DNA of 64,000 bases, from IMG/VR virus record IMGVR_UViG_3300049830_000285, positions 113,709 to 177,708 of that record. One strand, given 5' to 3'. Below, in pieces: positions 1 through 64,000 of the stretch. Below the pieces are notes generated by a model, which had not been told where the DNA came from, searched no databases, and saw only the letters and a program-made list of their open reading frames with translations. Position 1 is the first letter of the stretch; every line of letters starts with the position of its first letter. The DNA comes from a virus. A program made the translations under genes and the position numbers.

Positions 1-3000
1 ATGACGGTAATCTCACCGAGACATTTGACAGAAGTGTCTACGTCGGCGCTGAAACTGGATTTTTTGTCAACGGATATCTTGTAAGTAATGCAATTGTAAA
101 AGGCATTTACTGGCTTCAAGGTGGCACAGACCCAAGAAAAAATAATATCATTTGGCATACAGACCATGAAGTGTATGTAACGCATACATCTGAATTAATT
201 GAAACAGATAATGCTCGATATTACAATCATCCATTAGTGTATTTCAAGCAAGCTGATATTGTTCAACTAACAGATGCTAAAGCTTCAACTACTAGCAATA
301 TCACTGATTTCGTGACTTCATGCCCATCTACTGTTGATGGCGTGGCTTTAATTGCCAATGACAGAGTATTAGTAAAAAATCAAACTAATAGTATTCAAAA
401 TGGAGTTTATACAGTTACAACTGTTGGTGCTGGTTCGAATGGACATTGGATACGCGCCACAGATATGGCGGCAGCAGTAACAGCTACAAGTGAATTCTAC
501 ATTCGAGTGACCAACGGCAATATTTTTGGTGGAAGCGCTTGGCATGTTAAAACCACTACATTAATTAACACTGATGCATTGAATTGGATAAATTTGATTT
601 TACGCCCAATTAACGATACATCTCGCACATTCAACAATTTACATCAACATGCATTTGACCCTAGTATCTATTTCGCTTTAACAGACAGCAATATTTATCG
701 TATTGATGATGTGTATGATGACGGAACTGATTCATGGACTGCGTTATCCGCATCTCAATTGATTTGGGAGGAAATGAATCAAGGAAGTCCAAGATGTATT
801 ATTTCGGACAGCACCGGAGATTTTGGAGTATTACGAGTCGGGACTAACAGGGGCATTTGGAAAAGTGCAAAAGCTGTCTGGGATAATACTGATGTTAATG
901 CGCCCTGGGTAAGAACAAGCCAACAATTCTTGACTTCACATGAACCCACTGTCTTCGTTGCAACTGATTTCTCAGACTATACAGAGTCGGTTGAATACAG
1001 CCACACACCGCCGACACCAACTTTGCAGCACAGCGTTGCTTATCAAGGATTTATTTGGGATACACCTAAACAACCTTGGGATAATTTCGTCTTTGAAAAA
1101 GATTACACAACATTTTGGGTAAATCCGTGGAATGGCGATAATGCCGATGTTGTGGTGTATATTGGAAACACCCCGAGTGATACGAACTATATTTTAACAC
1201 CAGAGCTGGGCAAAATACAATTTACATCAACTATTGGTCGCACCAATGCTCGCAAGGTCAAAATCACTATTCTTAGACCGGGCGCGTTTATTTCTGACAT
1301 TGGCACAATTCCACACGGTGAAATGCCCAATAGTTTTGTAACAAATGCCACTCAATCAACTGTTTTGAGTCAGGATTTTACTGCTCAAGATACGATTATT
1401 CATGTTGCTGATGAGGGGGCAATTCCTGTTGGAACCAATTATATCGAACTCAGAAACAGTATTAATCGCGAAAGACTTAATATTGTGGTGAATCCAAGTA
1501 CAAAAGAAATTACATTAGCTCATCCGCGCTCTGGAATTGTTACATTTCCAAAAACTACAACAAAGGTCTATGTAGTCAATGTTCAATCAGTTTTGGGTAT
1601 TGAAGATGAAATAACTAAAAAACAAACCAACGAAACATATCATTTAAATTCTCTTGGCGGCGTAAATACAATCCAGCTTTCTATTGCTGCAAAAAATCAT
1701 TACACTTCACCATCACTGTTTGACAATTATGGAAGTTATGCAAGACATGGATATAATGCTGACCGCGGCCCAAAAAATGCAATGTTTTTTGATTTTGGAA
1801 CAGACCCATATGATTCCACAAAATCCTCGTCAGCTTTTTACGTGGGCAACGACCCATTTGGTGGCATAGATTCTGCTGTAGAACCAACTTCTGTTTACTC
1901 TATTTATGGCGCTTCTCCATCAGGTGATAACATGCAGGTTGGAACCGACCAGGGCATGTGGTATTATTCATTATCAGAATCTCGATGGCTCAAATCCAGC
2001 TCATTGGGTCAGGCGCATAGAACTTATTTTATTCAAAATGTAGACTCTGTTTTGACAACTGGTACTGATTCGGGTGTTTATCAAAAAAACAACAATAGCT
2101 GGGCTTTAAACGCAACATATCCACAAACTGCTTTTGCCCAAGTTGACAATCAGCCCTGGAAAACAATTGGTGATGTCACCTATACTTATGATGCATGGGG
2201 TAAAGAAGATGGTTTGGCTTTCATTTTGCATCAAAGCGATTCATCAACTTTTGTTTCAGACCATTTTGATGCATTAGATGGAAGACGAGTTTACGGGTTG
2301 CACCATGACCAATTTATTCGCGTTAGCACAGATAGCCAGGGCAATACAACGCAAACTCTAGTAAATACATTGTATTTAGCCACAGAAGATGGATTATTTG
2401 CTGTTACCGAGGGTGGAAGAGATAGTAAATATAGTTCTGTTTTAACTGGCAGACAAATGTTTGGCGATAGCCGACCTATGATTGATGTGGCACTTCCAAG
2501 CGGCGGCACACAATCAGTTCCTGTAAAATTCTATAGCATAACAAAATCGCAAAGACCAAATAGTATTCCAATGATACTGTTCTCAAGTAATGGTGTTTAT
2601 GTTGTTCGAAATTGGAGATGGTGTGACCCAGACCCCGCAGCCGCCCCTCCTGTTCTAGATTTCTTCGCGGAATCTCACAGTTTAGCTGGAATTTCATGCT
2701 ACAGTTATCTGCAAACTTCTGAAGGCACAACACCAGTTGTCTACAAGCTCTTTGTAGCCACAGAAAAGGGTGTGTATAGAAGTTATAACGATGGTTATAC
2801 CTGGGAGCGCTGTGAGCGCATTGCAGGCGGTGATACGGCTGTTTATACTCTTGTGTCTTCTGGAACTGGTATTCTCGCAGGAACTGAACTTGGCTTTTAT
2901 TATTCCGATGACGACGGAGATACATGGTATCTTCCAGAAGATAACGGAAATGGTGTAGCTGAATTTGCCTCAGTTGTGTCAACTTCTATTGCTTTCAATG

Positions 3001-6000
3001 GTGGATATTTAGCGCAAACTTTTAAACTAGATGCAATATCTAATGATGTTACCAAAGTCGCACTCCATCTATCTCTTAAAGATTTGACGAATAACCCTGC
3101 CTATAATGCATCGTTGAACAACACCCTTCAAGTTGCAATCTACACCACTAGTGGTGGTCAGCCAAATTCTCCAATCGCGACAGTCGGGACACCTGATACA
3201 ATTTTAGCTAGCGATGTTGCTTTTAGAGGTTGGCATTATGCCAATATATCTGTTACTGGATTAACACCCGGTGCGACCTATGCTCTCGTTGTCAATGAAA
3301 ATATTGCACCGGGTGGCGTGTCTGCTTTCAAATGGCACACCTCCAAAGTGTTGAATCCCTACCCTGAGGGAAAAGCGTTTCAAGGGGCGTCTTGGACTTC
3401 TTTAACAACTCAGGATTACTACTTTAGAGTGTATCAGCCAGCACCTCCAATTGCTACTGAAACTATTGAGCCTGTTGGCTATTATGACAACACACATCCT
3501 ATCGGCTGGAGAGAAGGCGAGGGCAGGGGATGGTATGTATCAGGCGGACAATTAACTTCTAATATCAATCCATTAATTAGTTTAGTGGTAGATGACTCCC
3601 GTTCTGCAAAATGGAGTGACCCAAGTGTGACTAATCCAAGAGAAATTGCGATTAGCAATTTCTTATCCACAATCTTTCAGTTTACTGATGTTGTCCTTTC
3701 TGGAACTATATTTCCTGAGTTAGCGGGCGAAACATTTTATCCAACATTTGCTGATTTCTGGGTGTTTGGCTCTGGAATATTAGAGCGAACAAACGGTTAC
3801 ACTAATGATTTAATTGGAACTATTCAAGTTGTGGCATCAGCATTATATGAACGGGGTTCGTTAAGTGAACCTTATGATACATCAGAAATAGCTTTTGGTG
3901 CGCTTTCGCCACAGTCATTAGCCGATGCAATCGTAAAAGATAATGATGAAGATAACAACATTGAAAGAACAAAACGCATAGTTGAATATATGAATTCAAT
4001 CGGAGCTTTAAATCATGATGATATCGTTACTTATTGGAATTCATTAGCTGTCAGCGAACAAAGTGAATGGGGCACTACTGGTGGATTTTTAGATTCTAAT
4101 ATTCCATATTACTCTGACGTTAGAGGTTTTGTTCTTGGAAGATTCGGAGAATTATTCTGTCCGTTGGCAGTTGCTATTGTTGATGGTGACGGCGAGGGAA
4201 ATCCATCAGATGTAGCATTAATGTTACAAAGCGGCTGGGATGCAGACGGCATCAAGCCATTAGTTCTAGGATTGGGTTCTGGTCATCGACAGCAAGGGCT
4301 TAGAACAATGGCAACAGAAGCGCTTGGAAAACATGTTTCAATTGTAGATGGAACAGTCTCTACTGGAGATTGGGATAATACCATAATATCTATTTTACCG
4401 GGTGGCGAAAATACGGTTTATACTGCTATTTGGAATAGGATTTATGATTATGAAGAACCCACTTTCATTAGTGTAGTCGGAGCAAATTGGATTTCAACTA
4501 TCGGGTCAAGCGTAGTTCTTCAATACCGATATACCATGGATAGAGTAAATTGGTCTCCTTGGATAACACATAGTGGTGGCGGGTCTGAACTTACCATCGG
4601 TCTTAAGCTTCTGGGAATTGAATATCATGTAGAATTGCAAGAAGGTATAGACTTTGGGGAAAAATCGCTATCTAGTATTAGCTCTCTATATCACAAAGTT
4701 ATCACTCCTGGGTATAAGTATTTATTTACAAAACCGCAAGATGTTGATGGTATGGTGTTTGAGTATTTGTTATCTCAAGACACAGGAACAGATTGGCCTT
4801 CAACTGCCGATTTACAATGGGGAATCATAAGAGGCGACTCTGTTGATTTCGCTGATTTCGAACAAATGCGCAAAAACCGAAAGGGCGCTTTGCCAAATCG
4901 ACAGGCAAGCTTGCAATTTACAGAAGAAGTAAAGCAAGATAAATTAGCTACCGTTACAAGTGATTTTCATTACTATTATGTAAAGAATAGCGCTGGACAA
5001 ACAGTTACATGGTCAACTACAGACATCATTACCGTTTATGCGCTTGTGCTGGGGCAATATCGCGAAGTAGTCCCGGATGGTTCTGATGGTGATTTTGGAT
5101 TTGTGTATTTTGCAAATGCTCAACCATCAGATTTGATTATCAAAGTAACAATTGTAACACCTCAGCATTTGTACACATCTAGCGGAGAAGCCACCACTAC
5201 AAAAGATGGGCGAACTTATGTTCTGGCTAATGGTAGCTGGCCGAAAGACGCAACTGCGATAGTTATTGTTAATGGAAAAATCAAACGCGGGGGATTCTGG
5301 TTATCTCCAGATGATGGTACTGTCACTTTTTCCAAAGAAAGAGAGAGAACAGACCTCGTAACAGTATATATTGAATTTAATCATAAATTCCGCGTGGGAG
5401 TGGAAATTAAGAACTACTCTACTGTTTCAGATGTTACACCGTCGAACTTTGGTTTGTTCTATACAGCTAAGCCAGATGGAAGATTGGTTTTCTTATATGA
5501 CAATACTAATCCTCCAGCTATTGTTGACAATCTTGTTTCTATCTTACCAAATGGATATCATGAGCCAACATCGAGTCAGAGATTGCTTTTGAATTATGTG
5601 TTTTATTCTAGTGACAACAACACTGAGCGCGGCACAAAAACAACATGGTGGAGAAAAAGACCATCAGACCCGGCTACATATTCACTGCCAGAAGACCCCG
5701 ATTATCCAGGACAAAACTTCCGGCAAATGACTTATGAAAATATTGAAACAGTTGGAATGACCAATAGACACTTCCCGGAATACAACAATCGTACTGTTGA
5801 GCGAAAAGCAGATGTTAATGCGAGCGATTGGTTTAAGACTTCAGATATTATTCGAGTGAAAGTCACTCCATCTGATGGAATATCTGATGGAATTATAGTT
5901 CAATCGTCTGCGACAACTCTTACAGGTGAGCATGTTCCATATGTATCTGGTGTAACTATTTCTGCGACTGGCAAGGTTGAAGAGCCTGCATCTAGTGGTA

Positions 6001-6275
6001 AGTTTTACGTTCCTGCTGGAACCGAGCTGCGAGCTTATTATTCATACACAGACACGGACACGGGAACTGTTGTTATCAATGGCACCACCCACACTAGTTT
6101 AGTGGAATGGTTTGTTAATGACTCAACTACTGTTTATTCGACGCTGCCAGCGATTCCAGCGGGAACTATTACGGCAGGCCAATCAATTAGCTTTAGAGTT
6201 ACACCAAGAGACGGGGCTTTACCTAGCGCTCACATTGGAATTCCAGTAATGAGCGAAAATGTGGTTGTTCGTTAA
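1..6275 (+). CDS. Giant virion (tail/fibre-type) protein, 5' truncated by the window edge
   Basis: The frame is open from base 3, so the start lies to the left; about 2,090 codons are visible, ending in TAA at 6273-6275. Bases ~270-590 carry a module (DRVLVKNQ, QNGVYTV, RATDM) that recurs in the protein at 7066-8400. Two Asp-box-like motifs (SYNDGYTW near 2785, SDDDGDTW near 2905) suggest beta-propeller repeats. An FN3-like strand (GLTPGATYALVV) lies near 3265. A vWA-like segment is suggested by a MIDAS-type DDSRS near 3590 and VDGDGEGNPSDV near 4170. No transmembrane segment is evident. It converges on and overlaps the next gene by 4 bases. Virion location is inferred from size and modules; receptor binding is one possibility, but no enzymatic site was identified. 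Confidence 0.8.
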   Translation, partial: DGNLTETFDRSVYVGAETGFFVNGYLVSNAIVKGIYWLQGGTDPRKNNIIWHTDHEVYVTHTSELIETDNARYYNHPLVYFKQADIVQLTDAKASTTSNITDFVTSCPSTVDGVALIANDRVLVKNQTNSIQNGVYTVTTVGAGSNGHWIRATDMAAAVTATSEFYIRVTNGNIFGGSAWHVKTTTLINTDALNWINLILRPINDTSRTFNNLHQHAFDPSIYFALTDSNIYRIDDVYDDGTDSWTALSASQLIWEEMNQGSPRCIISDSTGDFGVLRVGTNRGIWKSAKAVWDNTDVNAPWVRTSQQFLTSHEPTVFVATDFSDYTESVEYSHTPPTPTLQHSVAYQGFIWDTPKQPWDNFVFEKDYTTFWVNPWNGDNADVVVYIGNTPSDTNYILTPELGKIQFTSTIGRTNARKVKITILRPGAFISDIGTIPHGEMPNSFVTNATQSTVLSQDFTAQDTIIHVADEGAIPVGTNYIELRNSINRERLNIVVNPSTKEITLAHPRSGIVTFPKTTTKVYVVNVQSVLGIEDEITKKQTNETYHLNSLGGVNTIQLSIAAKNHYTSPSLFDNYGSYARHGYNADRGPKNAMFFDFGTDPYDSTKSSSAFYVGNDPFGGIDSAVEPTSVYSIYGASPSGDNMQVGTDQGMWYYSLSESRWLKSSSLGQAHRTYFIQNVDSVLTTGTDSGVYQKNNNSWALNATYPQTAFAQVDNQPWKTIGDVTYTYDAWGKEDGLAFILHQSDSSTFVSDHFDALDGRRVYGLHHDQFIRVSTDSQGNTTQTLVNTLYLATEDGLFAVTEGGRDSKYSSVLTGRQMFGDSRPMIDVALPSGGTQSVPVKFYSITKSQRPNSIPMILFSSNGVYVVRNWRWCDPDPAAAPPVLDFFAESHSLAGISCYSYLQTSEGTTPVVYKLFVATEKGVYRSYNDGYTWERCERIAGGDTAVYTLVSSGTGILAGTELGFYYSDDDGDTWYLPEDNGNGVAEFASVVSTSIAFNGGYLAQTFKLDAISNDVTKVALHLSLKDLTNNPAYNASLNNTLQVAIYTTSGGQPNSPIATVGTPDTILASDVAFRGWHYANISVTGLTPGATYALVVNENIAPGGVSAFKWHTSKVLNPYPEGKAFQGASWTSLTTQDYYFRVYQPAPPIATETIEPVGYYDNTHPIGWREGEGRGWYVSGGQLTSNINPLISLVVDDSRSAKWSDPSVTNPREIAISNFLSTIFQFTDVVLSGTIFPELAGETFYPTFADFWVFGSGILERTNGYTNDLIGTIQVVASALYERGSLSEPYDTSEIAFGALSPQSLADAIVKDNDEDNNIERTKRIVEYMNSIGALNHDDIVTYWNSLAVSEQSEWGTTGGFLDSNIPYYSDVRGFVLGRFGELFCPLAVAIVDGDGEGNPSDVALMLQSGWDADGIKPLVLGLGSGHRQQGLRTMATEALGKHVSIVDGTVSTGDWDNTIISILPGGENTVYTAIWNRIYDYEEPTFISVVGANWISTIGSSVVLQYRYTMDRVNWSPWITHSGGGSELTIGLKLLGIEYHVELQEGIDFGEKSLSSISSLYHKVITPGYKYLFTKPQDVDGMVFEYLLSQDTGTDWPSTADLQWGIIRGDSVDFADFEQMRKNRKGALPNRQASLQFTEEVKQDKLATVTSDFHYYYVKNSAGQTVTWSTTDIITVYALVLGQYREVVPDGSDGDFGFVYFANAQPSDLIIKVTIVTPQHLYTSSGEATTTKDGRTYVLANGSWPKDATAIVIVNGKIKRGGFWLSPDDGTVTFSKERERTDLVTVYIEFNHKFRVGVEIKNYSTVSDVTPSNFGLFYTAKPDGRLVFLYDNTNPPAIVDNLVSILPNGYHEPTSSQRLLLNYVFYSSDNNTERGTKTTWWRKRPSDPATYSLPEDPDYPGQNFRQMTYENIETVGMTNRHFPEYNNRTVERKADVNASDWFKTSDIIRVKVTPSDGISDGIIVQSSATTLTGEHVPYVSGVTISATGKVEEPASSGKFYVPAGTELRAYYSYTDTDTGTVVINGTTHTSLVEWFVNDSTTVYSTLPAIPAGTITAGQSISFRVTPRDGALPSAHIGIPVMSENVVVR

Positions 6276-7057
6276 TCTAAAACGACATGTGGATATTGTG
6301 CTACATCATCAAGCAAATCTTGATTGGAAAATTGTTTTCTGTTAATAGTTCTCCAACCATTGCTTGAAAGTGTTTTGTCCGAGGGACAGATGCTTCTCGT
6401 GGTTCTTCCATGCTCACCGTAATGCAAAATTTGAGCATTGTGAATTCTGTCATGTGGATTTTTCGACCTATCAAGGCGAATAAAATCATCTTCAAGAAAT
6501 CTCTCCAATCGCACTCTAAATGCCCACATTAATTCTCCATGGCAAACAATTACAACGTTTTTGTCACCAGAATATTCACGATGTAAAGTGTCTAACACTC
6601 TATCTACGCGAAGGCAAAGATTAGAAATTGATTCTCCGTTTGGCGGAGCACCATAAAATGGGTCTTCTTGCTTGAAAGAAGAAGCGCCTGTTCTTTCAAC
6701 AAAATCGCGTAATCCGACATCTCCCCAATCTCGCTCACGAAGATATGGTTCAACTTTCCATTGGGCATCTTTAAGATTTAAAGCAGCAGCGGTTTCTTTT
6801 GCGCGAACAAAATCAGATACAAAAAAACCATCGAATTTCAGCTTGATGTTATGCCTTAAATAATCGCCAGCCACTTCAGCTTGTTGGTGACCAAGTTCGG
6901 TTAATCGCCACTTCGAACCAGTTCTGCTCAATACAGATTTGTCTAATGCATCGAATTGCCTAGTTCCTTGGCGCAATTCATGCACCAATTTGTTAAATTC
7001 TGATTCACCATGTCGAACTAAGATGATATTTTTTGGTAACACATTATATGTTACCAT
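6272..7057 (-). CDS. Histidine phosphatase (phosphoglycerate-mutase-like) family protein
   Basis: 261 aa. The N-terminal ILVRHGESEFN is the catalytic RHG motif of the histidine phosphatase superfamily. A second histidine sits in IVCHGELMWAF near residue 170 and an ARERDWGD-like acid segment (YLRERDWGDVG) near residue 105. The fold is complete for a branch-1 phosphatase, but the substrate cannot be told from sequence. It is tail-to-tail with the giant virion gene and only 8 bases downstream of the structural gene at 7066-8400, so it is probably co-transcribed with it. The ATG is preceded by an AT-rich stretch without a clear Shine-Dalgarno sequence. Confidence 0.85.
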   Translation of the reverse strand: MVTYNVLPKNIILVRHGESEFNKLVHELRQGTRQFDALDKSVLSRTGSKWRLTELGHQQAEVAGDYLRHNIKLKFDGFFVSDFVRAKETAAALNLKDAQWKVEPYLRERDWGDVGLRDFVERTGASSFKQEDPFYGAPPNGESISNLCLRVDRVLDTLHREYSGDKNVVIVCHGELMWAFRVRLERFLEDDFIRLDRSKNPHDRIHNAQILHYGEHGRTTRSICPSDKTLSSNGWRTINRKQFSNQDLLDDVAQYPHVVLD

Positions 7058-7065
7058 AAATATTC

Positions 7066-8400
7066 TTAAGCTGCGCTTTTAACCCAGATTTCTAGCATAT
7101 CGCCGTCAACACCATTATCAGATGCGATAGAGATAGCAGACAAGGTGATACCAGTAATCGCGGTGGCACCAATCGCAAATCGAGTACCAACAGAAGAGCC
7201 AACTGGAATAGTAACAGTCTGAAGACTGGTAGTTAAATCAGCTTTTTGCACAACAAGTGTCGCAATAATTTCATCTGTAGTGGCTGCACTACCATTTCCA
7301 ACAATTCTGACTTCAAGATTTGAATTTAATGAAATACCACACATAGTAGTTTGAGTGAAAGCTAGTGCTGTTGTGCCCATAGTAATAGCCGCGTTAGTGG
7401 ACATATAGAACTTTTTAGAGCCATTTGTTGAACCAGATGTGACATAAACTGCCATTCCATATGATACTTCGGTTGCTGATGAAGCGTCTGCATCAGTAGC
7501 TCGCACAAGCATCCAGGGTACTGATGCACTTCCGATACTGGCAACTACATATACACCATTTTGGAACGCAGAAGCTTGGTCTTTAACCAACAGTCTGTCT
7601 CCAGCAGCTAAGGTGATACCATCTTGCGCAGCCAATGCTGCGTTTCCGCCAGCAGTCAGGGTCGCGCCAACGCCAGCAGTACCATTAGCATAGGTGGGAG
7701 TGTTGGGAAGAACTCCAGTTGTTGCTGCTTTGGCATCTGTAACATCATGAACAGTGGTGAGAGTGGCAGGCCAAGCTCCGCTGGCTTTTGTAACTGTTCC
7801 TACTTTAACAATTAATTCTTCTACCATTTGGTCGCGCCACAACTTTCTAAACCCCGATGTGAAAAACGGGTCATTAACGCCAGTTGAGGTTGCGTTCCAT
7901 TTGTCTCTGAATTTCTTGCTGGAATAAGCGGCTTTAGAATATGTTTCAAGCGCTGTGCAGCAAGCTTTCATGACTGGCTGAACATCAGATGTCATTTTCT
8001 TTTCAACTGTGCGAAAAGATGATGCGAGAGCGGCGGCATTATCATATTCAGTTGACACCATGTTAGTATTTACTGTTTGTCGTGCGTTAGCGATTGTTGT
8101 AAGTGCATCAATGCCACCCGCCACCGTTCCTAACACCGATGTATAACCTGTACCCAAATCAGTTGTGATACTTAAAACTTTTGTTTTGTCGTCAAGAGCC
8201 ATAATACTTACCTCGAAGTCCATTGCCTGTACTTCGTTCTTAATAGTTTCTTCTGGAATTTCTGACAAAGCCCCTACTGACGGCTCAACCATTTTTTCTA
8301 CTGTTTTTGCAGGGCTTTCAACAGCTTTTACTTTCTTATCTTGAATAACAGGTGTAGATTCCTCGTTTTCTTCTGGTGTGATTTTCTTTTCGTCTGCCAT
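7066..8400 (-). CDS. Virion structural protein with a tail-fibre-type GDRLLVKDQ module
   Basis: 444 aa. Residues ~1-60 are Lys/Glu/Pro-rich and probably disordered. The middle is alpha-helical. Residues ~215-355 carry a module (AAGDRLLVKDQ, QNGVYVV, LVRATDAD, AFTQTT) common in phage tail-fibre and baseplate proteins and also seen in the giant protein at 1-6275. The C-terminus ends in a beta-rich region. The shared module implies the two proteins lie in the same virion substructure or arose by module duplication. A strong hairpin lies just upstream (8427-8463), separating it from the exported protein gene. Exact virion role unknown. Confidence 0.7.
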   Translation of the reverse strand: MADEKKITPEENEESTPVIQDKKVKAVESPAKTVEKMVEPSVGALSEIPEETIKNEVQAMDFEVSIMALDDKTKVLSITTDLGTGYTSVLGTVAGGIDALTTIANARQTVNTNMVSTEYDNAAALASSFRTVEKKMTSDVQPVMKACCTALETYSKAAYSSKKFRDKWNATSTGVNDPFFTSGFRKLWRDQMVEELIVKVGTVTKASGAWPATLTTVHDVTDAKAATTGVLPNTPTYANGTAGVGATLTAGGNAALAAQDGITLAAGDRLLVKDQASAFQNGVYVVASIGSASVPWMLVRATDADASSATEVSYGMAVYVTSGSTNGSKKFYMSTNAAITMGTTALAFTQTTMCGISLNSNLEVRIVGNGSAATTDEIIATLVVQKADLTTSLQTVTIPVGSSVGTRFAIGATAITGITLSAISIASDNGVDGDMLEIWVKSAA

Positions 8401-8426
8401 GATGCCCTCAAGATATGTTTAAAATA

Positions 8427-8463
8427 AAAAAGCCCAGGAACCTGTTGGTTCCTGGGCTTTTCT
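8427..8463. terminator. Strong intergenic hairpin, bidirectional terminator
   Basis: An 11-bp GC-rich stem (GCCCAGGAACC / GGTTCCTGGGC) with a 4-base loop is flanked by A-runs on one side and T-runs on the other, so it can terminate transcription on both strands. It lies between 7066-8400 and 8473-8787 (both minus), and so may end transcripts of the exported protein. Confidence 0.85.
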
Positions 8464-8472
8464 TTGTTTTTC

Positions 8473-8787
8473 TTAGTGTCCGCCGCGTCCACCTGAGCCA
8501 GCGTTTCCGCCGTTATTTCCACCAAAGCCACCATTATTTCCGCCGAAACCGCCATTGTTTCCGCTTCCAAATCCTCCACCGCCGAATCCGTTGTTGCGAT
8601 TACCCATTCGAGATAAGCTTGTTGGTTCGGGAGACATGTCAAATGTATATTTGCCAGATAAAATCATAGCAATCAATTGCGGGTCTGCGCTTCGGATGAT
8701 GATTTTTCGAGTAACCTTACCATCTTGTGCAAATGCTGATGCTGCTAAAATAGCAGATAGTGTGAGAATTGTGAAAAGTTTTTTCAT
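8473..8787 (-). CDS. Exported Gly/Asn-rich repeat protein
   Basis: 104 aa. The N-terminus (MKKLFTILTLSAILAASAFA-QDG) is a textbook Sec signal peptide with an AFA-Q cleavage site. The mature part has a short mixed segment and then a low-complexity tail of GFGGNNGG units ending in GRGGH. It resembles secreted or periplasmic glycine-rich proteins; no catalytic motif. A signal peptide on a phage gene implies action at the envelope (lysis, adsorption block or scaffold), but this is inference. A terminator follows it. Confidence 0.75.
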   Translation of the reverse strand: MKKLFTILTLSAILAASAFAQDGKVTRKIIIRSADPQLIAMILSGKYTFDMSPEPTSLSRMGNRNNGFGGGGFGSGNNGGFGGNNGGFGGNNGGNAGSGGRGGH

Positions 8788-8825
8788 GTTATTGTTCTTT
8801 TTTACACGTGTTGTGTTGTTTTCCT

Positions 8826-9233
8826 TTAGAGTAATTTTAATTCTCCAGTGACTTCATTAATGCGGTGAGCGTAGTTTGGGCCAATAGCTAAACAAGTATA
8901 TGTTGGCACTCCATCGAATTCTGTTCTGCCAGCATCTAAAATCAAATGTACGCGCAACCCCTTTTCTTTTGCTCGTTCATAGATTTGATGCAACTCTTCT
9001 TCGCTTTCTACCCGGACGCATACTTTTGTAAATGCATCTGTTAGCCAAGCTCGTTCTTCGGAATCAAATTCGATTGTTTTAGCTTGTTTTCCGTTTTTAC
9101 GAAATCCAACTTTGTCAGATAAAAAACTCAAGCTAGCATGTGCGCCTTGGGCTACCATTTTGCCCTTACGCATATTCAGGTCATTGCGCATCACGATAAC
9201 CTGTTTAACTTCTAAACCTGGTGTTTCACCCAT
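8826..9233 (-). CDS. pth2: Peptidyl-tRNA hydrolase, Pth2 family
   Basis: 135 aa. KQVIVMRNDLNMRKGKMVAQ is the signature N-terminus of Pth2, followed by QGAHAS, a central ESEEELHQIYERAKEKG helix and the C-terminal TCLAIGPNYAHRINEVTG. Pth2 releases peptides from prematurely drop-off peptidyl-tRNA and recycles the tRNA. It is the archaeal/eukaryotic-type enzyme, unrelated to bacterial Pth1, but known in some bacteria and phages. The gene follows the 108-aa gene at 9236 with a 2-base gap, and fits a phage that carries many tRNA genes. Confidence 0.92.
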   Translation of the reverse strand: MGETPGLEVKQVIVMRNDLNMRKGKMVAQGAHASLSFLSDKVGFRKNGKQAKTIEFDSEERAWLTDAFTKVCVRVESEEELHQIYERAKEKGLRVHLILDAGRTEFDGVPTYTCLAIGPNYAHRINEVTGELKLL

Positions 9234-9235
9234 TA

Positions 9236-9562
9236 CTATTTCCTTTTCTTTCGTTCTTTCGAATTGTTAGACGAGCCACCCTGCGGTGTGTTTTGCTCAT
9301 ATTTTCTTCCAGTGATGTGTTGCTCGCTGTCAAGCCACCCAAGCCATTGCTTAACTTGAGAATACGCCCCACTATCAAACAAATATTGAATCATCACAAC
9401 CTTTTCGTTGTATTCGGTTCGTCGCTCCTTACTCCATCGGTTGGCGTTTTCTTTTTTACTAACCGAACCAAGGGTGAAAATTTTGTTCATTTCAGCAGCG
9501 GCGAGTTTTCTATCAATTGATGCGTCGGATTGATAGTTTCCGTTTTTTGTATTTTTAGCCAT
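9236..9562 (-). CDS. Hypothetical basic protein, 108 aa
   Basis: Not recognised. Rich in Lys, Arg, Asn and Ser, with a charged, probably disordered C-terminal tail (SNNSKERKKRK). The centre is helical (EYNEKVVMIQYLFDSGAYSQVKQWLGWL split over two helices). The start overlaps the end of the ADP-ribosylglycohydrolase gene by 8 bases and it ends 2 bases before pth2, so the three form one transcription unit. Confidence 0.7.
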   Translation of the reverse strand: MAKNTKNGNYQSDASIDRKLAAAEMNKIFTLGSVSKKENANRWSKERRTEYNEKVVMIQYLFDSGAYSQVKQWLGWLDSEQHITGRKYEQNTPQGGSSNNSKERKKRK

Positions 9563-10547
9563 AGATTAAACCGTGTAGTTGTTCTGCCTGTTCCATGATA
9601 ACATTTCCAAGCTCTAATTCTTGCAATAACAGGACTGGTAATGATTGTACACCATTTTGCGTGCCAATTAGCTGTCCTGTGATACTTCCTGTAGAATCTG
9701 AATCTCCACTGTGATTTACAGCATTAATTATCGCGTCTAAAAAGGTGTCATTTTTCAAAGCACAATAGATACTCATAGCTAGTGCTTCATCTCCAGTCCA
9801 TCCTTCTCCAATGTCGCTGAAATGCTCATGATTAAATTTGCTATCCAATGCATGTAATTCTTGAGCTAATTCCCATAATTTTATTGTTCCGCAGCTATTT
9901 TCTTCTTTCTTAATAAAATCAAAAGTGTCAGATTGTGCAATTTCAAATGTTTTATTATGATGGGTTATTAACGAAATCATTCGAGCAAGTGCCCCAGCGG
10001 GAATAAATCCATCAACATCGTGGTGGGTGACAAGAGCACACATCTTACCAGCACAATAAGCTTCATCTGGGTCATTGAGGGTTAATCCAATAGGTGCAGA
10101 ACGCATTACGCCACCACAACCTTTACTTCTATTGTTAATGGTTATTCCCGTGTCTTTTAGTTGTTTTAGCGACCCAAGGCAGGTTAGTCCCGGCGCTCTT
10201 TGTGACCAAAGTTCTTTATGTTGCATGATTTTTAAACGAGCGGCACCATCATAATCATTTTCTTGAGTTTCAAGCCAATATAAATATGCCTGTGTTAAAA
10301 TCACTTCAAATGGAATGCTTTGTCTAGATTGAAAAAATTGGCACAATGCATCAACGGTAAACATTGTCATCTGGGTGTCGTCAGTGATGGCACCTTTTCT
10401 ACCATAGGCAAAATCAAAATCTTGAATACCTTTTTCGCCATAAGCATGTTTTATGGCTCCCCATTTCATAAACTCAACCGGGGCACCCAAGGCATCTCCG
10501 ATAGCGCCGCCAGCCAAACATCCTTGAAAGCGCTCTAATGTGGTCAT
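9555..10547 (-). CDS. ADP-ribosylglycohydrolase (DraG/ARH family)
   Basis: 330 aa from the ATG at 10545-10547. Family hallmarks in order: FQGCLAGGAIGDALGAP, AITDDTQMTMF (Mg-binding DDT), GCGGVMRSAPIG and HSGDSDSTGSITGQLIG (second metal site). The family removes ADP-ribose from arginine or other acceptors, or cleaves ADP-ribosyl groups from nucleic acids or small molecules. I chose this start because a TATAAT box ends exactly 6 bases upstream, a spacing repeated in dozens of genes here, and the first residues of longer versions lack family similarity. In a phage it could reverse ADP-ribosylation laid down by host defence; see also the NADAR protein at 55988 and NAD synthetase at 33616. Confidence 0.92.
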   Translation of the reverse strand: MTTLERFQGCLAGGAIGDALGAPVEFMKWGAIKHAYGEKGIQDFDFAYGRKGAITDDTQMTMFTVDALCQFFQSRQSIPFEVILTQAYLYWLETQENDYDGAARLKIMQHKELWSQRAPGLTCLGSLKQLKDTGITINNRSKGCGGVMRSAPIGLTLNDPDEAYCAGKMCALVTHHDVDGFIPAGALARMISLITHHNKTFEIAQSDTFDFIKKEENSCGTIKLWELAQELHALDSKFNHEHFSDIGEGWTGDEALAMSIYCALKNDTFLDAIINAVNHSGDSDSTGSITGQLIGTQNGVQSLPVLLLQELELGNVIMEQAEQLHGLIYG

Positions 10548-10566
10548 GTGTATATTATACTCTATA

Positions 10567-11148
10567 TTAAAATCCTCTAGCTTTCCTAGCATGGTGCAGT
10601 AGACTTCTGGCTGCCTCTTCTGCTTCTTCTGGCTTTAAAGCCATCCAAGAAATGGTTTGCGAGAAATCAGTTACAACACAACCGTCTTCATGACCTATTC
10701 TCCATTTGAAATCCTGCGATGGCGCTGCTTGCTGTGTGGTTTCGGATTCATAAAATGGAACAAATTCACCGACAATAAAGGAGGATATCTTCCCGAGATT
10801 CATGTATTTTTTGTCTGCCTTCGGTAAAACAACAATAGCTAACACAGAGTCGTCTAACGGCTGAATTCTCAACGAGTGCTCTCCGCTAATGATTTCATAT
10901 TCAAAACCAGTTTCGCCAATGACTTTACTCCAATGCTGCCCGTGGCTTATGTGTAATTCACACATACCTGAAATAATTTTCACAGCAAAATTATTCATCC
11001 AATCCCATGATTGAATTTTATCAATTTTATGAAGTTCTAACACCCAATCATCAACGACGCAATGAACAGAACTCGTGCCGCATGAAATCCACTTGCCCTT
11101 TAATAGCCGTGGCATATCATTTTCCAGTTTACGCAAAGCGTTAAGCAT
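10567..11148 (-). CDS. Hypothetical protein, 193 aa
   Basis: Not recognised. Mixed alpha/beta, few cysteines; the C-terminal EEAEEAARSLLHHARKARGF is helical. Start at 11146-11148 chosen because a TATAAT box (minus strand, 11155-11160) lies 6 bases upstream; a longer reading frame exists but would begin upstream of the promoter. It is divergent from coaE and shares the 50-bp promoter region with it; upstream of the ADP-ribosylglycohydrolase in the same direction but with its own promoter. Confidence 0.7.
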   Translation of the reverse strand: MLNALRKLENDMPRLLKGKWISCGTSSVHCVVDDWVLELHKIDKIQSWDWMNNFAVKIISGMCELHISHGQHWSKVIGETGFEYEIISGEHSLRIQPLDDSVLAIVVLPKADKKYMNLGKISSFIVGEFVPFYESETTQQAAPSQDFKWRIGHEDGCVVTDFSQTISWMALKPEEAEEAARSLLHHARKARGF

Positions 11149-11199
11149 GATGTTATTATACTCTTTCCTCAAACTGTATATCAAATGTGGTAAGAAAAA
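11149..11199. promoter_or_regulatory. Divergent promoter pair for leaderless transcripts
   Basis: Leftward: TATAAT (11155-11160 on minus) followed by 6 bases and ATG. Rightward: TCCTCA at 11166-11171 serves as -35, with a weak -10 (GGTAAG) 17 bases on and 5 bases before the coaE ATG. The TTTCCTCAAA block between them is the motif found at many divergent starts in this window. Confidence 0.65.
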
Positions 11200-11784
11200 A
11201 TGCTTCAAATAGGTATCACTGGCGGAATTGCATGCGGAAAAAGCACAATTCTAGAACAAATCAGCTCACTTGGATACTCCGTCTTTTCATCTGACGCCGC
11301 TTTTAAGGCTATTTTTGACACCGCAGAGGTACAAGAGTGGCTGAAAGAGCAAATAACCCAACGCAAGGGAGAAGATGGCTGGAAAGAGTATCAAGAAGTT
11401 GGTAAAACCATGATTCGATATTTGGTACTAAGCGACCCACAATTTAAAACCGATTACGAAAGTTTTGTTCACCCGATGATTCGTAAAGCAATGATTGAAG
11501 CCAATGCAGATGTTTCAGAGGTTCCGTTATTATTTGAGACTAGCGGAGAGTCATGCTTTAGGCATATTTGGGTTGTGGCGTGTGACCCGGAAACTCAAAT
11601 ATCAAGATTGATGGAGCGCATGTCTTGCAATCGAGATTATGCTCTTGCTTGGATAAACAAACAAATGTCGCTTCGAGACAAAATAGAAAGAGCAACTCGT
11701 GTCATTTACACTGATGAAACGCCCGATAAGGTTTTTGAAATAGTTAAACAATCATTGGCTGAAGATTTAACAATGGTAGGTTAA
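11200..11784 (+). CDS. coaE: Dephospho-CoA kinase
   Basis: 194 aa, the usual CoaE length. The N-terminal GITGGIACGKST is the P-loop; FSSDAAFKAIFD matches the D-A-D substrate region, and VPLLFETS corresponds to the family's PLLFE motif. CVACDPETQISRLMERM-like segment (WVVACDPETQISRLMER) follows. The enzyme phosphorylates dephospho-CoA with ATP, the last step to CoA. Expressed from a leaderless promoter facing right and convergent with the next gene, overlapping it by 18 bases. Phage CoaE is uncommon; it may rebalance CoA pools during infection. Confidence 0.93.
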   Translation: MLQIGITGGIACGKSTILEQISSLGYSVFSSDAAFKAIFDTAEVQEWLKEQITQRKGEDGWKEYQEVGKTMIRYLVLSDPQFKTDYESFVHPMIRKAMIEANADVSEVPLLFETSGESCFRHIWVVACDPETQISRLMERMSCNRDYALAWINKQMSLRDKIERATRVIYTDETPDKVFEIVKQSLAEDLTMVG

Positions 11785-12210
11785 GCCAAGCTCTTTGAAA
11801 ATAACTCGATTACGTTCATGGGTTTCTGCTCTGATTTTTTCAGCATTTTTAGGATAATTTTCTCCATCATTTCTGCACTCCCACAATTCTGCATGACATC
11901 GGTCACAATTTGTTCTGCACCAGCCGCCGTTTCTCCATGTGCCCTCTAAGCCACAATCTTCGCAAATTTCACCAGACTGTTTTTCCGCATCACTAATCAA
12001 AGCACTAAATTTTTTATCTACATCAACCGCGCTCGATGCATAAAATCTCAAGGTGCCAAATTTTTCCTTTACTTGCAAAACGGAATATGTTGGGTCGAGC
12101 TTAATTAATTCAATGTGTAATCTAGCTACCAATGGTAGCCATCCATCACCTACGCCGCTCCAACATGCATCATTGCCTATGTTGGGTTCTAAAAAATGTA
12201 AAGTTTTCAT
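11767..12210 (-). CDS. Hypothetical zinc-ribbon protein, 147 aa
   Basis: N-terminus (MKTLHFLEPNIGNDACWSG) and the central KEKFGTLRFYAS segment recur in many phage hypotheticals of my general recollection, but function is unknown. The middle has four or more clustered cysteines (CEDCGLEG, WCRTNCDRCH), a likely zinc site. ATG at 12208-12210 chosen because a longer frame would overlap deeply with the upstream gene. It sits just downstream of 12218-12619 in one operon. Confidence 0.65.
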   Translation of the reverse strand: MKTLHFLEPNIGNDACWSGVGDGWLPLVARLHIELIKLDPTYSVLQVKEKFGTLRFYASSAVDVDKKFSALISDAEKQSGEICEDCGLEGTWRNGGWCRTNCDRCHAELWECRNDGENYPKNAEKIRAETHERNRVIFKELGLTYHC

Positions 12211-12217
12211 GTTTGCT

Positions 12218-12619
12218 CTAAAATATGACAATATCCTCTGGGTGGTCAACAACGATTCCGTTATCTTCTTCAATTGGAATAAAATCCTGCTCTTCTGGTT
12301 CCACTGGCTTCATCACTGCTTTGGTGCGCTTCTTGGGGGTTGGTAATAATGCCGGGTCTGGAATATATCGAATATCTGTAATAGCTGATGTTGGCATTAA
12401 ATTTGTTTTGAAACTTTTTGCAATCAACTCAGCTTGCTTAATGTCAGAAAATACACCGAGTGTTCTTCCATCCCATGTTTTCACAACGTATTTATTATCT
12501 ATTTGGCAAATCTCCAAATAGATGCCCAGCGCATTGGTGGTGGCTACCTTAGTAGCATTAGACATATTTCTTGCTGTCGCAGATGTTGCGTTCCAGCCTC
12601 TTGGATTTACTTTTCTCAT
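12218..12619 (-). CDS. Hypothetical protein, 133 aa
   Basis: Not recognised. N-terminus MRKVNPRGWNATSATARNMS; central KYVVKTWDGRTLGVFSDIK suggests a small beta domain; acidic C-terminus. Its ATG sits one base after the TAA of the upstream gene (12622-12930), so translation is probably coupled. Pro-rich hinge PTPKKRTKAVMKPVEP precedes the acidic tail. Confidence 0.65.
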   Translation of the reverse strand: MRKVNPRGWNATSATARNMSNATKVATTNALGIYLEICQIDNKYVVKTWDGRTLGVFSDIKQAELIAKSFKTNLMPTSAITDIRYIPDPALLPTPKKRTKAVMKPVEPEEQDFIPIEEDNGIVVDHPEDIVIF

Positions 12620-12621
12620 TA

Positions 12622-12930
12622 TTATGCCACAGTTGTAGTATTCGCCCAAGCTCCAGCAAAGAACATAGCCCCGACTCCGGTTGTTGTGCTTGCACTCACC
12701 ATTGTAATCGTCATAGATGTTGTTGTACAAGCTGTGTGAGTGACAGCGTATGTGTTGCCATTTCGCTGCGCCCATCTGTCATCTGTAATAATACCATCTT
12801 TAACAACGCGACAGTGTTCATGATTGCAATTCGGACAGTTTAAAACATGATTGCCGTTAAGCTCCATATCAATTTCGAACTGTACGTATTTATCACAATT
12901 GTGACACCAAAGCTCTTGCTTCTCATTCAT
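12622..12930 (-). CDS. Zinc-ribbon protein with hydrophobic C-terminus
   Basis: 102 aa. CHNCDKYV and CPNCNHEHC form a two-knuckle zinc ribbon in the first 45 residues. The C-terminal half is Thr/Ser/Ala-rich (TTGVGAMFFAGAWANTTTVA) and weakly hydrophobic, and could be a virion-surface decoration or short membrane segment. Start set at 12928-12930, with TATACT 7 bases upstream. First gene of a four-gene minus operon. Confidence 0.65.
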   Translation of the reverse strand: MNEKQELWCHNCDKYVQFEIDMELNGNHVLNCPNCNHEHCRVVKDGIITDDRWAQRNGNTYAVTHTACTTTSMTITMVSASTTTGVGAMFFAGAWANTTTVA

Positions 12931-12976
12931 ACACAAAAGTATAGCACATAATGAGGAAAAACGAGTAAGCATTCGC

Positions 12977-13771
12977 TTACTCGTTTGCGGTTAGTTCATG
13001 CATTCTAGATTTACGCCTCGCGTCACAATCTATATGCCTTTCTACATTCCAGTGCTCTGGAAGATACTGCGGATTCATAACACTCACAAAATGTTCTCTC
13101 CACATTTTGGTGAACTCATTATAGTCCTGAATATTACTTACTGCTTCTTTCCAAACAGCAGCGGAATGGTATCCGCCGAATCGCTCATTTGCCAACTGTG
13201 CCACAATATCATCATTGAAGTCACCAGCATACTCTTCAATACGCAACATTAATCGCAGCGCACTGTCATCGGGAATTTTGTCAGCATATCTAATCAAAGT
13301 CTTTGCTGCTTTAATTGCTCGAATATGAGTAACATCCTCTTCTTCCATTGATGTTACATTGGTGCCGCATACTAACTTCTTTTTCAATTCGGTAGCATGT
13401 ACTTCATATAATTCGTGACAATCACGACATACCAATAAGACATCATGCGAATCATATCGCTTAAGATACGAAGGGAAGTGCTTTCGAAAACATCTGGGTA
13501 AAGCGTGATGCTTGGTTAAATCACTCTGAATTCCACAAACAACACAAACATTTTCTTTTTCAGCAAGATAGTAGTCGTCGTTGTAATTTCCTAATCCATT
13601 AGGTTCAAACAAAAGCTGAATTGTATGCGGGTCAGAGCTAACAACTTTTGCAAGCCCCCTTTCAACATACCAATCCACCCTTTTCTTGCCCATTCTGCAC
13701 ATGAAAACTCCCTCAGGAGATAACATTTTGCAATTTGAGTAAGCAGGCGTTCTCAACGTCTGTAAATGCAC
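12977..13771 (-). CDS. HNH endonuclease-like protein, 264 aa
   Basis: Central HNH-type region: CVVCGIQSDLTKHHALPR (CxxC then HH), LVCRDCHELYEVH (second CxxC and His). Family proteins nick or cut DNA and are often mobile. N-terminal ~85 residues and C-terminal ~100 residues (helical, RLMLRIEEYAGDF) are additional domains not recognised. GTG start at 13769-13771, with TATAAT 8 bases upstream. It could be a free-standing homing enzyme or a processing nuclease with HNH fold. Confidence 0.75.
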   Translation of the reverse strand: MHLQTLRTPAYSNCKMLSPEGVFMCRMGKKRVDWYVERGLAKVVSSDPHTIQLLFEPNGLGNYNDDYYLAEKENVCVVCGIQSDLTKHHALPRCFRKHFPSYLKRYDSHDVLLVCRDCHELYEVHATELKKKLVCGTNVTSMEEEDVTHIRAIKAAKTLIRYADKIPDDSALRLMLRIEEYAGDFNDDIVAQLANERFGGYHSAAVWKEAVSNIQDYNEFTKMWREHFVSVMNPQYLPEHWNVERHIDCDARRKSRMHELTANE

Positions 13772-13792
13772 GATAACTCATTATATCCAAAT

Positions 13793-14425
13793 TTATTTGT
13801 TTTTTCGCTTGTTTGTTGCAGAAGCTGCTTTCTTTTTCTTTTTTATTGCGACAGAACGTGCAGATTGGGCAGAAGGAATTTTTGCTTTTATGTCTGCTTT
13901 TGTAGTTTCCAGCTTTGCTTTTTGTGCTGGAGTGGCACTTTTTCGCAATCCACTTGTTTGCTCGGGTGGGTTTTCAGCCTTGTCTTTAAACTCAGCCATT
14001 GTTTCTTTGCTGTCAGCAATGTCTTGCGCATCTTTTAATTTTCCAACCAAACTATTTGCTTCTCCAGCAAAATTGCCAATTACTTTCTTGTGAGCATCCG
14101 TTACCATTCCATGAAGCATGGCATCTCGCGTGACTTGCTTTAGTTCCTCGGAAGGCGGCTTGGCATTTCCATCACTAATCATTCGACGCGCTTCATCAGT
14201 GGACACAAAGAGTAAGCCGCTGACTTGATGACCATAAACAGGTGGTTCTGGCGGCGCAGTTGGTCGAGCGGGCATAACATCTGGTGTTTTTAGCGTTACA
14301 ACACCAGTTTCACGTGTGGCTGGAATTAAGACACTTTTTTGCGGAGCAGATTCGATGCGCATACTGCCCTGTTGTAACCAGCCGAATGACGTAATTTTAT
14401 TCAGAATTCTTTTGAATACGTTCAT
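13793..14425 (-). CDS. Hypothetical Lys/Ala-rich protein, probably virion-associated
   Basis: 210 aa. First residues MNVFKRILNKITSFGWLQQG could be an amphipathic helix; then a Pro-rich stretch (MPARPTAPPEPPVYGHQ), a helical middle and a very basic tail ending AIKKKKKAASATNKRKNK. No known domain. The start overlaps the end of 14397-14783, implying co-translation. Basic tail suggests DNA or scaffold binding (inference). Confidence 0.65.
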   Translation of the reverse strand: MNVFKRILNKITSFGWLQQGSMRIESAPQKSVLIPATRETGVVTLKTPDVMPARPTAPPEPPVYGHQVSGLLFVSTDEARRMISDGNAKPPSEELKQVTRDAMLHGMVTDAHKKVIGNFAGEANSLVGKLKDAQDIADSKETMAEFKDKAENPPEQTSGLRKSATPAQKAKLETTKADIKAKIPSAQSARSVAIKKKKKAASATNKRKNK

Positions 14426-14783
14426 ATTTTTCTTGTACATTTTTTTGATAGGTTTTTCCAGTTTCGGTTAAAAAATGTAATCCAAGAAATGCCATAGTTC
14501 CAATAACAGCGGCTAAGACTAATCCCGTTCTTAATCCATTCCAAATTAAATCCGATGTACTCAACTGTCCACTCCAGCTAATAGCGGCATGATTGGTTTT
14601 ACTTGTGTCTAGTACATATTCTACTGGTACCCATCCGAGAGTGCTTCCACGCCACACATATGTCCAATTGCGAGTTTTACCTTCGCAGCAGTAACAAATA
14701 TGATTGCTGCGAAAATGGGCATTACCCATAGGACATTCTCGATAGAGAAATGGAAGAAATTTTACTTTCCAATCTTTGTTCAT
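14397..14783 (-). CDS. Single-pass membrane protein with N-terminal Cys cluster
   Basis: 128 aa. N-terminal part has four Cys (CPMGNAHFRSNHICYCC) likely binding metal, then a tryptophan-rich segment, then one transmembrane helix (TGLVLAAVIGTMAFLGLHFL, residues ~90-110) and a charged tail. Overlaps its neighbours by 4 bases at 14780 and 29 bases at 14397, so it is within an operon with folD upstream. Role unknown. Confidence 0.65.
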   Translation of the reverse strand: MNKDWKVKFLPFLYRECPMGNAHFRSNHICYCCEGKTRNWTYVWRGSTLGWVPVEYVLDTSKTNHAAISWSGQLSTSDLIWNGLRTGLVLAAVIGTMAFLGLHFLTETGKTYQKNVQEKYERIQKNSE

Positions 14784-15364
14784 AAATTACACTCCTTAAG
14801 CGCAGGGTCGTTCGTTAAAAGCATGGCAATCACAAAAGCGTGACCCATTTTTTTCTTGGGATTATTCAACACGTCTCGCAGCGTATTCCCCAAATCGTTG
14901 TACATGTATCCGTCAAAATCTCGCAAAGCTATATCTTGACCGCCTTCATGGAGTAATTCCAGTTCTTTGTAAGCGGCAGTTTGTACGACGCGCTCAGCAT
15001 ATAAAGGCGCATAGATTTTCTTTCTTGCTTCGATGTAATCTAAGGGTTCACCGTCCCACCAAGAAAACAATGGCTTAGCGCCTCTGCCCATCGGATATCG
15101 GTCTGCCCATTTTTTACTCCAACCCGTTTTTGCCCATTCAAAATATTCGTCAGTTGGCATATTATTGTCATCAACTTGACTTGCATAAACTTTTGAATAT
15201 TGCCATGCATTTTCCATGTTGAGGCTAGCATAATCATCATACAATTTGCAAGGCCCAAGTTTAAATGGACTTAGAGCTTGAAATTGATTGGTTGAACGAC
15301 TTGTTGTATTAACCTCAAGCGCACCATTTGGCACTGTGTCATACATAGATAATACGTAAATCAT
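14780..15364 (-). CDS. Hypothetical protein, 194 aa, conserved-looking
   Basis: ATG at 15362-15364 overlaps the folD stop (tail-to-head coupling). Residues ~35-60 read LGPCKLYDDYASLNMENAWQ and later a Trp-rich segment LFSWWDGEP. The layout (loop, then E-N-A-W-Q-Y-S-K) is loosely reminiscent of NADAR-type 'E..yQ..K' motifs, but the similarity is too weak to assign. No signal peptide or membrane segment. I do not recognise the family with certainty. Confidence 0.6.
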   Translation of the reverse strand: MIYVLSMYDTVPNGALEVNTTSRSTNQFQALSPFKLGPCKLYDDYASLNMENAWQYSKVYASQVDDNNMPTDEYFEWAKTGWSKKWADRYPMGRGAKPLFSWWDGEPLDYIEARKKIYAPLYAERVVQTAAYKELELLHEGGQDIALRDFDGYMYNDLGNTLRDVLNNPKKKMGHAFVIAMLLTNDPALKECNL

Positions 15365-16209
15365 GCTTGCTCCCAATATGCATCTATGAGGTTGGATAGC
15401 AATGTCGCCACCGTCATTGGGCCAACTCCACCGGGAACTGGTGTGATGTAGCTCGCCTTGGGAAAAACTTCATCATATCGAATGTCACCCACGGCAACAT
15501 CATTAACTATGGCGTAACCACAATCAACGGCAACAACTCCATCCTTTAAATCAGCGCCTCGAATTAATCCCGGTACACCAGTCGCAGAAATAACAATATC
15601 TGCGTTAGCTAAAAGCTCTGGCATGTTTTTGGTGTACTTGTGAGTTATGGACACTGTTGCATCGCGCTCAATCATCATTAACGCCATTGGTCTACCTAAG
15701 ATAATGCTACAGCCCACGACAACAACATTAGCTCCTCGCAATGGAATGTTATAGTTGTCGAGTAAACGAATTATTCCAAGAGGCGTAGCGGCTCGATGAC
15801 CTTTCATTCGACTTGCAAGCAATCCCACTGAAAGCGGCGAAATACCATCCACGTCTTTTGAAACTTTAACAGTGGACAAAATTTGAGATTCATCTATAAA
15901 AGATGGCAATGGGTGCTGTACCAAAATACCATGAACGCCATGGTCTTCGTTTAAGCGATGCACTAATTCAAACAATTCAACCTGAGTTGTATTTTCGTTG
16001 ACAAAATAAGCTTCACTTTCAGCGCCAATTTGAGCCGCCCATTTGCGTTTCATTTTAACATAAGAAAGGCTCGGCGCATCTTGCCCTGCGACAATCACTG
16101 CTAATTTTGGCTTGACTGGCATTGTGTCAACTTGCAATTTAAGTTGTTCTAATGTCGATTTCGCGAGAGATTTTCCATCAAGTAAAGTGCATTCAGCCTG
16201 CGAGGTCAT
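15361..16209 (-). CDS. folD: Methylenetetrahydrofolate dehydrogenase / cyclohydrolase
   Basis: 282 aa, the normal FolD length. Family motifs: YVKMKRKWAAQIG (catalytic Tyr/Lys region), GILVQHPLP, DVDGISPLSVG, AATPLGIIRLL, VVVVGCSIILGRP (NADP-binding) and PGGVGPMTVATLL. It interconverts 5,10-methylene-, methenyl- and 10-formyl-THF, supplying one-carbon units for purine and thymidylate synthesis and for fMet-tRNA formylation. The start is fixed by a near-perfect promoter: TCCTCA, 17 bp, TATACT, 6 bp, ATG. First gene of the minus operon running to 14397. Confidence 0.95.
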   Translation of the reverse strand: MTSQAECTLLDGKSLAKSTLEQLKLQVDTMPVKPKLAVIVAGQDAPSLSYVKMKRKWAAQIGAESEAYFVNENTTQVELFELVHRLNEDHGVHGILVQHPLPSFIDESQILSTVKVSKDVDGISPLSVGLLASRMKGHRAATPLGIIRLLDNYNIPLRGANVVVVGCSIILGRPMALMMIERDATVSITHKYTKNMPELLANADIVISATGVPGLIRGADLKDGVVAVDCGYAIVNDVAVGDIRYDEVFPKASYITPVPGGVGPMTVATLLSNLIDAYWEQA

Positions 16210-16244
16210 GAATCAAGTATACCACTAAGTTGCTTTTTTGAGGA
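16207..16244 (-). promoter_or_regulatory. Leaderless promoter of folD
   Basis: On the minus strand TCCTCA (16239-16244), 17-bp spacer, TATACT (16216-16221), 6 bases, ATG. One of the cleanest examples of the window-wide promoter form. Confidence 0.75.
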
Positions 16245-16693
16245 TTTTAGGAGCGACTTAATTGCGCAGCCACCAATCTAGGCCTTTATCCACTGTTTTT
16301 TTGCTGCTAGTCGCTCCTGGTTGGTGATATGGACTTAATGTCGAATATCATGTAATTGCAGCACAACGGACATTAATATTATACGTTATCTTAAGAAAAG
16401 GTGTTACAGTTGAGCTTGCCCGCCGTTCTGCTTTATGTCATCATTTGTCTATTGGCCCCTAAACCATCCCATTATAGTGTCACGCTCGCACTAGGGAAAT
16501 TCGGGTTGCATACATCCTCCGTGGTACAAGCGACGAATCTCCCACGTTACGTGAATATGCGGCGAAGTTTCTCACCATGTCTCATTAGATTGAGGTTAGT
16601 GCGATGACTTCTCTGACTGTAACATCTTATTATATCCATAAAAGAAAGGTAATGAGGAAAAACCATCAGAAATTGTAAAACAAAGGTATCGTC
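16245..16693. ncRNA. Non-coding structured region between folD and the acidic paralogue pair
   Basis: About 480 bases hold no convincing gene. Visible pairings: AGGAGCGACT (16249-16258) with AGTCGCTCCT (16309-16318), 10 bp, perfect, with GCAGC/GCTGC inside; TTAATGTC (16335-16342) with GACATTAA (16369-16376); TCGCACTA (16486-16493) with TAGTGCGA (16597-16604) enclosing a CACGTTACGTG hairpin. A start-less AT-rich stretch with Shine-Dalgarno AAGG precedes 16694. One or two small RNAs or a long regulated leader are possible; strand not determined. Confidence 0.4.
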
Positions 16694-17266
16694 ATGCATA
16701 AAAAATTAGTTTTAGCAAATTTAGCGGCTGTTGCCAATAGACTAGATGAGCGCGGTATTCATGATGGTGCTGATGCTCTTACACAAGTAATGCAGCGCAT
16801 TTCTCAAAACGCATGGTGGCAAAACGATGCTGGCGAGCCAATGTATAGCCCAGAAGCCATTCGCTCCGAAGAAAGAGCTGATAGCGAACGCGAATATGAC
16901 CAAGACCCAGGGGATTATAATTCACGACATGATTTTGAAGAAGAAGAGCCAGCTTTAAAGTCACCATCTCCTCATTTACTTCAAGCAATTCAACAAATTA
17001 TGGGCACACCACCGGGCACTCCGTATGTGAAAGGCTATGTTTGGGGCCCGTTAACAGATGAGGTTGCATTTGAAAATCGCGAAGATTTAATGAAAGTTGT
17101 GGATTGGCTATATCAACATCAAGAATTCAACAACGAGTGGGACGGCTACCGAGAACAGCCACCGAAAATTACAATGCCAGAAGATACCGCCGATTCTGAG
17201 CATCAAATGCAGCCAGAAAGAGAGGATTTCGGGCATTTTGGTGATGAAAGATTAATGGGTGAATAA
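16694..17266 (+). CDS. Acidic hypothetical protein, paralogue of the next gene
   Basis: 190 aa. The N-terminus (HKKLVLANLAAVANRLDERG, then ADALTQVMQRI) closely resembles that of 17268-17798, so the pair arose by duplication; the rest diverges and is strongly acidic (EEEEP, DPGDY). Probably two helices followed by a disordered acidic body. AAGG 7 bases upstream of the ATG is a usable ribosome site, so unlike many genes here it is leadered. High expression and virion association are possible but not shown. Confidence 0.7.
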   Translation: MHKKLVLANLAAVANRLDERGIHDGADALTQVMQRISQNAWWQNDAGEPMYSPEAIRSEERADSEREYDQDPGDYNSRHDFEEEEPALKSPSPHLLQAIQQIMGTPPGTPYVKGYVWGPLTDEVAFENREDLMKVVDWLYQHQEFNNEWDGYREQPPKITMPEDTADSEHQMQPEREDFGHFGDERLMGE

Positions 17267-17267
17267 T

Positions 17268-17798
17268 ATGAATAAGAAACAAGTTTTAGCAAGTCTGGTG
17301 AAAATAGCCAATGAATTTGATAATCAAGGCGAATTTGAATTCGCAGATATTTTGACACAAGTTGGTGTGAGAATCGCACAATGGGATGACGAGGGATTCG
17401 GTGGCGGCGACCATGAGCGATATGAAGACGAACTCGGCAACCATGAAATGAATGAACTAACGCGAGACCATTGGCTTGACGACCATGATGAGCCAGAAGA
17501 GGAAGAAGGCTCTTTCTATCGTGATATAGATTCTGCTGTAAGTGATATTCATTCTCAACAAGTTGCTGGCATGAATGAAACATTTTATGTTTTTCAAAAC
17601 GACGAAGGCCTTCTCTACGCTGTACCAGATTCCACTCATACACAATCGCATGACCAGTTTGTTAAAGCAGTCCCAGCAATGACAAAAGAAGAACTTGCTG
17701 CTTATGTGGATTACCAACGGCAGCAATATGAAGACATTCCTGGAGAAACACCACTTGGTATGGAACTTGATGACCCACATGACCCAATGGATTATTAA
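17268..17798 (+). CDS. Acidic hypothetical protein, paralogue of the previous gene
   Basis: 176 aa from the ATG at 17268, one base after the upstream TAA, so translation is coupled. N-terminus NKKQVLASLVKIANEFDNQG ... FADILTQVGVRIAQ aligns with the preceding protein. Middle is rich in Asp, Glu, Gly and His (GGGDHERYEDELGNHEMN). A strong bidirectional terminator follows. Function unknown. Confidence 0.7.
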   Translation: MNKKQVLASLVKIANEFDNQGEFEFADILTQVGVRIAQWDDEGFGGGDHERYEDELGNHEMNELTRDHWLDDHDEPEEEEGSFYRDIDSAVSDIHSQQVAGMNETFYVFQNDEGLLYAVPDSTHTQSHDQFVKAVPAMTKEELAAYVDYQRQQYEDIPGETPLGMELDDPHDPMDY

Positions 17799-17799
17799 C

Positions 17800-17826
17800 A
17801 AAAAAGCGGCTTTAAGCCGCTTTTTT
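17800..17826. terminator. Bidirectional rho-independent terminator
   Basis: A-run, GCGGCTT / AAGCCGC stem with one-base loop, T-run: a symmetrical terminator between convergent genes 17268-17798 (+) and 17828-18193 (-). Confidence 0.9.
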
Positions 17827-17827
17827 G

Positions 17828-18193
17828 TTATGCCTTGATACCTGGCAAACTCATATCTGGCTCTTTGCCAGCAAGTTTGTCTTGATATCGCTGCTCATCA
17901 ATCATGTGAATGTATCCCTCTGGACTTTGGCCAGGTGGTAAAACAACAATATTTTTAAATCCATTGTCTTCTGTGATAAGAGAATCAGATGGATGAATTG
18001 CGCCCTTGTAGGTTTCACCATAATTGCCCTCTACTTTTCCAGTAGCAGGATTGATGTCACCAAACTTTCGCTTGGTACCTTTGTCAAGAGGTTCAATGTA
18101 ATATTTATAACCAGTCTTGAAGGAGCGCACCATAAACCTTCCGGTGTGGTCTCTGTCTTCGAAGAATAGTTTGTCAAATTCCTTTCTGTCCAT
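17828..18193 (-). CDS. Hypothetical protein, 121 aa
   Basis: Not recognised. MDRKEFDKLFFEDRDHTGRF start, a central Gly/Lys-rich beta region (YKYYIEPLDKGTKRKFGD) and C-terminal LPGIKA. The ATG at 18191-18193 has AAGGATAAG upstream; a TTG further up would read through the hairpin at 18207-18226. It follows the AlaRS-like gene on the same strand. Confidence 0.65.
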   Translation of the reverse strand: MDRKEFDKLFFEDRDHTGRFMVRSFKTGYKYYIEPLDKGTKRKFGDINPATGKVEGNYGETYKGAIHPSDSLITEDNGFKNIVVLPPGQSPEGYIHMIDEQRYQDKLAGKEPDMSLPGIKA

Positions 18194-18206
18194 TTTCTTA
18201 TCCTTT

Positions 18207-18226
18207 TTGGGGCGTTTCCGCCCCAA
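18207..18226 (-). promoter_or_regulatory. Hairpin beside the ribosome site of 17828-18193
   Basis: TTGGGGCG / CGCCCCAA stem with TTTC-type loop lies 2 bases after the AlaRS stop and directly before AAAAAGGAT. On the minus strand it is followed by A, not T, so it is a poor terminator; it may protect the mRNA end or modulate access to the downstream Shine-Dalgarno. Confidence 0.5.
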
Positions 18227-18228
18227 AT

Positions 18229-19142
18229 CTATATTTCCTCAGAAAGAAATTCTTCAATCTCCTTCTGAGTCAAACCGAGAGAGCTGTGCCAATATTCGTA
18301 TGGCTTTTTGTGGAATGAATTCCTATAGCGTTCGAGAGTATACCTCTTTTGACGTATTAATTCCCGTTCCCTTTCCACCCAATATTCCACTTCTGGCTGC
18401 AATGTTTCTTCCAAGTACGGCAACATGCGTCGAATAAGGTCTTTGCAGACGTTATACCGACCTTTATTACCAGGCCTTATCTGTTGTTCCAGAAGATGTG
18501 TCACCGAGCGCACATGGTCTCGCACAATCGGATGCCAGTCTTGGTTGAAAAGAGAAGTCTCATCGACTCTACTCTTACCCTCCATAACTTGCACAAGCCG
18601 CTCAAGCCCGAATCCAACATCAACTGAGTGTTCCAAAGGATTCACAAGATTTCCAATTTCTAAGTCATTGACAAAAAGTTCGCAGCAATAGCCGCCAATC
18701 TCTCCGTCTGACCAAGTACATTCTTCATCTGGGACTGTGTTATAGCCAAAGCTATCCCATAGTTTTTTGTGATGCAATTGAGTTGGGTGAACAGTAACAT
18801 GTGTGACAGGAATGTTTAATTCACTGATAATGTTATGCCACATTTCTACAGATTTGTGATAATCGTAGTTCCCGAAAGAAAAAGAACCAAGCATCTCGAA
18901 ATACGTGAGATGAGTTCCGTCGCCCACTAAATCCACGTCAATCGTTCGCAAACATGATTGTAAGCTCGAATGATGACTATTATCTGGATTGTGGAATTTT
19001 GGCTTCACCACTTGCATTCCGCTACATGTAAATAGCGTAGTGTCGTCTGGTGGAAGCAATTGTTCATTTACGTCAAGTTTGGGAAATCCAAACTCTACAA
19101 GTTGTCGATTTACTGTGTCTATTAAGCGTCCCGCGTGTTCAT
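18229..19142 (-). CDS. Minimal alanyl-tRNA synthetase (catalytic core only) with an apparent frameshift at its start
   Basis: Class II AlaRS core: LFTCSGMQVVKPKF, SCLRTIDVDLVG, TYFEMLGSFSFGNY (motif 2 region), ICCELF-type metal/Ala site (GGYCCELF) and VGFGLERLVQVMEG (motif 3). About 300 residues, against ~870 in bacterial AlaRS; editing and C-Ala domains are absent. Similarity continues upstream of the first in-frame start (TTG at 19057-19059) through DTVNRQLVEFGFPKL, yet no ATG/GTG/TTG lies there in frame. A strong Shine-Dalgarno (GGAAGGAGG, 19152-19160) and ATG (19140-19142) are in another frame, which closes after six codons. A -1 frameshift or a one-base sequence error near 19125 would join them. 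It may charge or merely bind tRNA-Ala; three tRNA-Ala genes lie in the window. Confidence 0.8.
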
Positions 19143-19152
19143 GTTCGTTATC

Positions 19153-19200
19153 CTCCTTCCTTTCATATCTTTACGATATGAAAGCTGTGCATATTGCACA
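19153..19200 (-). promoter_or_regulatory. Two hairpins in the 5' leader of the AlaRS-like gene
   Basis: CTTTCATATC/GATATGAAAG (19160-19184, 10 bp, 5-base loop) and TGTGC/GCACA (19186-19200) stand immediately upstream of the Shine-Dalgarno. Together with the leader frameshift they suggest translational control. Known T-box features are not seen. Confidence 0.5.
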
Positions 19201-19203
19201 AAT

Positions 19204-19428
19204 CTATTGTACCACGATTCTGTTTATTGCGTGGTCATTTATGACAGCAAATCCAACTTCTTCATATACCATCCAACCAAGTCTCAGTCTTTTAGGGTCA
19301 TCTGCTGGAAGAACAGTTAGTTTTTGTTTTATTGGTTTTACTTCAGGTGTCTTTTTGAACAAACCAAATGGAAGAAGCGCCAGTAAGAATGCGCCCGAGG
19401 TTGATTGTAGAAATTCTCGCCTGTTCAT
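19204..19428 (-). CDS. Small protein: Tat-like signal plus capsid-like C-terminal motif
   Basis: 74 aa. MNRREFLQSTSGAFLLALLPFG looks like a twin-arginine signal (RREFL then hydrophobic stretch). The remaining ~45 residues contain DPKRLRLGWMVYEEVGF, closely matching EPKRLRLGAVISDEIGV at the C-terminus of 31720-32586. That C-terminal pattern resembles the end of HK97-fold capsid proteins in my judgement. Why an exported peptide should carry it is unclear; it may be an operon fragment of a split capsid-like gene. Confidence 0.6.
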   Translation of the reverse strand: MNRREFLQSTSGAFLLALLPFGLFKKTPEVKPIKQKLTVLPADDPKRLRLGWMVYEEVGFAVINDHAINRIVVQ

Positions 19429-19429
19429 A

Positions 19430-19696
19430 TCAATCTCGATGTAATACGCACATTTTGCCCTGAGGAACGGCAGTAGCTACGTGAACGGTTATATCTTTAT
19501 CTCGAAAATAAGCATATATGTGCTTATCTACGATGTCTTTCCACGAAGCTTCATCTATCAAACCACTTCCGCGTAATTCTTTATAGTCTTTGGGATGGAT
19601 GACAATATCGACTCTATCTGACAATTTGTAGACGCCGTTGAAATTGACCATTTCTCCTTTTAAAATTTCTTTAACATGTTTTTTCATGATGCTCAC
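19430..19696 (-). CDS. Small protein resembling part of a capsid-like fold
   Basis: 88 aa. DIVIHPKDYKELRGSG and later DITVHVATAVPQGKMCVL match, in order, LIIHPKTYRRVMF and DIHVSTHVPENEMFIT in 54754-55986. The pattern (hP-x-x-Y, then strand, then VP-turn) is typical of P/A-domain segments of HK97-like capsid proteins. Overlaps 19693-19962 by 4 bases and sits 1 base from 19204-19428, so it is the middle of a three-gene operon. Structural role is inference. Confidence 0.6.
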   Translation of the reverse strand: MSIMKKHVKEILKGEMVNFNGVYKLSDRVDIVIHPKDYKELRGSGLIDEASWKDIVDKHIYAYFRDKDITVHVATAVPQGKMCVLHRD

Positions 19697-19962
19697 TTTT
19701 CGGTTAAAAGTTTCTTACCAACAGTGTTGTACATTAATCCGCAGACTAACGGAGCAGTCATGGCTTCAGCAAGTGCTTTTCTGCCCTCTGAAATATCAAG
19801 TGCTTTGGCTATAATAGCTTCTCTTTGAGCTTGAATCTCTTCCCTTGTTAGAGGGACGGGCTTCTTTAAAACAACAGGTTCTGGCTGCTTAAATAAACTG
19901 CTTGATATAAGGGTGCCGACAAGAGCACCGAATATGCCTTGTAAAAGTGTTCTGCGGGTCAT
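19693..19962 (-). CDS. Exported protein with Tat-like signal, 89 aa
   Basis: MTRRTLLQGIFGALVGTLIS is a twin-arginine or uncleaved signal-anchor sequence; then a Pro/Lys linker (KQPEPVVLKKPVPLTREE), a helix, and a C-terminal hydrophobic patch (APLVCGLMYNTVG). Start set by TATAAT (19969-19974 on minus) with 6 bases to ATG. First gene of the 19204-19962 operon. Confidence 0.65.
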   Translation of the reverse strand: MTRRTLLQGIFGALVGTLISSSLFKQPEPVVLKKPVPLTREEIQAQREAIIAKALDISEGRKALAEAMTAPLVCGLMYNTVGKKLLTEK

Positions 19963-20015
19963 TAAATTATTATACTACTTTCCTCATGATATTGTCATCC
20001 GAGTATAATACAATA
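19963..20015. promoter_or_regulatory. Divergent leaderless promoter pair
   Basis: Rightward: TCCTCA (19981-19986), 17 bp, TATAAT (20004-20009), 6 bp, ATG of the HNH gene. Leftward: TATAAT 6 bp before the ATG at 19962. The TTTCCTCA block is -35 for the right gene and lies just upstream of the left -10. Confidence 0.75.
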
Positions 20016-20306
20016 ATGTGTGAAGTGTATATTTGTGAATTGTGCTTGAGAGAAGTGTCTGAAACGACAGTCCATCATTTAATTCCGCAATCAGAGGCTA
20101 AAAGAAACAAGCTAAAGCCAATTGAGCTGCCAACGGCTAATCTATGTCGTCAATGCCATAAAAAGCTTCATTCGCTCTATTCTAACCGATTGTTGGGCGA
20201 CGAGTTAAACACTGTCGAAATCATTAGAGGGCAAGAAGCAATCCAGAAGTATCTTGTTTGGGTGAACAAGATACCTGGTACGCAAGTACATAAAGAGCGA
20301 CGTTAA
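20016..20306 (+). CDS. HNH endonuclease, small
   Basis: 96 aa. CELCLREVSETTVHHLIP and NLCRQCHKKLHSLYS form a compact HNH with two CxxC knuckles. ATG at 20016 fixed by the upstream TATAAT spacing. Overlaps the stop of the convergent metallophosphoesterase by 4 bases. Likely a free-standing homing or DNA-processing nuclease. Confidence 0.85.
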   Translation: MCEVYICELCLREVSETTVHHLIPQSEAKRNKLKPIELPTANLCRQCHKKLHSLYSNRLLGDELNTVEIIRGQEAIQKYLVWVNKIPGTQVHKERR

Positions 20307-20899
20307 CCGCCGAAGTAAGAACTCTGCTTGCCGCGAAGTCCAAGAAAATGAGAATTCATTTCTTCATAAGCCACCCAGACATCTTTATCATAAAACTCTT
20401 CAATAGCTTTAAGGTGAAAACCTATTCTGTCTGAATCGACTGGTCGGTAGGCGTTTGTGTCAATGCCAATGTTGTACATATTCAACTGATATTTCCAAGC
20501 TGCATGAATATGACCGACGAGATTGAATTTATCAACAACACCCCGAGTTGGATAATGAGTAAGATAACATGGAATGTCACAAAAATCTACTTTAATGCCA
20601 TCACCCTCTTTGATAATCTGCTCAAAATAAGGAGCAAGGTCTTCATCAGTAAAAACGCGGTCATGATTCCCGCGTGTTAGAATTTTTCGCCCATTAAACC
20701 TAGCGACTTCTGGAAGAAACTCGGGAGTTTTTTGATAGCAAACATCTCCAAGCATATAAACCAAATCACCTGGAGCAACGAGCTTGTTATGATTTTCTAC
20801 TAATGTGTCAATCATTTCTCGCTGAGTAGTGAACGGTCTACCGATGAGTTCGAATCTATCTTCGCCAAGGTGCCAATCTGCGCATAGCCATGTTTTCAT
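20303..20899 (-). CDS. Metallophosphoesterase (calcineurin-like)
   Basis: 198 aa. CADWHLGEDRF (metal-binding D-x-H), GDLVYMLGDVCYQ, LTRGNHDRVF (GNHD), and H in LTHYPTRG and GHIHAAW complete the metallophosphatase signature. Family members hydrolyse phosphoesters in nucleotides, nucleic acids or proteins; substrate unknown. Promoter TCCTCA (20930-20935 on minus), ~18 bp, then ATAAGT 6 bp before ATG. Convergent with the HNH at 20016. Confidence 0.9.
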   Translation of the reverse strand: MKTWLCADWHLGEDRFELIGRPFTTQREMIDTLVENHNKLVAPGDLVYMLGDVCYQKTPEFLPEVARFNGRKILTRGNHDRVFTDEDLAPYFEQIIKEGDGIKVDFCDIPCYLTHYPTRGVVDKFNLVGHIHAAWKYQLNMYNIGIDTNAYRPVDSDRIGFHLKAIEEFYDKDVWVAYEEMNSHFLGLRGKQSSYFGG

Positions 20900-20938
20900 G
20901 TGATTACTTATTGTGAATCTTTTTCAGTTTGAGGAAAA

Positions 20939-21382
20939 TCAAACTGAAGACATTTCATCCCACGCTGTCGGTGTAGTTGTTTTAATTCGTTCAGCAATTT
21001 TGTGCAACAACCAGCCCTCAAGCTGTCCATGTTCATCAAAATTGTATCCAGAATCAAGACAAGCTTTGTAAAGTCGATAACCCTCCATTGGCCGGCCGAG
21101 TAAATTATCCATCATGATGTGCATTTGCTCGATGAACATGTCTTCTTGGGCGTCAATATCTGGATTTTTGCGCAATTCTTCAGCCTCTTCTTCTGTCAAC
21201 CCGAACATTGGGTCACAGACTGGATTTGGAAGCCCATCTAAATAATACGTTGGGTCGTTGCATTCAACAAGTCCAAAAACTCCAAGCTGCCACTCGTCGT
21301 ATTCCTGGGTGCTGCGCATTAAATGAAAATCAGGAACAATTTCACCGTAACTTTCTGCTTTGGTTATGCATTGTAAACACAT
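20939..21382 (-). CDS. Hypothetical protein, 147 aa
   Basis: Not recognised. Acidic; MCLQCITKAESYG start with CxxC only; central acidic helix LTEEEAEELRKNPDIDAQED. ATG is preceded by TACAAT and 5 bases, a leaderless arrangement. No membrane segment. Confidence 0.65.
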   Translation of the reverse strand: MCLQCITKAESYGEIVPDFHLMRSTQEYDEWQLGVFGLVECNDPTYYLDGLPNPVCDPMFGLTEEEAEELRKNPDIDAQEDMFIEQMHIMMDNLLGRPMEGYRLYKACLDSGYNFDEHGQLEGWLLHKIAERIKTTTPTAWDEMSSV

Positions 21383-21503
21383 GCCCTATTGTAGCATATT
21401 TTTTTTGGGTGTAGGCTCCGGTGGCAAGAATATAAAGAGCTTGTTCACACTTTCTGCCTTGTTGTTACGTGTCTTTCACGCCCTACTCGTGTCTAATCTC
21501 TCG

Positions 21504-21587
21504 TTATTCCGCGATTTGTGTCTTCCAATGTCCTGACCACGCGGCGATAAGACTTCGCCAGTTTTCGCTTTGTTGTTTGTTTTCCAC
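21504..21587 (-). CDS. Candidate small protein, 27 aa
   Basis: GTG start at 21585-21587 lies 7 bases after TATAAT (minus 21595-21600). Product (ENKQQSENWRSLIAAWSG-type, Trp-rich amphipathic) reads like protein, not noise. The rest of the 21383-21605 gap shows no other gene. Low certainty because of length. Confidence 0.35.
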   Translation of the reverse strand: MENKQQSENWRSLIAAWSGHWKTQIAE

Positions 21588-21605
21588 CCAAAATATTATA
21601 GCATA

Positions 21606-22160
21606 TTAAGAAGGAAGTCTTTTAACTCTTTGGTGCCAAGAATCGTCTTCATCTAAAATCTTAAATTTTGCGCCTCTTTCCATATAACGATGTAAGTCCA
21701 TCGTGGCTTTTCGAACTTGTATCATGCAATCTTGAGCAACAGCTTGTTTCTTTTGCAGAGTTTCATCAGGATTATTTGTCACTGCGTCGGATAAATCGTT
21801 ATCTACTTGAGTAACAATGCTGCGATATGTGAGCATCGCATATATTTCAAGTTGTTGTTGAAGATTCTCGTATGCCTCTGGATTTCTTGCTGGCAAAGAG
21901 CGCAAATTCTTATTAGCGCCTGCTCGTTGAAGAAAACGTTTCTTGAGTTCTTCAGCTAATTTATAGCTTTGATTAGGCATATGGGCACCGCGAATTCTTG
22001 CGTCCATATCTTCTTTAGCCAATCTAGCCAAAGAATCCGCAAATGCATCCCATGTGTCTTGGATTGATGCTGTTCGATACCACATGTAATTGATTTCGTA
22101 TTTGAAGTCAAACGCACCTATGTCGTGAACATTGACTTGTCTTAGTACAAGAGAATACAC
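21606..22160 (-). CDS. Hypothetical helical protein, 184 aa
   Basis: Not recognised. Mostly alpha-helical, with charged middle (ELKKRFLQRAGANKNLRSLP) and repeated Gln/Glu helices (LQQQLEIYAMLTYR, LQKKQAVAQDCM). C-terminal DEDDSWHQRVKRLPS. GTG start (22158-22160). Divergent from the HNH at 22190 with a TTGAGG-type element between. Confidence 0.65.
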   Translation of the reverse strand: MYSLVLRQVNVHDIGAFDFKYEINYMWYRTASIQDTWDAFADSLARLAKEDMDARIRGAHMPNQSYKLAEELKKRFLQRAGANKNLRSLPARNPEAYENLQQQLEIYAMLTYRSIVTQVDNDLSDAVTNNPDETLQKKQAVAQDCMIQVRKATMDLHRYMERGAKFKILDEDDSWHQRVKRLPS

Positions 22161-22189
22161 GTGTCTTGGTTTGAGGTATATTAGTGATT

Positions 22190-22402
22190 ATGTTAAAAAA
22201 AGATAGAAAAATACGTGGAATAAAACAAAGCATTAGAAAGCAAGTCTTTGCAAAATACCCTAATTGTGCTTATTGTGGTCGCAAATCTGAAAACATTGAC
22301 CATGTTATTCCGCGCTCAGAGGGTGGTTCTAATGAACTTAAAAATCTCGTCGGTTCTTGCGTAAAATGTAATCAGCGTAAAAGAAACTGGTATCTAGGCT
22401 AG
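22190..22402 (+). CDS. HNH endonuclease, minimal
   Basis: 70 aa. CAYCGRKSENIDHVIPRSEGG, NLVGSCVKCNQRKR: a classical HNH with DH-I-P core and two CxxC. Start ATG at 22190 is 7 bases after TATATT. Length is at the lower end for active HNH domains. A hairpin terminator follows at 22398-22419. Confidence 0.85.
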   Translation: MLKKDRKIRGIKQSIRKQVFAKYPNCAYCGRKSENIDHVIPRSEGGSNELKNLVGSCVKCNQRKRNWYLG

Positions 22403-22419
22403 GGCCTTTCCGCCCTAGC
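22398..22419. terminator. Hairpin between convergent genes
   Basis: GCTAGGGC / GCCCTAGC, 8 bp with a 6-base loop, 4 bases before the ligase stop. No strong T-run; likely a weak bidirectional terminator or mRNA-end hairpin. Confidence 0.6.
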
Positions 22420-22422
22420 AAA

Positions 22423-22995
22423 TCACTGACCTTTCCCTGTGGAGTCATATTCATAGGTTACTTTATATAACGCATGATTCTGACTATGGAACACCACGAT
22501 TCCTTCTGGTGAAGGGAATCCCTTGGCAGCGATAGAACCAGTTTCCTGGAGTCTGTTCATTACCTCGTCAACTTGTTCCGTTGAGAACTTGTCGATTCTA
22601 GCTAAAACAGGAACAACATAACACAGCGGCGCTTCAATACATCGGCAATCCTCTGTATCTGTGTGCCATTGGTGAGTGTTGAACAATGAAAATCTCTTTT
22701 CATTTAATCCATAACCTCTACCTAATCCTGAACCCCACCATTCACCGTAGTGAATACCGTAGCCAAGTTGAGATATAAGCTCTTTCTTGTTCTTTTCTAC
22801 CCAGTTGGCGAACCCTTTGTAATCATCTTGTGGGGTGATAAACTTGGTTCGAGATTGACAGAGAACATCTCCTTCGTCTGTTACGACTATGGCTACGTTC
22901 GCGCCGTCAATTTTTTCAGTAACGATAACTTCTCGCTTGAGGCGAGCTATTTTGGGAAATTCTTGAAATTCCAATTTGTATTGTCCTTCCACCAC
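22423..22995 (-). CDS. RNA ligase, Rnl2-like
   Basis: 190 aa. VTEKIDGANVAIVV contains the nucleotidyl-transferase motif I (K-x-DG-x-N) typical of Rnl2-type RNA ligases; GIHYGEWWGSGLGRGYGL is motif III, EGIVVF motif IV and YKVTYE motif V. It should seal nicked RNA via AMP transfer. With the second ligase at 49647 it may repair tRNAs cut by host anticodon nucleases. GTG start at 22993-22995; no clear promoter box nearby. Confidence 0.88.
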   Translation of the reverse strand: MVEGQYKLEFQEFPKIARLKREVIVTEKIDGANVAIVVTDEGDVLCQSRTKFITPQDDYKGFANWVEKNKKELISQLGYGIHYGEWWGSGLGRGYGLNEKRFSLFNTHQWHTDTEDCRCIEAPLCYVVPVLARIDKFSTEQVDEVMNRLQETGSIAAKGFPSPEGIVVFHSQNHALYKVTYEYDSTGKGQ

Positions 22996-23095
22996 TTATT
23001 CACTTTTGGAGAATAAGACCCAACATTAACGCAGTAATGTCCTGCGCTCCACTACATTATTTAACGAGAATGCAGACTCGTTTGATATTATACTA

Positions 23096-23290
23096 TCAAA
23101 TCGTCATTTTGTGAACAATATTTCTCTTTTTTGCAAGCCATTCGTAATATTGTTTCAATTCTTCATCGGTGAGATTGTTAATTAACAGCGAATCCATTGA
23201 GAAAGCATTGCTGAATTCCCTTTTCTGTTTCGTAGCTAATACAATCTTGAAACTTTGTTGCCACCAAAGAAGCCGTGATTTAAGATTCAT
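23096..23290 (-). CDS. Hypothetical small protein, 64 aa
   Basis: Basic N-terminus (MNLKSRLLWWQQSFKIVLATK) then helix ending NIVHKMTI. TATAAA ends 6 bases upstream of ATG. Function unknown. Confidence 0.6.
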   Translation of the reverse strand: MNLKSRLLWWQQSFKIVLATKQKREFSNAFSMDSLLINNLTDEELKQYYEWLAKKRNIVHKMTI

Positions 23291-23304
23291 AGTATGTTTA
23301 TACC

Positions 23305-23568
23305 TTAATCTACGTACTTATTCGGCGCATCTGCGTCAAGAATTATCTTTTTGCCGTCTTCAGTGAGGCGATAAATCCAAGCTGTATATTGAGACTCATC
23401 ATCTCCTGTTTCTTGGAATGACAATAGTCCCTCGCTGCGACCATATTCTGCTGCTTCAATTTGAAACTGCGCACGTTTATCATCAATACGAATAAAATCA
23501 GCGTTGCCGTCTCGAAATGCTCTTACGAGACTAACTAAGAAGTTGTAGTGTGGGTCGTGTTCATACAT
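23305..23568 (-). CDS. Hypothetical small protein, winged-helix-like
   Basis: 87 aa. Pattern of helix-turn-strand (QIEAAEYGRSEGLLSF, then YRLTEDGKKIIL) resembles winged-helix wings seen in small phage regulators, but no database-level match is claimed. ATG overlaps the end of 23561-23932. Confidence 0.6.
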   Translation of the reverse strand: MYEHDPHYNFLVSLVRAFRDGNADFIRIDDKRAQFQIEAAEYGRSEGLLSFQETGDDESQYTAWIYRLTEDGKKIILDADAPNKYVD

Positions 23569-23932
23569 TGTTTTCAGTATATCCCTTTTTAGGAGTAAGT
23601 TTACTCATTAATTCAAATTTTGGTGTCTTTTTTCGAATGGCTATTTGGATAATATTCCAATCACCACTGTCGTAAAAATCTTTATTTTCTATTCCAAGCT
23701 CTAATATTTCATCCAAAATGCAATACATTCTTGTTGAAATGATTTTTTCATCTACATTGAATTCACTTAAATCACGAGTTAAAAAATTCAAATCCCAAGC
23801 AAGTTTTTGAGCTTCAGATAATTTTCGCAATTCCCAAATCAGTTTTTCTAAATGGCGTCTTTTATCCCAGGGTAAAGTTTCCATTCCAAAAGACCAAGCC
23901 ATACCTGGCGTCCAAGGCGTTTTCGGTGACAT
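23561..23932 (-). CDS. Hypothetical helical protein, 123 aa
   Basis: Not recognised. Mostly helical with Trp-rich N-terminus (PWTPGMAWSFGMETLPW). Promoter on minus: TCCTCA (23961-23966), 17 bp, TGTAAA, 5 bp, ATG. Confidence 0.65.
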   Translation of the reverse strand: MSPKTPWTPGMAWSFGMETLPWDKRRHLEKLIWELRKLSEAQKLAWDLNFLTRDLSEFNVDEKIISTRMYCILDEILELGIENKDFYDSGDWNIIQIAIRKKTPKFELMSKLTPKKGYTENNV

Positions 23933-23984
23933 AAATGTTTACATTACGCTTGAGCGCGTTTGAGGAAAATGGTATAATTCAAGC
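23933..23984. promoter_or_regulatory. Divergent leaderless promoters
   Basis: One TTTGAGGAAA block serves both genes: TCCTCA as -35 of 23561-23932 and upstream element of TATAAT (23973-23978), which is 6 bases before the ATG at 23985. Confidence 0.7.
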
Positions 23985-24395
23985 ATGTACCCACTTTACA
24001 AAGACATTCGAGAGAAACTTGGCGCTCCGTTATGGCATGATTCTCACGGCGTTCCACGCTACGCTGAGTTTCATCCAAGTCTCTTAGGAGTATACGATGA
24101 GTACGCCGTACTCTTCTTGGTGCAATGCCAATCTTGTCATCAAGTTTTTCCCTGCGCCGTTGGACATTCAAAACATGTTTTCACTAGCGAAATGAAGGTT
24201 TTGAAAGATGTGCATGAATTTATTCAAGATTATGTTGGTTGGGGCGATGCTCCACACCATGAAGATATTCCACAATGTGCTGGAACTACTATGAGTACAA
24301 GTGTAGTAAAATTGCTCAGTGTTTGGGAGAAAAATCGTCACTGGGAACAAGTTGAAATTACTCAATCTATGACCGATTTAGTAACTGATTACTAG
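23985..24395 (+). CDS. Hypothetical zinc-binding protein, 136 aa
   Basis: CQSCHQVFPCAVGH in the middle (CxxC then C/H) suggests a zinc knuckle. Helical C-terminus. Start ATG 6 bases after TATAAT. Convergent with 24397-24576; function unknown. Confidence 0.65.
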   Translation: MYPLYKDIREKLGAPLWHDSHGVPRYAEFHPSLLGVYDEYAVLFLVQCQSCHQVFPCAVGHSKHVFTSEMKVLKDVHEFIQDYVGWGDAPHHEDIPQCAGTTMSTSVVKLLSVWEKNRHWEQVEITQSMTDLVTDY

Positions 24396-24396
24396 A

Positions 24397-24576
24397 CTAT
24401 ACTTTCCACAAAGATGTAAGTTTCCAACCCATTTTACGAACTTTTTCTGCCGCTCGGTCGCAATATTCGCAAAATTCGATATTCACCCATTTGCCGCCAT
24501 CGACTTTGTACATGTGAATATCCCCTTGACAGGGCTGCTCGTCGCTAGACGCGCATTTTTCTTTGGTGCATGCCAT
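24397..24576 (-). CDS. Small Cys-rich protein, 59 aa
   Basis: MACTKEKCASSDEQPCQ and CEYCDRAAEKVRKMGW: several Cys, likely zinc-binding. Start at 24574-24576 is preceded, 6 bases up, by TATCCA and farther by TCCTCA (24608-24613 on minus). Just downstream of the tRNA at 24617-24691. Confidence 0.6.
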   Translation of the reverse strand: MACTKEKCASSDEQPCQGDIHMYKVDGGKWVNIEFCEYCDRAAEKVRKMGWKLTSLWKV

Positions 24577-24616
24577 AATAGTTGGATACAAAAGGAGAGC
24601 TTGTATTTGAGGAAAA

Positions 24617-24691
24617 TGGTGGGCCACGAAGGAATCGAACCTTGTCCTACACCGTGTCGAGGTATTGTACTACCATTATACGTCGCAGCCC
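24617..24691 (-). tRNA. tRNA, anticodon read as GAC (Val)
   Basis: Full cloverleaf with encoded CCA (24617-24619). Acceptor GGGCTGC/GTGGCCC with two G-U pairs, anticodon stem ATACC/GGTGT, loop TCGACAC. Position 33 is C rather than the usual U, so the GAC call is not certain. Confidence 0.75.
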
Positions 24692-24696
24692 GTTGT

Positions 24697-25014
24697 TTAT
24701 CGCGATTTAAAATATTTGTTTTGCGGCATATACCAGAAATCTGGACTGTTAAATTCTTCGTAATATGCCCACACTTCGCCCATAAAGATATCAGTAATAC
24801 CTTGGTCAATACATTCTTTCATAGAGTGTACGCTTAAAACATTTGATATTCTGCCTTGTGAATCAACTCCGAATGCTATCCATCGTGCTTCATCTGACGA
24901 CCTAAAGTTGTATGTCTTAATGACATCGGCTTCAAAGCCTTTTTCTTTTAGTAAAGCTGCTAATCGTGCAGTAAGTGTGTTCGGCTTTACATTCGCCACA
25001 ATCATTTTAGCCAT
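24697..25014 (-). CDS. Hypothetical protein, 105 aa
   Basis: MAKMIVANVKPNTLTARLAA begins; a helix-strand pattern and a Tyr/Trp-rich C-terminus (VWAYYEEFNSPDFWYMP). Starts after a short leader without clear -10 spacing. Function unknown. Confidence 0.6.
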   Translation of the reverse strand: MAKMIVANVKPNTLTARLAALLKEKGFEADVIKTYNFRSSDEARWIAFGVDSQGRISNVLSVHSMKECIDQGITDIFMGEVWAYYEEFNSPDFWYMPQNKYFKSR

Positions 25015-25036
25015 TGGTTGCTACTCACTCTTGATG

Positions 25037-25525
25037 TTAATATGATGATTTTAGTTCCACAACTAAATGAGGGTAAAGAATGGCGAGCGAAACGTTGTCC
25101 TCTCCATCGTGATTTCTCACTCCCAAAAACTGTGCTTGTGGCAATATAAATTGTGAATTTTCCGGGCATTCATCTGAAGTTAGAACTTCCATTCCAAGAC
25201 GATGAGCTTTGCGCTCCGACGATGGATGACTTATTAAGTATACGCAATCCATATAATTTTCTAATATACACATTGCGCGATTAATCTCAGAACTCACATT
25301 CGAAGGATTGATTTCAATAGCCTTTTGCAACATTTTAATTAAGGCAGCATCTTCATTTTCAATCTCGTCTTGCCATGTTATAAATTCCTCAGCATGTATA
25401 ACCTTCGCCTCTCCATCGCGCCAAATAACGGCACATTGTTGCTCAACACCCTCTGGTGGTTCAATACTATATCTCGTGTTACAATACAGGTCATCAAACA
25501 AAACTTTTTTGGTTAATTCATTCAT
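25037..25525 (-). CDS. Hypothetical protein, 162 aa
   Basis: Mixed alpha/beta; acidic helix EIENEDAALIKMLQKAIEIN and C-terminal beta strands (VSLAILYPHLVVEL). TATAAT ends 6 bases before ATG at 25523-25525. Not recognised. Confidence 0.65.
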   Translation of the reverse strand: MNELTKKVLFDDLYCNTRYSIEPPEGVEQQCAVIWRDGEAKVIHAEEFITWQDEIENEDAALIKMLQKAIEINPSNVSSEINRAMCILENYMDCVYLISHPSSERKAHRLGMEVLTSDECPENSQFILPQAQFLGVRNHDGEDNVSLAILYPHLVVELKSSY

Positions 25526-25555
25526 GCCTTTATTATACACAATCACTGATTATAA

Positions 25556-25631
25556 TGGTACTCAGAACAGGAGTCGAACCTGCATAAAACTCCTTGTAAC
25601 GAAGCTGTTACTGCCTTTGCACTATCTGAGC
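25556..25631 (-). tRNA. tRNA-Val (UAC)
   Basis: Acceptor GCTCAGA/TCTGAGT, anticodon loop GTTACAA, T-arm GCAGG-TTCGACT-CCTGT, encoded CCA. D-arm is short (3 bp). Confidence 0.88.
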
Positions 25632-25632
25632 A

Positions 25633-25953
25633 TTAATTGAAGGCTAAATCGCTGAGTATCTTGTCGTAGATACCACCCATTCCTTCTTCCTGTTGCTGAA
25701 CAAGTTTGACAATATCTCGAATAACTTCTGAAGTGTTGGAGTTGATGTCAATATGTATTCTGTTTTTTTCATTGCTTAATTCCAAAAAATAACAACCCTC
25801 GTTGCCAACTACTACCTTCCATTCTCCAACAAATGTTTGCCATCTGTCGTATCCTCGGTTAATCCGAGTCCATTTGAGTTTATTGTCACAAGTTTTCTTT
25901 TCGATTTCTTCGGCAATTTTCATTTGCTTATGGCTGTATTCTGTCATAAGCAT
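25633..25953 (-). CDS. Hypothetical protein, 106 aa
   Basis: KIAEEIEKKTCDNKLKWTRI near the start, beta strands with WKVVVGNEGCYFLEL and a C-terminal helix. ATG may be at 25953 or 25947. Wedged between two tRNAs. Function unknown. Confidence 0.6.
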   Translation of the reverse strand: MLMTEYSHKQMKIAEEIEKKTCDNKLKWTRINRGYDRWQTFVGEWKVVVGNEGCYFLELSNEKNRIHIDINSNTSEVIRDIVKLVQQQEEGMGGIYDKILSDLAFN

Positions 25954-25969
25954 CAGTTTACCATAAAAA

Positions 25970-26055
25970 TGGTCGGCATGGCAGGACTCGAACCTACGTG
26001 AACTTTCGCTTCCATCTTATCAGGATGGCACTCTACCAATCTGAGTTACACGCCG
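25970..26055 (-). tRNA. tRNA-Ile (GAU) with long variable region
   Basis: Acceptor CGGCGTG/CATGCCG, anticodon loop CTGATAA, T-arm GTAGG-TTCGAGT-CCTGC, encoded CCA. The variable region is ~14 bases, unusually long for tRNA-Ile, which normally has 5. Confidence 0.82.
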
Positions 26056-26058
26056 AAA

Positions 26059-26538
26059 TTATTCTGTTTTCAAGCATTGAGCTATTTGCTTGATTAAGGT
26101 GTCAGAAGTGACATAGGAGGCTAAACTGCAATAAAGAGAAGAAGACTGAAGTTCAGCAATGTAAGAATTAACCTTGGCAACAAGTTCTTCAATGGCTTTC
26201 TTCTCAGTGCTATTTTTGTATTTGTAAGCCTTAATGATATCTAGTTTTTGTGTGAAAAATTCTATGTCAAACGTAGCATCTACATTACCAATGTCAATAA
26301 GCTTTACTCCCTCAAATTGCTGGATGATATTTCGCTCATCTGGAGTCGTTGAACAAGTTACCATTGGGCCTTCAATAAAAACGTGCATGCCCATATAATC
26401 ATAAATTTGCACTTGATGCAATCGCGCAAACATGAGCGACATGTAGTCTTCATCTTCCAAAAAGATTTTGGTGTATTGGACTTCAGTTTTCTCTTCACCT
26501 AAGGTTCGAAAAGAACGACATGTGCTATGGCTAATCAT
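26059..26538 (-). CDS. Hypothetical protein, 159 aa
   Basis: Begins MISHSTCRSFRTLGEEKTE; mixed alpha/beta; C-terminal helices. TATGCT ends 6 bases before ATG (26536-26538). Not recognised. Confidence 0.65.
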   Translation of the reverse strand: MISHSTCRSFRTLGEEKTEVQYTKIFLEDEDYMSLMFARLHQVQIYDYMGMHVFIEGPMVTCSTTPDERNIIQQFEGVKLIDIGNVDATFDIEFFTQKLDIIKAYKYKNSTEKKAIEELVAKVNSYIAELQSSSLYCSLASYVTSDTLIKQIAQCLKTE

Positions 26539-26586
26539 AGTCACAGCATACCTGAAAGTTGTTGCCGTTTTTAGGCGGCAACAATC

Positions 26587-26952
26587 TCATTTTCGTCGCT
26601 CGAAGCTCACCTCAACAGAATAGTATGTATCCAGATTAGCGCACCAACGAATCACGAGTGACCCCTTGAATGTACCAATACGGTAAAACGTCCACAGCAA
26701 ATCTGAATCGTCTTCCGAAGAAGATTCATCAGCATATGCGACTGGGGCTCCGACGAGACTTTGTGGGTCTCCGCAGATATCCTCAATGTAAACGAGTTCA
26801 CAGCAATCCTGCCCGTGATACATGATGTAAGACTCCGTTTCGTCTACAGTAAACACGATTTCGTCGCGATTTACCTTGACATCACTTAATATCTTTCCAA
26901 CAAGGTCACTGAACTTTGGCGATGGTTGTCTAGTTGTTTGTATGTTTGTCAT
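26587..26952 (-). CDS. Hypothetical beta-rich protein, 121 aa
   Basis: ATG at 26950-26952; beta-rich sequence (SYIMYHGQDCCELVYIEDIC), acidic stretch DESSSEDDSDLLW and C-terminal strands. Resembles small immunity-type folds only in composition. Function unknown. Confidence 0.6.
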   Translation of the reverse strand: MTNIQTTRQPSPKFSDLVGKILSDVKVNRDEIVFTVDETESYIMYHGQDCCELVYIEDICGDPQSLVGAPVAYADESSSEDDSDLLWTFYRIGTFKGSLVIRWCANLDTYYSVEVSFERRK

Positions 26953-27080
26953 ATCAATGTCGCGCAACAAACTATAGAACAATTCTAATATACTTCAAAA
27001 ACCACCACTTATAAGCTTTTTTTGATTATTTTTTAAAAAGGCCTGAATTTCCGTGTCTCCATTGTCGTTTTATATATGTA

Positions 27081-27338
27081 ATGAAAAACTTACGTAACAT
27101 TAACCTCTCGCCAAAAACACAATCCGAAGTCTACGCTTGGATGACTTGCGCAATTCTCGCGCACACTCGAATGGGCGTTAGTTTTACTCCCAAGGGAGCG
27201 AAACTCGCAAAGGAGATTAAAATGGCTCCTGAAGCATTTTTAAAGGTAGTGGATGAGCTACAGAAAGAGAATGCGTTCGGCTTCACTGAGTTAACAAGCG
27301 AAGAAGCGGAAGAGCTTAAACGTTGGGTGAAAGAATAA
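27081..27338 (+). CDS. Hypothetical helical protein, 85 aa
   Basis: Helical, KTQSEVYAWMTCAILAHTRM then acidic C-terminus ELTSEEAEELKRWVKE. -10 TTATAT ends 5 bases upstream of ATG. Opposite strand to its neighbours. Confidence 0.65.
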   Translation: MKNLRNINLSPKTQSEVYAWMTCAILAHTRMGVSFTPKGAKLAKEIKMAPEAFLKVVDELQKENAFGFTELTSEEAEELKRWVKE

Positions 27339-27356
27339 CATCATGTTGAAAAAATT

Positions 27357-27435
27357 TGGTGGAGGATACGGGATTCCAACCCGTCTGTTTTCTTCCTTGC
27401 AAAAGAAGCGACCACCGCCAGTAGTCCTATCCCCC
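27357..27435 (-). tRNA. tRNA-Ala (UGC)
   Basis: Acceptor GGGGGAT/ATCCTCC, anticodon loop TTTGCAA, T-arm ACGGG-TTGGAAT-CCCGT (C56 replaced by G), encoded CCA. The stop codon of 27427-27792 lies in its 5' end. Confidence 0.88.
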
Positions 27436-27792
27436 ATATTGTGACGTTGTTTCGTATGAATCATCAACGTCAAGTTTGTCATCCACTTTTGTGGATTTGT
27501 GAATGTCTCGCCACCCATAAGCGCGTGTCCTGGGATTGCACAATCCGCAATCCCAGGAACATCCAACAAATTTCTTTTTGCCCTCGTGTCTCCACTTGCC
27601 TTCGTTTCTGTAAAGGCGACGAAAGCATTTGGTGACAAATTCGTGGTTAGTTGGAACCAAGATGTAGCCTCTCTCTGGATGGCGAACATACATCTCAGTT
27701 TCCTGAGATTCTTCTGCCCACCAACTACGATTCCAAATACGTCGTTTAATTAACGCAGTTTTTGCTCTGCGTTCAGCTCTTGTGTGTTTCAT
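27427..27792 (-). CDS. Hypothetical basic protein, 121 aa
   Basis: MKHTRAERRAKTALIKRR is a strongly basic N-terminal helix; middle has W-rich and CSWDCGLC segment. ATG is 3 bases after AGGA. Preceded by a promoter and a 10-codon ORF (27819-27851). May bind nucleic acid; function unknown. Confidence 0.65.
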   Translation of the reverse strand: MKHTRAERRAKTALIKRRIWNRSWWAEESQETEMYVRHPERGYILVPTNHEFVTKCFRRLYRNEGKWRHEGKKKFVGCSWDCGLCNPRTRAYGWRDIHKSTKVDDKLDVDDSYETTSQYGG

Positions 27793-27818
27793 TATCCTGT
27801 CTTAGATGGCTATGCCGT

Positions 27819-27851
27819 CTAATACACAGAATGTTTTCCAAAGTATTTCAT
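27819..27851 (-). CDS. Tiny leaderless ORF (10 aa) upstream of 27427-27792
   Basis: TCCTCA (27881-27886), 17 bp, TATAAT (27858-27863), 6 bp, ATG (27849-27851), MKYFGKHSVY and TAG. The promoter fits exactly the leaderless form, so a 10-residue peptide would be made before the main gene. It could be a leader or attenuator peptide. Confidence 0.4.
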   Translation of the reverse strand: MKYFGKHSVY

Positions 27852-27886
27852 GAGTTCATTATACTACGAAATACTCACGTTGAGGA
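27849..27886 (-). promoter_or_regulatory. Leaderless-type promoter
   Basis: Perfect TCCTCA-N17-TATAAT-N6-ATG on the minus strand driving the tiny ORF and probably 27427-27792. Confidence 0.7.
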
Positions 27887-27902
27887 AATTTGGTGGAGGA
27901 GG
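27885..27902 (-). pseudogene. tRNA-Ala 3'-end remnant next to HNH gene
   Basis: Bases 27879-27899 match 27346-27366 (3' end and flank of the tRNA-Ala at 27357) at 19 of 21 positions, including CCTCCACCA. The rest of the tRNA is missing; the HNH gene stop lies 4 bases away. This looks like a duplicated tRNA cut by HNH insertion. Confidence 0.6.
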
Positions 27903-28619
27903 TTATCTTAATCTCGATTTTCGACCATTGCCTTTATTTAAAATACCGTATGTTGGAGTTAACGCATGACAATTTGGGCAAATCAATTCTAGGTTTATTT
28001 CTTTAGAATCTGTTGAATCGCCGTTAATATGATTTACTTGTAACGGAATCTTTTTAGTAATAGGATGCTTTTTTGACCATCCACATTGTGAACATTGCGC
28101 TCGATATTTTTCATGTAAAAACCTTCTAATATGATTGCTTATTCCCCCGCTTTTAGTGTTTCCAGAAATTTCACCTTGCTGCCATTTCGCAATGTAATTT
28201 TCATATTGTAAATTTTTTCGATGAATAGTACAATATTTTGAACCTGTAGTTTTAACATTGCAAATACAACAATGATATGTTCGCTTAATAGCTTGTCCGT
28301 AGAAAGATGGTTTAATGTTTGGCAGCCCATCAATAGATTGCGCCTTGTCTTTACATATTCTAGAACAAAAGTGAAGTCCTGATTTGCTTCTTGAAAATTT
28401 GCTTTTTGACCGCGTTATTGTTTGATTACACCAAGCACAAAATTTTTCAATATTAGTGATTAAATTGACATGCTTTTGTCGGCACTCACGAGAGCAAAAA
28501 TGAGATGGATGTTTGTTAATCTCTTTGTTTAATTTAAGAAAAGTTTTTTCACAACCAGTACATGTGACTTCTGAAGCTGAGCGATTTTTACCGTAACTAT
28601 CTTTGATATATAGGTTCAT
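27903..28619 (-). CDS. HNH endonuclease with multiple zinc knuckles
   Basis: 238 aa. Several CxxC pairs (CTGCEKTF, FCSRECRQKH, CAWCNQT, CCICNV) lead into the C-terminal HNH: CSQCGWSKKHPITKKIPLQVNHINGD, LELICPNCHALTPT. The zinc-rich N-terminus is probably the DNA-recognition region. It lies in the tRNA array and adjoins a tRNA remnant, as homing endonucleases do. Confidence 0.85.
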   Translation of the reverse strand: MNLYIKDSYGKNRSASEVTCTGCEKTFLKLNKEINKHPSHFCSRECRQKHVNLITNIEKFCAWCNQTITRSKSKFSRSKSGLHFCSRICKDKAQSIDGLPNIKPSFYGQAIKRTYHCCICNVKTTGSKYCTIHRKNLQYENYIAKWQQGEISGNTKSGGISNHIRRFLHEKYRAQCSQCGWSKKHPITKKIPLQVNHINGDSTDSKEINLELICPNCHALTPTYGILNKGNGRKSRLR

Positions 28620-28672
28620 AATATAGCATTTAATCCGTTGGTGGAGTATACCTTCTTTGCGCTGTGTAAAAA

Positions 28673-28748
28673 TGGTGGAGATAGCGAGATTTGAACTCGC
28701 AACCTATTCAATGCCATTGAATTGCTCTCCCAATTGAGCTATATCCCC
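28673..28748 (-). tRNA. tRNA-Ala (GGC)
   Basis: Acceptor GGGGATA/TATCTCC, anticodon stem ATTCA/TGAAT, loop ATGGCAT, T-arm GCGAG-TTCAAAT-CTCGC, encoded CCA. Confidence 0.92.
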
Positions 28749-28759
28749 AGTTGATATCT

Positions 28760-28833
28760 TGGTCGGCATACTAAGAATCGAACTTAGATAAATCGGTTAT
28801 CAGCCGAACCCTCTACCATTGAGGTATATGCCG
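28760..28833 (-). tRNA. tRNA-Ile (GAU)
   Basis: Acceptor CGGCATA/TATGCCG, anticodon stem TTCGG/CCGAT, loop CTGATAA, T-loop TTCGATT, encoded CCA. Confidence 0.92.
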
Positions 28834-28837
28834 AGGT

Positions 28838-28911
28838 TGGTAGGCAGTGAAGGAATCAAACCTTCACTTCTCCCTAATCAGGGGAGCAGTCTATCATTAA
28901 CTTAACCGCCC
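28838..28911 (-). tRNA. tRNA, anticodon GAU (Ile-type), U37
   Basis: Acceptor GGGCGGT/ACTGCCT, anticodon stem CTCCC/GGGAG, loop CTGATTA. Position 37 is U where a purine is expected. T-loop TTTGATT. Encoded CCA. Confidence 0.85.
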
Positions 28912-28926
28912 ATGTGTGGAATAAAT

Positions 28927-29005
28927 TGGTGGAGGGCACGAGACTCGAACTCGTCTGCTGTCCATATTGCAAGTATGGCAATCACACCAGGCAATTCCGC
29001 CCCCC
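28927..29005 (-). tRNA. tRNA-Ala (UGC), second copy
   Basis: Acceptor GGGGGGC/GCCCTCC, anticodon stem CCATA/TATGG, loop CTTGCAA, T-arm ACGAG-TTCGAGT-CTCGT, encoded CCA. Body differs from the other Ala-UGC at 27357. Confidence 0.9.
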
Positions 29006-29022
29006 ATGTGTGATTAAAATTG

Positions 29023-29097
29023 TGGTGGGCGATGAGGGATTCGAACCCCCGACCAATAGAATGTAAATCTACTGCGCTTCCGCTGCGCCAATCGCCC
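29023..29097 (-). tRNA. tRNA-Val (UAC)
   Basis: Acceptor GGGCGAT/ATCGCCC, D-stem GCGC/GCGC, anticodon loop TTTACAT, T-loop TTCGAAT, encoded CCA. The C-terminal codons and TAG of the HNH gene 29069-29437 lie inside its 5' half. Confidence 0.92.
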
Positions 29098-29437
29098 TTG
29101 GTATTTCACACAATCCAGCGTGAATTTTAGCATGACAGTTTCTACATACCAAAACGCATTTATCCATTTCAGCTTGTAGTCTTTTCAGTGAAACCATCTT
29201 TCTGACCAATGTTGCTACACAATCATCTTTGTCTTTAAGATGGTGAAAATCTAAACATACGATTTCTGATTCTCCACAACAAACACAAGGATTTTTTTGC
29301 TTCCATGCGTCTACATGGGCTTTATTTCTTTCTCGCTTACCCTGTCTATGGAATTTAGCATTTTCTTTTTTTCGTGCAGCATTTACTGGATTAGCATACC
29401 AATTTTGGTGATAGATTTTTCTTTCTTCGGCGTTCAT
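29069..29437 (-). CDS. HNH endonuclease inserted beside tRNA-Val
   Basis: 122 aa. CVCCGESEIVCLDFHHLKDK (HH core), LQAEMDKCVLVCRNCHAKIH: near-paralogue of 31179-31541. N-terminus is basic (ARKKENAKFHRQGKRERNK), probably DNA-binding. Its last nine codons are made of the tRNA-Val 5' half, and a truncated second tRNA-Val lies just upstream, pointing to insertion at a tRNA-Val target. Confidence 0.88.
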   Translation of the reverse strand: MNAEERKIYHQNWYANPVNAARKKENAKFHRQGKRERNKAHVDAWKQKNPCVCCGESEIVCLDFHHLKDKDDCVATLVRKMVSLKRLQAEMDKCVLVCRNCHAKIHAGLCEIPRAIGAAEAQ

Positions 29438-29475
29438 AGGTGTTTATTCTTATACATATGTTTACACACCTCTTT

Positions 29476-29517
29476 TCTCCGTGTAAAAGAGTAACTCTAC
29501 CGCTGAGTTAATCGCCC
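29476..29517 (-). pseudogene. Truncated tRNA-Val (5' half only)
   Basis: Starts GGGCGAT-TA-ACTC, D-loop AGCGGTA, then an anticodon loop TTTACAC; the T-arm and acceptor 3' strand are missing. It resembles the intact Val at 29023, and the HNH gene start lies ~40 bases downstream. Likely split by HNH insertion. Confidence 0.6.
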
Positions 29518-29544
29518 GTAAAAGACGGAAAGCGAAAACCATAT

Positions 29545-29600
29545 TGCCTATCGAACCCAACTTAATGGGATTAGAAGTAATGACTTTCATAGCCGCCTAA
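29545..29600 (-). pseudogene. Degenerate tRNA-like sequence
   Basis: Has a D-arm-like 5' part (GGCGGCTATGAAAGTC) and GGGTTCGAT T-loop core, but anticodon and T-stems do not close. Probably a decayed tRNA. Confidence 0.4.
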
Positions 29601-29604
29601 ATCT

Positions 29605-29679
29605 TGGTATCCGCACTGAGACTTGAACTCAGAACCTTTCGCTAATCAGGCAAACGCGCTACCATTGCGCCATACGGAT
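29605..29679 (-). tRNA. tRNA, anticodon GAU (Ile-type), U37
   Basis: Acceptor ATCCGTA/TGCGGAT, D-stem GCGC/GCGC, anticodon stem TTTGC/GCGAA, loop CTGATTA (U37 again, as at 28838), T-arm CTGAG-TTCAAGT-CTCAG, encoded CCA. Confidence 0.85.
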
Positions 29680-29697
29680 ATATCGGTGGATTAAAAT

Positions 29698-29772
29698 TGG
29701 TGGGCAGTGTGAGAATCGAACTCACTTCGTTTCCGTGTAAGAGAAACTCTATTACCAAATTGATAACCGCCC
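29698..29772 (-). tRNA. tRNA-Val (UAC), third copy
   Basis: Acceptor GGGCGGT/ACTGCCC, weak D-stem, anticodon loop CTTACAC, T-loop TTCGATT, encoded CCA. Confidence 0.85.
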
Positions 29773-29795
29773 AGATTGACTAGTCGCCCGAGAAA

Positions 29796-29850
29796 GATTA
29801 AAATATATACGATTGTTCTGTCACGCAGTATTTTTGCATATATTTTAATC
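29796..29850. repeat. 13-bp perfect inverted repeat between tRNAs
   Basis: GATTAAAATATAT (29796-29808) and its exact complement (29838-29850) flank 29 bases. A GGGCGAC tRNA-5'-end-like fragment lies next to it. May be a processing hairpin, a tRNA remnant, or an element end. Confidence 0.55.
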
Positions 29851-29924
29851 AAAATGCCAGATTAGAAAGTATGGTGTTTTACCCTTTTCTTGGGAAATAT
29901 GCCATGTTTTTTAATCTGAGAAAA

Positions 29925-29999
29925 TGGTACCAACGGGGGGAATCGAACCCCGCCCCCGAGAAGGTATGAACTTCTGGCCCTTTGCCCAAGGTCGTTGGC
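29925..29999 (-). tRNA. tRNA-Met (CAU)
   Basis: Acceptor GCCAACG/CGTTGGT, anticodon stem AGAAG/CTTCT, loop TTCATAC, T-loop TTCGATT, encoded CCA. D-arm is short. Confidence 0.85.
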
Positions 30000-30105
30000 A
30001 TGTATTGATTTATCATGGGATGGAAGTTTGGGTACTTCCATCCCTCGCAATCAGCTCTATTCGGTTTTCAAAGTGCATTGTGAACTTTCGTTCGGTGTAT
30101 AAATC

Positions 30106-30148
30106 TAAAAAAAAAGAAGGATTCGGTCTTTCTGACCGAATCCTTCTT
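30106..30148 (-). terminator. Strong terminator in the tRNA array
   Basis: 15-bp stem AAGAAGGATTCGGTC / GACCGAATCCTTCTT with 5-base loop, followed on the minus strand by nine T. Ends the unit holding the 25-aa peptide gene and tRNA-Met at 30277. Confidence 0.9.
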
Positions 30149-30171
30149 GCATTTCTCTTTGCTTGTGGAAC

Positions 30172-30249
30172 TTAGGTCAGAACGTCCTCTGCGATAATCG
30201 CAGCGGCTACAACAATTGCCATGACCATAATGTTTCTGTTGTATCTCAT
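30172..30249 (-). CDS. Small membrane peptide, 25 aa
   Basis: MRYNRNIMVMAIVVAAAIIA: charged start then a hydrophobic helix, ending EDVLT. It lies between tRNA-Met and a strong terminator in one transcript, with AAGGAAC 12 bases upstream. Too short for homology; translation is likely but unproven. Confidence 0.55.
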   Translation of the reverse strand: MRYNRNIMVMAIVVAAAIIAEDVLT

Positions 30250-30276
30250 TTTCGTTCTTTGTTCCTTTTTAAAATC

Positions 30277-30353
30277 TGGGTGCGAGCTGCTGGAATCTAA
30301 CCAACCTACCGGGGTTTATGAGACCTCGCTCGTCAACAGTAGAGTAAGCCGCA
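30277..30353 (-). tRNA. tRNA-Met-like (CAU), slightly degenerate
   Basis: T-arm GTTGG-TTAGATT-CCAGC closes; anticodon loop CTCATAA as in initiator tRNAs; acceptor ...GCGGCTT against AGCTCGC has one C-C mismatch and the 3' end reads ACCCA. A TTGACA/CATAAT promoter puts the transcript start at or next to its 5' base. Confidence 0.55.
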
Positions 30354-30400
30354 TATTCATTATGCACTGTCAATATGCATTTGTCAACAACATTTGAGGA
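30354..30400 (-). promoter_or_regulatory. tRNA promoter with TTTCCTCAAA-type upstream element
   Basis: Minus strand: AAAATCCTCAAA, then TTGACA (30382-30387), 17 bp, CATAAT (30359-30364). Start point predicted at 30352, the tRNA's 5' end. Confidence 0.75.
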
Positions 30401-30421
30401 TTTTTTCAAATCTTTTTGTTT

Positions 30422-30700
30422 TTAGCCTAAAACTGGAATGTCTTCAGCTTCATAACGTGTTGTACTTGACCATCCTTCTGGCGACTGCTCTTTGCACTCA
30501 AAGGCAACACATCTGTTTCGACCAGACTGAGCAGTTTGCTGATATGGGCGATTTTTACCATTACCAGTTGTCATCATCGGCTGAAATTCCCCCAATGACT
30601 TGACATTCTCTATGCCATATTTTTCTTCAAGATAATGTCTGACTTTATATTCAGTTGTAAAATTGCCGATTCTTTGGCTTGCAAAAGTGAGTAACCACAT
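30422..30700 (-). CDS. Hypothetical protein, 92 aa
   Basis: MWLLTFASQRIGNFTTEYKV start; KYGIENVKSLGEF helix; Gly/Asn/Ser-rich middle; C-terminus AEDIPVLG. TATAAT ends 6 bases before ATG. Function unknown. Confidence 0.65.
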   Translation of the reverse strand: MWLLTFASQRIGNFTTEYKVRHYLEEKYGIENVKSLGEFQPMMTTGNGKNRPYQQTAQSGRNRCVAFECKEQSPEGWSSTTRYEAEDIPVLG

Positions 30701-30720
30701 AACTGAATTATAGCATAGAT

Positions 30721-30909
30721 TCAGTTAGGCGTCTTCCAATCATCATTTGAATCATTATAAGGAGACTTGCGTGGCAGATATCCAAGTGCTATTTCTGCCT
30801 GTCTCAAAGTATTCTGTCCGCGTTTCCATCCTCGAAAAGAGTCATCCTCTTCAACAGCTTCGTACAAATTCTTAAGCGCTCGTCTTAATGTATCTTCAGT
30901 TTCGTTCAT
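30721..30909 (-). CDS. Hypothetical acidic helical protein, 62 aa
   Basis: TLRRALKNLYEAVEEDDSF forms a helix; rest is helix plus basic tail. Starts inside the end of 30906-31166 (4-base overlap). Not recognised. Confidence 0.6.
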   Translation of the reverse strand: MNETEDTLRRALKNLYEAVEEDDSFRGWKRGQNTLRQAEIALGYLPRKSPYNDSNDDWKTPN

Positions 30910-31166
30910 GGCTGATTTCTATTGTACAGAGTTACTTCTTTATCGCAACCACTACAGAAATATTTCTTTTCAAAGAGTGATTTGGAAAGGATGGTGGTGA
31001 TATCGTATCCCTCTCCATTTCGCAGCACGACACAATCTATCAGCACATTGTGGATTTTACCGTCAGCATCGACCTCTTCATGCATAAACTGTGCGTCATC
31101 GCAAATTAGCATATAGGGATAGTCAGTGTGGTCGGTAACAAGTTCAGGATTTTCTGTATTGAACAT
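30906..31166 (-). CDS. Hypothetical protein with C-terminal zinc knuckle
   Basis: 86 aa. Beta-rich N-terminus, then FLEKKYFCSGCDKEVTLYNR-type CxxC (YFCSGCDKEV). TATACT 6 bases before ATG. Function unknown. Confidence 0.65.
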   Translation of the reverse strand: MFNTENPELVTDHTDYPYMLICDDAQFMHEEVDADGKIHNVLIDCVVLRNGEGYDITTILSKSLFEKKYFCSGCDKEVTLYNRNQP

Positions 31167-31178
31167 GTTCTTAGTATA

Positions 31179-31541
31179 TCACAATTCATCATCTTTCATC
31201 TTAGCGTGAAGTTTAGCGTGACAATTGCGACAAATCACAATGCATTTATCCATTTCCGCCTGTAGTACGGCAATGGATACTGGTCTTTTTGCCATATCGG
31301 ATATATTGCCAGATTTGTTTCCAATATGATGAAAGTCTAAACAAACAATATCAGATTCCCCGCAAGCGCACGGATTTACCATTCTGTATTCATCTATATA
31401 CTGTTTGTTTCGGTTGCGATGAAGTTCTTTGTGAATTTTTGCAGTAGCTTTTTGCTTAGCCTGATATTCTGGCTCTGCATAGCGTTTTTTGTGATACGAG
31501 GCTTGATATGCTTTTTTATCTTCCGTTGATTTGGGTGGCAT
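31179..31541 (-). CDS. HNH endonuclease, paralogue of 29069-29437
   Basis: 120 aa. CACGESDIVCLDFHHIGNK, LQAEMDKCIVICRNCHAKLH: strongly similar to the HNH at 29069. N-terminus basic with Lys/Gln-rich helix. It lies directly downstream of tRNA-fMet, so again beside a tRNA. Confidence 0.88.
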   Translation of the reverse strand: MPPKSTEDKKAYQASYHKKRYAEPEYQAKQKATAKIHKELHRNRNKQYIDEYRMVNPCACGESDIVCLDFHHIGNKSGNISDMAKRPVSIAVLQAEMDKCIVICRNCHAKLHAKMKDDEL

Positions 31542-31565
31542 ACCATATCATACCATGTATAACAA

Positions 31566-31587
31566 AGCCCATCCTTTAGATGGGCTT
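31566..31587 (-). terminator. Hairpin after tRNA-fMet
   Basis: AAGCCCATC / GATGGGCTT with 5-base loop; T-run (TTTGTT) on the minus side is short. Probably a weak terminator between tRNA-fMet and the HNH gene. Confidence 0.6.
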
Positions 31588-31594
31588 ATAAAAA

Positions 31595-31670
31595 TGGTGC
31601 GGAGGCAAGATTCGAACTTGCGACCTTTGAGGTATGAACCCAACAAGCTACCAGACTGCTCTACTCCGCA
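31595..31670 (-). tRNA. tRNA-fMet-like (CAU)
   Basis: Body closely follows initiator tRNAs: GAGCAGTCTGGTAGCTTG D-region, anticodon loop TTCATAC, AGGTC variable, T-arm GCAAG-TTCGAAT-CTTGC. The acceptor 3' strand is one base short before CCA, so position 72/73 is unusual; initiators often have a weak 1-72 pair. Confidence 0.82.
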
Positions 31671-31719
31671 ATATCATTATACCAACATAATCACCACTTA
31701 TCAACTATTTTGAGAAAAA

Positions 31720-32586
31720 ATGTATAAAGCTATTGAATTCGTTGATGAAACGAGTCAAAAATTGCCAAGTGATGAGCTTGGCGGAGACATTACGATGAGT
31801 AATACAAATAATTCAGCCATAGATGCTATCTATGAAGGAATGGTGGAATCCATTCACGGAATCGACATTACTACTGTTTACAGAGAAGAGCAAAAAGATT
31901 CTCTCTGGCATAGGATATGTGACTTCAAAACATATCCATTTACAGAATACTTTATGTTAGAGGGAAATACTGGCCCTATTTTCATAAGAGTTTCAGATAA
32001 ATTAATGACGGCTGGCGGATTAGCAGCAACTTACATTCCAAAAATAACTATTGCCACAAATCCAACAATCAGGTTAGAAGAACTGCGCAAAATGCATGAT
32101 TTTGAAAATCTAATACGTTTTGCCTGTCATCGTCTACATACTCAAATTGATATGGAGTTGATTAAGATTCTTCTTGAGACACACAAAGATAGTCACGAAC
32201 TTGAAGAATATACGACCATGATAATGAGCGCGGAAACATGTGAGCAGTTGATTGGTGAGCCTATTGATTGCTCGTTTCATACTCACAAAGGTTATTCATA
32301 TAAAATTCCATTAAGAGGAATGGTGCCGACATGGGTGGTGGAAGACACTGAATTCACCAAACTAAGTCTTGACAAATCTGTGGTTATAGACTTTCAACAT
32401 GATGGGAAGAAAATAATCATCAGCAATGAAATGCCACCAGACACTATCATTAAGTTAAATGACAATCCAGTTGGTATTGTTTGTTCCCGCGAGATTGTCT
32501 ATGCCATGCCCTGTCCTGAGCCAAAAAGATTAAGACTTGGAGCAGTGATTTCTGATGAAATAGGAGTAGGCGTTTACGGCTCTTGA
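31720..32586 (+). CDS. Capsid-like (HK97-type C-terminal pattern) protein, 288 aa
   Basis: N-terminal ~80 residues variable; middle helical (IDMELIKILLETHKDSHEL); then the series TIMSAETCEQLIG, IIISNEMPPDTII, REIVYAMPCPEPKRLRLGAV. The last matches the C-terminus of 19204-19428. The order (helix; acid/Tyr strand; VP-like turn; RLRLG-type end) resembles the second half of HK97-fold capsid proteins. It may be a minor head or decoration protein. No SD seen; the ATG follows TTTTGAGAAAAA. Confidence 0.5.
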   Translation: MYKAIEFVDETSQKLPSDELGGDITMSNTNNSAIDAIYEGMVESIHGIDITTVYREEQKDSLWHRICDFKTYPFTEYFMLEGNTGPIFIRVSDKLMTAGGLAATYIPKITIATNPTIRLEELRKMHDFENLIRFACHRLHTQIDMELIKILLETHKDSHELEEYTTMIMSAETCEQLIGEPIDCSFHTHKGYSYKIPLRGMVPTWVVEDTEFTKLSLDKSVVIDFQHDGKKIIISNEMPPDTIIKLNDNPVGIVCSREIVYAMPCPEPKRLRLGAVISDEIGVGVYGS

Positions 32587-33161
32587 TGCTCGATGCCATA
32601 AAAAGCGTCTAGCTCTTCTGTCGGAATCTGGTCATTCCATAAACCAGAATAAGACATGATTGGGTAAAGGCGCTTTACAAATTCATCCATTTGTTCTTTG
32701 CTTAGCTTAAGGTCATCCATTTTTTGATTAGCAAAATCAAAGATGACTGTCATAAGAAGCATATTTTTGATTGGTTCTGGTAGTTCTACATGAATAGTAA
32801 TTTGCTTTTTACTCTCATTCTTTTCGAACAATGTGCCGGGAATTAATGGTTTTTGAACAACTCTCCACCAATTGTTATCGCCAACTTGAATGGCAGTCAC
32901 GAGTTTTGATTTGTCATATCTGAGTAGTGGCTTGACAGAGTTGTCATATTCCCACTTGCCCTCTTTGTAATTTTTGGCAGCTTCTACTCGCGCCTCTTCT
33001 TCGCTGCTTGCCCATCCAAAATATGTTTTACCATTAACAACAAGCTCTGCTGTCCAAGTGTTGACGCCATCGCTGCTAATTCCGCTGCGCCATAAGCGGA
33101 ATGTTCCATATTTTCCTAAAATTACATCATTTAGATGCTTCGCCTGTTTTATCGTGTTCAT
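32574..33161 (-). CDS. Hypothetical protein, 195 aa
   Basis: N-terminal half strand-rich (TAELVVNGKTYFGWASSEEE), ends with helices KMDDLKLSKEQMDEF. Overlaps the ends of both neighbours (31720 by 13 bases; 33127 by 35). Not recognised. Confidence 0.65.
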   Translation of the reverse strand: MNTIKQAKHLNDVILGKYGTFRLWRSGISSDGVNTWTAELVVNGKTYFGWASSEEEARVEAAKNYKEGKWEYDNSVKPLLRYDKSKLVTAIQVGDNNWWRVVQKPLIPGTLFEKNESKKQITIHVELPEPIKNMLLMTVIFDFANQKMDDLKLSKEQMDEFVKRLYPIMSYSGLWNDQIPTEELDAFYGIEHQEP

Positions 33162-33534
33162 GATTGAATCGCCGCAGGAACTGTTTTGCTCGATTGGTGA
33201 CGTTGGAAACCGTTTTTTCTAAGATTTGCCCAACTGTTTGCGCTGGTGTAAACCGCATGCATTCTCCGCCGCGAGCTTTGATGATTGTAACAATCCATCC
33301 CTGACTTTGATATCTTTTTACAAGAATATCACGAATTTCTTGTGAAATATTGTCACTTAGCTTGACTAAAACGGGTTCACCTTTTCGAATTGACTTCGCG
33401 CTGGATAGCATTTCAGCATCAATGATGTTTTCCAGATTTACAACTTGCAGCGTGCGATTCATGTTTGTCATCGCCTCAGGCGTAGTTGTGTCTGGTGTAC
33501 TTTGTTCGATTACTTCTTCTGGACTATATGCCAT
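33127..33534 (-). CDS. Hypothetical protein, 135 aa
   Basis: MAYSPEEVIEQSTPDTTTP start; central EMLSSAKSIRKGEPVLVKLS and WIVTIIKARGGECMRF strands; basic C-terminus. Shares the 'ISQEIRDILVKRYQSQGW' layout with the 54754 protein segment (QNSIVDIYRKIGWSAALIKK), suggesting a common small domain. Promoter TCCTCA-N17-TATAAT-N6-ATG. Confidence 0.65.
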   Translation of the reverse strand: MAYSPEEVIEQSTPDTTTPEAMTNMNRTLQVVNLENIIDAEMLSSAKSIRKGEPVLVKLSDNISQEIRDILVKRYQSQGWIVTIIKARGGECMRFTPAQTVGQILEKTVSNVTNRAKQFLRRFNHEHDKTGEASK

Positions 33535-33615
33535 ACTGTGATTATAGCATAAAATGATGGTTTTGAGGATATTTGAGATTTTCCTCAAAATAGGTTCAAA
33601 GCAAGCTATGAAATC
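33535..33615. promoter_or_regulatory. Back-to-back leaderless promoters for 33127-33534 and nadE
   Basis: TCCTCA on minus (33564-33569), 17 bp, TATAAT, 6 bp, ATG at 33534. TCCTCA on plus (33582-33587), 17 bp, GCTATG, 5 bp, ATG at 33616. The two -35 blocks form an inverted pair separated by 12 bases. Confidence 0.72.
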
Positions 33616-35469
33616 ATGAAAGTTTGCATGGCACAATTAGAGGTAAGAACAGGCGACCTCGACGGAAACACTCATCAAATCATCGAAACCCTTTTCGACA
33701 ACCAAGATAAGGCAGATGTTATTCTCTTTCCAGAATTTATGGTTTGCGGATACAACTGCGGTAGCTTGTTTGAATCAGAAGAATTCATTGACGATTGTCT
33801 GAATAAGATTGATACAATCAAGCACTTGGTTGGTGACAACCTTGTTATGGTGGGGTGTCCCACTTACGCAGAGCCGAAGTATGAGCCAAATGGTAATCTT
33901 CGACTTCACAACTCTGTGTTCGTTATGCACCAGGGCAAGATTATTCACGTTCACCACAAGAATTTGCTCGCAAATGATTTCCAACACGAAGACCGAAAGT
34001 ATTTCATTCCTGGCGAGACTGTTGAGCCATTCCAATATAGGGGCAAGTGGTATGGCGTTCTTACTTGCGAGGATTGTTGGAGAGGCGACCACACACGAGA
34101 TTTGGTGGGTGAGCTTAAGGAACAACAGCCGAGCATTGAATCCATATTCTGCTTGAACTATTCTTACTTCACTTACTCCAAGGCTGACTTCCGAGCCAAC
34201 TTGCTTTCAGGTTTGTCAAAGGAACACGAAGTTTTCATTTTCTACGTCAACGCAGTTGGTATTGGAGATATCGTAAAGAATTACATTTCTTACGACGGTC
34301 GTTCTTTGGTATATACGCCAAAGGGAGAGCTGCTTTGCGAAATGGCATCGTTTGCCAAGGATGTTCACATCGTTGATACTGATTATATGGACGGTAAGGT
34401 GATGAAGACTCAACATTCCCCAAAGAATATGATTAACTTTGCACCCTCAAGAAAGGGTAAGGGAAGTTCAAAGATTACGCCAGCGCCACTTTGTGCTGTA
34501 GAATATTCAACAAGCCTTCGCGACCATAAGTGGACTAAGTATTCTCGAATTTGGAGTTCCATGCTTTATGTTCAAAAGGAACTATTTGCGCAATGTGGAA
34601 TCAAGAAGGCTCAAGTACACGTTTCTGGTGGAGTTGATAGTGCGGTTAATGCTGTTCTTTGCGCCAAGGCGATGGGAGAAGAAAATTGTGTATTCGTCAC
34701 AAACCCAAGTCAGCACAACGGAGATTTCACAAAGAGTAACGCGCAGTCTATTTGTGATAAGTTGGGTGTACCGCTTTATTGGGTGCCAATCCAGACAATC
34801 GTTGATGCATCACTTGAGGCTTGCGATAAGGGTATTGGTCAAAAGCTTTCCGCCGTTCCATTTGTTGTTGGTACATCCGAAGCCACTGTGAGAAGCACCG
34901 TAGGCTTGACAATGGCAAACTTCTTCAATAGTGGTATCGTTTCTACTGGAAATCACACAGAAAACGTACTTGGTTGGTTTTCGTTCCACGACGTTGGCAG
35001 CATTGGCGTCTATCAGCCAATCGGTGACTTAACTAAGCTTGAACTCTTTGACCTCTGTGGATTCGTTAACAATCTTTACGGCGAGGAGCTTATCCCGAGA
35101 GAGCTATGGGACGAAGAAGTGCGAACACAACCTGCCGCAGAACTTGCTGACTCCACCGACGACCCATTCGATTATCAAATCTATTCTGGAATCTGCGCTG
35201 AAATGATTCGAGCGAGAAAGCTTCCAAGAGACTTGATTCGAGACTTTGACATGAGAAATCTGAATGAAGACGCTTTTCCTCCAACGAAGCACTATGATTA
35301 CTACGCCGACAGAGAGAAGTTCGAGAATGCTGTAAACGACGCTTACAAGCGAAGCAAGAGAAGTGTTTATAAGTGTGCTCAATCTGCGCCAGTGCTAATC
35401 ATGTCGCCACGGTCAAGAGGATTCAGTTCGCGAGAAACGATTCTTAACTTCTACGACGCGACTGTTTAG
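33616..35469 (+). CDS. nadE: Glutamine-dependent NAD+ synthetase
   Basis: 617 aa two-domain enzyme. N-terminal nitrilase-type glutaminase (residues ~1-280) with Glu in ILFPEFMVCGYN, Lys in VHHKNLLAND and Cys in VLTCEDCWRGD. C-terminal synthetase (~320-617) with VHVSGGVDSAVNAVL P-loop, TSEATVRSTVGL and TGNHTE. It amidates NaAD to NAD+ using glutamine and ATP. Full length for a class with both domains, so likely active. Codon use looks smoother (more C/G third positions) than neighbours, hinting at recent acquisition. It faces right from the divergent leaderless promoter; the hairpin at 35490-35520 can end its transcript. Confidence 0.95.
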   Translation: MKVCMAQLEVRTGDLDGNTHQIIETLFDNQDKADVILFPEFMVCGYNCGSLFESEEFIDDCLNKIDTIKHLVGDNLVMVGCPTYAEPKYEPNGNLRLHNSVFVMHQGKIIHVHHKNLLANDFQHEDRKYFIPGETVEPFQYRGKWYGVLTCEDCWRGDHTRDLVGELKEQQPSIESIFCLNYSYFTYSKADFRANLLSGLSKEHEVFIFYVNAVGIGDIVKNYISYDGRSLVYTPKGELLCEMASFAKDVHIVDTDYMDGKVMKTQHSPKNMINFAPSRKGKGSSKITPAPLCAVEYSTSLRDHKWTKYSRIWSSMLYVQKELFAQCGIKKAQVHVSGGVDSAVNAVLCAKAMGEENCVFVTNPSQHNGDFTKSNAQSICDKLGVPLYWVPIQTIVDASLEACDKGIGQKLSAVPFVVGTSEATVRSTVGLTMANFFNSGIVSTGNHTENVLGWFSFHDVGSIGVYQPIGDLTKLELFDLCGFVNNLYGEELIPRELWDEEVRTQPAAELADSTDDPFDYQIYSGICAEMIRARKLPRDLIRDFDMRNLNEDAFPPTKHYDYYADREKFENAVNDAYKRSKRSVYKCAQSAPVLIMSPRSRGFSSRETILNFYDATV

Positions 35470-35478
35470 GTCAGTTAA

Positions 35479-35658
35479 CTAATCGGATTGAGGGCTATCT
35501 TTTGATTGAAGATAGCCCTCAATCAATTTAGCCGCTAGATGCACATTAAATGCTGCTTGTCCGTGAGATGTTCTTACGCAATCTTTCTGAATTTGTTTAG
35601 CAAGCTCTATCGCTTGATTATCAATTGGTGTGTCTTTTTGCTTCTTCCATGATTGCAT
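35479..35658 (-). CDS. Small protein, 59 aa, leaderless
   Basis: MQSWKKQKDTPIDNQAIELA start; helical; NVHLAAKLIEGYLQSKDSPQ end. TATAAT ends 6 bases before ATG at 35656-35658. The 12-bp hairpin at 35490-35520 lies inside its 3' end and can act as the nadE terminator, so coding and structure overlap. Confidence 0.65.
   Translation of the reverse strand: MQSWKKQKDTPIDNQAIELAKQIQKDCVRTSHGQAAFNVHLAAKLIEGYLQSKDSPQSD
35490..35520 (+). terminator. Hairpin after nadE, inside a small antisense gene
   Basis: GAGGGCTATCTT / AAGATAGCCCTC-type stem (12 bp, loop TTGATTG) starts 21 bases after the nadE stop. T-run is weak, so efficiency is uncertain. Confidence 0.6.
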
Positions 35659-35683
35659 CTAAAGATTATAGCACAATCTGAAG

Positions 35684-36040
35684 CTAGAAATACGGAAGGT
35701 CATCTGGAAAATCCTCGGCAATCTTACCAGTTTCTTCGATTTCGTAAGCCATTTCTTCGGCAAGCTCTGCGATTTGTTGAACTATACACGCTCTGTCGAA
35801 AAGCGCCTTGTCGCTAATGAGCCCTAGTGTGTTCACAAGCTCTTGTCTGGCACAACCGCGTGCCTTGCTGTCTTGTATTGCATTGAGTGCTTCAGCGAGT
35901 GCTGGAATGTCTTCTGGCTCCAGATATGCCACCATCTTGCCATCAACGACGAGATGATGCATACGCACCCTTCCACCGTAAGTGCAAATGATTTGCATAC
36001 GTCCGAAGTCATGTAAGATTTCTACCTTGTAATCGTCCAT
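35684..36040 (-). CDS. Hypothetical protein, 118 aa, paralogue of the next gene
   Basis: MDDYKVEILHDFGRMQIICT; LEPEDIPALAEALNAIQDSKARG ... DLPYF. The 'VDGKMVAYLEPEDIPALAEALNAI' layout mirrors 'INGKMVSEIPFEDIPQLVQSL' in 36040-36339. Overlaps that gene by 1 base. Function unknown. Confidence 0.65.
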   Translation of the reverse strand: MDDYKVEILHDFGRMQIICTYGGRVRMHHLVVDGKMVAYLEPEDIPALAEALNAIQDSKARGCARQELVNTLGLISDKALFDRACIVQQIAELAEEMAYEIEETGKIAEDFPDDLPYF

Positions 36041-36339
36041 TAGAAGAATGGAAGCTCGTCAGTGACAGGCTCGGCAATCAATGGAATAGGCGAAGGCTCT
36101 GGTTTGCGACCGTCTCTAAACCCTTGTGCGCGAGAATCAGACACAATACGCTCCAATGATTGAACAAGCTGTGGAATGTCTTCAAATGGTATTTCTGATA
36201 CCATTTTTCCATTAATTTCAATATGATATTGATTGACTGGCACTTTCCATTTATGCGGTGTGTTAGTCTTATCTGCTAATGCTACAGTCTGAACGATTTG
36301 CAGCCATTTGTAATCATATAGGATTTTAGGTTTAGACAT
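36040..36339 (-). CDS. Hypothetical protein, 99 aa, paralogue of 35684-36040
   Basis: MSKPKILYDYKWLQIVQTV start; INGKMVSEIPFEDIPQLVQS segment; ends ITDELPFF-like. A TATCAT box lies ~16 bases upstream of ATG, with TCCTCA upstream of it, so this mRNA has a short leader. Confidence 0.65.
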   Translation of the reverse strand: MSKPKILYDYKWLQIVQTVALADKTNTPHKWKVPVNQYHIEINGKMVSEIPFEDIPQLVQSLERIVSDSRAQGFRDGRKPEPSPIPLIAEPVTDELPFF

Positions 36340-36410
36340 TATTGACGCTTCTCTTATGATATGTGAGAAAGCACATTCATTGAGGAATTATATCACATTT
36401 GACACTGCGT

Positions 36411-36599
36411 TTAGTCTTTCTGGGGTTTCTGCATGTTGTTTCCAGCAGCTTCAAAGCAGCCCTCTGGAGCATTCTTGATAAAATGCTTAGCTTTCAATGC
36501 AGAGTAGAATTTTTTAATGTTACCAATCTCATGCTGAACACCACCATGGTTGCATTTCTTAATGCACTTTACATAAAAAACTTTACGACTAATACCCAC
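36411..36599 (-). CDS. Small basic Cys protein, 62 aa
   Basis: GTG start at 36597-36599, 5 bases after TACAAT. IKKFYSALKAKHFIKNAPEG core, Lys-rich, ends QKPQKD. Its promoter lies inside the loop of a 13-bp inverted repeat (36582-36629). Function unknown. Confidence 0.6.
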   Translation of the reverse strand: MGISRKVFYVKCIKKCNHGGVQHEIGNIKKFYSALKAKHFIKNAPEGCFEAAGNNMQKPQKD

Positions 36600-36629
36600 G
36601 TTAAATTGTACGCGGATATTAGTCGTAAA
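36582..36629. promoter_or_regulatory. Perfect 13-bp inverted repeat around the promoter of 36411-36599
   Basis: TTTACGACTAATA (36582-36594) and its exact complement (36617-36629) are 22 bases apart; the -10 TACAAT and GTG start sit in between. Either an operator bound by a dimeric repressor or an mRNA hairpin. Confidence 0.6.
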
Positions 36630-36633
36630 TCCT

Positions 36634-37338
36634 TTAGTGTTTGACGGGATATTCGTTGGCGTACTTCACCAATCCAACTTCACTTGTCGTCACCCGGCAA
36701 TATTTAGGAGTCTTGCCTTTGAAATCATAGACGCCAGTGCGCACATATACTAAGCCAGCATCGGTGCCAGAGATATCCACTACACCAGGAAACATGAATT
36801 CATAGTTATCATCAAACACTTCAAATAAGATGCGAGACAATCTTGGTCTAGTTTTATCACTACGTCTAAGCGTATATTCGAAAAGCACACCTGATTGGTC
36901 AAGAACGGCTTTTGTTTGTCCTGTTGGAGTAACCAAATCCATTCTGAAATTTATGCCTCTAACTTCCCATCCACCATCAATGCTCTTCCAGTTAATGAAA
37001 TCATCAATTGGAGTGAGATTCAGAGCCTTAATTTTAGCTTCTTCTTTGTTTTTCTGTTCTGCGATTAATTGTTCTTTTTGTGCAACGGCTCGTTGATACT
37101 CGGCGCTTTTCTTAGCATCGTTCATTATTGCGTTATCACGAATAGCTTGGGCGCGAATTGCCGCCTGAGCCTCGCCACGCGCTTGAGCTTGTGCCAAGAT
37201 ATATTCTTTTGAATTTTCTTTAATAGCTGGTGGAGCGAAATATCGCCCAACATCAAAGACTATCATGACTGCGGCAAATATAAGTGTAGAATAGACAAAT
37301 GGTAGACGTGATTTCTGTTTCTTTTCGTAAATAGACAT
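36634..37338 (-). CDS. Membrane-anchored coiled-coil protein, 234 aa
   Basis: One transmembrane helix near residues 13-31 (PFVYSTLIFAAVMIVFDVG), then a long Ala/Gln/Glu/Lys coiled coil (residues ~45-110), then a soluble beta-rich domain. Similar architecture to 52196-52891. ATG is coupled to the LysRS stop by one base. Role unknown; it may scaffold at the membrane. Confidence 0.72.
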   Translation of the reverse strand: MSIYEKKQKSRLPFVYSTLIFAAVMIVFDVGRYFAPPAIKENSKEYILAQAQARGEAQAAIRAQAIRDNAIMNDAKKSAEYQRAVAQKEQLIAEQKNKEEAKIKALNLTPIDDFINWKSIDGGWEVRGINFRMDLVTPTGQTKAVLDQSGVLFEYTLRRSDKTRPRLSRILFEVFDDNYEFMFPGVVDISGTDAGLVYVRTGVYDFKGKTPKYCRVTTSEVGLVKYANEYPVKH

Positions 37339-37339
37339 A

Positions 37340-38710
37340 TTATTCTTGCACTGGCTTTACATAGGGGAACCAGCTCACCTGTCGAATGTGACTTGCGTCA
37401 GAGAGTGCCATAGCTAATCGGTCAATGCCAATGCCGACGCCAAAAGCTGGCGGCATTCCACAAGCTAAGGCGTATACAAAGTCGTGGTCGATTTGATTAC
37501 CAAGAGCATCAAATTGTGATTGAAATGCCGCGAGTTGAACTTGCGGGTCGTTTTGCTCACAGAATCCATTTGCAATTTCCATACCACTGATATATGCTTC
37601 AAATCTCTCTGCATACTTTCCATCTTGACTTCTAGCTAATGGCGAAATACAAGATGGGTGATGTGTGATAATTGTCGGAGACAAAAGCTTGGGCTCAACA
37701 AAAGACTTCATGCATTCTTCTAGCATTTCTAATGTTTCTGGCTTCGAGAAATCCCACTCATCAATATCATGACCAGCGTGTTCATAGATGGCTTCACGCA
37801 TTGTCATTGTTGTCCAATCGCTTTCATTAATCTTAACTTCAAAATGTTGTGAGGCCGCTTGTACGATTACCTTGAATCGCTCAATTCCTTGTGTGAAGTT
37901 ATCATACGCAGTGTAATACTCCAGAAGAGTAAACTCTGGATTGTGATGTGCGCTGATACCTTCGTTTCGGTATACAGTGCCAATTTCATACACGCGCTCA
38001 AAACCGCCACATAAAAGCTTCTTAAGCTGAATTTCCAATGAAATGCGCAGCTTTACGTCCGCTTCATATGCGTTGTAATGTGTATCGAATGTCTTTGCCT
38101 CTGCTCCGCCCGGAATTTGAAGTAACGTTGGAGTTTGAACTTCGATGAACGATGCAGTGTTGAGAGTTTCGCGAATATTTGTAATCATTCGCGAGCGTTC
38201 AACAAGTCGTTGTCGCAAATCATCATCAATGAGCATCGCCAAGTGTCTATGACGCATTAGAATTTCTGCATCACGCACTTGATTGAATGCTTCACCATCC
38301 TTTTCTTGACCATAAGGAACTGTCACCAGAGCCTTGCTCAAAATATGGAAATTCGATACAAAGATTGACTTTTCTCCAGCAACCGTTGCCTTGTAAACAC
38401 CCTCGAAGTGAACTAAGTCACCTGAGTGAATGTGCTTAACAATCTGCTTCCAGCCCTCGGCGGTAAAGCCTTGTTGAAAAACAACCTGGATGCGTGATAG
38501 CTGTGTTGCATTTGGAGTTTCTGAATACAAAATTGTGGCAAATGTCATACTCCCCATACGTCGAATAGTTAAAATTCGGCCGACGAGTGAAACACTAGTT
38601 CCCTCTTGATAACCACCACGTGGTATCCAGATGTATGGAGTATCCTGTAAATATGGGCGCTGTCCTAACTGGCGCAATTGTTCTAAACTGTCTATTCTAT
38701 CTGTTTGCAT
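37340..38710 (-). CDS. lysS: Lysyl-tRNA synthetase, class II
   Basis: 456 aa, near full length (~500). N-terminal OB-fold-like anticodon domain (residues ~15-125), then class II core: TPTLLQIPGGAEAKTF (motif 1 region), FERVYEIGTVYRNEGISAHH (motif 2), PEFTLLEYY, and GVGIGIDRLAMALSD (motif 3). It should charge tRNA-Lys; no tRNA-Lys gene lies in this window. Other phage synthetases are usually shorter. Co-transcribed with 38714-39034 upstream and 36634-37338 downstream. Confidence 0.93.
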   Translation of the reverse strand: MQTDRIDSLEQLRQLGQRPYLQDTPYIWIPRGGYQEGTSVSLVGRILTIRRMGSMTFATILYSETPNATQLSRIQVVFQQGFTAEGWKQIVKHIHSGDLVHFEGVYKATVAGEKSIFVSNFHILSKALVTVPYGQEKDGEAFNQVRDAEILMRHRHLAMLIDDDLRQRLVERSRMITNIRETLNTASFIEVQTPTLLQIPGGAEAKTFDTHYNAYEADVKLRISLEIQLKKLLCGGFERVYEIGTVYRNEGISAHHNPEFTLLEYYTAYDNFTQGIERFKVIVQAASQHFEVKINESDWTTMTMREAIYEHAGHDIDEWDFSKPETLEMLEECMKSFVEPKLLSPTIITHHPSCISPLARSQDGKYAERFEAYISGMEIANGFCEQNDPQVQLAAFQSQFDALGNQIDHDFVYALACGMPPAFGVGIGIDRLAMALSDASHIRQVSWFPYVKPVQE

Positions 38711-38713
38711 TAT

Positions 38714-39034
38714 TTATCTAAACCTATAAGTGTCAAGTGATGATTGCACTTCTTTTTTCCAATCACCATCTACGTCAAGCTTGCCAATATAAGCAAGTGC
38801 TTTTGCGAGAGCTTTCGCACGTTTATCGCGTTTCTCAGTCTCTGTAGGTGCCTTTGAACACTCTTGCTCGACTCTTATTTGCATAAAATTGGGAATGAAT
38901 GCAACCTTTCTGCCGCACTTAAACTCGCGAATTTCAAATCCGTGTCCATTACAATGTCTGTGACGGATTGATTCTGCGATAATGTCAGCTCCACAATGTG
39001 CGCATTGCGTTTCGGTAATTTCTACTAGTTGCAT
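38714..39034 (-). CDS. Zinc-binding hypothetical protein, 106 aa
   Basis: CAHCGADI then H-x-H and CNGHG, C: a small zinc knuckle followed by a helix-rich C-terminus. Promoter TCCTCA (39064-39069), 17 bp, TATAAT, 6 bp, ATG. Leads the LysRS operon. Confidence 0.7.
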   Translation of the reverse strand: MQLVEITETQCAHCGADIIAESIRHRHCNGHGFEIREFKCGRKVAFIPNFMQIRVEQECSKAPTETEKRDKRAKALAKALAYIGKLDVDGDWKKEVQSSLDTYRFR

Positions 39035-39069
39035 TGCTCAATTATAGCAGATTGTTACCCTTTTGAGGA
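39035..39069 (-). promoter_or_regulatory. Leaderless promoter of the LysRS operon
   Basis: TCCTCA-N17-TATAAT-N6-ATG, all consensus. Confidence 0.78.
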
Positions 39070-39372
39070 AAAAGATTCATGTAATGAGCCGCCAATATCA
39101 CAATATTCAGAAGCATCGAATGGTCGGTGCCAATTTTCGCCTTGACTTTGATTGTATTCCATATCTTCTGGATGCGGATATGGAATGAGTGCAATTCTGG
39201 GAATATCTATGCATCCACCGTCTAGCGACACAAGAATCGAAAAAGCTAAACCATCCAGAGCTTCTTCTTTACTATCTGTTTCAACTCTAGCCCAATATTT
39301 AACCAAGTGCTTGATGTGATTAAGAAAAATTTCTCTTGTTTCTTCTGCTGTTTGTTCTCTAGGCTCTGACAT
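39055..39372 (-). CDS. Hypothetical protein, 105 aa
   Basis: Helical N-terminus (REQTAEETREIFLNHIKHLV), then beta-turn region with IPRIALIPYPHPEDME. Overlaps the end of 39359-39619. Not recognised. Confidence 0.6.
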   Translation of the reverse strand: MSEPREQTAEETREIFLNHIKHLVKYWARVETDSKEEALDGLAFSILVSLDGGCIDIPRIALIPYPHPEDMEYNQSQGENWHRPFDASEYCDIGGSLHESFSSKG

Positions 39373-39619
39373 TTTCAATTTCCTTTTTTGTTTGTATCAA
39401 TAAGTCATATAGATTGTCGATGGGTGTATTTGATACTACTTCAAGGCTTTGCGTAAAGCAGCCATCTTTGTCAGTACCGCACCTTCGAATAGGTGTGCCT
39501 TCATGATTAAACAAAACGGCCTGGCCGACATCTTCGCAGTGCAACCAATATCCATGTGGACACGGGATTTCATAACATTTCTTAAAGCGAGATTTCAACT
39601 CGTTCATCATATTACTCAT
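39359..39619 (-). CDS. Hypothetical protein, 86 aa
   Basis: CPHGYWLHCEDVGQAVLF segment with two Cys/His and a helix at the end. Coupled to neighbours by short overlaps. Function unknown. Confidence 0.6.
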   Translation of the reverse strand: MSNMMNELKSRFKKCYEIPCPHGYWLHCEDVGQAVLFNHEGTPIRRCGTDKDGCFTQSLEVVSNTPIDNLYDLLIQTKKEIENVRA

Positions 39620-39621
39620 TG

Positions 39622-40170
39622 TTAATCTCCTGGGTGTTCATCTGGTCGCTTGACTTTCAAATTGCCACCGTATATTGATGGAGTTGTGCGTCTGCCGCTT
39701 TCATCTCTTTCACCAAAATAAAGTTCATAGCTCTCGCGCATTGCTTGAGCATACGTGCCACCGCGCCATGGGTCAGCCGGGTCTGACCAACCACTGTTTG
39801 CGCTATATCCTTCTGGATTGGCTTCTAGTATTTCTTGCCAGTCGATATCTGGATTGAGAGATTCTTGATATTCAAAATCTTCTACGATTTTTCGCACAGT
39901 ATCCTTGGCGGCATCAGAAGTAGTTGTTTCTCTCTTCACCGAGATACATGCGCCGCCTTTCATTTCCACCCATCCTTGTTCTCTGAGAAGTCGATGTTCG
40001 CTTTTAAAAAGACATCGACTAAGGATGCTTTCTAAATCCATATGACAACAATAACCACAGGGATAAAAATGTCCTTCTGGAGAAACAAAGCCAAGTCTAG
40101 CTGACGGAAGTTGTGGCGTGGGCGCATATTCTTCATCTAAGGCGTCATCTGCTGCCTCGATGGACTTGTT
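39622..40170 (-). CDS. Hypothetical protein with apparent frameshift at its start
   Basis: The conserved-looking reading frame (GFVSPEGHFYPCGYCCHMDL) continues upstream of the ATG at 40041 to a TAA at 40171-40173 without any ATG, GTG or TTG. An out-of-frame ATG near 40184 (MLIKTSPSR) could be the real start if one base is missing or a frameshift occurs. If not, translation begins at MDLESILS (40041). C-terminus has CISVKRE and Pro-rich end. Function unknown. Confidence 0.55.
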   Translation of the reverse strand, partial: NKSIEAADDALDEEYAPTPQLPSARLGFVSPEGHFYPCGYCCHMDLESILSRCLFKSEHRLLREQGWVEMKGGACISVKRETTTSDAAKDTVRKIVEDFEYQESLNPDIDWQEILEANPEGYSANSGWSDPADPWRGGTYAQAMRESYELYFGERDESGRRTTPSIYGGNLKVKRPDEHPGD

Positions 40171-40342
40171 TTAATCAACATAAGGAAATTCTCTTACAAT
40201 CTTGTAATTTTCGGGTATCCATGTGCATCTGGTGATACCAGCGCCAGTGCATCTTTCCTTCATATAAGCCAACAAGAATGGGACGCGCAGTATCTGGCTC
40301 GTCTTTACCTATTATCCATAGCAGTTTTTCAAACTCTCTCAT
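40171..40342 (-). pseudogene. Frameshifted small gene
   Basis: Starts ATG at 40340-40342 (MREFEKLLWIIGKDEP, ILVGLYEG). After about codon 30 the natural-looking continuation (CTGAGITRCTWIPENY, EFPYVD, TAA at 40171) lies in the +1 frame; the first frame ends in TGA at 40175 with unnatural composition (MHWRWYHQMHMD). Either a pseudogene, a sequence error, or a shift site at GAAGGAAAGA. Confidence 0.5.
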
Positions 40343-40718
40343 GTAACTCCTTTTCGAGCCGTTCGTTTAATGTTGTCATGTCGTCAATTTTCAAACCAAG
40401 AGGTGCTTCAATTCGCTCAAGTTGAATATTGTCATCATAATCAATGTGAACACCTAAAAAGAAATGCTCGCCATTTCTCATAATAAAGCTGTATGCTATG
40501 TGGTCTTTATGTTTAAAACCGTGCCATCCGCCACCAAATTCAGCAACTTCTTTCGGTGTAGTTGTCTTGAGTGTAATCTCAACATCTTCTTGCGTTCCAT
40601 TTTCCCAAGTTATGCGTAATTTTTCACCATCAACAAGTAAATATCCGTCGAGACTATCATGCGAACATGTATCTAACGCATCATTGTAGATGTAATAAAA
40701 ACTACGTATTTTGCCCAT
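40329..40718 (-). CDS. Hypothetical protein, 129 aa
   Basis: Beta-rich (LVDGEKLRITWENGTQ, YSFIMRNGEHFFLGV), C-terminal helix. TAGAAT ends 6 bases before ATG and TCCTCA stands 20 bp further upstream. Function unknown. Confidence 0.65.
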   Translation of the reverse strand: MGKIRSFYYIYNDALDTCSHDSLDGYLLVDGEKLRITWENGTQEDVEITLKTTTPKEVAEFGGGWHGFKHKDHIAYSFIMRNGEHFFLGVHIDYDDNIQLERIEAPLGLKIDDMTTLNERLEKELHERV

Positions 40719-40793
40719 GTGTTTATTCTACCCTTTTGAAAATATGGTTTTGAGGAAATAGGATAAATCAGCTTCAATGCAGCATTTTATAAT

Positions 40794-41534
40794 ATGTGGT
40801 ATAGACTGGCGCACATTAGAGGGGAGTATTGGCTAAATGAAAATGGCCCAGTACATGCTGATGGCGACCTTGGCGACGACAATCATGAAATGATTGCCGA
40901 AACACATATGCTCAATGAGCTTAGAAACGATATTGAGTCTCCAGAATATTGGGGCGCACAAACATACAACAATGCGCGATTATTATTCATGGAAGCTCAA
41001 GAGCATCCAGGTGCATATATGGGTCAAATGCCTGAATTTATCAAAGATTTGCAAGCTCAATATGGAAATGAATGGTGGGATTACGCTGACTATGACAGCT
41101 ATTTGATTTGGTTAAATACAAGACATTTCAAAGATGAGGCTGTTAAAAAAAGACAACAAGAATGGACTGAAAGAGAAATTCGGGGATTTAAAGACCCTCG
41201 AACACATGCTTCAAAATATTATGATTGGGTGAGAGTGCATGGCACAAATATCGAAGTTTGGGAAATGAACAATCTTACACGCAAGCGCATCGAACGTCAA
41301 ATTGAAGACATCTACCATGATGAAAATGAATATTCAGACGACGATTCGTGGAAAGATTCGCCCAAATTCAATCTTAGTATTCTTTCCACCAACAAATATG
41401 TTGGTGGACTTACTTACAACCAATTAATATCAGGTGGAGAAGTCGAACATCTTAATACACCAAATCACGTTGAAGTTGGTACTCGTGGTACAGTGCCGAC
41501 TAGCGTCCCTGGATATCAATATCAAGGCGGTTAA
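40794..41534 (+). CDS. Hypothetical acidic protein, 246 aa
   Basis: Asp/Glu/Asn/Trp/Tyr-rich (GDLGDDNHEM, YGNEWWDYADYDSYLIW), long helices, then a Gly-rich tail (SGGEVEHLN, PGYQYQGG). Similar in composition to the paralogue pair at 16.7-17.8 kb. TATAAT abuts the ATG, so the actual start of transcription is probably the further-up TAAAT box. Function unknown. Confidence 0.6.
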   Translation: MWYRLAHIRGEYWLNENGPVHADGDLGDDNHEMIAETHMLNELRNDIESPEYWGAQTYNNARLLFMEAQEHPGAYMGQMPEFIKDLQAQYGNEWWDYADYDSYLIWLNTRHFKDEAVKKRQQEWTEREIRGFKDPRTHASKYYDWVRVHGTNIEVWEMNNLTRKRIERQIEDIYHDENEYSDDDSWKDSPKFNLSILSTNKYVGGLTYNQLISGGEVEHLNTPNHVEVGTRGTVPTSVPGYQYQGG

Positions 41535-41935
41535 GAATATTCTTGAATCGTAAAAATAGAAATTAATTGTGTAGCACCGATATTATGCAATTGATTTTGA
41601 GTGTGTTTCCATTCCACACCGTCAATGGGAATACTTATTTCAGCACATTGACCGCCATCATCTTTACTGACCTCACGACCAATAACCATGTCTTCTAAAA
41701 TCCACTCTGTGCTGTGTTGCGTTGGATATGCTTCTAAATCATGTTGCGACAACATATGGCGCAAGTCTTTGGCATCATATTCGACGCCATTCAAAATATA
41801 TTTTGTATCTTTGAACGGCACTTCGTAAGGCTCACCAGTGTCAGAATTATACTTTGTGTACGACGATGCAATTGTTTTTGCTTCAATGATTTGGTCTGCT
41901 TTGACACCAATAACTAATAATGCGCTGTATCCCAT
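41531..41935 (-). CDS. Hypothetical protein, 134 aa
   Basis: MGYSALLVIGVKADQIIEA start, then YILNGVEYDAKDLRHML and beta strands to a Gln-rich end. Overlaps 40794 by 4 bases (tail-to-tail). Function unknown. Confidence 0.65.
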   Translation of the reverse strand: MGYSALLVIGVKADQIIEAKTIASSYTKYNSDTGEPYEVPFKDTKYILNGVEYDAKDLRHMLSQHDLEAYPTQHSTEWILEDMVIGREVSKDDGGQCAEISIPIDGVEWKHTQNQLHNIGATQLISIFTIQEYS

Positions 41936-41938
41936 AAT

Positions 41939-42667
41939 TTAATCCTTAAATAACCTCAGTTTATTGTAAACACATCTATCTAATCCAATCGCAATCTCAA
42001 AATTTATTAAGTCTTTTTCCACTGACTTGAATCGGGCTTGAAAAGGAACATCTTTACGAAGCGACAAACTCACGACTTCCATCCATTTATCGTCATTCAA
42101 AACTTCTACGTCCATCGTTTTGACGCTGTAATCTGGAAGCCTGTCGCTTGGAATCAATCTAGTCTCTAAGCCGACATGTAAATGAATCATTTGTTCGATG
42201 ATTGGTGCTATAGCTTCGAAATAATCATTCTTTGTATCAGCGGTAAAGATGCATTGGAACTCTTGCTGATAGAACTCTTTCAAACGCATGTTTTTGCTCA
42301 CCTGGTCTTGTTCTTTTCGGAAGCTTTTAGCAGTCTGCCAAACAACTAGAGGCGGTAACGTTAATTGATTATGCAACAAATGTTCCGCGTAGGCATAACT
42401 TGCTGGCGTAGTCTCAGGGCGTAACACAAGTTCTCGCTCGTCTGGTTTTGGTAGTAAATGAAAAACATCTTCAGTGGTGTATTCTTTGCTAATCAAGTCT
42501 TTCGGAATAAGCGAAGGCGCTTCAATTTGATGGAAGCACCAAGCTTTATTAGTGTCCAACAAAGCCTCTTGGATATCTTGTGCAAAAGTGGTGCTAAGCT
42601 GCTGTCGCATCAAAATCTCTTTGCTATTCCAGAATGGAACACCATTTAGATTGTAAATGTTTTTCAT
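41939..42667 (-). CDS. Class II aminoacyl-tRNA synthetase core, glycyl-type
   Basis: 242 aa. ELVLRPETTPASYAYAEH fits the GlyRS-type LRPETA motif; VVWQTAKSFRKEQ and MRLKEFYQQEFQCIF fit motif 2 (FRxE) and its loop; IAIGLDRCVYNKLRLF fits motif 3. Anticodon-binding and other domains are absent, so it is a stand-alone catalytic core. It may act on amino acid or nucleotide substrates other than intact tRNA. The motif pattern also allows other class IIa types, so the glycyl call is moderate. Coupled to 42664-43023 upstream. Confidence 0.68.
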   Translation of the reverse strand: MKNIYNLNGVPFWNSKEILMRQQLSTTFAQDIQEALLDTNKAWCFHQIEAPSLIPKDLISKEYTTEDVFHLLPKPDERELVLRPETTPASYAYAEHLLHNQLTLPPLVVWQTAKSFRKEQDQVSKNMRLKEFYQQEFQCIFTADTKNDYFEAIAPIIEQMIHLHVGLETRLIPSDRLPDYSVKTMDVEVLNDDKWMEVVSLSLRKDVPFQARFKSVEKDLINFEIAIGLDRCVYNKLRLFKD

Positions 42668-43023
42668 TCTTGCTCACTCTCTTTATTGCAGAAAGCAAGT
42701 AAAACGTCAATCGCAGCAATGGATTCTTGGTCTAATCCATCTTTCCATCTTTCTTCTGTTCCTGGTGTGCAAGTAAAGTTTCGAGTTGTCGCCATGCACT
42801 TGCGTAATAAAGGTGCGACATCCCAATGCATAGCATTAGTTATAGTTAGCATTGCTGAAAAACCAACAGTCAATTTTTCAACATTATCTCTAAATGATTC
42901 CGCGCTATTATGAGACATAACAACGCCCACCATTAATACCTGTAATCCTCTTGGAATAATTTTACGTACTTCGATTGGAGTTGGAATGTCACAATTTGGA
43001 ATGACGGCAATATGCGTGCTCAT
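42664..43023 (-). CDS. Hypothetical protein, 119 aa
   Basis: VIPRGLQVLMVGVVMSHNSA hydrophobic strand, then helix; conserved-looking but unrecognised. Promoter TCCTCA (43048-43053), ~16 bp, TAATAT; the -10 is only 2 bases from ATG. Confidence 0.6.
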   Translation of the reverse strand: MSTHIAVIPNCDIPTPIEVRKIIPRGLQVLMVGVVMSHNSAESFRDNVEKLTVGFSAMLTITNAMHWDVAPLLRKCMATTRNFTCTPGTEERWKDGLDQESIAAIDVLLAFCNKESEQE

Positions 43024-43056
43024 TCATTCATATTACCACAACGAACACATATGAGG

Positions 43057-43133
43057 AAAATGGAGCCCGGTGCAAGATTCGAACTTGCGATTATCGTTTT
43101 GCAGACGAGCACGTTAGGCCAGCTTCGTCAACC
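43057..43133 (-). tRNA. tRNA-Cys (GCA)
   Basis: Acceptor GCCCGGT/ACCGGGC, U73 discriminator as expected for Cys, anticodon loop CTGCAAA, T-arm GCAAG-TTCGAAT-CTTGC, encoded CCA. Confidence 0.92.
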
Positions 43134-43151
43134 GGGCTTAACTATTTTACC

Positions 43152-43247
43152 TTACTTTTTCTTTTTTGGTGCTGGGGCTGGTTTGCCCTTAGGAGCCTGC
43201 GGAGCTGTCTTTGCTTGTTTCTTCTGTTTGTCTTTGCCTTTTGCCAT
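43152..43247 (-). CDS. Small basic Lys/Ala/Pro protein, 31 aa
   Basis: ATG at 43245-43247. GKDKQKKQAKTAPQAPKG and ending PAPAPKKKKK, a histone-tail-like or linker peptide. A -10-like TATGAT lies 8 bases upstream. Immediately upstream of tRNA-Cys. Confidence 0.5.
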   Translation of the reverse strand: MAKGKDKQKKQAKTAPQAPKGKPAPAPKKKK

Positions 43248-43325
43248 AGTAATAAATCATACTCTATGCGAAATGCTACTTCCTACATAAATCCTCAATA
43301 AATATATGTGTGATATAATATAAGT

Positions 43326-43697
43326 GTGAAAGAAAATCTTGAACAACGAATGCGAGACACACTTGATGCCGACTTCCCTGAATGGGTGTGGCAACTAAAA
43401 CCAGGAAACCGTATTGCGGTTTGTTCATATCAGGGAAGCTGGAGCCCACAAGGAACTCGTTATTGGTATGCAAAAATCTTTGTCTGCATATCTGGTAAAT
43501 CAGTTTATTATTACGACCTCGATGACACCATGCGTTGGAATGACCTAAATGATGCTCAGAAATTAATCTTTAGAGGCGGAATAAATTGCACACATTACTC
43601 ACAGTCTCTTAAGCCGATTGAAGAACTTGCTGCAATAGATGCTGAAATTGACGCATATCAGGCTGCTCATCCAGATTGGCGCACTCAAGGTATGTAA
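43326..43697 (+). CDS. Hypothetical protein, 123 aa, GTG start
   Basis: TATAAT ends 6 bases before GTG at 43326, giving a leaderless GTG start. Trp/Tyr-rich beta-region (WVWQLKPGNRIAVCSYQG), ends helical. Convergent with 43698. Confidence 0.65.
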   Translation: MKENLEQRMRDTLDADFPEWVWQLKPGNRIAVCSYQGSWSPQGTRYWYAKIFVCISGKSVYYYDLDDTMRWNDLNDAQKLIFRGGINCTHYSQSLKPIEELAAIDAEIDAYQAAHPDWRTQGM

Positions 43698-43991
43698 TCA
43701 GTCTGTTAACAAAACAAAATCATAGCATGAACAGTATTTGCATCCAACGTGCAAATTGTCTTCATATCCGTCAAAATGGCGATAGTAAGGATGCCCACAT
43801 TCGCACATCTTGCTGTCGCCATAATCAGCTCTGTAGACTTTTTCAGGGTGAGCTTCTACATAGCTTTTGACGAATTCAATAAATTCATCCATTCCCTTAT
43901 TGCCAATAAACTCAGCCATCATTTGCATTTTCAATGTATCGTCCCCGTATGGAACTCCAGCTTGTTGAAAAGCACGCATTAAATCATTCAT
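43698..43991 (-). CDS. Hypothetical zinc-knuckle protein, 97 aa
   Basis: CECGHPYYRHFDG and CKYCSCYDFV: zinc site near the C-terminus after a helical start. TATAAT 5 bases before ATG. Function unknown. Confidence 0.65.
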   Translation of the reverse strand: MNDLMRAFQQAGVPYGDDTLKMQMMAEFIGNKGMDEFIEFVKSYVEAHPEKVYRADYGDSKMCECGHPYYRHFDGYEDNLHVGCKYCSCYDFVLLTD

Positions 43992-44004
43992 GGCTCATTA
44001 TACC

Positions 44005-44874
44005 TCAGACGCCTCGCGTGATATAATCCCAAAGCATTTCTCTGTTAATGTCAACAGCAATCAAATCGCCGTCTTCACACAGTTCTGTTCCCCATTTACC
44101 TTTTTGATAGATTAATTTTCCTCTTAACCAAGTTGCGCATTCTGGGTGTAAATGACATACGGCAGCCGTTGGGTCGTGAAACATTTTGACAGGCTGATGC
44201 TCTAAATATAAATCCATATGTTCATGGAAGACTTCCATTGCACGATTAGTTGGAGCATGTTTCTTAACACTGGCGTGGATATCTTTGTCATAAACAATGG
44301 TGTGGCAAAGATGCTTACCAACAAAGGAACGCTCAGCAACATTTAGGTTCAAAAATGCGTGAGCCCCGATTTGAGAGCCACCTAAATTAAAGGTGTTTTC
44401 GAACAGTTTATTTTCAAATTTCTCTAAACGAACAACATCTAAATTGTGAATTTCATAACCCATAAAACCGCCTTGCATTGTCGCTCTGCCCAATTTACCA
44501 CCGGATAGTAAATAAGGGCCGACGCTGTGTAAAGGCCCACAAACAAAAAGTTCTGCGTCGGGATGTTTTATCATAGCCTCAGCAATGATATTTTCTCCCA
44601 CACCATCGGGTTCACATTCAAGTGGATAGTTGTATTGCTTAAGGAAGTCTAAATGCCTACCGCCAACAGATGATTTATCTCGATTAGGTTTCCCGCTGCC
44701 AACAGGACAATCAACGCCACATTCTTTAAGCAGCCCTTTGGCGACAGCAATCTGGTCTTTATCTCCCGGACTAACAGTAACAGCGACAATCTCAACGCCA
44801 GCGCTAATTAAATAACACAAAGCAAAAAAATCATCAGCATCGCGCCCGATATCGGTTTCAACAATAAGTTTCAT
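44005..44874 (-). CDS. Nucleoside hydrolase (IUNH family)
   Basis: 289 aa. VETDIGRDADDFFALCYLIS is the calcium-binding DxGxxxDD motif at the N-terminus of inosine-uridine nucleoside hydrolases; later AELFVCGPLHSVGPYL, GGFMGYEI, HDPTAAVCHLHPE (H-D-P) complete the family. It cleaves ribose N-glycosidic bonds (substrate uncertain). TACAAT 6 bases before ATG. In this window it may also act on ribosyl products of NAD turnover (inference). Confidence 0.9.
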   Translation of the reverse strand: MKLIVETDIGRDADDFFALCYLISAGVEIVAVTVSPGDKDQIAVAKGLLKECGVDCPVGSGKPNRDKSSVGGRHLDFLKQYNYPLECEPDGVGENIIAEAMIKHPDAELFVCGPLHSVGPYLLSGGKLGRATMQGGFMGYEIHNLDVVRLEKFENKLFENTFNLGGSQIGAHAFLNLNVAERSFVGKHLCHTIVYDKDIHASVKKHAPTNRAMEVFHEHMDLYLEHQPVKMFHDPTAAVCHLHPECATWLRGKLIYQKGKWGTELCEDGDLIAVDINREMLWDYITRGV

Positions 44875-44925
44875 GTGCTTATTGTACCTGAACTGAATAG
44901 TGTGAATGTGGACAAATAGTGCGAG

Positions 44926-45129
44926 TTAATCTACCAATTTCTTGGCTGATTCTATCAAAATTTGTAAAGGCGTACCCTTGTATTTGTGCTGCCACAAATG
45001 TGGGTCATAAGGTGCTGTGGCGATTGCCCATTCAATTCGCTCTTTCTCAAAACCTTCTGCGACTGGAGTCATTACGCGAATGGTTCTTGGGCTGGATATC
45101 CCACAGATGAACTCGTTTTTTAGTGGCAT
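44926..45129 (-). CDS. Hypothetical protein, 67 aa
   Basis: MPLKNEFICGISSPRTIRVM start; helical C-terminus. TAGAAT 7 bases before ATG. Function unknown. Confidence 0.6.
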   Translation of the reverse strand: MPLKNEFICGISSPRTIRVMTPVAEGFEKERIEWAIATAPYDPHLWQHKYKGTPLQILIESAKKLVD

Positions 45130-45134
45130 GATAT

Positions 45135-45392
45135 TTATTCTACCACGCCTGCGTGTGGGTCGAAGTCTTTATTCAACGCATCTTCAAGTTTGTCTGGAAA
45201 ACCATCGCCGCTATATTCCCAAGCAGCATCGTGCATATTCACTTCTACAACTTCGCAATCTTTGTAAAGCTCAATGATTCTCTTAGGTTCCATGCGTTCC
45301 CATTTGTCTTGCTGGTAGTCAACTAACTCACCATTCTTGTAATATCCCTCTCCCCACTCAACTCTAACGACTGTAAGCACTGTTTGTGACAT
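45135..45392 (-). CDS. Hypothetical protein, 85 aa
   Basis: MSQTVLTVVRVEWGEGYYK start, small beta-rich domain. TATAAT ends 6 bases before ATG at 45390-45392. Function unknown. Confidence 0.65.
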   Translation of the reverse strand: MSQTVLTVVRVEWGEGYYKNGELVDYQQDKWERMEPKRIIELYKDCEVVEVNMHDAAWEYSGDGFPDKLEDALNKDFDPHAGVVE

Positions 45393-45422
45393 ACTGTTAT
45401 TATACATGAAATTGGACTTAGA

Positions 45423-45761
45423 TTATTCAATGGTGTCTTGTAATATGCGTTCCCATGCGTCCCAGTATTCAGACGGGCCTGTAGGAAAAGTAGATGTGCC
45501 ATTTCGACGGAGATTGCACTCCTCTAAAGCCGCCTCTTCGCTTGCATAATGTTCATGAAAAGCTGGTGTACCTCCAGCATTAAAAACCAAGGCCCATATT
45601 CTGACACCTGTTTTGTTAGCAGGGAAACATTCGACTGTTGCATCAGATAATCGTCGCGCAGCATCAGCTACGCCCTCTGCATGTTTTCGACTGTAATATC
45701 CAGAATGGTAACTTTCCCCGCGACATGTGCCACGCACTTCATAAAGTTCAATTCGTTCCAC
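45423..45761 (-). CDS. Hypothetical protein, 112 aa, GTG start
   Basis: TATAAT 6 bases before GTG (45759-45761). RKHAEGVADAARRLSDATVE helix, small beta strands, Trp-rich end. Function unknown. Confidence 0.65.
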   Translation of the reverse strand: MERIELYEVRGTCRGESYHSGYYSRKHAEGVADAARRLSDATVECFPANKTGVRIWALVFNAGGTPAFHEHYASEEAALEECNLRRNGTSTFPTGPSEYWDAWERILQDTIE

Positions 45762-45905
45762 TGATTTATTATAGCATAAATTGGAGTGCAGGTGCCAGTC
45801 TTTATTTGCACATCCGTCATATGTTCGGTGCTAGACGCTCCACGTATCCTGCTTTAAACCAGTCGTCATCTGGCTATGCATACATATTATACCACAACTT
45901 AAAGA

Positions 45906-46005
45906 TGGAGCGCTCGATGGGATTTGAACGTGCATTTGCATCCTTTACCTTACTCAACCTTCGCAAAGTTGGCGGTTACATGCAAAGTACCTCGATTACG
46001 AGCGC
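45906..46005 (-). tRNA. tRNA-like gene lacking a D-arm, degenerate T-arm
   Basis: Acceptor GCGCTCG/CGAGCGC, T73 and CCA are intact. Only 7 bases separate the acceptor from a stem GGTAC/GTAAC with loop TTTGCAT, the same spacing as in 46595-46683. A ~41-base variable segment follows; the T-stem pairs poorly. An alternative anticodon hairpin (CAACT/GGTTG, loop TTGCGAA) is possible. Confidence 0.45.
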
Positions 46006-46035
46006 ATGTTTGGTGCTTTCTTGTATATTGTTCAC

Positions 46036-46260
46036 GTGACTAATTTACAAGAAGAAGAAGTAATGCTATATATAGCTGGGTTTTGTGCGCATGTGTTTTT
46101 ACACCTTGAATTAACTCCTAAGTGCAAAACAATGCTTGCAACACTTCGTGAAGATAATAAGTTAAAAGCAGCTTTTAACAAAACTCTTGATGAGATGGGC
46201 GAGGTTAACACTTTGACGCCAGACGGTGTTGTTAAAATTAAAGATTTTATCAACAATTAG
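46036..46260 (+). CDS. Hypothetical protein, 74 aa, GTG start
   Basis: TATATT 6 bases before GTG at 46036. VTNLQEEEVMLYIAGFCAHV start, then helical. Faces the opposite way from its neighbours. Confidence 0.6.
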   Translation: MTNLQEEEVMLYIAGFCAHVFLHLELTPKCKTMLATLREDNKLKAAFNKTLDEMGEVNTLTPDGVVKIKDFINN

Positions 46261-46483
46261 GTAAGGGTATAGACTCTTCGCTCCATTCTTGATGTAAGCG
46301 TTTTCTCGTGTCTTCTGCATCTTTCTCACTGATAACAGCAGCGTCCCAATATGGAGTTCTACAAATATCAGTGCATATCGTACAGAAGAAAGTGATGATA
46401 TCGTTGTTTTTGGTAGCTTTCTGATAAATCAGTCCACTTTCTCCACGTAAAAACCAACGAGGGTATTTTTTGTCTTCTTTCAT
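46250..46483 (-). CDS. Hypothetical protein, 77 aa
   Basis: MKEDKKYPRWFLRGESGLIY start with AAGGA 4 bases upstream. Cys-rich middle FFCTICTDICRTPYW, helix end. Lies downstream of tRNA-Arg. Confidence 0.6.
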   Translation of the reverse strand: MKEDKKYPRWFLRGESGLIYQKATKNNDIITFFCTICTDICRTPYWDAAVISEKDAEDTRKRLHQEWSEESIPLPNC

Positions 46484-46503
46484 TAGTTCCTTGAGATATA
46501 AAT

Positions 46504-46579
46504 TGGTGCCCCAGGCGAGACTCGAACTCGCGGCTTTCACGTTCGAAGCGTGAATCTCTATCCACTGAGTTACCGGGGC
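46504..46579 (-). tRNA. tRNA-Arg (UCG)
   Basis: Acceptor GCCCCGG/CTGGGGC, D-stem ACTC/GAGA, anticodon stem TCACG/CGTGA, loop CTTCGAA, T-loop TTCGAGT, encoded CCA. Confidence 0.92.
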
Positions 46580-46594
46580 ATGGTTGATTAAAAT

Positions 46595-46683
46595 TGGAGC
46601 GCACGACAGGATTCGAACCTGCATTTGAGATTATCTCACTCCTTTAACTAATATAGTTTCGAAGACTACTGGTGTACGTGCGC
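46595..46683 (-). tRNA. tRNA-like (anticodon UCG), D-arm absent
   Basis: Acceptor GCGCACG/CGTGCGC, T73, CCA and T-arm GCAGG-TTCGAAT-CCTGT are canonical. The acceptor is followed by 7 bases (TACACCA), then an anticodon arm GTAGT-CTTCGAA-ACTAT; the D-arm is missing, and the variable region (30 bases) carries a TGAGA/TCTCA hairpin. Confidence 0.6.
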
Positions 46684-46697
46684 GTTTTTAAGAAAGT

Positions 46698-46772
46698 TGG
46701 AGCATGAGCAGAGAATCGAACTCTGTCCCCTGATTTTGCAGACCAGTACCTAAACCATTTGGCTTCTCATGC
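46698..46772 (-). tRNA. tRNA-Cys (GCA), second copy
   Basis: Acceptor GCATGAG/CTCATGC, U73, anticodon stem CTGGT/ATCAG, loop CTGCAAA, T-arm CAGAG-TTCGATT-CTCTG, encoded CCA. Confidence 0.92.
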
Positions 46773-46788
46773 ATTTGTTGATTAAATT

Positions 46789-46864
46789 TGGTCTCCTTGA
46801 CTGGACTCGAACCAGCGGTCTCAGCCTTCGCAGGGCTGTGTTTTATCCTCTAAACTACAAGGAG
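46789..46864 (-). tRNA. tRNA-Arg (GCG)
   Basis: Acceptor CTCCTTG/CAAGGAG, D-stem GTTT/AAAC, anticodon stem CAGCC/GGCTG, loop CTGCGAA, T-arm GCTGG-TTCGAGT-CCAGT, encoded CCA. Confidence 0.92.
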
Positions 46865-46867
46865 ATA

Positions 46868-46942
46868 TGGCTGAAGAGACTAGATTCGAACTAGTATCCA
46901 AATTGTTCAAAGCAATTTATCCTACCTTTAGACGACTCTTCA
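46868..46942 (-). tRNA. tRNA-Gln (UUG)
   Basis: Acceptor TGAAGAG/CTCTTCA, G73 as in tRNA-Gln, anticodon stem AATTG/CAATT, loop CTTTGAA, T-arm ACTAG-TTCGAAT-CTAGT, encoded CCA. Confidence 0.92.
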
Positions 46943-46951
46943 ATATTTTTT

Positions 46952-47025
46952 TGGCTGAGGAAGCTAGATTCGAACTAACATTTTTCGGGTCAGAGCCGAT
47001 TTTCCTACCTTTAGAAGATTCCTCA
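46952..47025 (-). tRNA. tRNA-Gln (CUG)
   Basis: Acceptor TGAGGAA/TTCCTCA, G73, anticodon stem ATCGG/CCGAA, loop CTCTGAC, T-arm GTTAG-TTCGAAT-CTAGC, encoded CCA. Clearly a paralogue of the flanking Gln tRNAs. Confidence 0.88.
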
Positions 47026-47072
47026 GTATTTCTTTCACACTATTCAATTTTCAATGTACGTTTTTAAAGTTT

Positions 47073-47148
47073 TGGCTGAAGAGGTTAGACTCGAACTAAC
47101 ATTTCACAAATTCAAAGTTTGGGTTCCTACCAATTAGAAGACTCTTCA
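47073..47148 (-). tRNA. tRNA-Gln (UUG), second copy
   Basis: Acceptor TGAAGAG/CTCTTCA, G73, anticodon loop CTTTGAA, T-arm GTTAG-TTCGAGT-CTAAC, encoded CCA. Third of the Gln trio. Confidence 0.9.
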
Positions 47149-47280
47149 GTATGGTTCCAGGCAGTAATGAAATGTTACTAATAGCACTAAGCTGGAATGT
47201 GAGTTATGAAACGGTCACACTCGCTTAGTGGCGAGACTGATTTATGGAGTTAATAAGCAACTATTAGTGTCAGTCCCGAC

Positions 47281-47391
47281 TTAGCGAGTACGCCGACAAC
47301 GTTGCTGGAAAAAGCATCGAGCGCAAGCAACACGAGCAGTGTTCTTGATTTTTGCGCTGTAGTTAGTGATTGTGTTCATGATGCTATTCAT
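47281..47391 (-). CDS. Small basic Cys/Arg protein, 36 aa
   Basis: MNSIMNTITNYSAKIKNTAR then ACARCFFQQRCRRTR. GGAGAG 7 bases before ATG gives a ribosome site; a TTGACA promoter drives it. Rest of 47149-47471 shows inverted pairings (ACTCGCTTAG/CTTAGCGAGT, GACTGA/TCAGTC), so RNA structure is possible. Confidence 0.5.
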   Translation of the reverse strand: MNSIMNTITNYSAKIKNTARVACARCFFQQRCRRTR

Positions 47392-47445
47392 TTTCGTCTC
47401 TCCGAATGCTAAGCCTGGATTATGGGCGGCTTTCCCTTACGTTTT

Positions 47446-47488
47446 ATTATGTCGTGTTCATCTAGCTTTTGTCAACTAGATTTTGAGG
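47446..47488 (-). promoter_or_regulatory. TTGACA promoter with TCCTCAAA upstream element
   Basis: AAAATCCTCAAAA, then TTGACA (47470-47475), 18 bp, CATAAT (47446-47451). Drives the 36-aa gene and probably the Gln/Arg/Cys tRNA cluster to its left. Confidence 0.75.
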
Positions 47489-47654
47489 ATTTTTTGTTTA
47501 AATCGTCTTTTGAAGCTTCATTAAGTTCAATATCTCGCTGAGTATATGTTCTGAAAGTTCTACTTATGCGTTTACCGCTAAGAGCTTGACGGCTATGAAG
47601 TCTTCGATAGTCGTAGACTTTCATCATAAACCAAATGTAGAAATTCTTAAACAT
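47472..47654 (-). CDS. Small basic protein, 60 aa
   Basis: MFKNFYIWFMMKVYDYRRLH start, then a basic helix and a Lys/Ser tail. ATG coupled to the radical SAM stop (8-base overlap). Function unknown. Confidence 0.6.
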   Translation of the reverse strand: MFKNFYIWFMMKVYDYRRLHSRQALSGKRISRTFRTYTQRDIELNEASKDDLNKKSSKSS

Positions 47655-48597
47655 TGCTTAATTCTCTTGGTGTATGCACCATTGGGAGTCCATTACCAAT
47701 AGTTTTCTTTGCGAACTTAGTGTTGTTGCGCATCCATTCTTGAACGTACCAAAGCTGCCCACAGCCACCACCGATGTCGTCTTGTCCTGCTGGGTCAAAA
47801 CATCTGGTGCTGAAACCAAGATTCATAAGCTTGGACATAAAGTTTTGCGCAAGCTCTCGTTGTCGTTGATTGGCAGCAGCGATTGATTCGTCTCGTTCGC
47901 AAATAACAGAAATAGTTGCTTGCCAAATACGAGGGTCGAACAAATCAGCAAGGCGTTGAGCGTCTGCATCGCTTGTGTTGTCGGCGTGAGCGCAATAGTT
48001 GTAGAAAGGTTGTCGTCCAGTTCGCTCGAAGAATTCAACTCCGCGCTCTGCAATCTGCGCAAGTGTGAGCTTTTTCTTGAAAGGAATCAATTTATCACGA
48101 TTTTCGTCAGTTGATTCATGAACTGAAAATTGTAATCCGATGGTTGGGATTTGCTCAGCGGCTTCGAAGAGAGGATTGTAGTCAACATCTGGCGCTGATG
48201 TGCTAATGAGAAGGGCTGCCCGTGGATGTTGTTCGTAAAGCGTGTGCATAGCTGGAATGAGCGCTTTGAGATTAAGAAGAGGTTCACCCATACTCATAAA
48301 CATGATTTGGAGCCGCTGGACATCTTTTGTGTCGATTCCCATGTCTTCAAACAAATGATTTGGTTGAGCAACGATTTCATCACTTGTAAGAGAACGAACG
48401 AAATAGTCTCCAGCTCCACAGAAACGGCAACCAATAGGGCAACCAGACATCGTAGAACAACAAACTACTGTGCGTTCATTGTAGGTTGGGTATTTGTAGA
48501 GAACTGATTCTGCGACAGCATTGTCAGTTGTGAAAACATACTTGAGTACATTCTCGTCCGAAGAAGCGATTCGTTTAACGTCAGACCAATTAGGCAT
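47647..48597 (-). CDS. Radical SAM methyltransferase, RlmN/Cfr-like
   Basis: 316 aa. CCSTMSGCPIGCRFCGAGD holds the CxxxCxxC [4Fe-4S] motif; FMSMGEPLLNL is the GEP motif; the C-terminal GQDDIGGGCGQLWY matches the RlmN CGQL segment with the methyl-carrying Cys. RlmN methylates A2503 of 23S rRNA and A37 of some tRNAs; Cfr acts on the same A2503. N-terminal accessory domain is absent. Phages rarely carry it. Promoter: TCCTCA (48626-48631), 17 bp, CATAAT, 5 bp, ATG. Confidence 0.85.
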   Translation of the reverse strand: MPNWSDVKRIASSDENVLKYVFTTDNAVAESVLYKYPTYNERTVVCCSTMSGCPIGCRFCGAGDYFVRSLTSDEIVAQPNHLFEDMGIDTKDVQRLQIMFMSMGEPLLNLKALIPAMHTLYEQHPRAALLISTSAPDVDYNPLFEAAEQIPTIGLQFSVHESTDENRDKLIPFKKKLTLAQIAERGVEFFERTGRQPFYNYCAHADNTSDADAQRLADLFDPRIWQATISVICERDESIAAANQRQRELAQNFMSKLMNLGFSTRCFDPAGQDDIGGGCGQLWYVQEWMRNNTKFAKKTIGNGLPMVHTPRELSNV

Positions 48598-48631
48598 TCC
48601 CTATTATGGCACAGTATTCGAGTTTTGAGGA
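48598..48631 (-). promoter_or_regulatory. Leaderless promoter of the radical SAM gene
   Basis: TCCTCA (48626-48631), N17, CATAAT, N5, ATG on the minus strand. Confidence 0.75.
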
Positions 48632-48906
48632 ATATATAGTGATGGTCTATCGAGGCATGGGAATAACAATTCTCTTAATTTGTCTTGCAAGATATTTTCA
48701 TAGACTGCATCTAGCCATTGATGCCTTGTTGTCATTGAAGCTGGTTTGCAATGTTGCTTGCCCTCAAAATAAACAGCGTATACTTCACCTTCATCTAAGT
48801 CATCAGTTTTATTGGCTGGAAAATAAGTGGTTGCATATTCTTTTCGAACGGCAAATCCATATGATTGGATAATCTTAATTTTATCTTGCGTAGTGACGTA
48901 AAGCAC
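48604..48906 (-). CDS. Hypothetical protein, 100 aa, GTG start
   Basis: MLYVTTQDKIKIIQSYGF start; TATAAT 6 bases before GTG (48904-48906). Small alpha/beta. Function unknown. Confidence 0.65.
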   Translation of the reverse strand: MLYVTTQDKIKIIQSYGFAVRKEYATTYFPANKTDDLDEGEVYAVYFEGKQHCKPASMTTRHQWLDAVYENILQDKLRELLFPCLDRPSLYIPQNSNTVP

Positions 48907-48921
48907 AAGTGAATTATACCA

Positions 48922-49644
48922 CTATTCGTCAATCGCCTCATTTTCTGAGGCGATTATGGCTCTTAATCGCCTCACTCTAGCTCTGGCTAATTCTTCAATA
49001 GCGCCTTTCTTAACTGCAAGGGCACGTTTTGAAGGAATCAAGTCGTAATGATGTGTGCGTTTATCTTGGAACCAACACCATTTAGTTTTATTTTTTGTGA
49101 GGGCAATATCCATACAATCCCAAAGACATGTTGCAATTGTGGCAGAGCACTCGGTAGCCTTCTGGATATTCATTTTTTCTGAGCCAATAATAGAATGAAT
49201 GTCCTCCTTTATTTTTTCCGAACAACTCTCTTCTGTGCTTTCCTCCTCCTCCGTTGATGTGGTCAATACACAAAAATTCTTTAGTGGTTTCTCCACAACA
49301 TTGACATTGGTTTCCGTATGCTTTAAGGGCGGTTGCTCTGTAATCGGCTTGTCTTTGTTTGGTTTGTGATAAAAGTGCGCATCGGTTGTCTTGATAGTAA
49401 TTGCTGTTAAATTCTTTGACACAAGTTTTGCATTTTTGTCCAGCGATTCTTGCTCCACCGCATTTTGAGCATATTGGTTTGTGTAGCGCCATTGCTTACA
49501 TATTGTACATGCAAGTGGTGTTTTTAGCCCAATTAAATCAGCCATAGCGTGCAATTCTTCATCAGAATCGGCTGTCATATGACACCAAACCTTCCATCTC
49601 AGTTTAGTGTCATATGTGCGAAGCTCGTCAACATAAACGCTCAT
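48922..49644 (-). CDS. DUF4031-type gene interrupted by an HNH ORF
   Basis: N-terminus MSVYVDELRTYD..KVWCHMTADSDEELH..ADLIGLK and C-terminus KWCWFQDKRTHHYDLIPSKRALAVKKGAIE match the two halves of the DUF4031 family. Between them, 49087-49521 (435 bases, divisible by 3) contains the HNH gene 49088-49492 in another frame. The long frame stays open through it, giving a ~240-residue protein with a ~145-residue foreign middle. Either a removed intron/insert or a broken gene; see findings. Confidence 0.75.
   Translation of the reverse strand: MSVYVDELRTYDTKLRWKVWCHMTADSDEELHAMADLIGLKTPLACTICKQWRYTNQYAQNAVEQESLDKNAKLVSKNLTAITIKTTDAHFYHKPNKDKPITEQPPLKHTETNVNVVEKPLKNFCVLTTSTEEEESTEESCSEKIKEDIHSIIGSEKMNIQKATECSATIATCLWDCMDIALTKNKTKWCWFQDKRTHHYDLIPSKRALAVKKGAIEELARARVRRLRAIIASENEAIDE
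49088..49492 (-). CDS. HNH endonuclease nested in a DUF4031 gene
   Basis: 134 aa. CSKCGGARIAGQKCKTC zinc site, CQCCGETTKEFLCIDHINGG core with H-N-H layout, LCHNCNMSLGLYGYCPH. TACAAT 9 bases before ATG may give it its own transcript. Its stop TAA sits exactly at the insertion border. Confidence 0.88.
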   Translation of the reverse strand: MALHKPICSKCGGARIAGQKCKTCVKEFNSNYYQDNRCALLSQTKQRQADYRATALKAYGNQCQCCGETTKEFLCIDHINGGGGKHRRELFGKNKGGHSFYYWLRKNEYPEGYRVLCHNCNMSLGLYGYCPHKK

Positions 49645-49646
49645 AA

Positions 49647-50291
49647 TTAACAATACGTTTCTGTTGTGTTCTCGTAACTCTTAATAGAGTCGTGAACTCG
49701 AACAATACCGAAGTCACTTGATTTCACTTTCACCATTCGACCATCTGGGTGGTGCCAAACGACACCCTCGATATTCTCTTTGGTAAGCTCCTCGCGAATC
49801 TCATCGAAAGTTCTTGGAAAGCTCATAAACGAAATATCACCGTGACTTCGCAAAATGTGGTCTGCTAAGTTCTCGGGATTTTTACCAGCACGAGTTCCAA
49901 TTTTAGGGCCACACAACTCGTATGTACCATTTGGATACATACCTGGATTAGCCTCATAAATACCTAAGACAAGTTTGTCATCTGGCAATTTACATGGAAC
50001 CCAGCCAGGTAAGTGACCTGTAATTGGGTCGAAGTCCTGGAGTTGAATAAAGCCCTCTGGTGGTTTACGGTTGTGAACACGCTTTTCACCAGTTTTATTG
50101 TCGATGGTGAATGCTTTAGCGTCATAGCGCTTAAACAATTGTCCATCTTGAATCATGATGGCAATGCCATCCCATTTACGAGTTGCCGTTCCTTCGCCGT
50201 TCTGCACCCACTCAGTACCAGGCGTCACCTGGTTAATCACTAAGCCGTCGTTGCTGTAATCACGCACGAAGAGAGTTGGAATTTTCTTCAT
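49647..50291 (-). CDS. RNA ligase, second family (KxDG)
   Basis: 214 aa. TRKWDGIAIMI (motif I KxDG), LVLGIYEANPG and TYELCGPKIG (central motifs), EGVVWHHPDGRMVKVK (motifs IV/V). Differs from the 22423 enzyme in its motif spacing. ATG at 50289-50291, with AAGG 5 bases upstream. The upstream region is full of tRNA-like debris, consistent with tRNA repair. Confidence 0.85.
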   Translation of the reverse strand: MKKIPTLFVRDYSNDGLVINQVTPGTEWVQNGEGTATRKWDGIAIMIQDGQLFKRYDAKAFTIDNKTGEKRVHNRKPPEGFIQLQDFDPITGHLPGWVPCKLPDDKLVLGIYEANPGMYPNGTYELCGPKIGTRAGKNPENLADHILRSHGDISFMSFPRTFDEIREELTKENIEGVVWHHPDGRMVKVKSSDFGIVRVHDSIKSYENTTETYC

Positions 50292-50324
50292 TTTACCTTG
50301 TTGTGAATGAAGTACAGCATTCAC

Positions 50325-50720
50325 TCTGTTCGAATCCCGCCTGCACCAAGGTAATTAGTATACCCTTCAACGGGAGTGTCCTGCCGTTAGACGACTGAAG
50401 CTTGCGCTAAAGCTGGGAATCGAACCCAGGTTACTCCCTCTGAAGAGTTTCTATCCTATAACGGGCTGCTCTAACCACTGAGCTACACCGCCGCGAACGA
50501 CGATGGTTGGATTTGAACCAACGACATACCCTCTATAGGACTTCTTTATTCTTCCTCAACTCTATTGTTTTGTCAACCGATTTTGAGGAAAAATGAATAA
50601 CATAGTCCTTCCAAATTAGACGAGTCAGCAGGTTGAATCGCAATGCTCAACGCCATTTAGTGAGAATCGAACTCACATTATGTTATCCAGTTATGTACGA
50701 TGACGAATAAGGATTTTGAG
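50325..50720 (-). pseudogene. tRNA remnant region
   Basis: About 435 bases lack a gene. At least three T-loop cores remain: TTCGATT with CTGGG/CCCAG stem near 50415, TTCAAAT with GTTGG/CCAAC near 50515, TTCGATT with GTGAG/CTCAC near 50660, plus an unpaired TTCGAAT near 50330. Their acceptors, anticodon arms or CCA ends do not close. The D-arm at 50470-50490 (GTAGCTCAGTGGTTAGAGC) is intact. Likely a decaying tRNA cluster. Confidence 0.6.
50546..50590 (-). promoter_or_regulatory. TTGACA promoter with TCCTCAAA element
   Basis: TTTTCCTCAAAATCGG then TTGACA (50571-50576), 17-18 bp, AGAATA/AAGAAT. Would transcribe the decayed tRNA cluster and the RNA ligase. Confidence 0.6.
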
Positions 50721-50726
50721 GAAAAG

Positions 50727-51074
50727 TTATTTAAGCTGTAAACCGTGTCTATCGCACCAATCTTTTAGATATTGTTGGCACAATTCAATGCCATTGTCAA
50801 AGAGAATGTTCTTGGCTAAATAGCGTTCATCTTCGTCAACATCTATCATATGTCTAACAGTTTTACCGTTTGAATCTTCCTTAAATGGTGCGCGAAATTC
50901 AATATCGTAAAGCAATGGAATATCAGTGGAATATACTGCATCGACTTCACCGCAGCCAACTGGATAGCGAGTTTGAACTTGTGGGAAAAGGGTGAATGCA
51001 AGGATTGCCGTATCAGCTAGATAAACATGATGTGGCTCTGGATAGCCAATCATACGGTAGATGTCGCCACTCAC
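50727..51074 (-). CDS. Hypothetical protein, 115 aa
   Basis: MSGDIYRMIGYPEPHHVYLA start (GTG), beta-rich middle (GCGEVDAVYSTDIPLLYDIEF), C-terminal helix. Overlaps 51071-51310 by 4 bases. Function unknown. Confidence 0.6.
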   Translation of the reverse strand: MSGDIYRMIGYPEPHHVYLADTAILAFTLFPQVQTRYPVGCGEVDAVYSTDIPLLYDIEFRAPFKEDSNGKTVRHMIDVDEDERYLAKNILFDNGIELCQQYLKDWCDRHGLQLK

Positions 51075-51310
51075 GAAAGAATGTCTCCGAGTCTTACTCT
51101 GCCGTCTGGAGTGGCAAGTAGTCCATACTCTTCTTTGGTCATTTCTTGTGGAGATTGTAGAGCAGATATCCCAATTTCAAAGATTTCGCCGCAGTTGCAT
51201 TCCCATCCAATTTTCAATGCTGCTAAATCATCGTGCTGCCAGAAACGTTTCATTTTGCAAGAATGCGTTTGCATGGCGCGTTTGAGAGACAAAAAAGAGT
51301 CATATCCCAT
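51071..51310 (-). CDS. Small zinc-like protein, 79 aa
   Basis: MGYDSFLSLKRAMQTHSC then CNCGEIFEIG; likely zinc-binding. TATAAC 9 bases before ATG. Function unknown. Confidence 0.6.
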   Translation of the reverse strand: MGYDSFLSLKRAMQTHSCKMKRFWQHDDLAALKIGWECNCGEIFEIGISALQSPQEMTKEEYGLLATPDGRVRLGDILS

Positions 51311-51368
51311 GATGATTTAGTTATACACTTGTTTAGATTTCAAATGATTCAATTAATTCTTATGTTAA

Positions 51369-51397
51369 CTGACAATATCTCCTTATTTGGATATAAT
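51369..51397 (+). promoter_or_regulatory. Sigma-70-like promoter for a small SD gene
   Basis: CTGACA (51369-51374), 17 bp, TATAAT (51392-51397). Followed by a ~60-base leader ending AAGGAGGAGC. Confidence 0.7.
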
Positions 51398-51460
51398 GAA
51401 TTGGATTCACAGGCGAACCATTAAGTCATTGGCGACTCAACGTAAATAAGGAGGAGCTAA

Positions 51461-51529
51461 ATGGTTAAGAAAATTGAAGAGTTAATGAATCACATTGTGG
51501 CGTTAATACTGCCACCCGACATGAGATAA
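51461..51529 (+). CDS. Small hydrophobic peptide, 22 aa
   Basis: ATG at 51461 with AAGGAGGAGC upstream, the strongest ribosome site in the window. MVKKIEELMNHIVALILPPD; charged start then a hydrophobic helix. Preceded by its own good promoter. Probably strongly expressed. Confidence 0.6.
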   Translation: MVKKIEELMNHIVALILPPDMR

Positions 51530-51553
51530 TCAATCAATCCCCAACGTCGTGGA

Positions 51554-51841
51554 TTAAACAAACATATAAAGCGCGTCATCGTGAGGACATACACCGCACT
51601 TGAGTAGTTCTTTTACTTGCTCGTCAGTAATAATTTCATTTAACTCGTCTGTGTCGATGTCTAAATAAATACCATAATGGTCGGTGCCTGATACTATATC
51701 GCTTTTATCTGGCATAATCGAATCCAATAACATAAAAGCATGTAAATCTCTCCTGTTACTGTGCTTATTTTCAATGGATTGAAAACTATCAATGCTATCG
51801 CATTCATCGCGGAATTTGTCAAATCGCTCGCCTAATGTCAT
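51554..51841 (-). CDS. Hypothetical acidic protein, 95 aa
   Basis: MTLGERFDKFRDECDSIDSF start; acidic (DIDTDELNEIITDEQ). Small, possibly EF-hand-like composition but no clear loop. ATG overlaps 51838-52206 by 4 bases. Confidence 0.6.
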   Translation of the reverse strand: MTLGERFDKFRDECDSIDSFQSIENKHSNRRDLHAFMLLDSIMPDKSDIVSGTDHYGIYLDIDTDELNEIITDEQVKELLKCGVCPHDDALYMFV

Positions 51842-52206
51842 TTTCTTTCCTTTGGCATTACACAAAAAACACACCAATCATCTGACTCTCCATTAAAGTC
51901 ATGGCTGTCGGGTAATTTGTACAATTCTCCACCCAATAGTTGAACGCAGCCATCTTTTGAATGATAATGACAGACGCCATCTGGAGATATTTTGCAACGC
52001 CATCCTCGATGCTGTCCGCATTTAATACACCTTGCGCCCTCACTCATCCATTCGTCTTCAAGCTCTTCTTTGGTAAGTGGCTCAAACTCACAGTTGCAAT
52101 GATGCATAAGCTCAAATAAAGCTTTATATGCCTCTGCAAGCGTCATGCCTGCTTCTTCTAGGGAATTTAAGAGCTTCTTAGCCTCTTCGCTGATATTAAA
52201 TGACAT
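51838..52206 (-). CDS. Hypothetical Cys/His protein, 122 aa
   Basis: Helix EEAKKLLNSLEEAGMTLAEA, then CIKCGQHRGWRCKISPDG and CHYHSKDG: likely zinc site. Overlaps 52196-52891 by 11 bases. Function unknown. Confidence 0.65.
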   Translation of the reverse strand: MSFNISEEAKKLLNSLEEAGMTLAEAYKALFELMHHCNCEFEPLTKEELEDEWMSEGARCIKCGQHRGWRCKISPDGVCHYHSKDGCVQLLGGELYKLPDSHDFNGESDDWCVFCVMPKERK

Positions 52207-52891
52207 AAGGTGGCTTTGGTGTCCTAACGGTATAATCGTCGTCGTATTTTCCGTTGTAATCTTCTTGTCTTAAAAATTCATGAACATATTTCTCGTTAGC
52301 TTCAATTTTCATTTTCTTTGCCCGAATTTCAGCTTCTCGTTCTTGATTGGAAATTTTAAGTGCTTGTACAGCAGCTTCTTGATATTCTGGCAGGTTGGCT
52401 AATTCTCGCTCAAGTTCTTTTTTGTTATTGATGGCAGCGCTTTGCTCAAGTTTGTCCATCATAACCTTAGCAAGTCTTTCAGCTTTATTGACCTCAATGT
52501 TAGCTTCTCGCTCGTGCTGGTCTGCGATAGCTTTTGCGGCATCAATTTCAACTTGATGTGGCAGGGCGAGACGAGTTCTCTCTAATTCGATTTCTTTATC
52601 TAACAAAGCAATTCTTTCTGCCTCTGCTTCAAGCTTTTTCTTAGCAGCGTCAATTTCAACATCAAATGGAATTCTCGCTCTTTGTCTTTCAAGTTCGACT
52701 GTTTCTCGCAGCACTTCAAGATTGCTTCGTTCTTGCATTACGGAATCTTGAATAATAGCTAAATTATGTCGCGCTTGTTTATCTTCTATTCGATTATCGA
52801 AATATGCAGCCCATCGTTGTCGATTAACAAAAATGAACAAGAATACTCCTGCCGTCCAAACAGCAATAAAGTTTTGCCAAAAATCAGTCAT
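52196..52891 (-). CDS. Membrane-anchored coiled-coil protein, 231 aa
   Basis: N-terminal hydrophobic segment FIAVWTAGVFLFIFVNRQRW, then a long charged coiled coil with 'ERTRLALPHQVEIDAAK' and 'ERQRARIPFDVEIDAAKKK' repeats. Same architecture as 36634-37338. TATAGT 5 bases before ATG. May form a membrane scaffold. Confidence 0.72.
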   Translation of the reverse strand: MTDFWQNFIAVWTAGVFLFIFVNRQRWAAYFDNRIEDKQARHNLAIIQDSVMQERSNLEVLRETVELERQRARIPFDVEIDAAKKKLEAEAERIALLDKEIELERTRLALPHQVEIDAAKAIADQHEREANIEVNKAERLAKVMMDKLEQSAAINNKKELERELANLPEYQEAAVQALKISNQEREAEIRAKKMKIEANEKYVHEFLRQEDYNGKYDDDYTVRTPKPPYVI

Positions 52892-52897
52892 GCTTCA

Positions 52898-53602
52898 CTA
52901 TACCTGAATTATGCCTCTATTAATCAAGTGTCCGCGAATATCACGGATGGTGTTATCTTCATCGCTGACAACCAATTCCGCTTCCCAGCCAGCATTACGG
53001 GCGGCATCAACATTTGCTTGAACATCGTCAAAGTACAAAATATTTCTTGGCGAACGAGCAAATGACATCTCTTCAAAAGCTTTAAATGCTTTAATATCTG
53101 GCTTATTGAATCCAATTTCAAATGACAAAGCATTGTGTTGCATCAAAGCAATCGCGGAATATTCTTCGTTGTCTTTCAAAATATCCCAATGAAGTTGACT
53201 TGTGTTCGACAAGCAACCTGTCGTGATACTATTTTTCAACAAAGCTAAAAGTGTGAGAAAAGCGCCTGGATACTGTCTTCCGAGAATATGCGTATGTATT
53301 AACTCAGCGCATTCTAAACATTCTTCAATGGTGAAATTGTCGTCATTTGACCCAAACAAATAATCTTGCAGCACTAATAAATGTTTTTCTTTGCTTATTT
53401 TGCCAGCCTGATATAAGTCAAAAGTTGAACAATCAGATAAATCGGCATTTTGAGTGTGTTTCAATAATTTAGGCCATCGACCACGGTATGTATATACGGA
53501 TTCATTTTGAGCGTGAAACGCTGCTGCGCCCCAAGTTTTATTCACGTGGACTAAGGTTCCACCGAGGTCGAAACAGACGATTTTCGTTGTGACATTTATC
53601 AT
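52898..53602 (-). CDS. HAD-superfamily hydrolase
   Basis: 234 aa. IVCFDLGGTLVHV (motif I with D-x-G instead of D-x-D), GCLSNTSQLHW (motif II Ser/Thr), later YFDDVQANVDAARNAGW (motif IV DD). Substrate unknown. The G in place of the second Asp may favour a dehalogenase/phosphatase variant. Co-transcribed with 53602-54117. Confidence 0.88.
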   Translation of the reverse strand: MINVTTKIVCFDLGGTLVHVNKTWGAAAFHAQNESVYTYRGRWPKLLKHTQNADLSDCSTFDLYQAGKISKEKHLLVLQDYLFGSNDDNFTIEECLECAELIHTHILGRQYPGAFLTLLALLKNSITTGCLSNTSQLHWDILKDNEEYSAIALMQHNALSFEIGFNKPDIKAFKAFEEMSFARSPRNILYFDDVQANVDAARNAGWEAELVVSDEDNTIRDIRGHLINRGIIQV

Positions 53603-54117
53603 TAATATTGCTCCCGGTAGAATAGTGAAAACATATTAAGAATTTCATACATTCGCATAACTGAAATCTTAGCATTTTCGCCGTGTTCTGGTTCTACTGG
53701 CATTTCTCGGCTCCAAGGCTTGCTGCTTACCATAACAGAAAGATTTAACCCGTCAGATGGACAAACATAATGCCAGCCATTGGGATTTTCCATGCAGTAT
53801 TCGCTACCAGCTTTTAGAATCACTTTACAAGCTTCTGGCGGCGCTTCCAATCCCTCACCGTATCCAATTCCCATTTCATATCCGCCATGAACTACGCGGA
53901 TGCCAGATACCCAAGGATGCGGATGATATAGACAGTCAATCTGTGAAGCTGGATGAATCACATGAAGGCTAATTCGATAATCACCCCATTGTCGCCAAAC
54001 GCGCTCAACTCTCGGTTCATGATAGAGAACGTCAATGCCGTTCCATCCGTCTAAATCATGGAGTAATTCAGGAAGATATACTTCCGCTTGATGTAACTTT
54101 TCTAACATGAGGTTCAT
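53602..54117 (-). CDS. Cupin-like hypothetical protein, 171 aa
   Basis: ISLHVIHPASQIDCLYHPHP and later GMGYGEGLEAPP, PNGWHYVCPSDG: histidine-rich barrel-like strands typical of cupins. Metal binding by the HPHPW segment is inferred. Overlaps the neighbours by 1 and 50 bases. Confidence 0.55.
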   Translation of the reverse strand: MNLMLEKLHQAEVYLPELLHDLDGWNGIDVLYHEPRVERVWRQWGDYRISLHVIHPASQIDCLYHPHPWVSGIRVVHGGYEMGIGYGEGLEAPPEACKVILKAGSEYCMENPNGWHYVCPSDGLNLSVMVSSKPWSREMPVEPEHGENAKISVMRMYEILNMFSLFYREQY

Positions 54118-54316
54118 AATGTTTCACTTCTCGGTCGTCATCTTCCCAGCCATCATCTAGCTCGCCATCTTTCATTTTTATTATGGCGTTTCCAATATGA
54201 ACGCCAGCTATAGAAATGTCGATGATTAAATTTTGAATGTTATTTTTGTAATCAACATCCACAATTTCTGCGCCGACTGTTAAGTTCGATGCCAGATATT
54301 CAACGTCTAAATCCAC
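54068..54316 (-). CDS. Hypothetical acidic protein, 82 aa, GTG start
   Basis: MDLDVEYLASNLTVGAEIVD start, beta strands, then DGELDDGWEDDDREVKHYEP. GTG (54314-54316) with a TCCTCA (54345-54350), 17 bp, GATATG -10 and 5 bp. Overlaps 53602-54117 by 50 bases. Confidence 0.62.
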   Translation of the reverse strand: MDLDVEYLASNLTVGAEIVDVDYKNNIQNLIIDISIAGVHIGNAIIKMKDGELDDGWEDDDREVKHYEPHVRKVTSSGSISS

Positions 54317-54320
54317 GCTT

Positions 54321-54677
54321 TCATATCTTATTGACAGGCTGTTTTGAGGAAATAAATCCCTGAACGAGCTTCATCTTTTCTAATGCTGTCTCGTGGTCGG
54401 GTACTAAATCCAAAATTTTTGTGAGCGTTGCCTCTGAGTCTTTGTACTGACTAAGATGAAAATAACACATTCCAATGTTCATGTTAATTTCAACCCAATG
54501 TCTGGTGTGTGGCAGAATCCAGTCTCGATATTTCTTGAACAAGAAAAGTGCTTGACGATAATCTCCGTTTAAAGCTGCGAGTTCAGCTAAGGTTGCCAAT
54601 TCCCACGGGCGCTTAATGGAACGAATATCCTTTTTAGATACAACTGGGCGTCTTCCTAATCGCAATATATTACTCAC
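54321..54677 (-). CDS. TPR-like helical protein, 118 aa
   Basis: Tetratricopeptide-like repeats (ALNGDYRQALFLFKKYRDWI; CYFHLSQYKDSEATLTKILD). GTG start with TAAAAT 6 bases upstream. Likely protein-binding. Confidence 0.72.
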   Translation of the reverse strand: MSNILRLGRRPVVSKKDIRSIKRPWELATLAELAALNGDYRQALFLFKKYRDWILPHTRHWVEINMNIGMCYFHLSQYKDSEATLTKILDLVPDHETALEKMKLVQGFISSKQPVNKI

Positions 54678-54753
54678 GCGATTATTTTACCACATTTGTG
54701 TATAAACAAATTGTCGAGTATAAGCCTAGAGTTTTACTGCGACAGGACAGAAA

Positions 54754-55986
54754 ATGCCAATATCTCCTAAAGAAATCGCTGATAAGCGTATCGAAAACAC
54801 CGTCACAAAGCTTTGTGACCTCATCGACAGAAAGCTTCAAGAATCAGAAGACACTCCTTTTGAATTCACATTCCTAGCTAACACAAGCCCTGAAGCTCAA
54901 AATTCCATTGTAGACATCTACCGTAAAATCGGATGGAGCGCTGCGCTCATCAAGAAAAGTGAAGGAGTGCTATCAACTTTAGTTTTACAACACCCAAATG
55001 ATGCTCTTAAGCAAGCACTTGAGGCTGAAACACCTAAATCAAATTTACTAAGTCCACCAAGCTCAGTTGTTTCATTCATAAATGACCGCCCAGCTCAGTC
55101 GATTAAAGGTAGAGAGGCAAAAGATAGACTCAAGAATCAGTCTATGACAGGCAACGAGGTAAAAGATAAACTCATTGCAGAAGCTTTAAGCTGCGATGAA
55201 GGGCATTTTGCACTGGCAGTAAATATTGCAGAACCAATAAATCATCGGCTAGCAGCAACATCTCCTATGCGAAAATTATTTATAGTAGACAATTTACCAA
55301 ACGATGCAAAGCCTACTTATGACACCAGATTTGACACACATCCCATCTATCATTCTAAGGATGGAACTATAAAAAGTTATGATGAAAATGATGAAAACTG
55401 TCTTGAAGACATTACCGAATTAAAGGCACATGTTGAAATACCAAATGAACGATTGCTTAAAAGACAATTTTATGTCGTAGATGATGCTCAGTGCAGACTA
55501 AGCGATTCACTCGAAAGTCAAGAGGCTTGTGTAATGATGAAACTGTTACAAGCGGCAGCAGTATTTGACCAAACAATTTACACATATGGTGAAACCACTC
55601 AAAGAGCTATTCTGGATTCGATAGGTGAAATTGAATCAGGTGATATGATTGCAGCAAAATTGATTATTCATCCCAAGACATACAGACGAGTTATGTTTCA
55701 TAAGATGTACAGCGGCGATATGGAAGAGGCAACCATGAGAGATGTACTAATGACAGGACTTTATGGACATATATACACATTAGATATTCATGTTAGCACT
55801 CATGTACCTGAAAATGAAATGTTCATTACGCCAATGGCATCATTTCTTGGAGCATATGCATTGCCGAGTAATGTTGAGGTGTTGCCATGTAAAGCAAAGG
55901 ATAAATTGGGATTTCTTGCAAAAATACAATGTTTTCCCGTGATTATGAATCCTCAGTCTGTTCGCAAGATTGTGATTCGATGGTGA
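54754..55986 (+). CDS. Capsid-like protein (HK97-type pattern), 410 aa
   Basis: N-terminal ~130 residues variable with small domain (NSIVDIYRKIGWSAALIKKS). C-terminal half has AAKLIIHPKTYRRVMFHK, DVLMTGLYGHIYTLDIHVST and LPSNVEVLPCKAKDKLGFLA: order and spacing match major capsid-type folds. SD-like AGGAC precedes ATG, so it is leadered, as expected of late structural genes. It may be a minor capsid or head decoration. Confidence 0.55.
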   Translation: MPISPKEIADKRIENTVTKLCDLIDRKLQESEDTPFEFTFLANTSPEAQNSIVDIYRKIGWSAALIKKSEGVLSTLVLQHPNDALKQALEAETPKSNLLSPPSSVVSFINDRPAQSIKGREAKDRLKNQSMTGNEVKDKLIAEALSCDEGHFALAVNIAEPINHRLAATSPMRKLFIVDNLPNDAKPTYDTRFDTHPIYHSKDGTIKSYDENDENCLEDITELKAHVEIPNERLLKRQFYVVDDAQCRLSDSLESQEACVMMKLLQAAAVFDQTIYTYGETTQRAILDSIGEIESGDMIAAKLIIHPKTYRRVMFHKMYSGDMEEATMRDVLMTGLYGHIYTLDIHVSTHVPENEMFITPMASFLGAYALPSNVEVLPCKAKDKLGFLAKIQCFPVIMNPQSVRKIVIRW

Positions 55987-55987
55987 T

Positions 55988-56464
55988 TTAGAAAATCTCG
56001 TCTCGAACTCGCATAATCGCCTCGCCCAGCCAATTTGTCCCTTTCCATTTGGCTGGGTCACAAACGTCTTTATGGCTGTCCATCATTCCAATGCCCCAAA
56101 TATTGTCGTCGCGGCTTGCTTCAACAATATGAGTTTTGCCAGTTGCAAATAAGCGAGACTTCAACATATCATGTTGAGTAAATTTAGCGAGATTGGCGCG
56201 ATAGACAATTTCGCGACAGTTTGCATCCCAAACAGCTTTATCAAAACCCTTTACCATGCGTCCTAAGCTCTTTTGAGTGCTTGGGTCACTGACAGCCATA
56301 ATGCGCTCCCAAATGTCGTCATCCTTAAATAAACGAGCTTTCTCTGCCATCATGTATTGTTCATTGCAATTGTAAGTTACTCCGTCGATGACAATAGGAT
56401 ACATAGCCCATTGAGAAAAAGGGCCAGACCAGAAGAAAGTAAAATCGCGTCGTGATTGTTTCAT
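55988..56464 (-). CDS. NADAR-family protein (RibX/YbiA-like)
   Basis: 158 aa. FTFFWSGPFSQWAMYPIVID, YNCNEQYMMAEKARLF (E-Q-Y-M-M-A-E-K) and GKTHIVEASRDDNIWGIG are the family signature. NADAR proteins hydrolyse N-glycosidic bonds in riboflavin-pathway metabolites or remove ADP-ribose from guanine and other acceptors. TATAAT 6 bases before ATG. Its presence beside NadE and a DraG-type glycohydrolase is suggestive. Confidence 0.92.
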   Translation of the reverse strand: MKQSRRDFTFFWSGPFSQWAMYPIVIDGVTYNCNEQYMMAEKARLFKDDDIWERIMAVSDPSTQKSLGRMVKGFDKAVWDANCREIVYRANLAKFTQHDMLKSRLFATGKTHIVEASRDDNIWGIGMMDSHKDVCDPAKWKGTNWLGEAIMRVRDEIF

Positions 56465-56477
56465 AGAAGCATTATAC

Positions 56478-56831
56478 CTAAAAATGAATATGCTCTTTCA
56501 AATCTACCACCATTTCATTTATCAGTTGAATGGCAGCATCTTTGTCTCCGTGAACAGCCTTTGATAGCAAAGATGCGTCAAGTGCATCTTTTTCTTCACT
56601 AATCACCCTTTCAACATATGGTACCAGGCCGTTTTCGTTCACTTGATACCCAAACGCTTTCAAGGCTAGATTTCTGGCTCTTAGTATATCTAAAAGAACT
56701 TGAAGAGTTACTCTTTTGTCACCCGTCTTTGTCATTTCAATGGCAACGCGACTCATAAAAGCAGCGCGTATATGCGTTGCTGCTCCCAAGCGTTCTTTGT
56801 TAGTGAGATTTTCCGCAACATCCATCAGCAC
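56478..56831 (-). CDS. Hypothetical helical protein, 117 aa
   Basis: MLMDVAENLTNKERLGAATH start; helical. ATG overlaps 56825-57139 by 7 bases. Function unknown. Confidence 0.62.
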   Translation of the reverse strand: MLMDVAENLTNKERLGAATHIRAAFMSRVAIEMTKTGDKRVTLQVLLDILRARNLALKAFGYQVNENGLVPYVERVISEEKDALDASLLSKAVHGDKDAAIQLINEMVVDLKEHIHF

Positions 56832-57139
56832 ACTCCAATCGTTAAAGTTTGGTTACCACCGCGACTAAAGCTGATATCATTGTGTAGCAATGATATCTTA
56901 TGCATAGCCTCGTAGATAATATACTTGAAGTAATCATCTTTTTTATCTCTTTGATAGTCGCAATATTCTTGTTCCCACGGCATGCGAATTTCAACCTTAG
57001 CGAGAAACAGCACAATCTCTTTGCGTAAGTCAATTTCGTTGTCTGCTTCAATGGTGTATTTCATATGCTCCGTAAAGCTTCCAATTGGAGTTATCATATG
57101 GAAATCCATATCTGAGTCGATTTCAATAAATGCTTTCAT
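56825..57139 (-). CDS. Hypothetical protein, 104 aa
   Basis: MKAFIEIDSDMDFHMITPIG start; beta-alpha mix. AAGGAAAATA before ATG gives a ribosome site inside the upstream 57123-57287 gene. Function unknown. Confidence 0.62.
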   Translation of the reverse strand: MKAFIEIDSDMDFHMITPIGSFTEHMKYTIEADNEIDLRKEIVLFLAKVEIRMPWEQEYCDYQRDKKDDYFKYIIYEAMHKISLLHNDISFSRGGNQTLTIGVC

Positions 57140-57287
57140 TATTTTCCTTAATATAATCTGACAATATACATGCAGCTATCATTTTTCCAGTTTCACGGCA
57201 TGCTATTTCTATCTCTTCTTTTGAAGCCGTCGAAATATCTTTGCCGAAGTTTTCCCTAAGATAACGGTGTACTAGGTCGTCAATCAT
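57123..57287 (-). CDS. Small helical protein, 54 aa
   Basis: ATG at 57285-57287, MIDDLVHRYLRENFGKDIST, helical. Overlaps 56825 by 17 bases and lies 7 bases after the next gene's end; consistent with an operon. Too short for homology. Confidence 0.5.
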   Translation of the reverse strand: MIDDLVHRYLRENFGKDISTASKEEIEIACRETGKMIAACILSDYIKENNESIY

Positions 57288-57293
57288 AATTTT

Positions 57294-57851
57294 TCAAGCT
57301 GGTAGACTGTGTTCAATGTTGATTAAAATATGGTGAGCCTTATACCAAAATTCAGTTTCTGTCGTTTCAAGTGGAGTATGTCCGTCAAGCATGGAATGCG
57401 GCTGATTCATAAACTTTTCTGCGGCTTCTTCACTCCCAAGTGTTGAAACAGCCCTCGCTTTCAGTGCCTCAAATCGCTCTGCATTGACAGATTCAGTAGT
57501 TGGCATTACTTCTACAAATAGCATCGCAATGGCTTCTGTGAGAGTTGCTGTAACGTCAATATCTTCGTAGTAATATGATTCAAGACGAATAGATGCATTT
57601 TCAGCTTTAACAAGATAATTGCTGCCATAGTTACTTTGGTAAGAATGAATCTCAACATTAATGCAACGAGCTTCCATTCGCTGAATTAAATCAAGTAATG
57701 CCAACGGATATTCTTTTTGTTCAGAATCATCCAAATACATTTTCGCATTATCTTTGGTAAGCCAAGCGAGAATGTTGCCATCTCCGTGTCGCTGGACATA
57801 AACGCCTTTGTCTAATCGTTCGGCTATCTTTTCTAGAAGTTCAAGTTTCAT
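57294..57851 (-). CDS. Protein with Xre/MbcA/ParS-type C-terminus
   Basis: 185 aa. The end (EEAAEKFMNQPHSMLDGHTP, then ILINIEHSL) fits the DUF2384/MbcA/ParS antitoxin C-terminal domain (P-h-L-x-G-x-T-P). N-terminal ~120 residues are a separate alpha/beta domain. MbcA-type domains normally neutralise RES toxins that break down NAD+. No RES toxin lies next to it. Confidence 0.7.
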   Translation of the reverse strand: MKLELLEKIAERLDKGVYVQRHGDGNILAWLTKDNAKMYLDDSEQKEYPLALLDLIQRMEARCINVEIHSYQSNYGSNYLVKAENASIRLESYYYEDIDVTATLTEAIAMLFVEVMPTTESVNAERFEALKARAVSTLGSEEAAEKFMNQPHSMLDGHTPLETTETEFWYKAHHILINIEHSLPA

Positions 57852-57855
57852 GGTG

Positions 57856-58128
57856 TTAGTCTACCTTGTTGTGTGCCTTCAAATAAAAACCATCATCTCT
57901 TAGGGGCACTAATTCGTTTGTCATAGGGTCAATTTCAAATCCCATGAGACTCAAAGCCCATCCTTGTTCAGACATATAAGTCAATCCTTTTATGAAAGAT
58001 TCAGATTGCACTCTTTCATGCTCTATGGCTTTGTCAAACACTTCGCGGGTATTTTTCGCTATTCTTGTTCGCACCTGTTCATCAAGTTTAAAGAATGGAT
58101 TCGAGGAATATTTTTCTTGATTATTCAT
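57856..58128 (-). CDS. Hypothetical protein, 90 aa
   Basis: MNNQEKYSSNPFFKLDEQVR start; helices. TATACT 6 bases before ATG. Coupled to 57294-57851 downstream. Confidence 0.62.
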   Translation of the reverse strand: MNNQEKYSSNPFFKLDEQVRTRIAKNTREVFDKAIEHERVQSESFIKGLTYMSEQGWALSLMGFEIDPMTNELVPLRDDGFYLKAHNKVD

Positions 58129-58296
58129 GGTGTTAGTATACCAGGGATTTTGGTGTCACGGACAGGTGTAAACAGCTCATGTGCGATTGCAAATAGGGAA
58201 TATCAACACCTGTTTCCTAAGGTTGTTCTGCTCAATGTGGCAAAATTAGTATACCATTCTCAAGCGATTATGAGGAAAAAATGCTATACTATGCTA

Positions 58297-58620
58297 ATGC
58301 AAATTAAAACACCTCCTGGTAAATATAGATTGATGATGATGTTTGACGACACATGGTGCGATGTTGCTATTTATGACACCAATGAAATGGCTATCGAGCA
58401 AGCCCTCGCCTTGTTGTCACAAAATCCAAGTCATGTATCAATTTATCACATTAATCATGCGAACAAAGATTTAGAATTAACTCGCTATAAAGTAGTGAGC
58501 TTGGATGTTTCAGAAACGGGTAAGCCTGGTAAGGGATTGAAACAGTACGATTATGTAGTTTATCCTAAACTAATACCATTCTCTCTGCGAAATATGTTTA
58601 GTAAATGGTTCACGAAATAA
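58297..58620 (+). CDS. Hypothetical protein, 107 aa
   Basis: ATG at 58297 lies 6 bases after TATACT (58285-58290). GKYRLMMMFDDTWCDVAIYD start; alpha/beta; C-terminus basic hydrophobic (LIPFSLRNMFSKWFTK). The frame extends upstream but begins before the promoter. Function unknown. Confidence 0.65.
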   Translation: MQIKTPPGKYRLMMMFDDTWCDVAIYDTNEMAIEQALALLSQNPSHVSIYHINHANKDLELTRYKVVSLDVSETGKPGKGLKQYDYVVYPKLIPFSLRNMFSKWFTK

Positions 58621-58647
58621 TGAAATTTGGCCGGTATTTGGCCGGAT

Positions 58648-59022
58648 TCATATATTCCAAACCATTATTTCGTCCACAACACCAGCATCTGGATGAAATG
58701 CTCGAAGTGTTCGATTAATAGCCTGTTCGTTATTGATATTGGCTGGTACAAATGAAAACCCAAGGTCTGGGTGATGAAATATCAATTTTGGAGATTCATC
58801 ATACTGAACAGTATTTTGCGCTTCTTCCATTGCCTCTTCTTTCGTTTTAAACCATCTTGGTTGAAAACGAGCGCAATCTTCTTTAAATCCCCATTGAGTC
58901 ATTCCAGCCGTTTTTGTGTAATATGGACAATCAAAAACGCTTTTTTCCTCTCTGTGTGGAATTTCTACCTTAACTTTGACGCCTTTCTTAGTGGGCTTAA
59001 CAGTAACTTTAGTTTCACTCAT
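58648..59022 (-). CDS. Hypothetical protein, 124 aa
   Basis: MSETKVTVKPTKKGVKVKVE start, then CPYYTKTAGMTQWGFKEDC, helix. TATAGT 5 bases before ATG. Function unknown. Confidence 0.65.
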   Translation of the reverse strand: MSETKVTVKPTKKGVKVKVEIPHREEKSVFDCPYYTKTAGMTQWGFKEDCARFQPRWFKTKEEAMEEAQNTVQYDESPKLIFHHPDLGFSFVPANINNEQAINRTLRAFHPDAGVVDEIMVWNI

Positions 59023-59060
59023 GTCTTACTATACCTGATTAAAAATCTGGAGCATCAAAA

Positions 59061-59267
59061 TCATCCCACCAATGTAGTTTCAGCTTCAGCTTGTGCTGCT
59101 TCAGCTTCTTTAAGCTGCTCTTGAGCCAATCGTCTGCATTCAGCCACGCCCTCGGCAAGATGCCCGTAGCGCTCTCTCCAAATAGTTGTGGAAGAATCAC
59201 AAATTTTTACACGATATTCGTGCTCAAGCTTTTCCATTGTTTTGATAAGTTTTTTGAGTTCTTGCAT
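59061..59267 (-). CDS. Coiled-coil protein, 68 aa
   Basis: MQELKKLIKTMEKLEHEYRV then EQLKEAEAAQAEAETTLVG: coiled coil. ATG is 2 bases after the stop of 59270-59452. Function unknown. Confidence 0.6.
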   Translation of the reverse strand: MQELKKLIKTMEKLEHEYRVKICDSSTTIWRERYGHLAEGVAECRRLAQEQLKEAEAAQAEAETTLVG

Positions 59268-59269
59268 GA

Positions 59270-59452
59270 TTATTCACCGCTAAATGCCGACCATCCAGCA
59301 TGATATAAGTCTGAAACACATTTTTCATGAAGAAAATCTTTTTGAGCTTGCGTTAATGTGCTTCTCTTTAGGCGACTTTTGATAGCTGATTCTACATCAA
59401 GCATGATTTCATCCCATAATTCGCCAGCATCGAAATATTCTTCTTCAGTCAT
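59270..59452 (-). CDS. Small acidic helical protein, 60 aa
   Basis: MTEEEYFDAGELWDEIMLDV start with GAGGAAAAAA before ATG; helical. Overlaps the end of 59445-59819 by 8 bases. Confidence 0.6.
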   Translation of the reverse strand: MTEEEYFDAGELWDEIMLDVESAIKSRLKRSTLTQAQKDFLHEKCVSDLYHAGWSAFSGE

Positions 59453-59819
59453 TTTTTTCCTCAGGTAGATGAGTTGCAACAAAATCACCAGCATAAACTT
59501 TCTCACCTGGTAGCGGTAAATCACGTAAACATACTGCCCAAAATCCCCAGTCGCCAGTACCTGCGATGTGGACAGAATATGCTGGATTCTTGAATTTGCT
59601 TTTCTTCATTAATTTCTTAACACATTTGATTATTGTGTCTTTCTTAACTTGAGAATTATCAATAATATCCCAAGAATCAAATGTGTTTTCAGAAGTGCTG
59701 GCATAATGATAAGAAGCTTTGCTGACGCCATTCCATGGTGTGTATGGAATCTTTAATTCATTCTCGATGAACTTCAAATAGTTCTGAAAATGATTTTCGT
59801 AAAAAGCTGCATCTCTCAT
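59445..59819 (-). CDS. Hypothetical protein, 124 aa
   Basis: MRDAAFYENHFQNYLKFIEN start; alpha/beta; ends LPEEKND. TAGAAT 6 bases before ATG. Not recognised. Confidence 0.65.
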   Translation of the reverse strand: MRDAAFYENHFQNYLKFIENELKIPYTPWNGVSKASYHYASTSENTFDSWDIIDNSQVKKDTIIKCVKKLMKKSKFKNPAYSVHIAGTGDWGFWAVCLRDLPLPGEKVYAGDFVATHLPEEKND

Positions 59820-59907
59820 GCTTATATTCTACCATAAATAGTGTATAACATTTTCACCAACCGTGGCTGCGAGGCGTGAAGGAAGGTAACATTTAAGGAG
59901 AAACGCC

Positions 59908-60348
59908 ATGTTACATAAAACTCGCTGCAAATTCTACGTTTCAGCACAAAACATTTCGTCAACGCAACCAAGTGACTTATATCAGCATCATTTGAACGCG
60001 ACAATTAAGCTTAATGCAGCTTATAGCCCAGACCCAAGTACAGAGAATTACTCTTTCTGGAATGCAACGCCGTCAGGCAGCGCAACTATTAACTTGTACG
60101 GCGAAGAGCAAATCAAACCATACGCTCCGGGAAGTTTCTGGTATATCGACATTTGGGAAGACGCCGAAGGCGATTGGAAAATCACTAAACTTGACACTCA
60201 TGAATACAACATTAATGTTGAGCTAACTGATGGCTCAGCGTGGCAAGGAGATAAAATCGAACTCGCCATCACAAACAAAAATGCTTGGGAAATCTTTGAA
60301 AAAGGAAAGAAATACAAAGCTGAGTTCATCCCCGCTGTGAAAAGCTAA
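59908..60348 (+). CDS. Hypothetical beta-rich protein, 146 aa
   Basis: Leadered, with TAAGGAGAAACGCC before ATG. MLHKTRCKFYVSAQNIS start; beta-sandwich-like pattern (ATIKLNAAYSPD, YNINVELTDGSAW). Could be a virion surface protein. Upstream leader contains no other gene. Confidence 0.65.
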   Translation: MLHKTRCKFYVSAQNISSTQPSDLYQHHLNATIKLNAAYSPDPSTENYSFWNATPSGSATINLYGEEQIKPYAPGSFWYIDIWEDAEGDWKITKLDTHEYNINVELTDGSAWQGDKIELAITNKNAWEIFEKGKKYKAEFIPAVKS

Positions 60349-60354
60349 GCTACT

Positions 60355-60535
60355 GAAATGTCGCGATAGGTGTTTTTTGTTAATAAATTGACGCCTATTG
60401 CGACATTTATCGCGACATTTGTCGCGATAGAACTAAATTGAGTATCTAAAAAGTGCTATTGCGACACCAATCGCGCCAAAAATACGCGCAAGAATTTATA
60501 TGTATAGGAAATACGCACTTTCTATACATATTTTC
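60355..60535. repeat. Repeat-dense intergenic element (TGTCGCGATA family)
   Basis: Five copies of TGTCGCGATA or its near-complement (60359-60368, 60396-60405, 60408-60417, 60420-60429, 60457-60466). Two are a perfect palindrome (60408-60429). The first pairs with the second as a ~15-bp stem (U-G wobble allowed). A separate 10-bp hairpin ATATGTATAG/CTATACATAT lies at 60498-60531 with TTTCC(T/A)AT(A/G)CATA-type echoes. Suggests a protein-binding array or a structured RNA. Confidence 0.55.
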
Positions 60536-60562
60536 TCAACGTGTATACAAAACAGTCATTTC

Positions 60563-60817
60563 CTATGCATATGAACGACTGGCTTCAATGTATGCCACGG
60601 CGTCATCCTTAGCCAGTTGCTCTATGTTTGCCTTTGTTCCCGCACATGCAATAATCGAGCCGATTCTGCCAAAGATACATAGCCCTTCGTATTTGTTACT
60701 GTCAAATGTTTCATTCACCTGAAGAACAAAGCCATAAATATGTGATTCATCTTCAATGCAATCCATCGTCGTTTGAAGATATGGGTCGATAGTGGGATTG
60801 ATTAAACGGAAGTTCAT
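60563..60817 (-). CDS. Hypothetical protein, 84 aa
   Basis: MNFRLINPTIDPYLQTTMDC start; small alpha/beta (AIACAGTKANIEQLAKDDAV-type helix). Promoter TCCTCA (60846-60851), N17, TCTAAC, N5, ATG. Confidence 0.62.
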   Translation of the reverse strand: MNFRLINPTIDPYLQTTMDCIEDESHIYGFVLQVNETFDSNKYEGLCIFGRIGSIIACAGTKANIEQLAKDDAVAYIEASRSYA

Positions 60818-60889
60818 GACTTGTTAGACACTCGAAGATACTTTTTGAGGATATTCCTCAAACGTTGATGTGTGCAACATAGGATTATT
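60818..60889. promoter_or_regulatory. Back-to-back leaderless promoters
   Basis: TGAGGA (60846-60851) and TCCTCA (60855-60860) are an inverted pair. Each has N17, a -10 (TCTAAC left; CATAGG right), then 5-6 bases to ATG. Confidence 0.68.
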
Positions 60890-61213
60890 ATGACATTTTC
60901 ATGGACAACAAAATCAGGTACTGGTACATATCAGTTGTTAAAAATCCCAGACATTTATCCAGAAGATGAGTTCGCTTTAGCGTATGTGATTCCAATGACG
61001 CGCAGAGGCAGGGATGGCAACGAGTGTTATAATTTTCACATCAATGTTGATGACCCAGATAGCACAGTTCCTATTAACGGCGCTAATCCAAAGAATTTAA
61101 AAACTCTTGGCGACAAAGATAGATTTAGAGATGCGATTGATTTTGTTACAGCATATGCCGAATCTCTAGGGCACACAGTAACAACATATCGCCCGAGAGA
61201 TTATTACTGGTGA
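60890..61213 (+). CDS. Hypothetical protein, 107 aa
   Basis: ATG at 60890, 6 bases after CATAGG. MTFSWTTKSGTGTYQLLKIP, alpha/beta, C-terminal YRPRDYYW. Function unknown. Confidence 0.65.
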   Translation: MTFSWTTKSGTGTYQLLKIPDIYPEDEFALAYVIPMTRRGRDGNECYNFHINVDDPDSTVPINGANPKNLKTLGDKDRFRDAIDFVTAYAESLGHTVTTYRPRDYYW

Positions 61214-61218
61214 TGATA

Positions 61219-61322
61219 GTGCGCTGTCAGATTTTACTCTGAGTTCCCGATTTCACGCGGACACCTACTCTCTCGGGCTGGGCTAACGGTGTCGTGGCTT
61301 TGCGGCCCAGTTTTCAGCGCAC
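61219..61322. ncRNA. Possible four-way-junction RNA element
   Basis: GTGCGCTG (61219-61226) pairs with CAGCGCAC (61315-61322), enclosing three hairpins: TCAGA/TCTGA, CCCGA/TCGGG, CTGGGC/GCCCAG. It overlaps the end of 61283-61735. See findings. Confidence 0.4.
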
Positions 61323-61735
61323 GATTTATTATAGCACATTGTTTTATTGGATAAGTCTAAAGACGCAAAATCTTGTTGCTTTAATCTAAAATGTGGTTTA
61401 TTATAAGGTTGTAGATATGGAATATAAACATATCCCAACTCTATCGCTGCTGCCAGTCGATGATGTCCGTCGCAATGCACTTTTACGTCGTCAGAAGCAT
61501 ATAAATAAGACAGTGGCATATTAAACCCATGGTCTTTTATGAACTTCAATACTTTAGCATATCTTTTGTGACTTCGTTTTCGAGCAAGCAACTTTTGCCA
61601 TTGAATATTGGTAAGTGGCTTGGTGTTGTCCACGTAAATACAACTGCTATCACAACTCGCCCATGCATTAAAAATTTCATCAATGTGAATAAATTCAATG
61701 TCTTCCATCGTAATGATGCGATTTTCAACTTCCAT
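61283..61735 (-). CDS. ParB-like nuclease/Srx-fold protein
   Basis: 150 aa. VHCDGHHRLAAAIELGYVYI is the DGHHRLxAA core of ParB/sulfiredoxin-type domains, which bind nucleotide and, in phages, often act as DNA nucleases or modifiers. TAGAAT 5 bases before ATG. Its 3' end lies inside the structured element. No HTH domain. Confidence 0.78.
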   Translation of the reverse strand: MEVENRIITMEDIEFIHIDEIFNAWASCDSSCIYVDNTKPLTNIQWQKLLARKRSHKRYAKVLKFIKDHGFNMPLSYLYASDDVKVHCDGHHRLAAAIELGYVYIPYLQPYNKPHFRLKQQDFASLDLSNKTMCYNKSCAENWAAKPRHR

Positions 61736-61790
61736 TTCTCATTCTACCACAAACGGTGTATAACAAAAATACGTCTTATAGGTGCAAAAA

Positions 61791-62390
61791 ATGGGTAGCA
61801 AATTATTTTATCGTTTCAAGAGATATTCGTATCTCGCGGATAGTTTTAGTGAAAATTCAGAAACATCAAAATTAATCGTACCGATTTTAGCAGGAGGGGC
61901 GATTCATCATGGGCGCTCATTGGCTAATGTGGCACTGAACACTCCAGATACGTCTATTTATGTTCGAGTAAATAGCGAATGTGCTAATGTAACTGTTAAT
62001 ACTCCGCCTGAAAACATAACCAGACACTCTGGTAGAAATCATGAATCAGATTACACGAAGGGCGAAAACAAAGCAATCAGAGAAGCAAAGTTATTTGATT
62101 TTAGAGTTAATATAGGTGGAATTTATACATATGTACTCGCATTGGGGATTGATGCCAAAAAAGAAGGCGATAATATCATCTGCAAAGGCGAAGTGAGTTT
62201 AGCTGCCCCAAGTCAAGATGAATTAAAGGAAGTCTTTGAGTTTGAAGTTTGGGATTCTATTCATCAACGATGGCGACCATTTTTTAATAACACAAAACTT
62301 GTATCTTTTGAATGGGTTGAATTAGATGATTATATTAATGAAAATTCTTATCTTTGTAGATTTAACGCTGTGCTAAAGAAAAGAAAATAA
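61791..62390 (+). CDS. Hypothetical protein, 199 aa
   Basis: MGSKLFYRFKRYSYLADSFS start; mixed alpha/beta; AIREAKLFDFRVNIGGIYTY middle. Function unknown. A -10-like TATAGG lies ~8 bases up. Tail-to-tail with the HNH-Xre fusion. Confidence 0.65.
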   Translation: MGSKLFYRFKRYSYLADSFSENSETSKLIVPILAGGAIHHGRSLANVALNTPDTSIYVRVNSECANVTVNTPPENITRHSGRNHESDYTKGENKAIREAKLFDFRVNIGGIYTYVLALGIDAKKEGDNIICKGEVSLAAPSQDELKEVFEFEVWDSIHQRWRPFFNNTKLVSFEWVELDDYINENSYLCRFNAVLKKRK

Positions 62391-63248
62391 TTAAGCTGGC
62401 AAGCTATATTCGATATTATGTAAAATGCGCTCAACATCTTCCTGTTTACCTTTCTGAATGGCCTGGTGTGGCGTTAATCCATCCAGCATCGAATGTTCTT
62501 GATGCATAAACTTATCGGCTGATTCGCCTAAAACTTGCTGAGCGAGTGCGGTAATGGATTCAAGAATATAAGCTCGTTCCCATTTACGGATAGCATTATC
62601 GCTAACGTTATATTGTCTACCAACAGCCGAATATGATGTCTCTTTTATCATTCGTTTAAGTTCAGTGTAAGATGGACGAATCAGCACCTTTCTAAATTTA
62701 CCTTTTGCATATTGTTTCGGACGACATGCTTTCGAACAAATTGTTTTTTTAGTTACACCAGGGTCAAATGTTTTGTTGCATACAGTGCATTGAATAAGGC
62801 GTTGCAATATCTTGATTTTTGTTTTACCTTTTTGTCTATTGGTTTCACTTTCTTCAAGCGCATAAATATGTAAACCAATCTTTAATTCTTCGTGATATTT
62901 TGTTAACACATCGGAATGAAAACCTGAATGACACTCTCTATGGCATCTGCAACATAGTAGAATACATTTATCTAATTCTGCTTTAATTTGTTCCCAAGAG
63001 CGCGTGTTGCCCGATTTACTTAGCCCGAAATCTTTTTTATTGGGGTCTAAATGATGAAAATCTAAAGCTCCAACGCACAAATCGTATGAGCAAACATAGC
63101 ATTTGCCACCTTTATAGCGAATAGATAATGCCTTTAAATCTTTTCTGCGTCTATCAACATTAAATTTTGATTTACACTTATGGCTACAGAATCTACCACC
63201 TTTGTTAACAGGCAAATTGCATAAATGATATTCACAAATCGAACTCAT
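62391..63248 (-). CDS. HNH endonuclease fused to an Xre/MbcA-type C-terminus
   Basis: 285 aa. Zn-knuckle RFCSHKCKSKF, HNH core CYVCSYDLCVGALDFHHLDP, LLCCRCHRECH (residues ~20-110); second zinc pair CTVCNKTFDP; HTH-like TSYSAVGRQYNVSDNAIRKW; then ESADKFMHQEHSMLDGLTPH and ILHNIEYSLPA, matching the end of 57294-57851. Either an HNH mobile element joined to, or truncating, an antitoxin-type gene. TATAAG 6 bases before ATG. Confidence 0.8.
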   Translation of the reverse strand: MSSICEYHLCNLPVNKGGRFCSHKCKSKFNVDRRRKDLKALSIRYKGGKCYVCSYDLCVGALDFHHLDPNKKDFGLSKSGNTRSWEQIKAELDKCILLCCRCHRECHSGFHSDVLTKYHEELKIGLHIYALEESETNRQKGKTKIKILQRLIQCTVCNKTFDPGVTKKTICSKACRPKQYAKGKFRKVLIRPSYTELKRMIKETSYSAVGRQYNVSDNAIRKWERAYILESITALAQQVLGESADKFMHQEHSMLDGLTPHQAIQKGKQEDVERILHNIEYSLPA

Positions 63249-63288
63249 TTATATCTTATACAAGAAGTTACATTCTCGTTAATTAATT

Positions 63289-63364
63289 TGGAGCGGGGTG
63301 TGGGAATCGAACCCACTTAGTTTTGCTTAACAGGCAAACGCAATTCCAAACATGCCAACCCCGC
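63289..63364 (-). tRNA. tRNA-Asn (GUU)
   Basis: Acceptor GCGGGGT/ACCCCGC, anticodon stem TTTGC/GCAAA, loop CTGTTAA, T-arm GTGGG-TTCGATT-CCCAC, T73, encoded CCA. Confidence 0.9.
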
Positions 63365-63386
63365 TTAATTTTATCGTTGTTTAAAA

Positions 63387-63462
63387 TGGAGGGTCGCCTG
63401 GGTTCTGACCCCAGCCCTCTCCGCTTAACAGGCGTCCGCAACTACCAGCTCGCTCACGACCC
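63387..63462 (-). tRNA. tRNA-Asn (GUU), second copy
   Basis: Acceptor GGGTCGT/GCGACCC, anticodon loop CTGTTAA, encoded CCA; T-loop GTCAGAA is unusual (no TTC), so it may be weakly active. Confidence 0.75.
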
Positions 63463-63477
63463 ACTTAAAAACTTTGA

Positions 63478-63553
63478 TGGCTCCCCCACCAGGATTCAAA
63501 CCTGGAATCTCTCGGGTAACAGCCGAGCGCGATATCAGTTACGCCACAGAGGA
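63478..63553 (-). tRNA. tRNA-Asn (GUU), third copy
   Basis: Acceptor TCCTCTG/TGGGGGA (with G-U pairs), anticodon stem CTCGG/CCGAG, loop CTGTTAC, T-arm CCAGG-TTTGAAT-CCTGG, G73, encoded CCA. Confidence 0.88.
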
Positions 63554-63555
63554 AT

Positions 63556-63598
63556 AAAAAAAGAAGAACTACCAGCTTCTCCTGGTAGTTCTTCTTTA
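63556..63598 (-). terminator. Bidirectional terminator before the tRNA-Asn trio
   Basis: 15-bp stem AAGAAGAACTACCAG / CTGGTAGTTCTTCTT with a CTTCTC-type loop, T-run on the minus side and A-run on the plus. Similar to that at 30106. Confidence 0.9.
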
Positions 63599-63627
63599 AG
63601 TTTCCTTTTTTTGAAGTGGCGCTTGTG

Positions 63628-63696
63628 TTACTCAGCGCTTCTACCAGTGGCTGGTGAAGTATTAGCGTTATTATTATTGCTGAGAGTGTAAAGCAT
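63628..63696 (-). CDS. Small peptide, 22 aa
   Basis: MLYTLSNNNNANTSPATGRS; AGGAAA 7 bases before ATG. Transcribed from the promoter at 63718-63747 and followed by a terminator. Confidence 0.45.
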   Translation of the reverse strand: MLYTLSNNNNANTSPATGRSAE

Positions 63697-63717
63697 GATT
63701 GCGTTTCCTATTGACTT

Positions 63718-63762
63718 ATTGTATCCTCTGTGTTATCTTGTTGTCAACTGTTTTTGAGGAAA
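63718..63762 (-). promoter_or_regulatory. TTGACA promoter with TCCTCAAA element
   Basis: TTTTTTCCTCAAAAACAG then TTGACA (63742-63747), 18 bp, TACAAT (63718-63723). Confidence 0.75.
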
Positions 63763-63786
63763 AAACAGCATTTAGATTAAAAGCGA

Positions 63787-63945
63787 CTATTTTTCCGATT
63801 TTCCAGAAGCAATGTCTGCATTTTTTCTTCTATTTCTAATGCCGTCTCGAATGACTGTTATTTTTTGTCTTGTGTCTTTGAAGATTTCTGCTGTGATGTT
63901 GTAATATACTTTTGAAATTGATGGAGAGTTTGTAAGAGCTGCCAT
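63787..63945 (-). CDS. Small protein, 52 aa
   Basis: MAALTNSPSISKVYYNITAE start; charged helix IRDGIRNRRKNADIASGKSE. AGGACAC before ATG. No other gene is seen to the right edge. Confidence 0.6.
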   Translation of the reverse strand: MAALTNSPSISKVYYNITAEIFKDTRQKITVIRDGIRNRRKNADIASGKSEK

Positions 63946-64000
63946 TTTGTGTCCTATAATTACAATTATTATTGTACTCTGATTCTACCTCTTTTAAATC

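Follow-up and report, generated by a model that had tools for sequence, protein, structure and literature searches.

We identified an HNH endonuclease gene within the DUF4031 gene of an A+T-rich phage, where it reads in a frame of its own and leaves the frame of the host gene open. The arrangement is real and well defined, and from its sequence it is best read as belonging to the kind of hidden out-of-frame HNH insertion described for ShiLan and Pacc40. Sequence comparison establishes the split family match, the limits of the insert to within 6 bases, the openness of both frames, an HNH that is intact, a target position that is conserved and the lack of an intron or intein signature. We consider it probable that the insert is a homing HNH cassette in the DUF4031 gene that is not spliced, is tolerated as a long loop and is read through by the host frame.

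A DUF4031 gene in two halves

The window, the whole stretch of DNA that was analysed, comprises the last 64 kb of an IMG/VR virus record of 177,708 bases from a phage with a GC content of 40%. The host ORF (Table 1) matches PF13223 (DUF4031; Pfam, E = 4e-15; score 56 bits, cut-off 25.6) over two segments, which correspond to residues 3–41 at its N end and to approximately the last 50 residues at its C terminus. A whole-record search assigned the N half to profile positions 1–38 and the C half to positions 40–75, so no DUF4031 sequence is missing between the halves. The 5′ part of the gene is 61% identical to an intact homologue (L133), and in the homologue alignment the invariant residues of the family are retained at both ends of the ORF. 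The preliminary description of this locus had placed the HNH gene within one DUF4031 gene and the host frame as open across the insert; both points hold, as the two ends are halves of a single PF13223 match and the frame is open over all 240 codons.

Table 1 Features of the DUF4031 locus and of other genes mentioned, in window coordinates
Feature	Position	Strand	Description
Host ORF	48922-49644	minus	ATG start, 240 codons (240 aa), open throughout; an alternative TTG upstream would put the start at 49653
DUF4031 gene, 5′ part	49522..49644	minus	41 codons, MSVYVDELRTY...ADLIGLK; PF13223 match (profile positions 1–37 in the search with the ORF)
Insert	49081..49521	minus	441 bases, 147 codons; stop-free in host frame; ends uncertain by ≤6 bases
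HNH endonuclease ORF	49088..49492	minus	134 aa, 405 bases; ATG at 49492; TAA stop 49088-49090
Possible -10 box, TACAAT	49502..49507	minus	ends 9 bases before the HNH ATG; outside the 5–6 base peak of the phage
DUF4031 gene, 3′ part with stop codon	48922..49080	minus	[WC]WFQDKRTHHYDLIPSKRALAV...; PF13223 match
RNA ligase gene	49647-50324		PHROG 14301; DUF4031 ORF starts 2 bases downstream
Second, larger HNH gene of the same phage	62391-63248	minus	285 aa; PHROG 2255, E = 7e-26
ADP-ribosylglycohydrolase-like gene	9555-10592	minus	PHROG 6572
Tetrahydrofolate dehydrogenase/cyclohydrolase gene	15361-16209	minus	PHROG 7320

We derived the limits of the insert from an alignment to 46 uninterrupted homologues and from the spacing of two motifs. 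In the first IMG/VR set, 80/80 uninterrupted homologues place exactly two residues, in most cases R and one of S, K, R or H, between G-x-[KR] and W-F-Q; 76 of the 80 show the standard motif, in which the G is followed by four residues, and the other four keep the same spacing with a variant of W-F-Q. On this spacing, the size of 435 bases (145 codons) given previously is corrected to 441 bases (147 codons). The insert takes the position listed in Table 1 if W-C is counted as host sequence; if T or T-P belongs to the host instead, it shifts by up to 6 bases to lower coordinates.

Flanked by the invariant G39 on one side and by the near-invariant W-F-Q on the other, the insertion site falls within the conserved core of DUF4031 and, according to the alignment, outside the variable loops of the family, a position that matches the expectation for a homing site. 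When the ends of the insert were checked for a direct repeat or target-site duplication, AAA was all that they share in register. A CTAAA repeat was rejected as a target-site duplication, since its copies are 442 bases apart and would break the frame. An inverted 7-base match, AACACCA/TGGTGTT, was spotted by eye at the edges of the insert.

Homologues were collected from >300 phage records and from the IMG/VR loci of two profile scans, with the best 80 kept from each scan; the two IMG/VR sets overlap and yield 117 distinct homologues at 85% identity. The insert, the HNH or a long middle region is absent in all 117 of these non-redundant homologues, and the insert is likewise absent from DUF4031 in the phage records listed. 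The observation that the preliminary description had named as speaking against an insertion, HNH-less homologues that already have the long middle, is thus made neither in the IMG/VR sets nor in the phage records listed. Of the second IMG/VR set, 78/79 homologues are uninterrupted, and the one exception (L277) is split over two frames without an HNH-sized gap. Protein search, N-end profile and junction pattern gave no second carrier of the insert in collections that may omit near relatives of the record.

The HNH nuclease

The HNH ORF is in the third frame (offset 2) relative to the host frame and occupies 405 of the 441 insert bases, with 36 bases outside. Its product matches PHROG 2255 (HNH, E = 6e-8) and PHROG 2914 (endonuclease VII), keeps every invariant residue of a 37-sequence alignment (C63, C65, C66, H78, L116, C117, N119, C120, N121 and P131) and is modelled by AlphaFold with a pLDDT of 91; taken together, these three results indicate that the HNH is intact. 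It has the features of an endonuclease VII-type enzyme, namely Cys pairs with a DH...N...N motif and the family profile match among the PHROGs. PF02945 (Endonuclease_7) is matched by 5 of the 37 HNH relatives, and the window protein by itself has no significant Pfam match. Viral relatives number 51 (33–62% identity) in one search and 80 in another, the two sets overlapping; no sequence relatives were found in the PDB, and a Foldseek search with the HNH model returned the HNH nucleases 9qgx and 4h9d as weak top matches (E above 0.1).

One relative (L360, 35% identity over residues 8–134) lies inside a sequence that Rfam matches as a group I intron (L360:1771-2484; E = 5.5e-5, under the curated threshold). 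This intron of 714 bases interrupts a major-capsid-like gene (named by eye), in which a stop follows shortly behind the first exon. Comparison with this intron-borne relative supports a homing ancestry of the HNH, and the main reading is supported by comparison with the published ShiLan and Pacc40 cases.

Several loci were considered as further hidden cases and rejected. In the G+C-rich DNA of L005/L313, L318, L348, L366 and L388 the frame is open, but it does not continue into a gene at both ends; L360 proved to be the intron in the capsid-like gene; and L382/L383 is an HNH fragment that overlaps the start of a thymidylate-synthase-like gene (named by eye).

Intron and intein signatures

The insert gave no Rfam intron match at E up to 1, with one chance match to a microRNA family as the only result, and its RNA fold is less stable than those of shuffled sequences (z = +1.8). 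The same Rfam scan, with L360 as positive control, detects the group I intron of that locus, so the scan is able to see an intron of that sort. With 36 bases outside the HNH ORF, no match to a catalytic core (P3–P7) and no stable fold, a group I intron was rejected, in agreement with the earlier remark that the insert has no space for such a core. An intein was rejected as well: in the 240-aa ORF Pfam finds DUF4031 as the only domain and no Hint or splicing domain, and the HNH lies outside the host frame. With the ends placed at 49081-49521, the insert starts with T and finishes with K, which departs from the C/S/T-N-C/S/T junction residues of an intein.

Openness of the host frame

We estimated by synonymous resampling of the HNH ORF how often the host frame would be open by chance. 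The expected number of host-frame stops is 2.7–3.8, and the probability of no stop is 3.1% with the codon usage of the phage, 1.2% when the synonymous codons of the ORF itself are permuted and 0.6% when codon order is shuffled. Among other long ORFs, 0/326 segments of 134 codons are open in the corresponding frame, and all 21 HNH relatives from loci with <46% GC have stops in this frame, 2–9 each. A length divisible by 3 contributes a further factor of 1/3, giving a joint chance of ~0.2–1%. Chance stops are expected at 2.7 in the offset-2 host frame versus 13.4 in the other frame. The combination of open frame and right length is unusual, but within chance for a case picked for being open; because the case was noticed for this very property, the statistics are suggestive and not decisive.

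Expression and structure

AlphaFold modelled the complete 240-aa ORF with pLDDT values of ~90–97 at both DUF4031 ends and 32–83 in the insert. The ends are thus confidently modelled, the insert is predicted as a loosely structured excursion between helix and strand, and the two DUF4031 ends may pack together. A Foldseek search with the host-ORF model yielded no significant match, perhaps owing to the long insert.

No Shine–Dalgarno site was found at the HNH start; Shine–Dalgarno-like motifs are present in 11/53 genes of the phage. A -10-like hexamer (TATAAT, 5/6 positions) ends exactly 5–6 bases before the ATG in 16/52 ATG ORFs of ≥120 aa, compared with 2.7% of background ATGs, a leaderless-promoter signature that occurs throughout the minus-strand genes of the window. 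The putative TACAAT box (Table 1) weakly suggests a possible near-leaderless HNH start within the insert.

We infer read-through translation, tolerance of the loop, homing and expression of the HNH, perhaps from a near-leaderless start, and propose the following mechanism. A homing-type HNH gene with little flanking sequence of its own would have inserted at a conserved DUF4031 site, and splicing would remove the insert from neither RNA nor protein. With a length divisible by three and no stop in the host frame, the insert would be traversed by ribosomes that translate DUF4031, and they would produce one 240-aa DUF4031 protein with a ~147-aa loop between helix and strand. The HNH would be translated separately from its own ATG, and the nuclease would presumably cut the uninterrupted gene in co-infecting relatives, whereupon repair would copy the insert in.

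Gene neighbourhood

The window contains 20 tRNA genes, and we noted a tRNA run at 25556-29772 in which copies of Ile(gat), Ala(tgc) and Val(tac) are repeated. The DUF4031 gene is flanked by a tRNA cluster plus a radical SAM gene and by an RNA ligase gene (46504-47148, 47647-50324), and in mycobacteriophage prophi86-1 (L142) DUF4031 is situated among tRNA genes. A possible connection between DUF4031 and tRNA or RNA repair may deserve attention.

Alternative explanations

The preliminary description had offered a removable element, a tolerated double-coding insertion and a recent disruption, and had chosen none of them. The tolerated double-coding insertion is now the best supported of the three and belongs to a published kind (PMC11855218). 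Its main rival is a recent disruption, in which an HNH gene happened to insert in frame into a DUF4031 gene that is dispensable and dead, so that the open frame would be meaningless. An open frame of the right length has a chance of 0.2–1% per insertion in a case chosen for its openness, one carrier is known, and a recent event would leave the DUF4031 ends looking intact. However, the conserved residues of the family are kept at both ends, and two published insertions likewise leave this frame open, with the HNH at an identical offset; we therefore regard a disruption as unlikely. Mobile HNH genes are frequently intron-borne, as is a relative of the window HNH (L360), and the conserved site resembles those of introns and inteins. 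An insert excised from RNA or protein by an unrecognised mechanism would fit these observations, but the 36 non-ORF bases, the lack of an Rfam match, a fold no more stable than shuffles and the lack of an intein domain in the host frame argue against it, and removal would need no open frame. With neither intron nor intein signature, the removable element of unknown type lacks positive support, and we consider it very improbable.

The DUF4031 halves might also function as separate peptides, like the mobE-split NrdA of Aeh1, which would make the open frame irrelevant; mobE in nrdA (Aeh1) and mobA in T4 gene 60 provide the precedent (PMC2988022). Here, however, the first half has no stop after it, the second half has no obvious start signal, and the halves measure only ~41–53 residues each of one small domain, all of which renders a gene in pieces highly improbable. 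Finally, an HNH gene from elsewhere could have been misjoined into the DUF4031 gene during assembly. The locus comes from one metagenomic record, and the junction pattern retrieved no second copy; yet an artefact would need two wrong junctions in the same gene, in frame and with no host residue lost, and is hardly credible.

Implications

Homing endonucleases that occupy conserved genes are usually thought to depend on a self-splicing intron or intein to spare the host. A hidden out-of-frame HNH would be another route beside these two, and the tolerated insertion described here would represent an independent case in another gene and another nuclease family. New are the host gene (DUF4031), the nuclease family and the base composition (40% GC) of a hidden-HNH insertion. 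Its occurrence in a phage of 40% GC, where host-frame stops are expected, points to a wider spread of the route, and whether selection keeps the frame becomes a countable question. As a tentative generalization, which we hold to be possible rather than probable, frame-preserving double coding may be a general convergent lifestyle of intron-less homing endonucleases, in which unrelated HNH families, in host genes and phages that are likewise unrelated, settle in the one relative frame that keeps the host readable. If so, a nuclease could occupy a conserved gene without intron or intein, and this A+T-rich case would be one in which selection, rather than base composition, accounts for the open frame.

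Comparison with known systems

In mycobacteriophage methylases, the ShiLan domain forms an insertion of 202 aa that keeps the frame, has no stop and conceals an HNH read in another frame (Arsenault, Gosselin, Gogarten, Genes 2025; PMC11855218). The same paper reports Pacc40 as a second, different hidden insertion, describes no sign of an intron or intein, and proposes a tolerated loop for the insert and leaderless translation for the HNH. According to an earlier paper by the same authors (PMC9957025), the distribution of the ShiLan domain is patchy and the domain is horizontally transferred. We re-read both genomes for the frame comparison. ShiLan gp65 contains a 195-aa HNH at offset 2, with a GTG at insert base 18 and a TAA in the last 4 bases, and Pacc40 gp60, a host gene that stays open, contains an alternate-frame HNH/AP2-like ORF of 159 codons, also at offset 2.

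Like ShiLan, the window has an in-frame stop-free insert at a conserved site, a complete HNH ORF at offset 2 that nearly fills the insert from near its 5′ end to its last few bases, neither intron nor intein signs, and no clear ribosome site. The two differ in host gene (DNA methylase in ShiLan versus DUF4031), length of the insert (202 versus 147 codons) and base composition (64% GC for the ShiLan insert versus 40%); the patchy spread is established for ShiLan, whereas the window insert is known from one carrier. No relationship between the window HNH and the ShiLan HNH was detectable (blastp E = 1.3, hhalign probability 0.5%), the window nuclease being endonuclease VII-type and of another family. 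A shared nuclease is no requirement of the kind, since Pacc40 too is published as a different insertion. Pacc40 resembles the window in its alternate-frame ORF at offset 2 in an open host gene, and differs in host gene and nuclease annotation. The same resampling applied to the ShiLan insert gave P = 3.5%, which means that G+C content is not in itself enough to render the ShiLan open frame trivial. Offset 2 is common to the window, ShiLan and Pacc40, and fewer chance stops are expected there, which fits a filter for open host frames.

Phage HNH group I introns such as that of L360 also place a related HNH in a phage gene, but L360 has a recognisable group I intron spanning 714 bases and an early stop downstream of exon 1, and the window insert has neither. 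Older, looser precedents (PMC2988022; see also PMC10448857) are mobE in nrdA of Aeh1 and mobA in T4 gene 60, HNH insertions that split the host gene. As in the window, an intron-less HNH gene resides in a conserved phage gene, and in Aeh1 the function of nrdA is retained despite mobE. In these cases, however, the host gene consists of two coding regions, whereas in the window the host frame is continuous.
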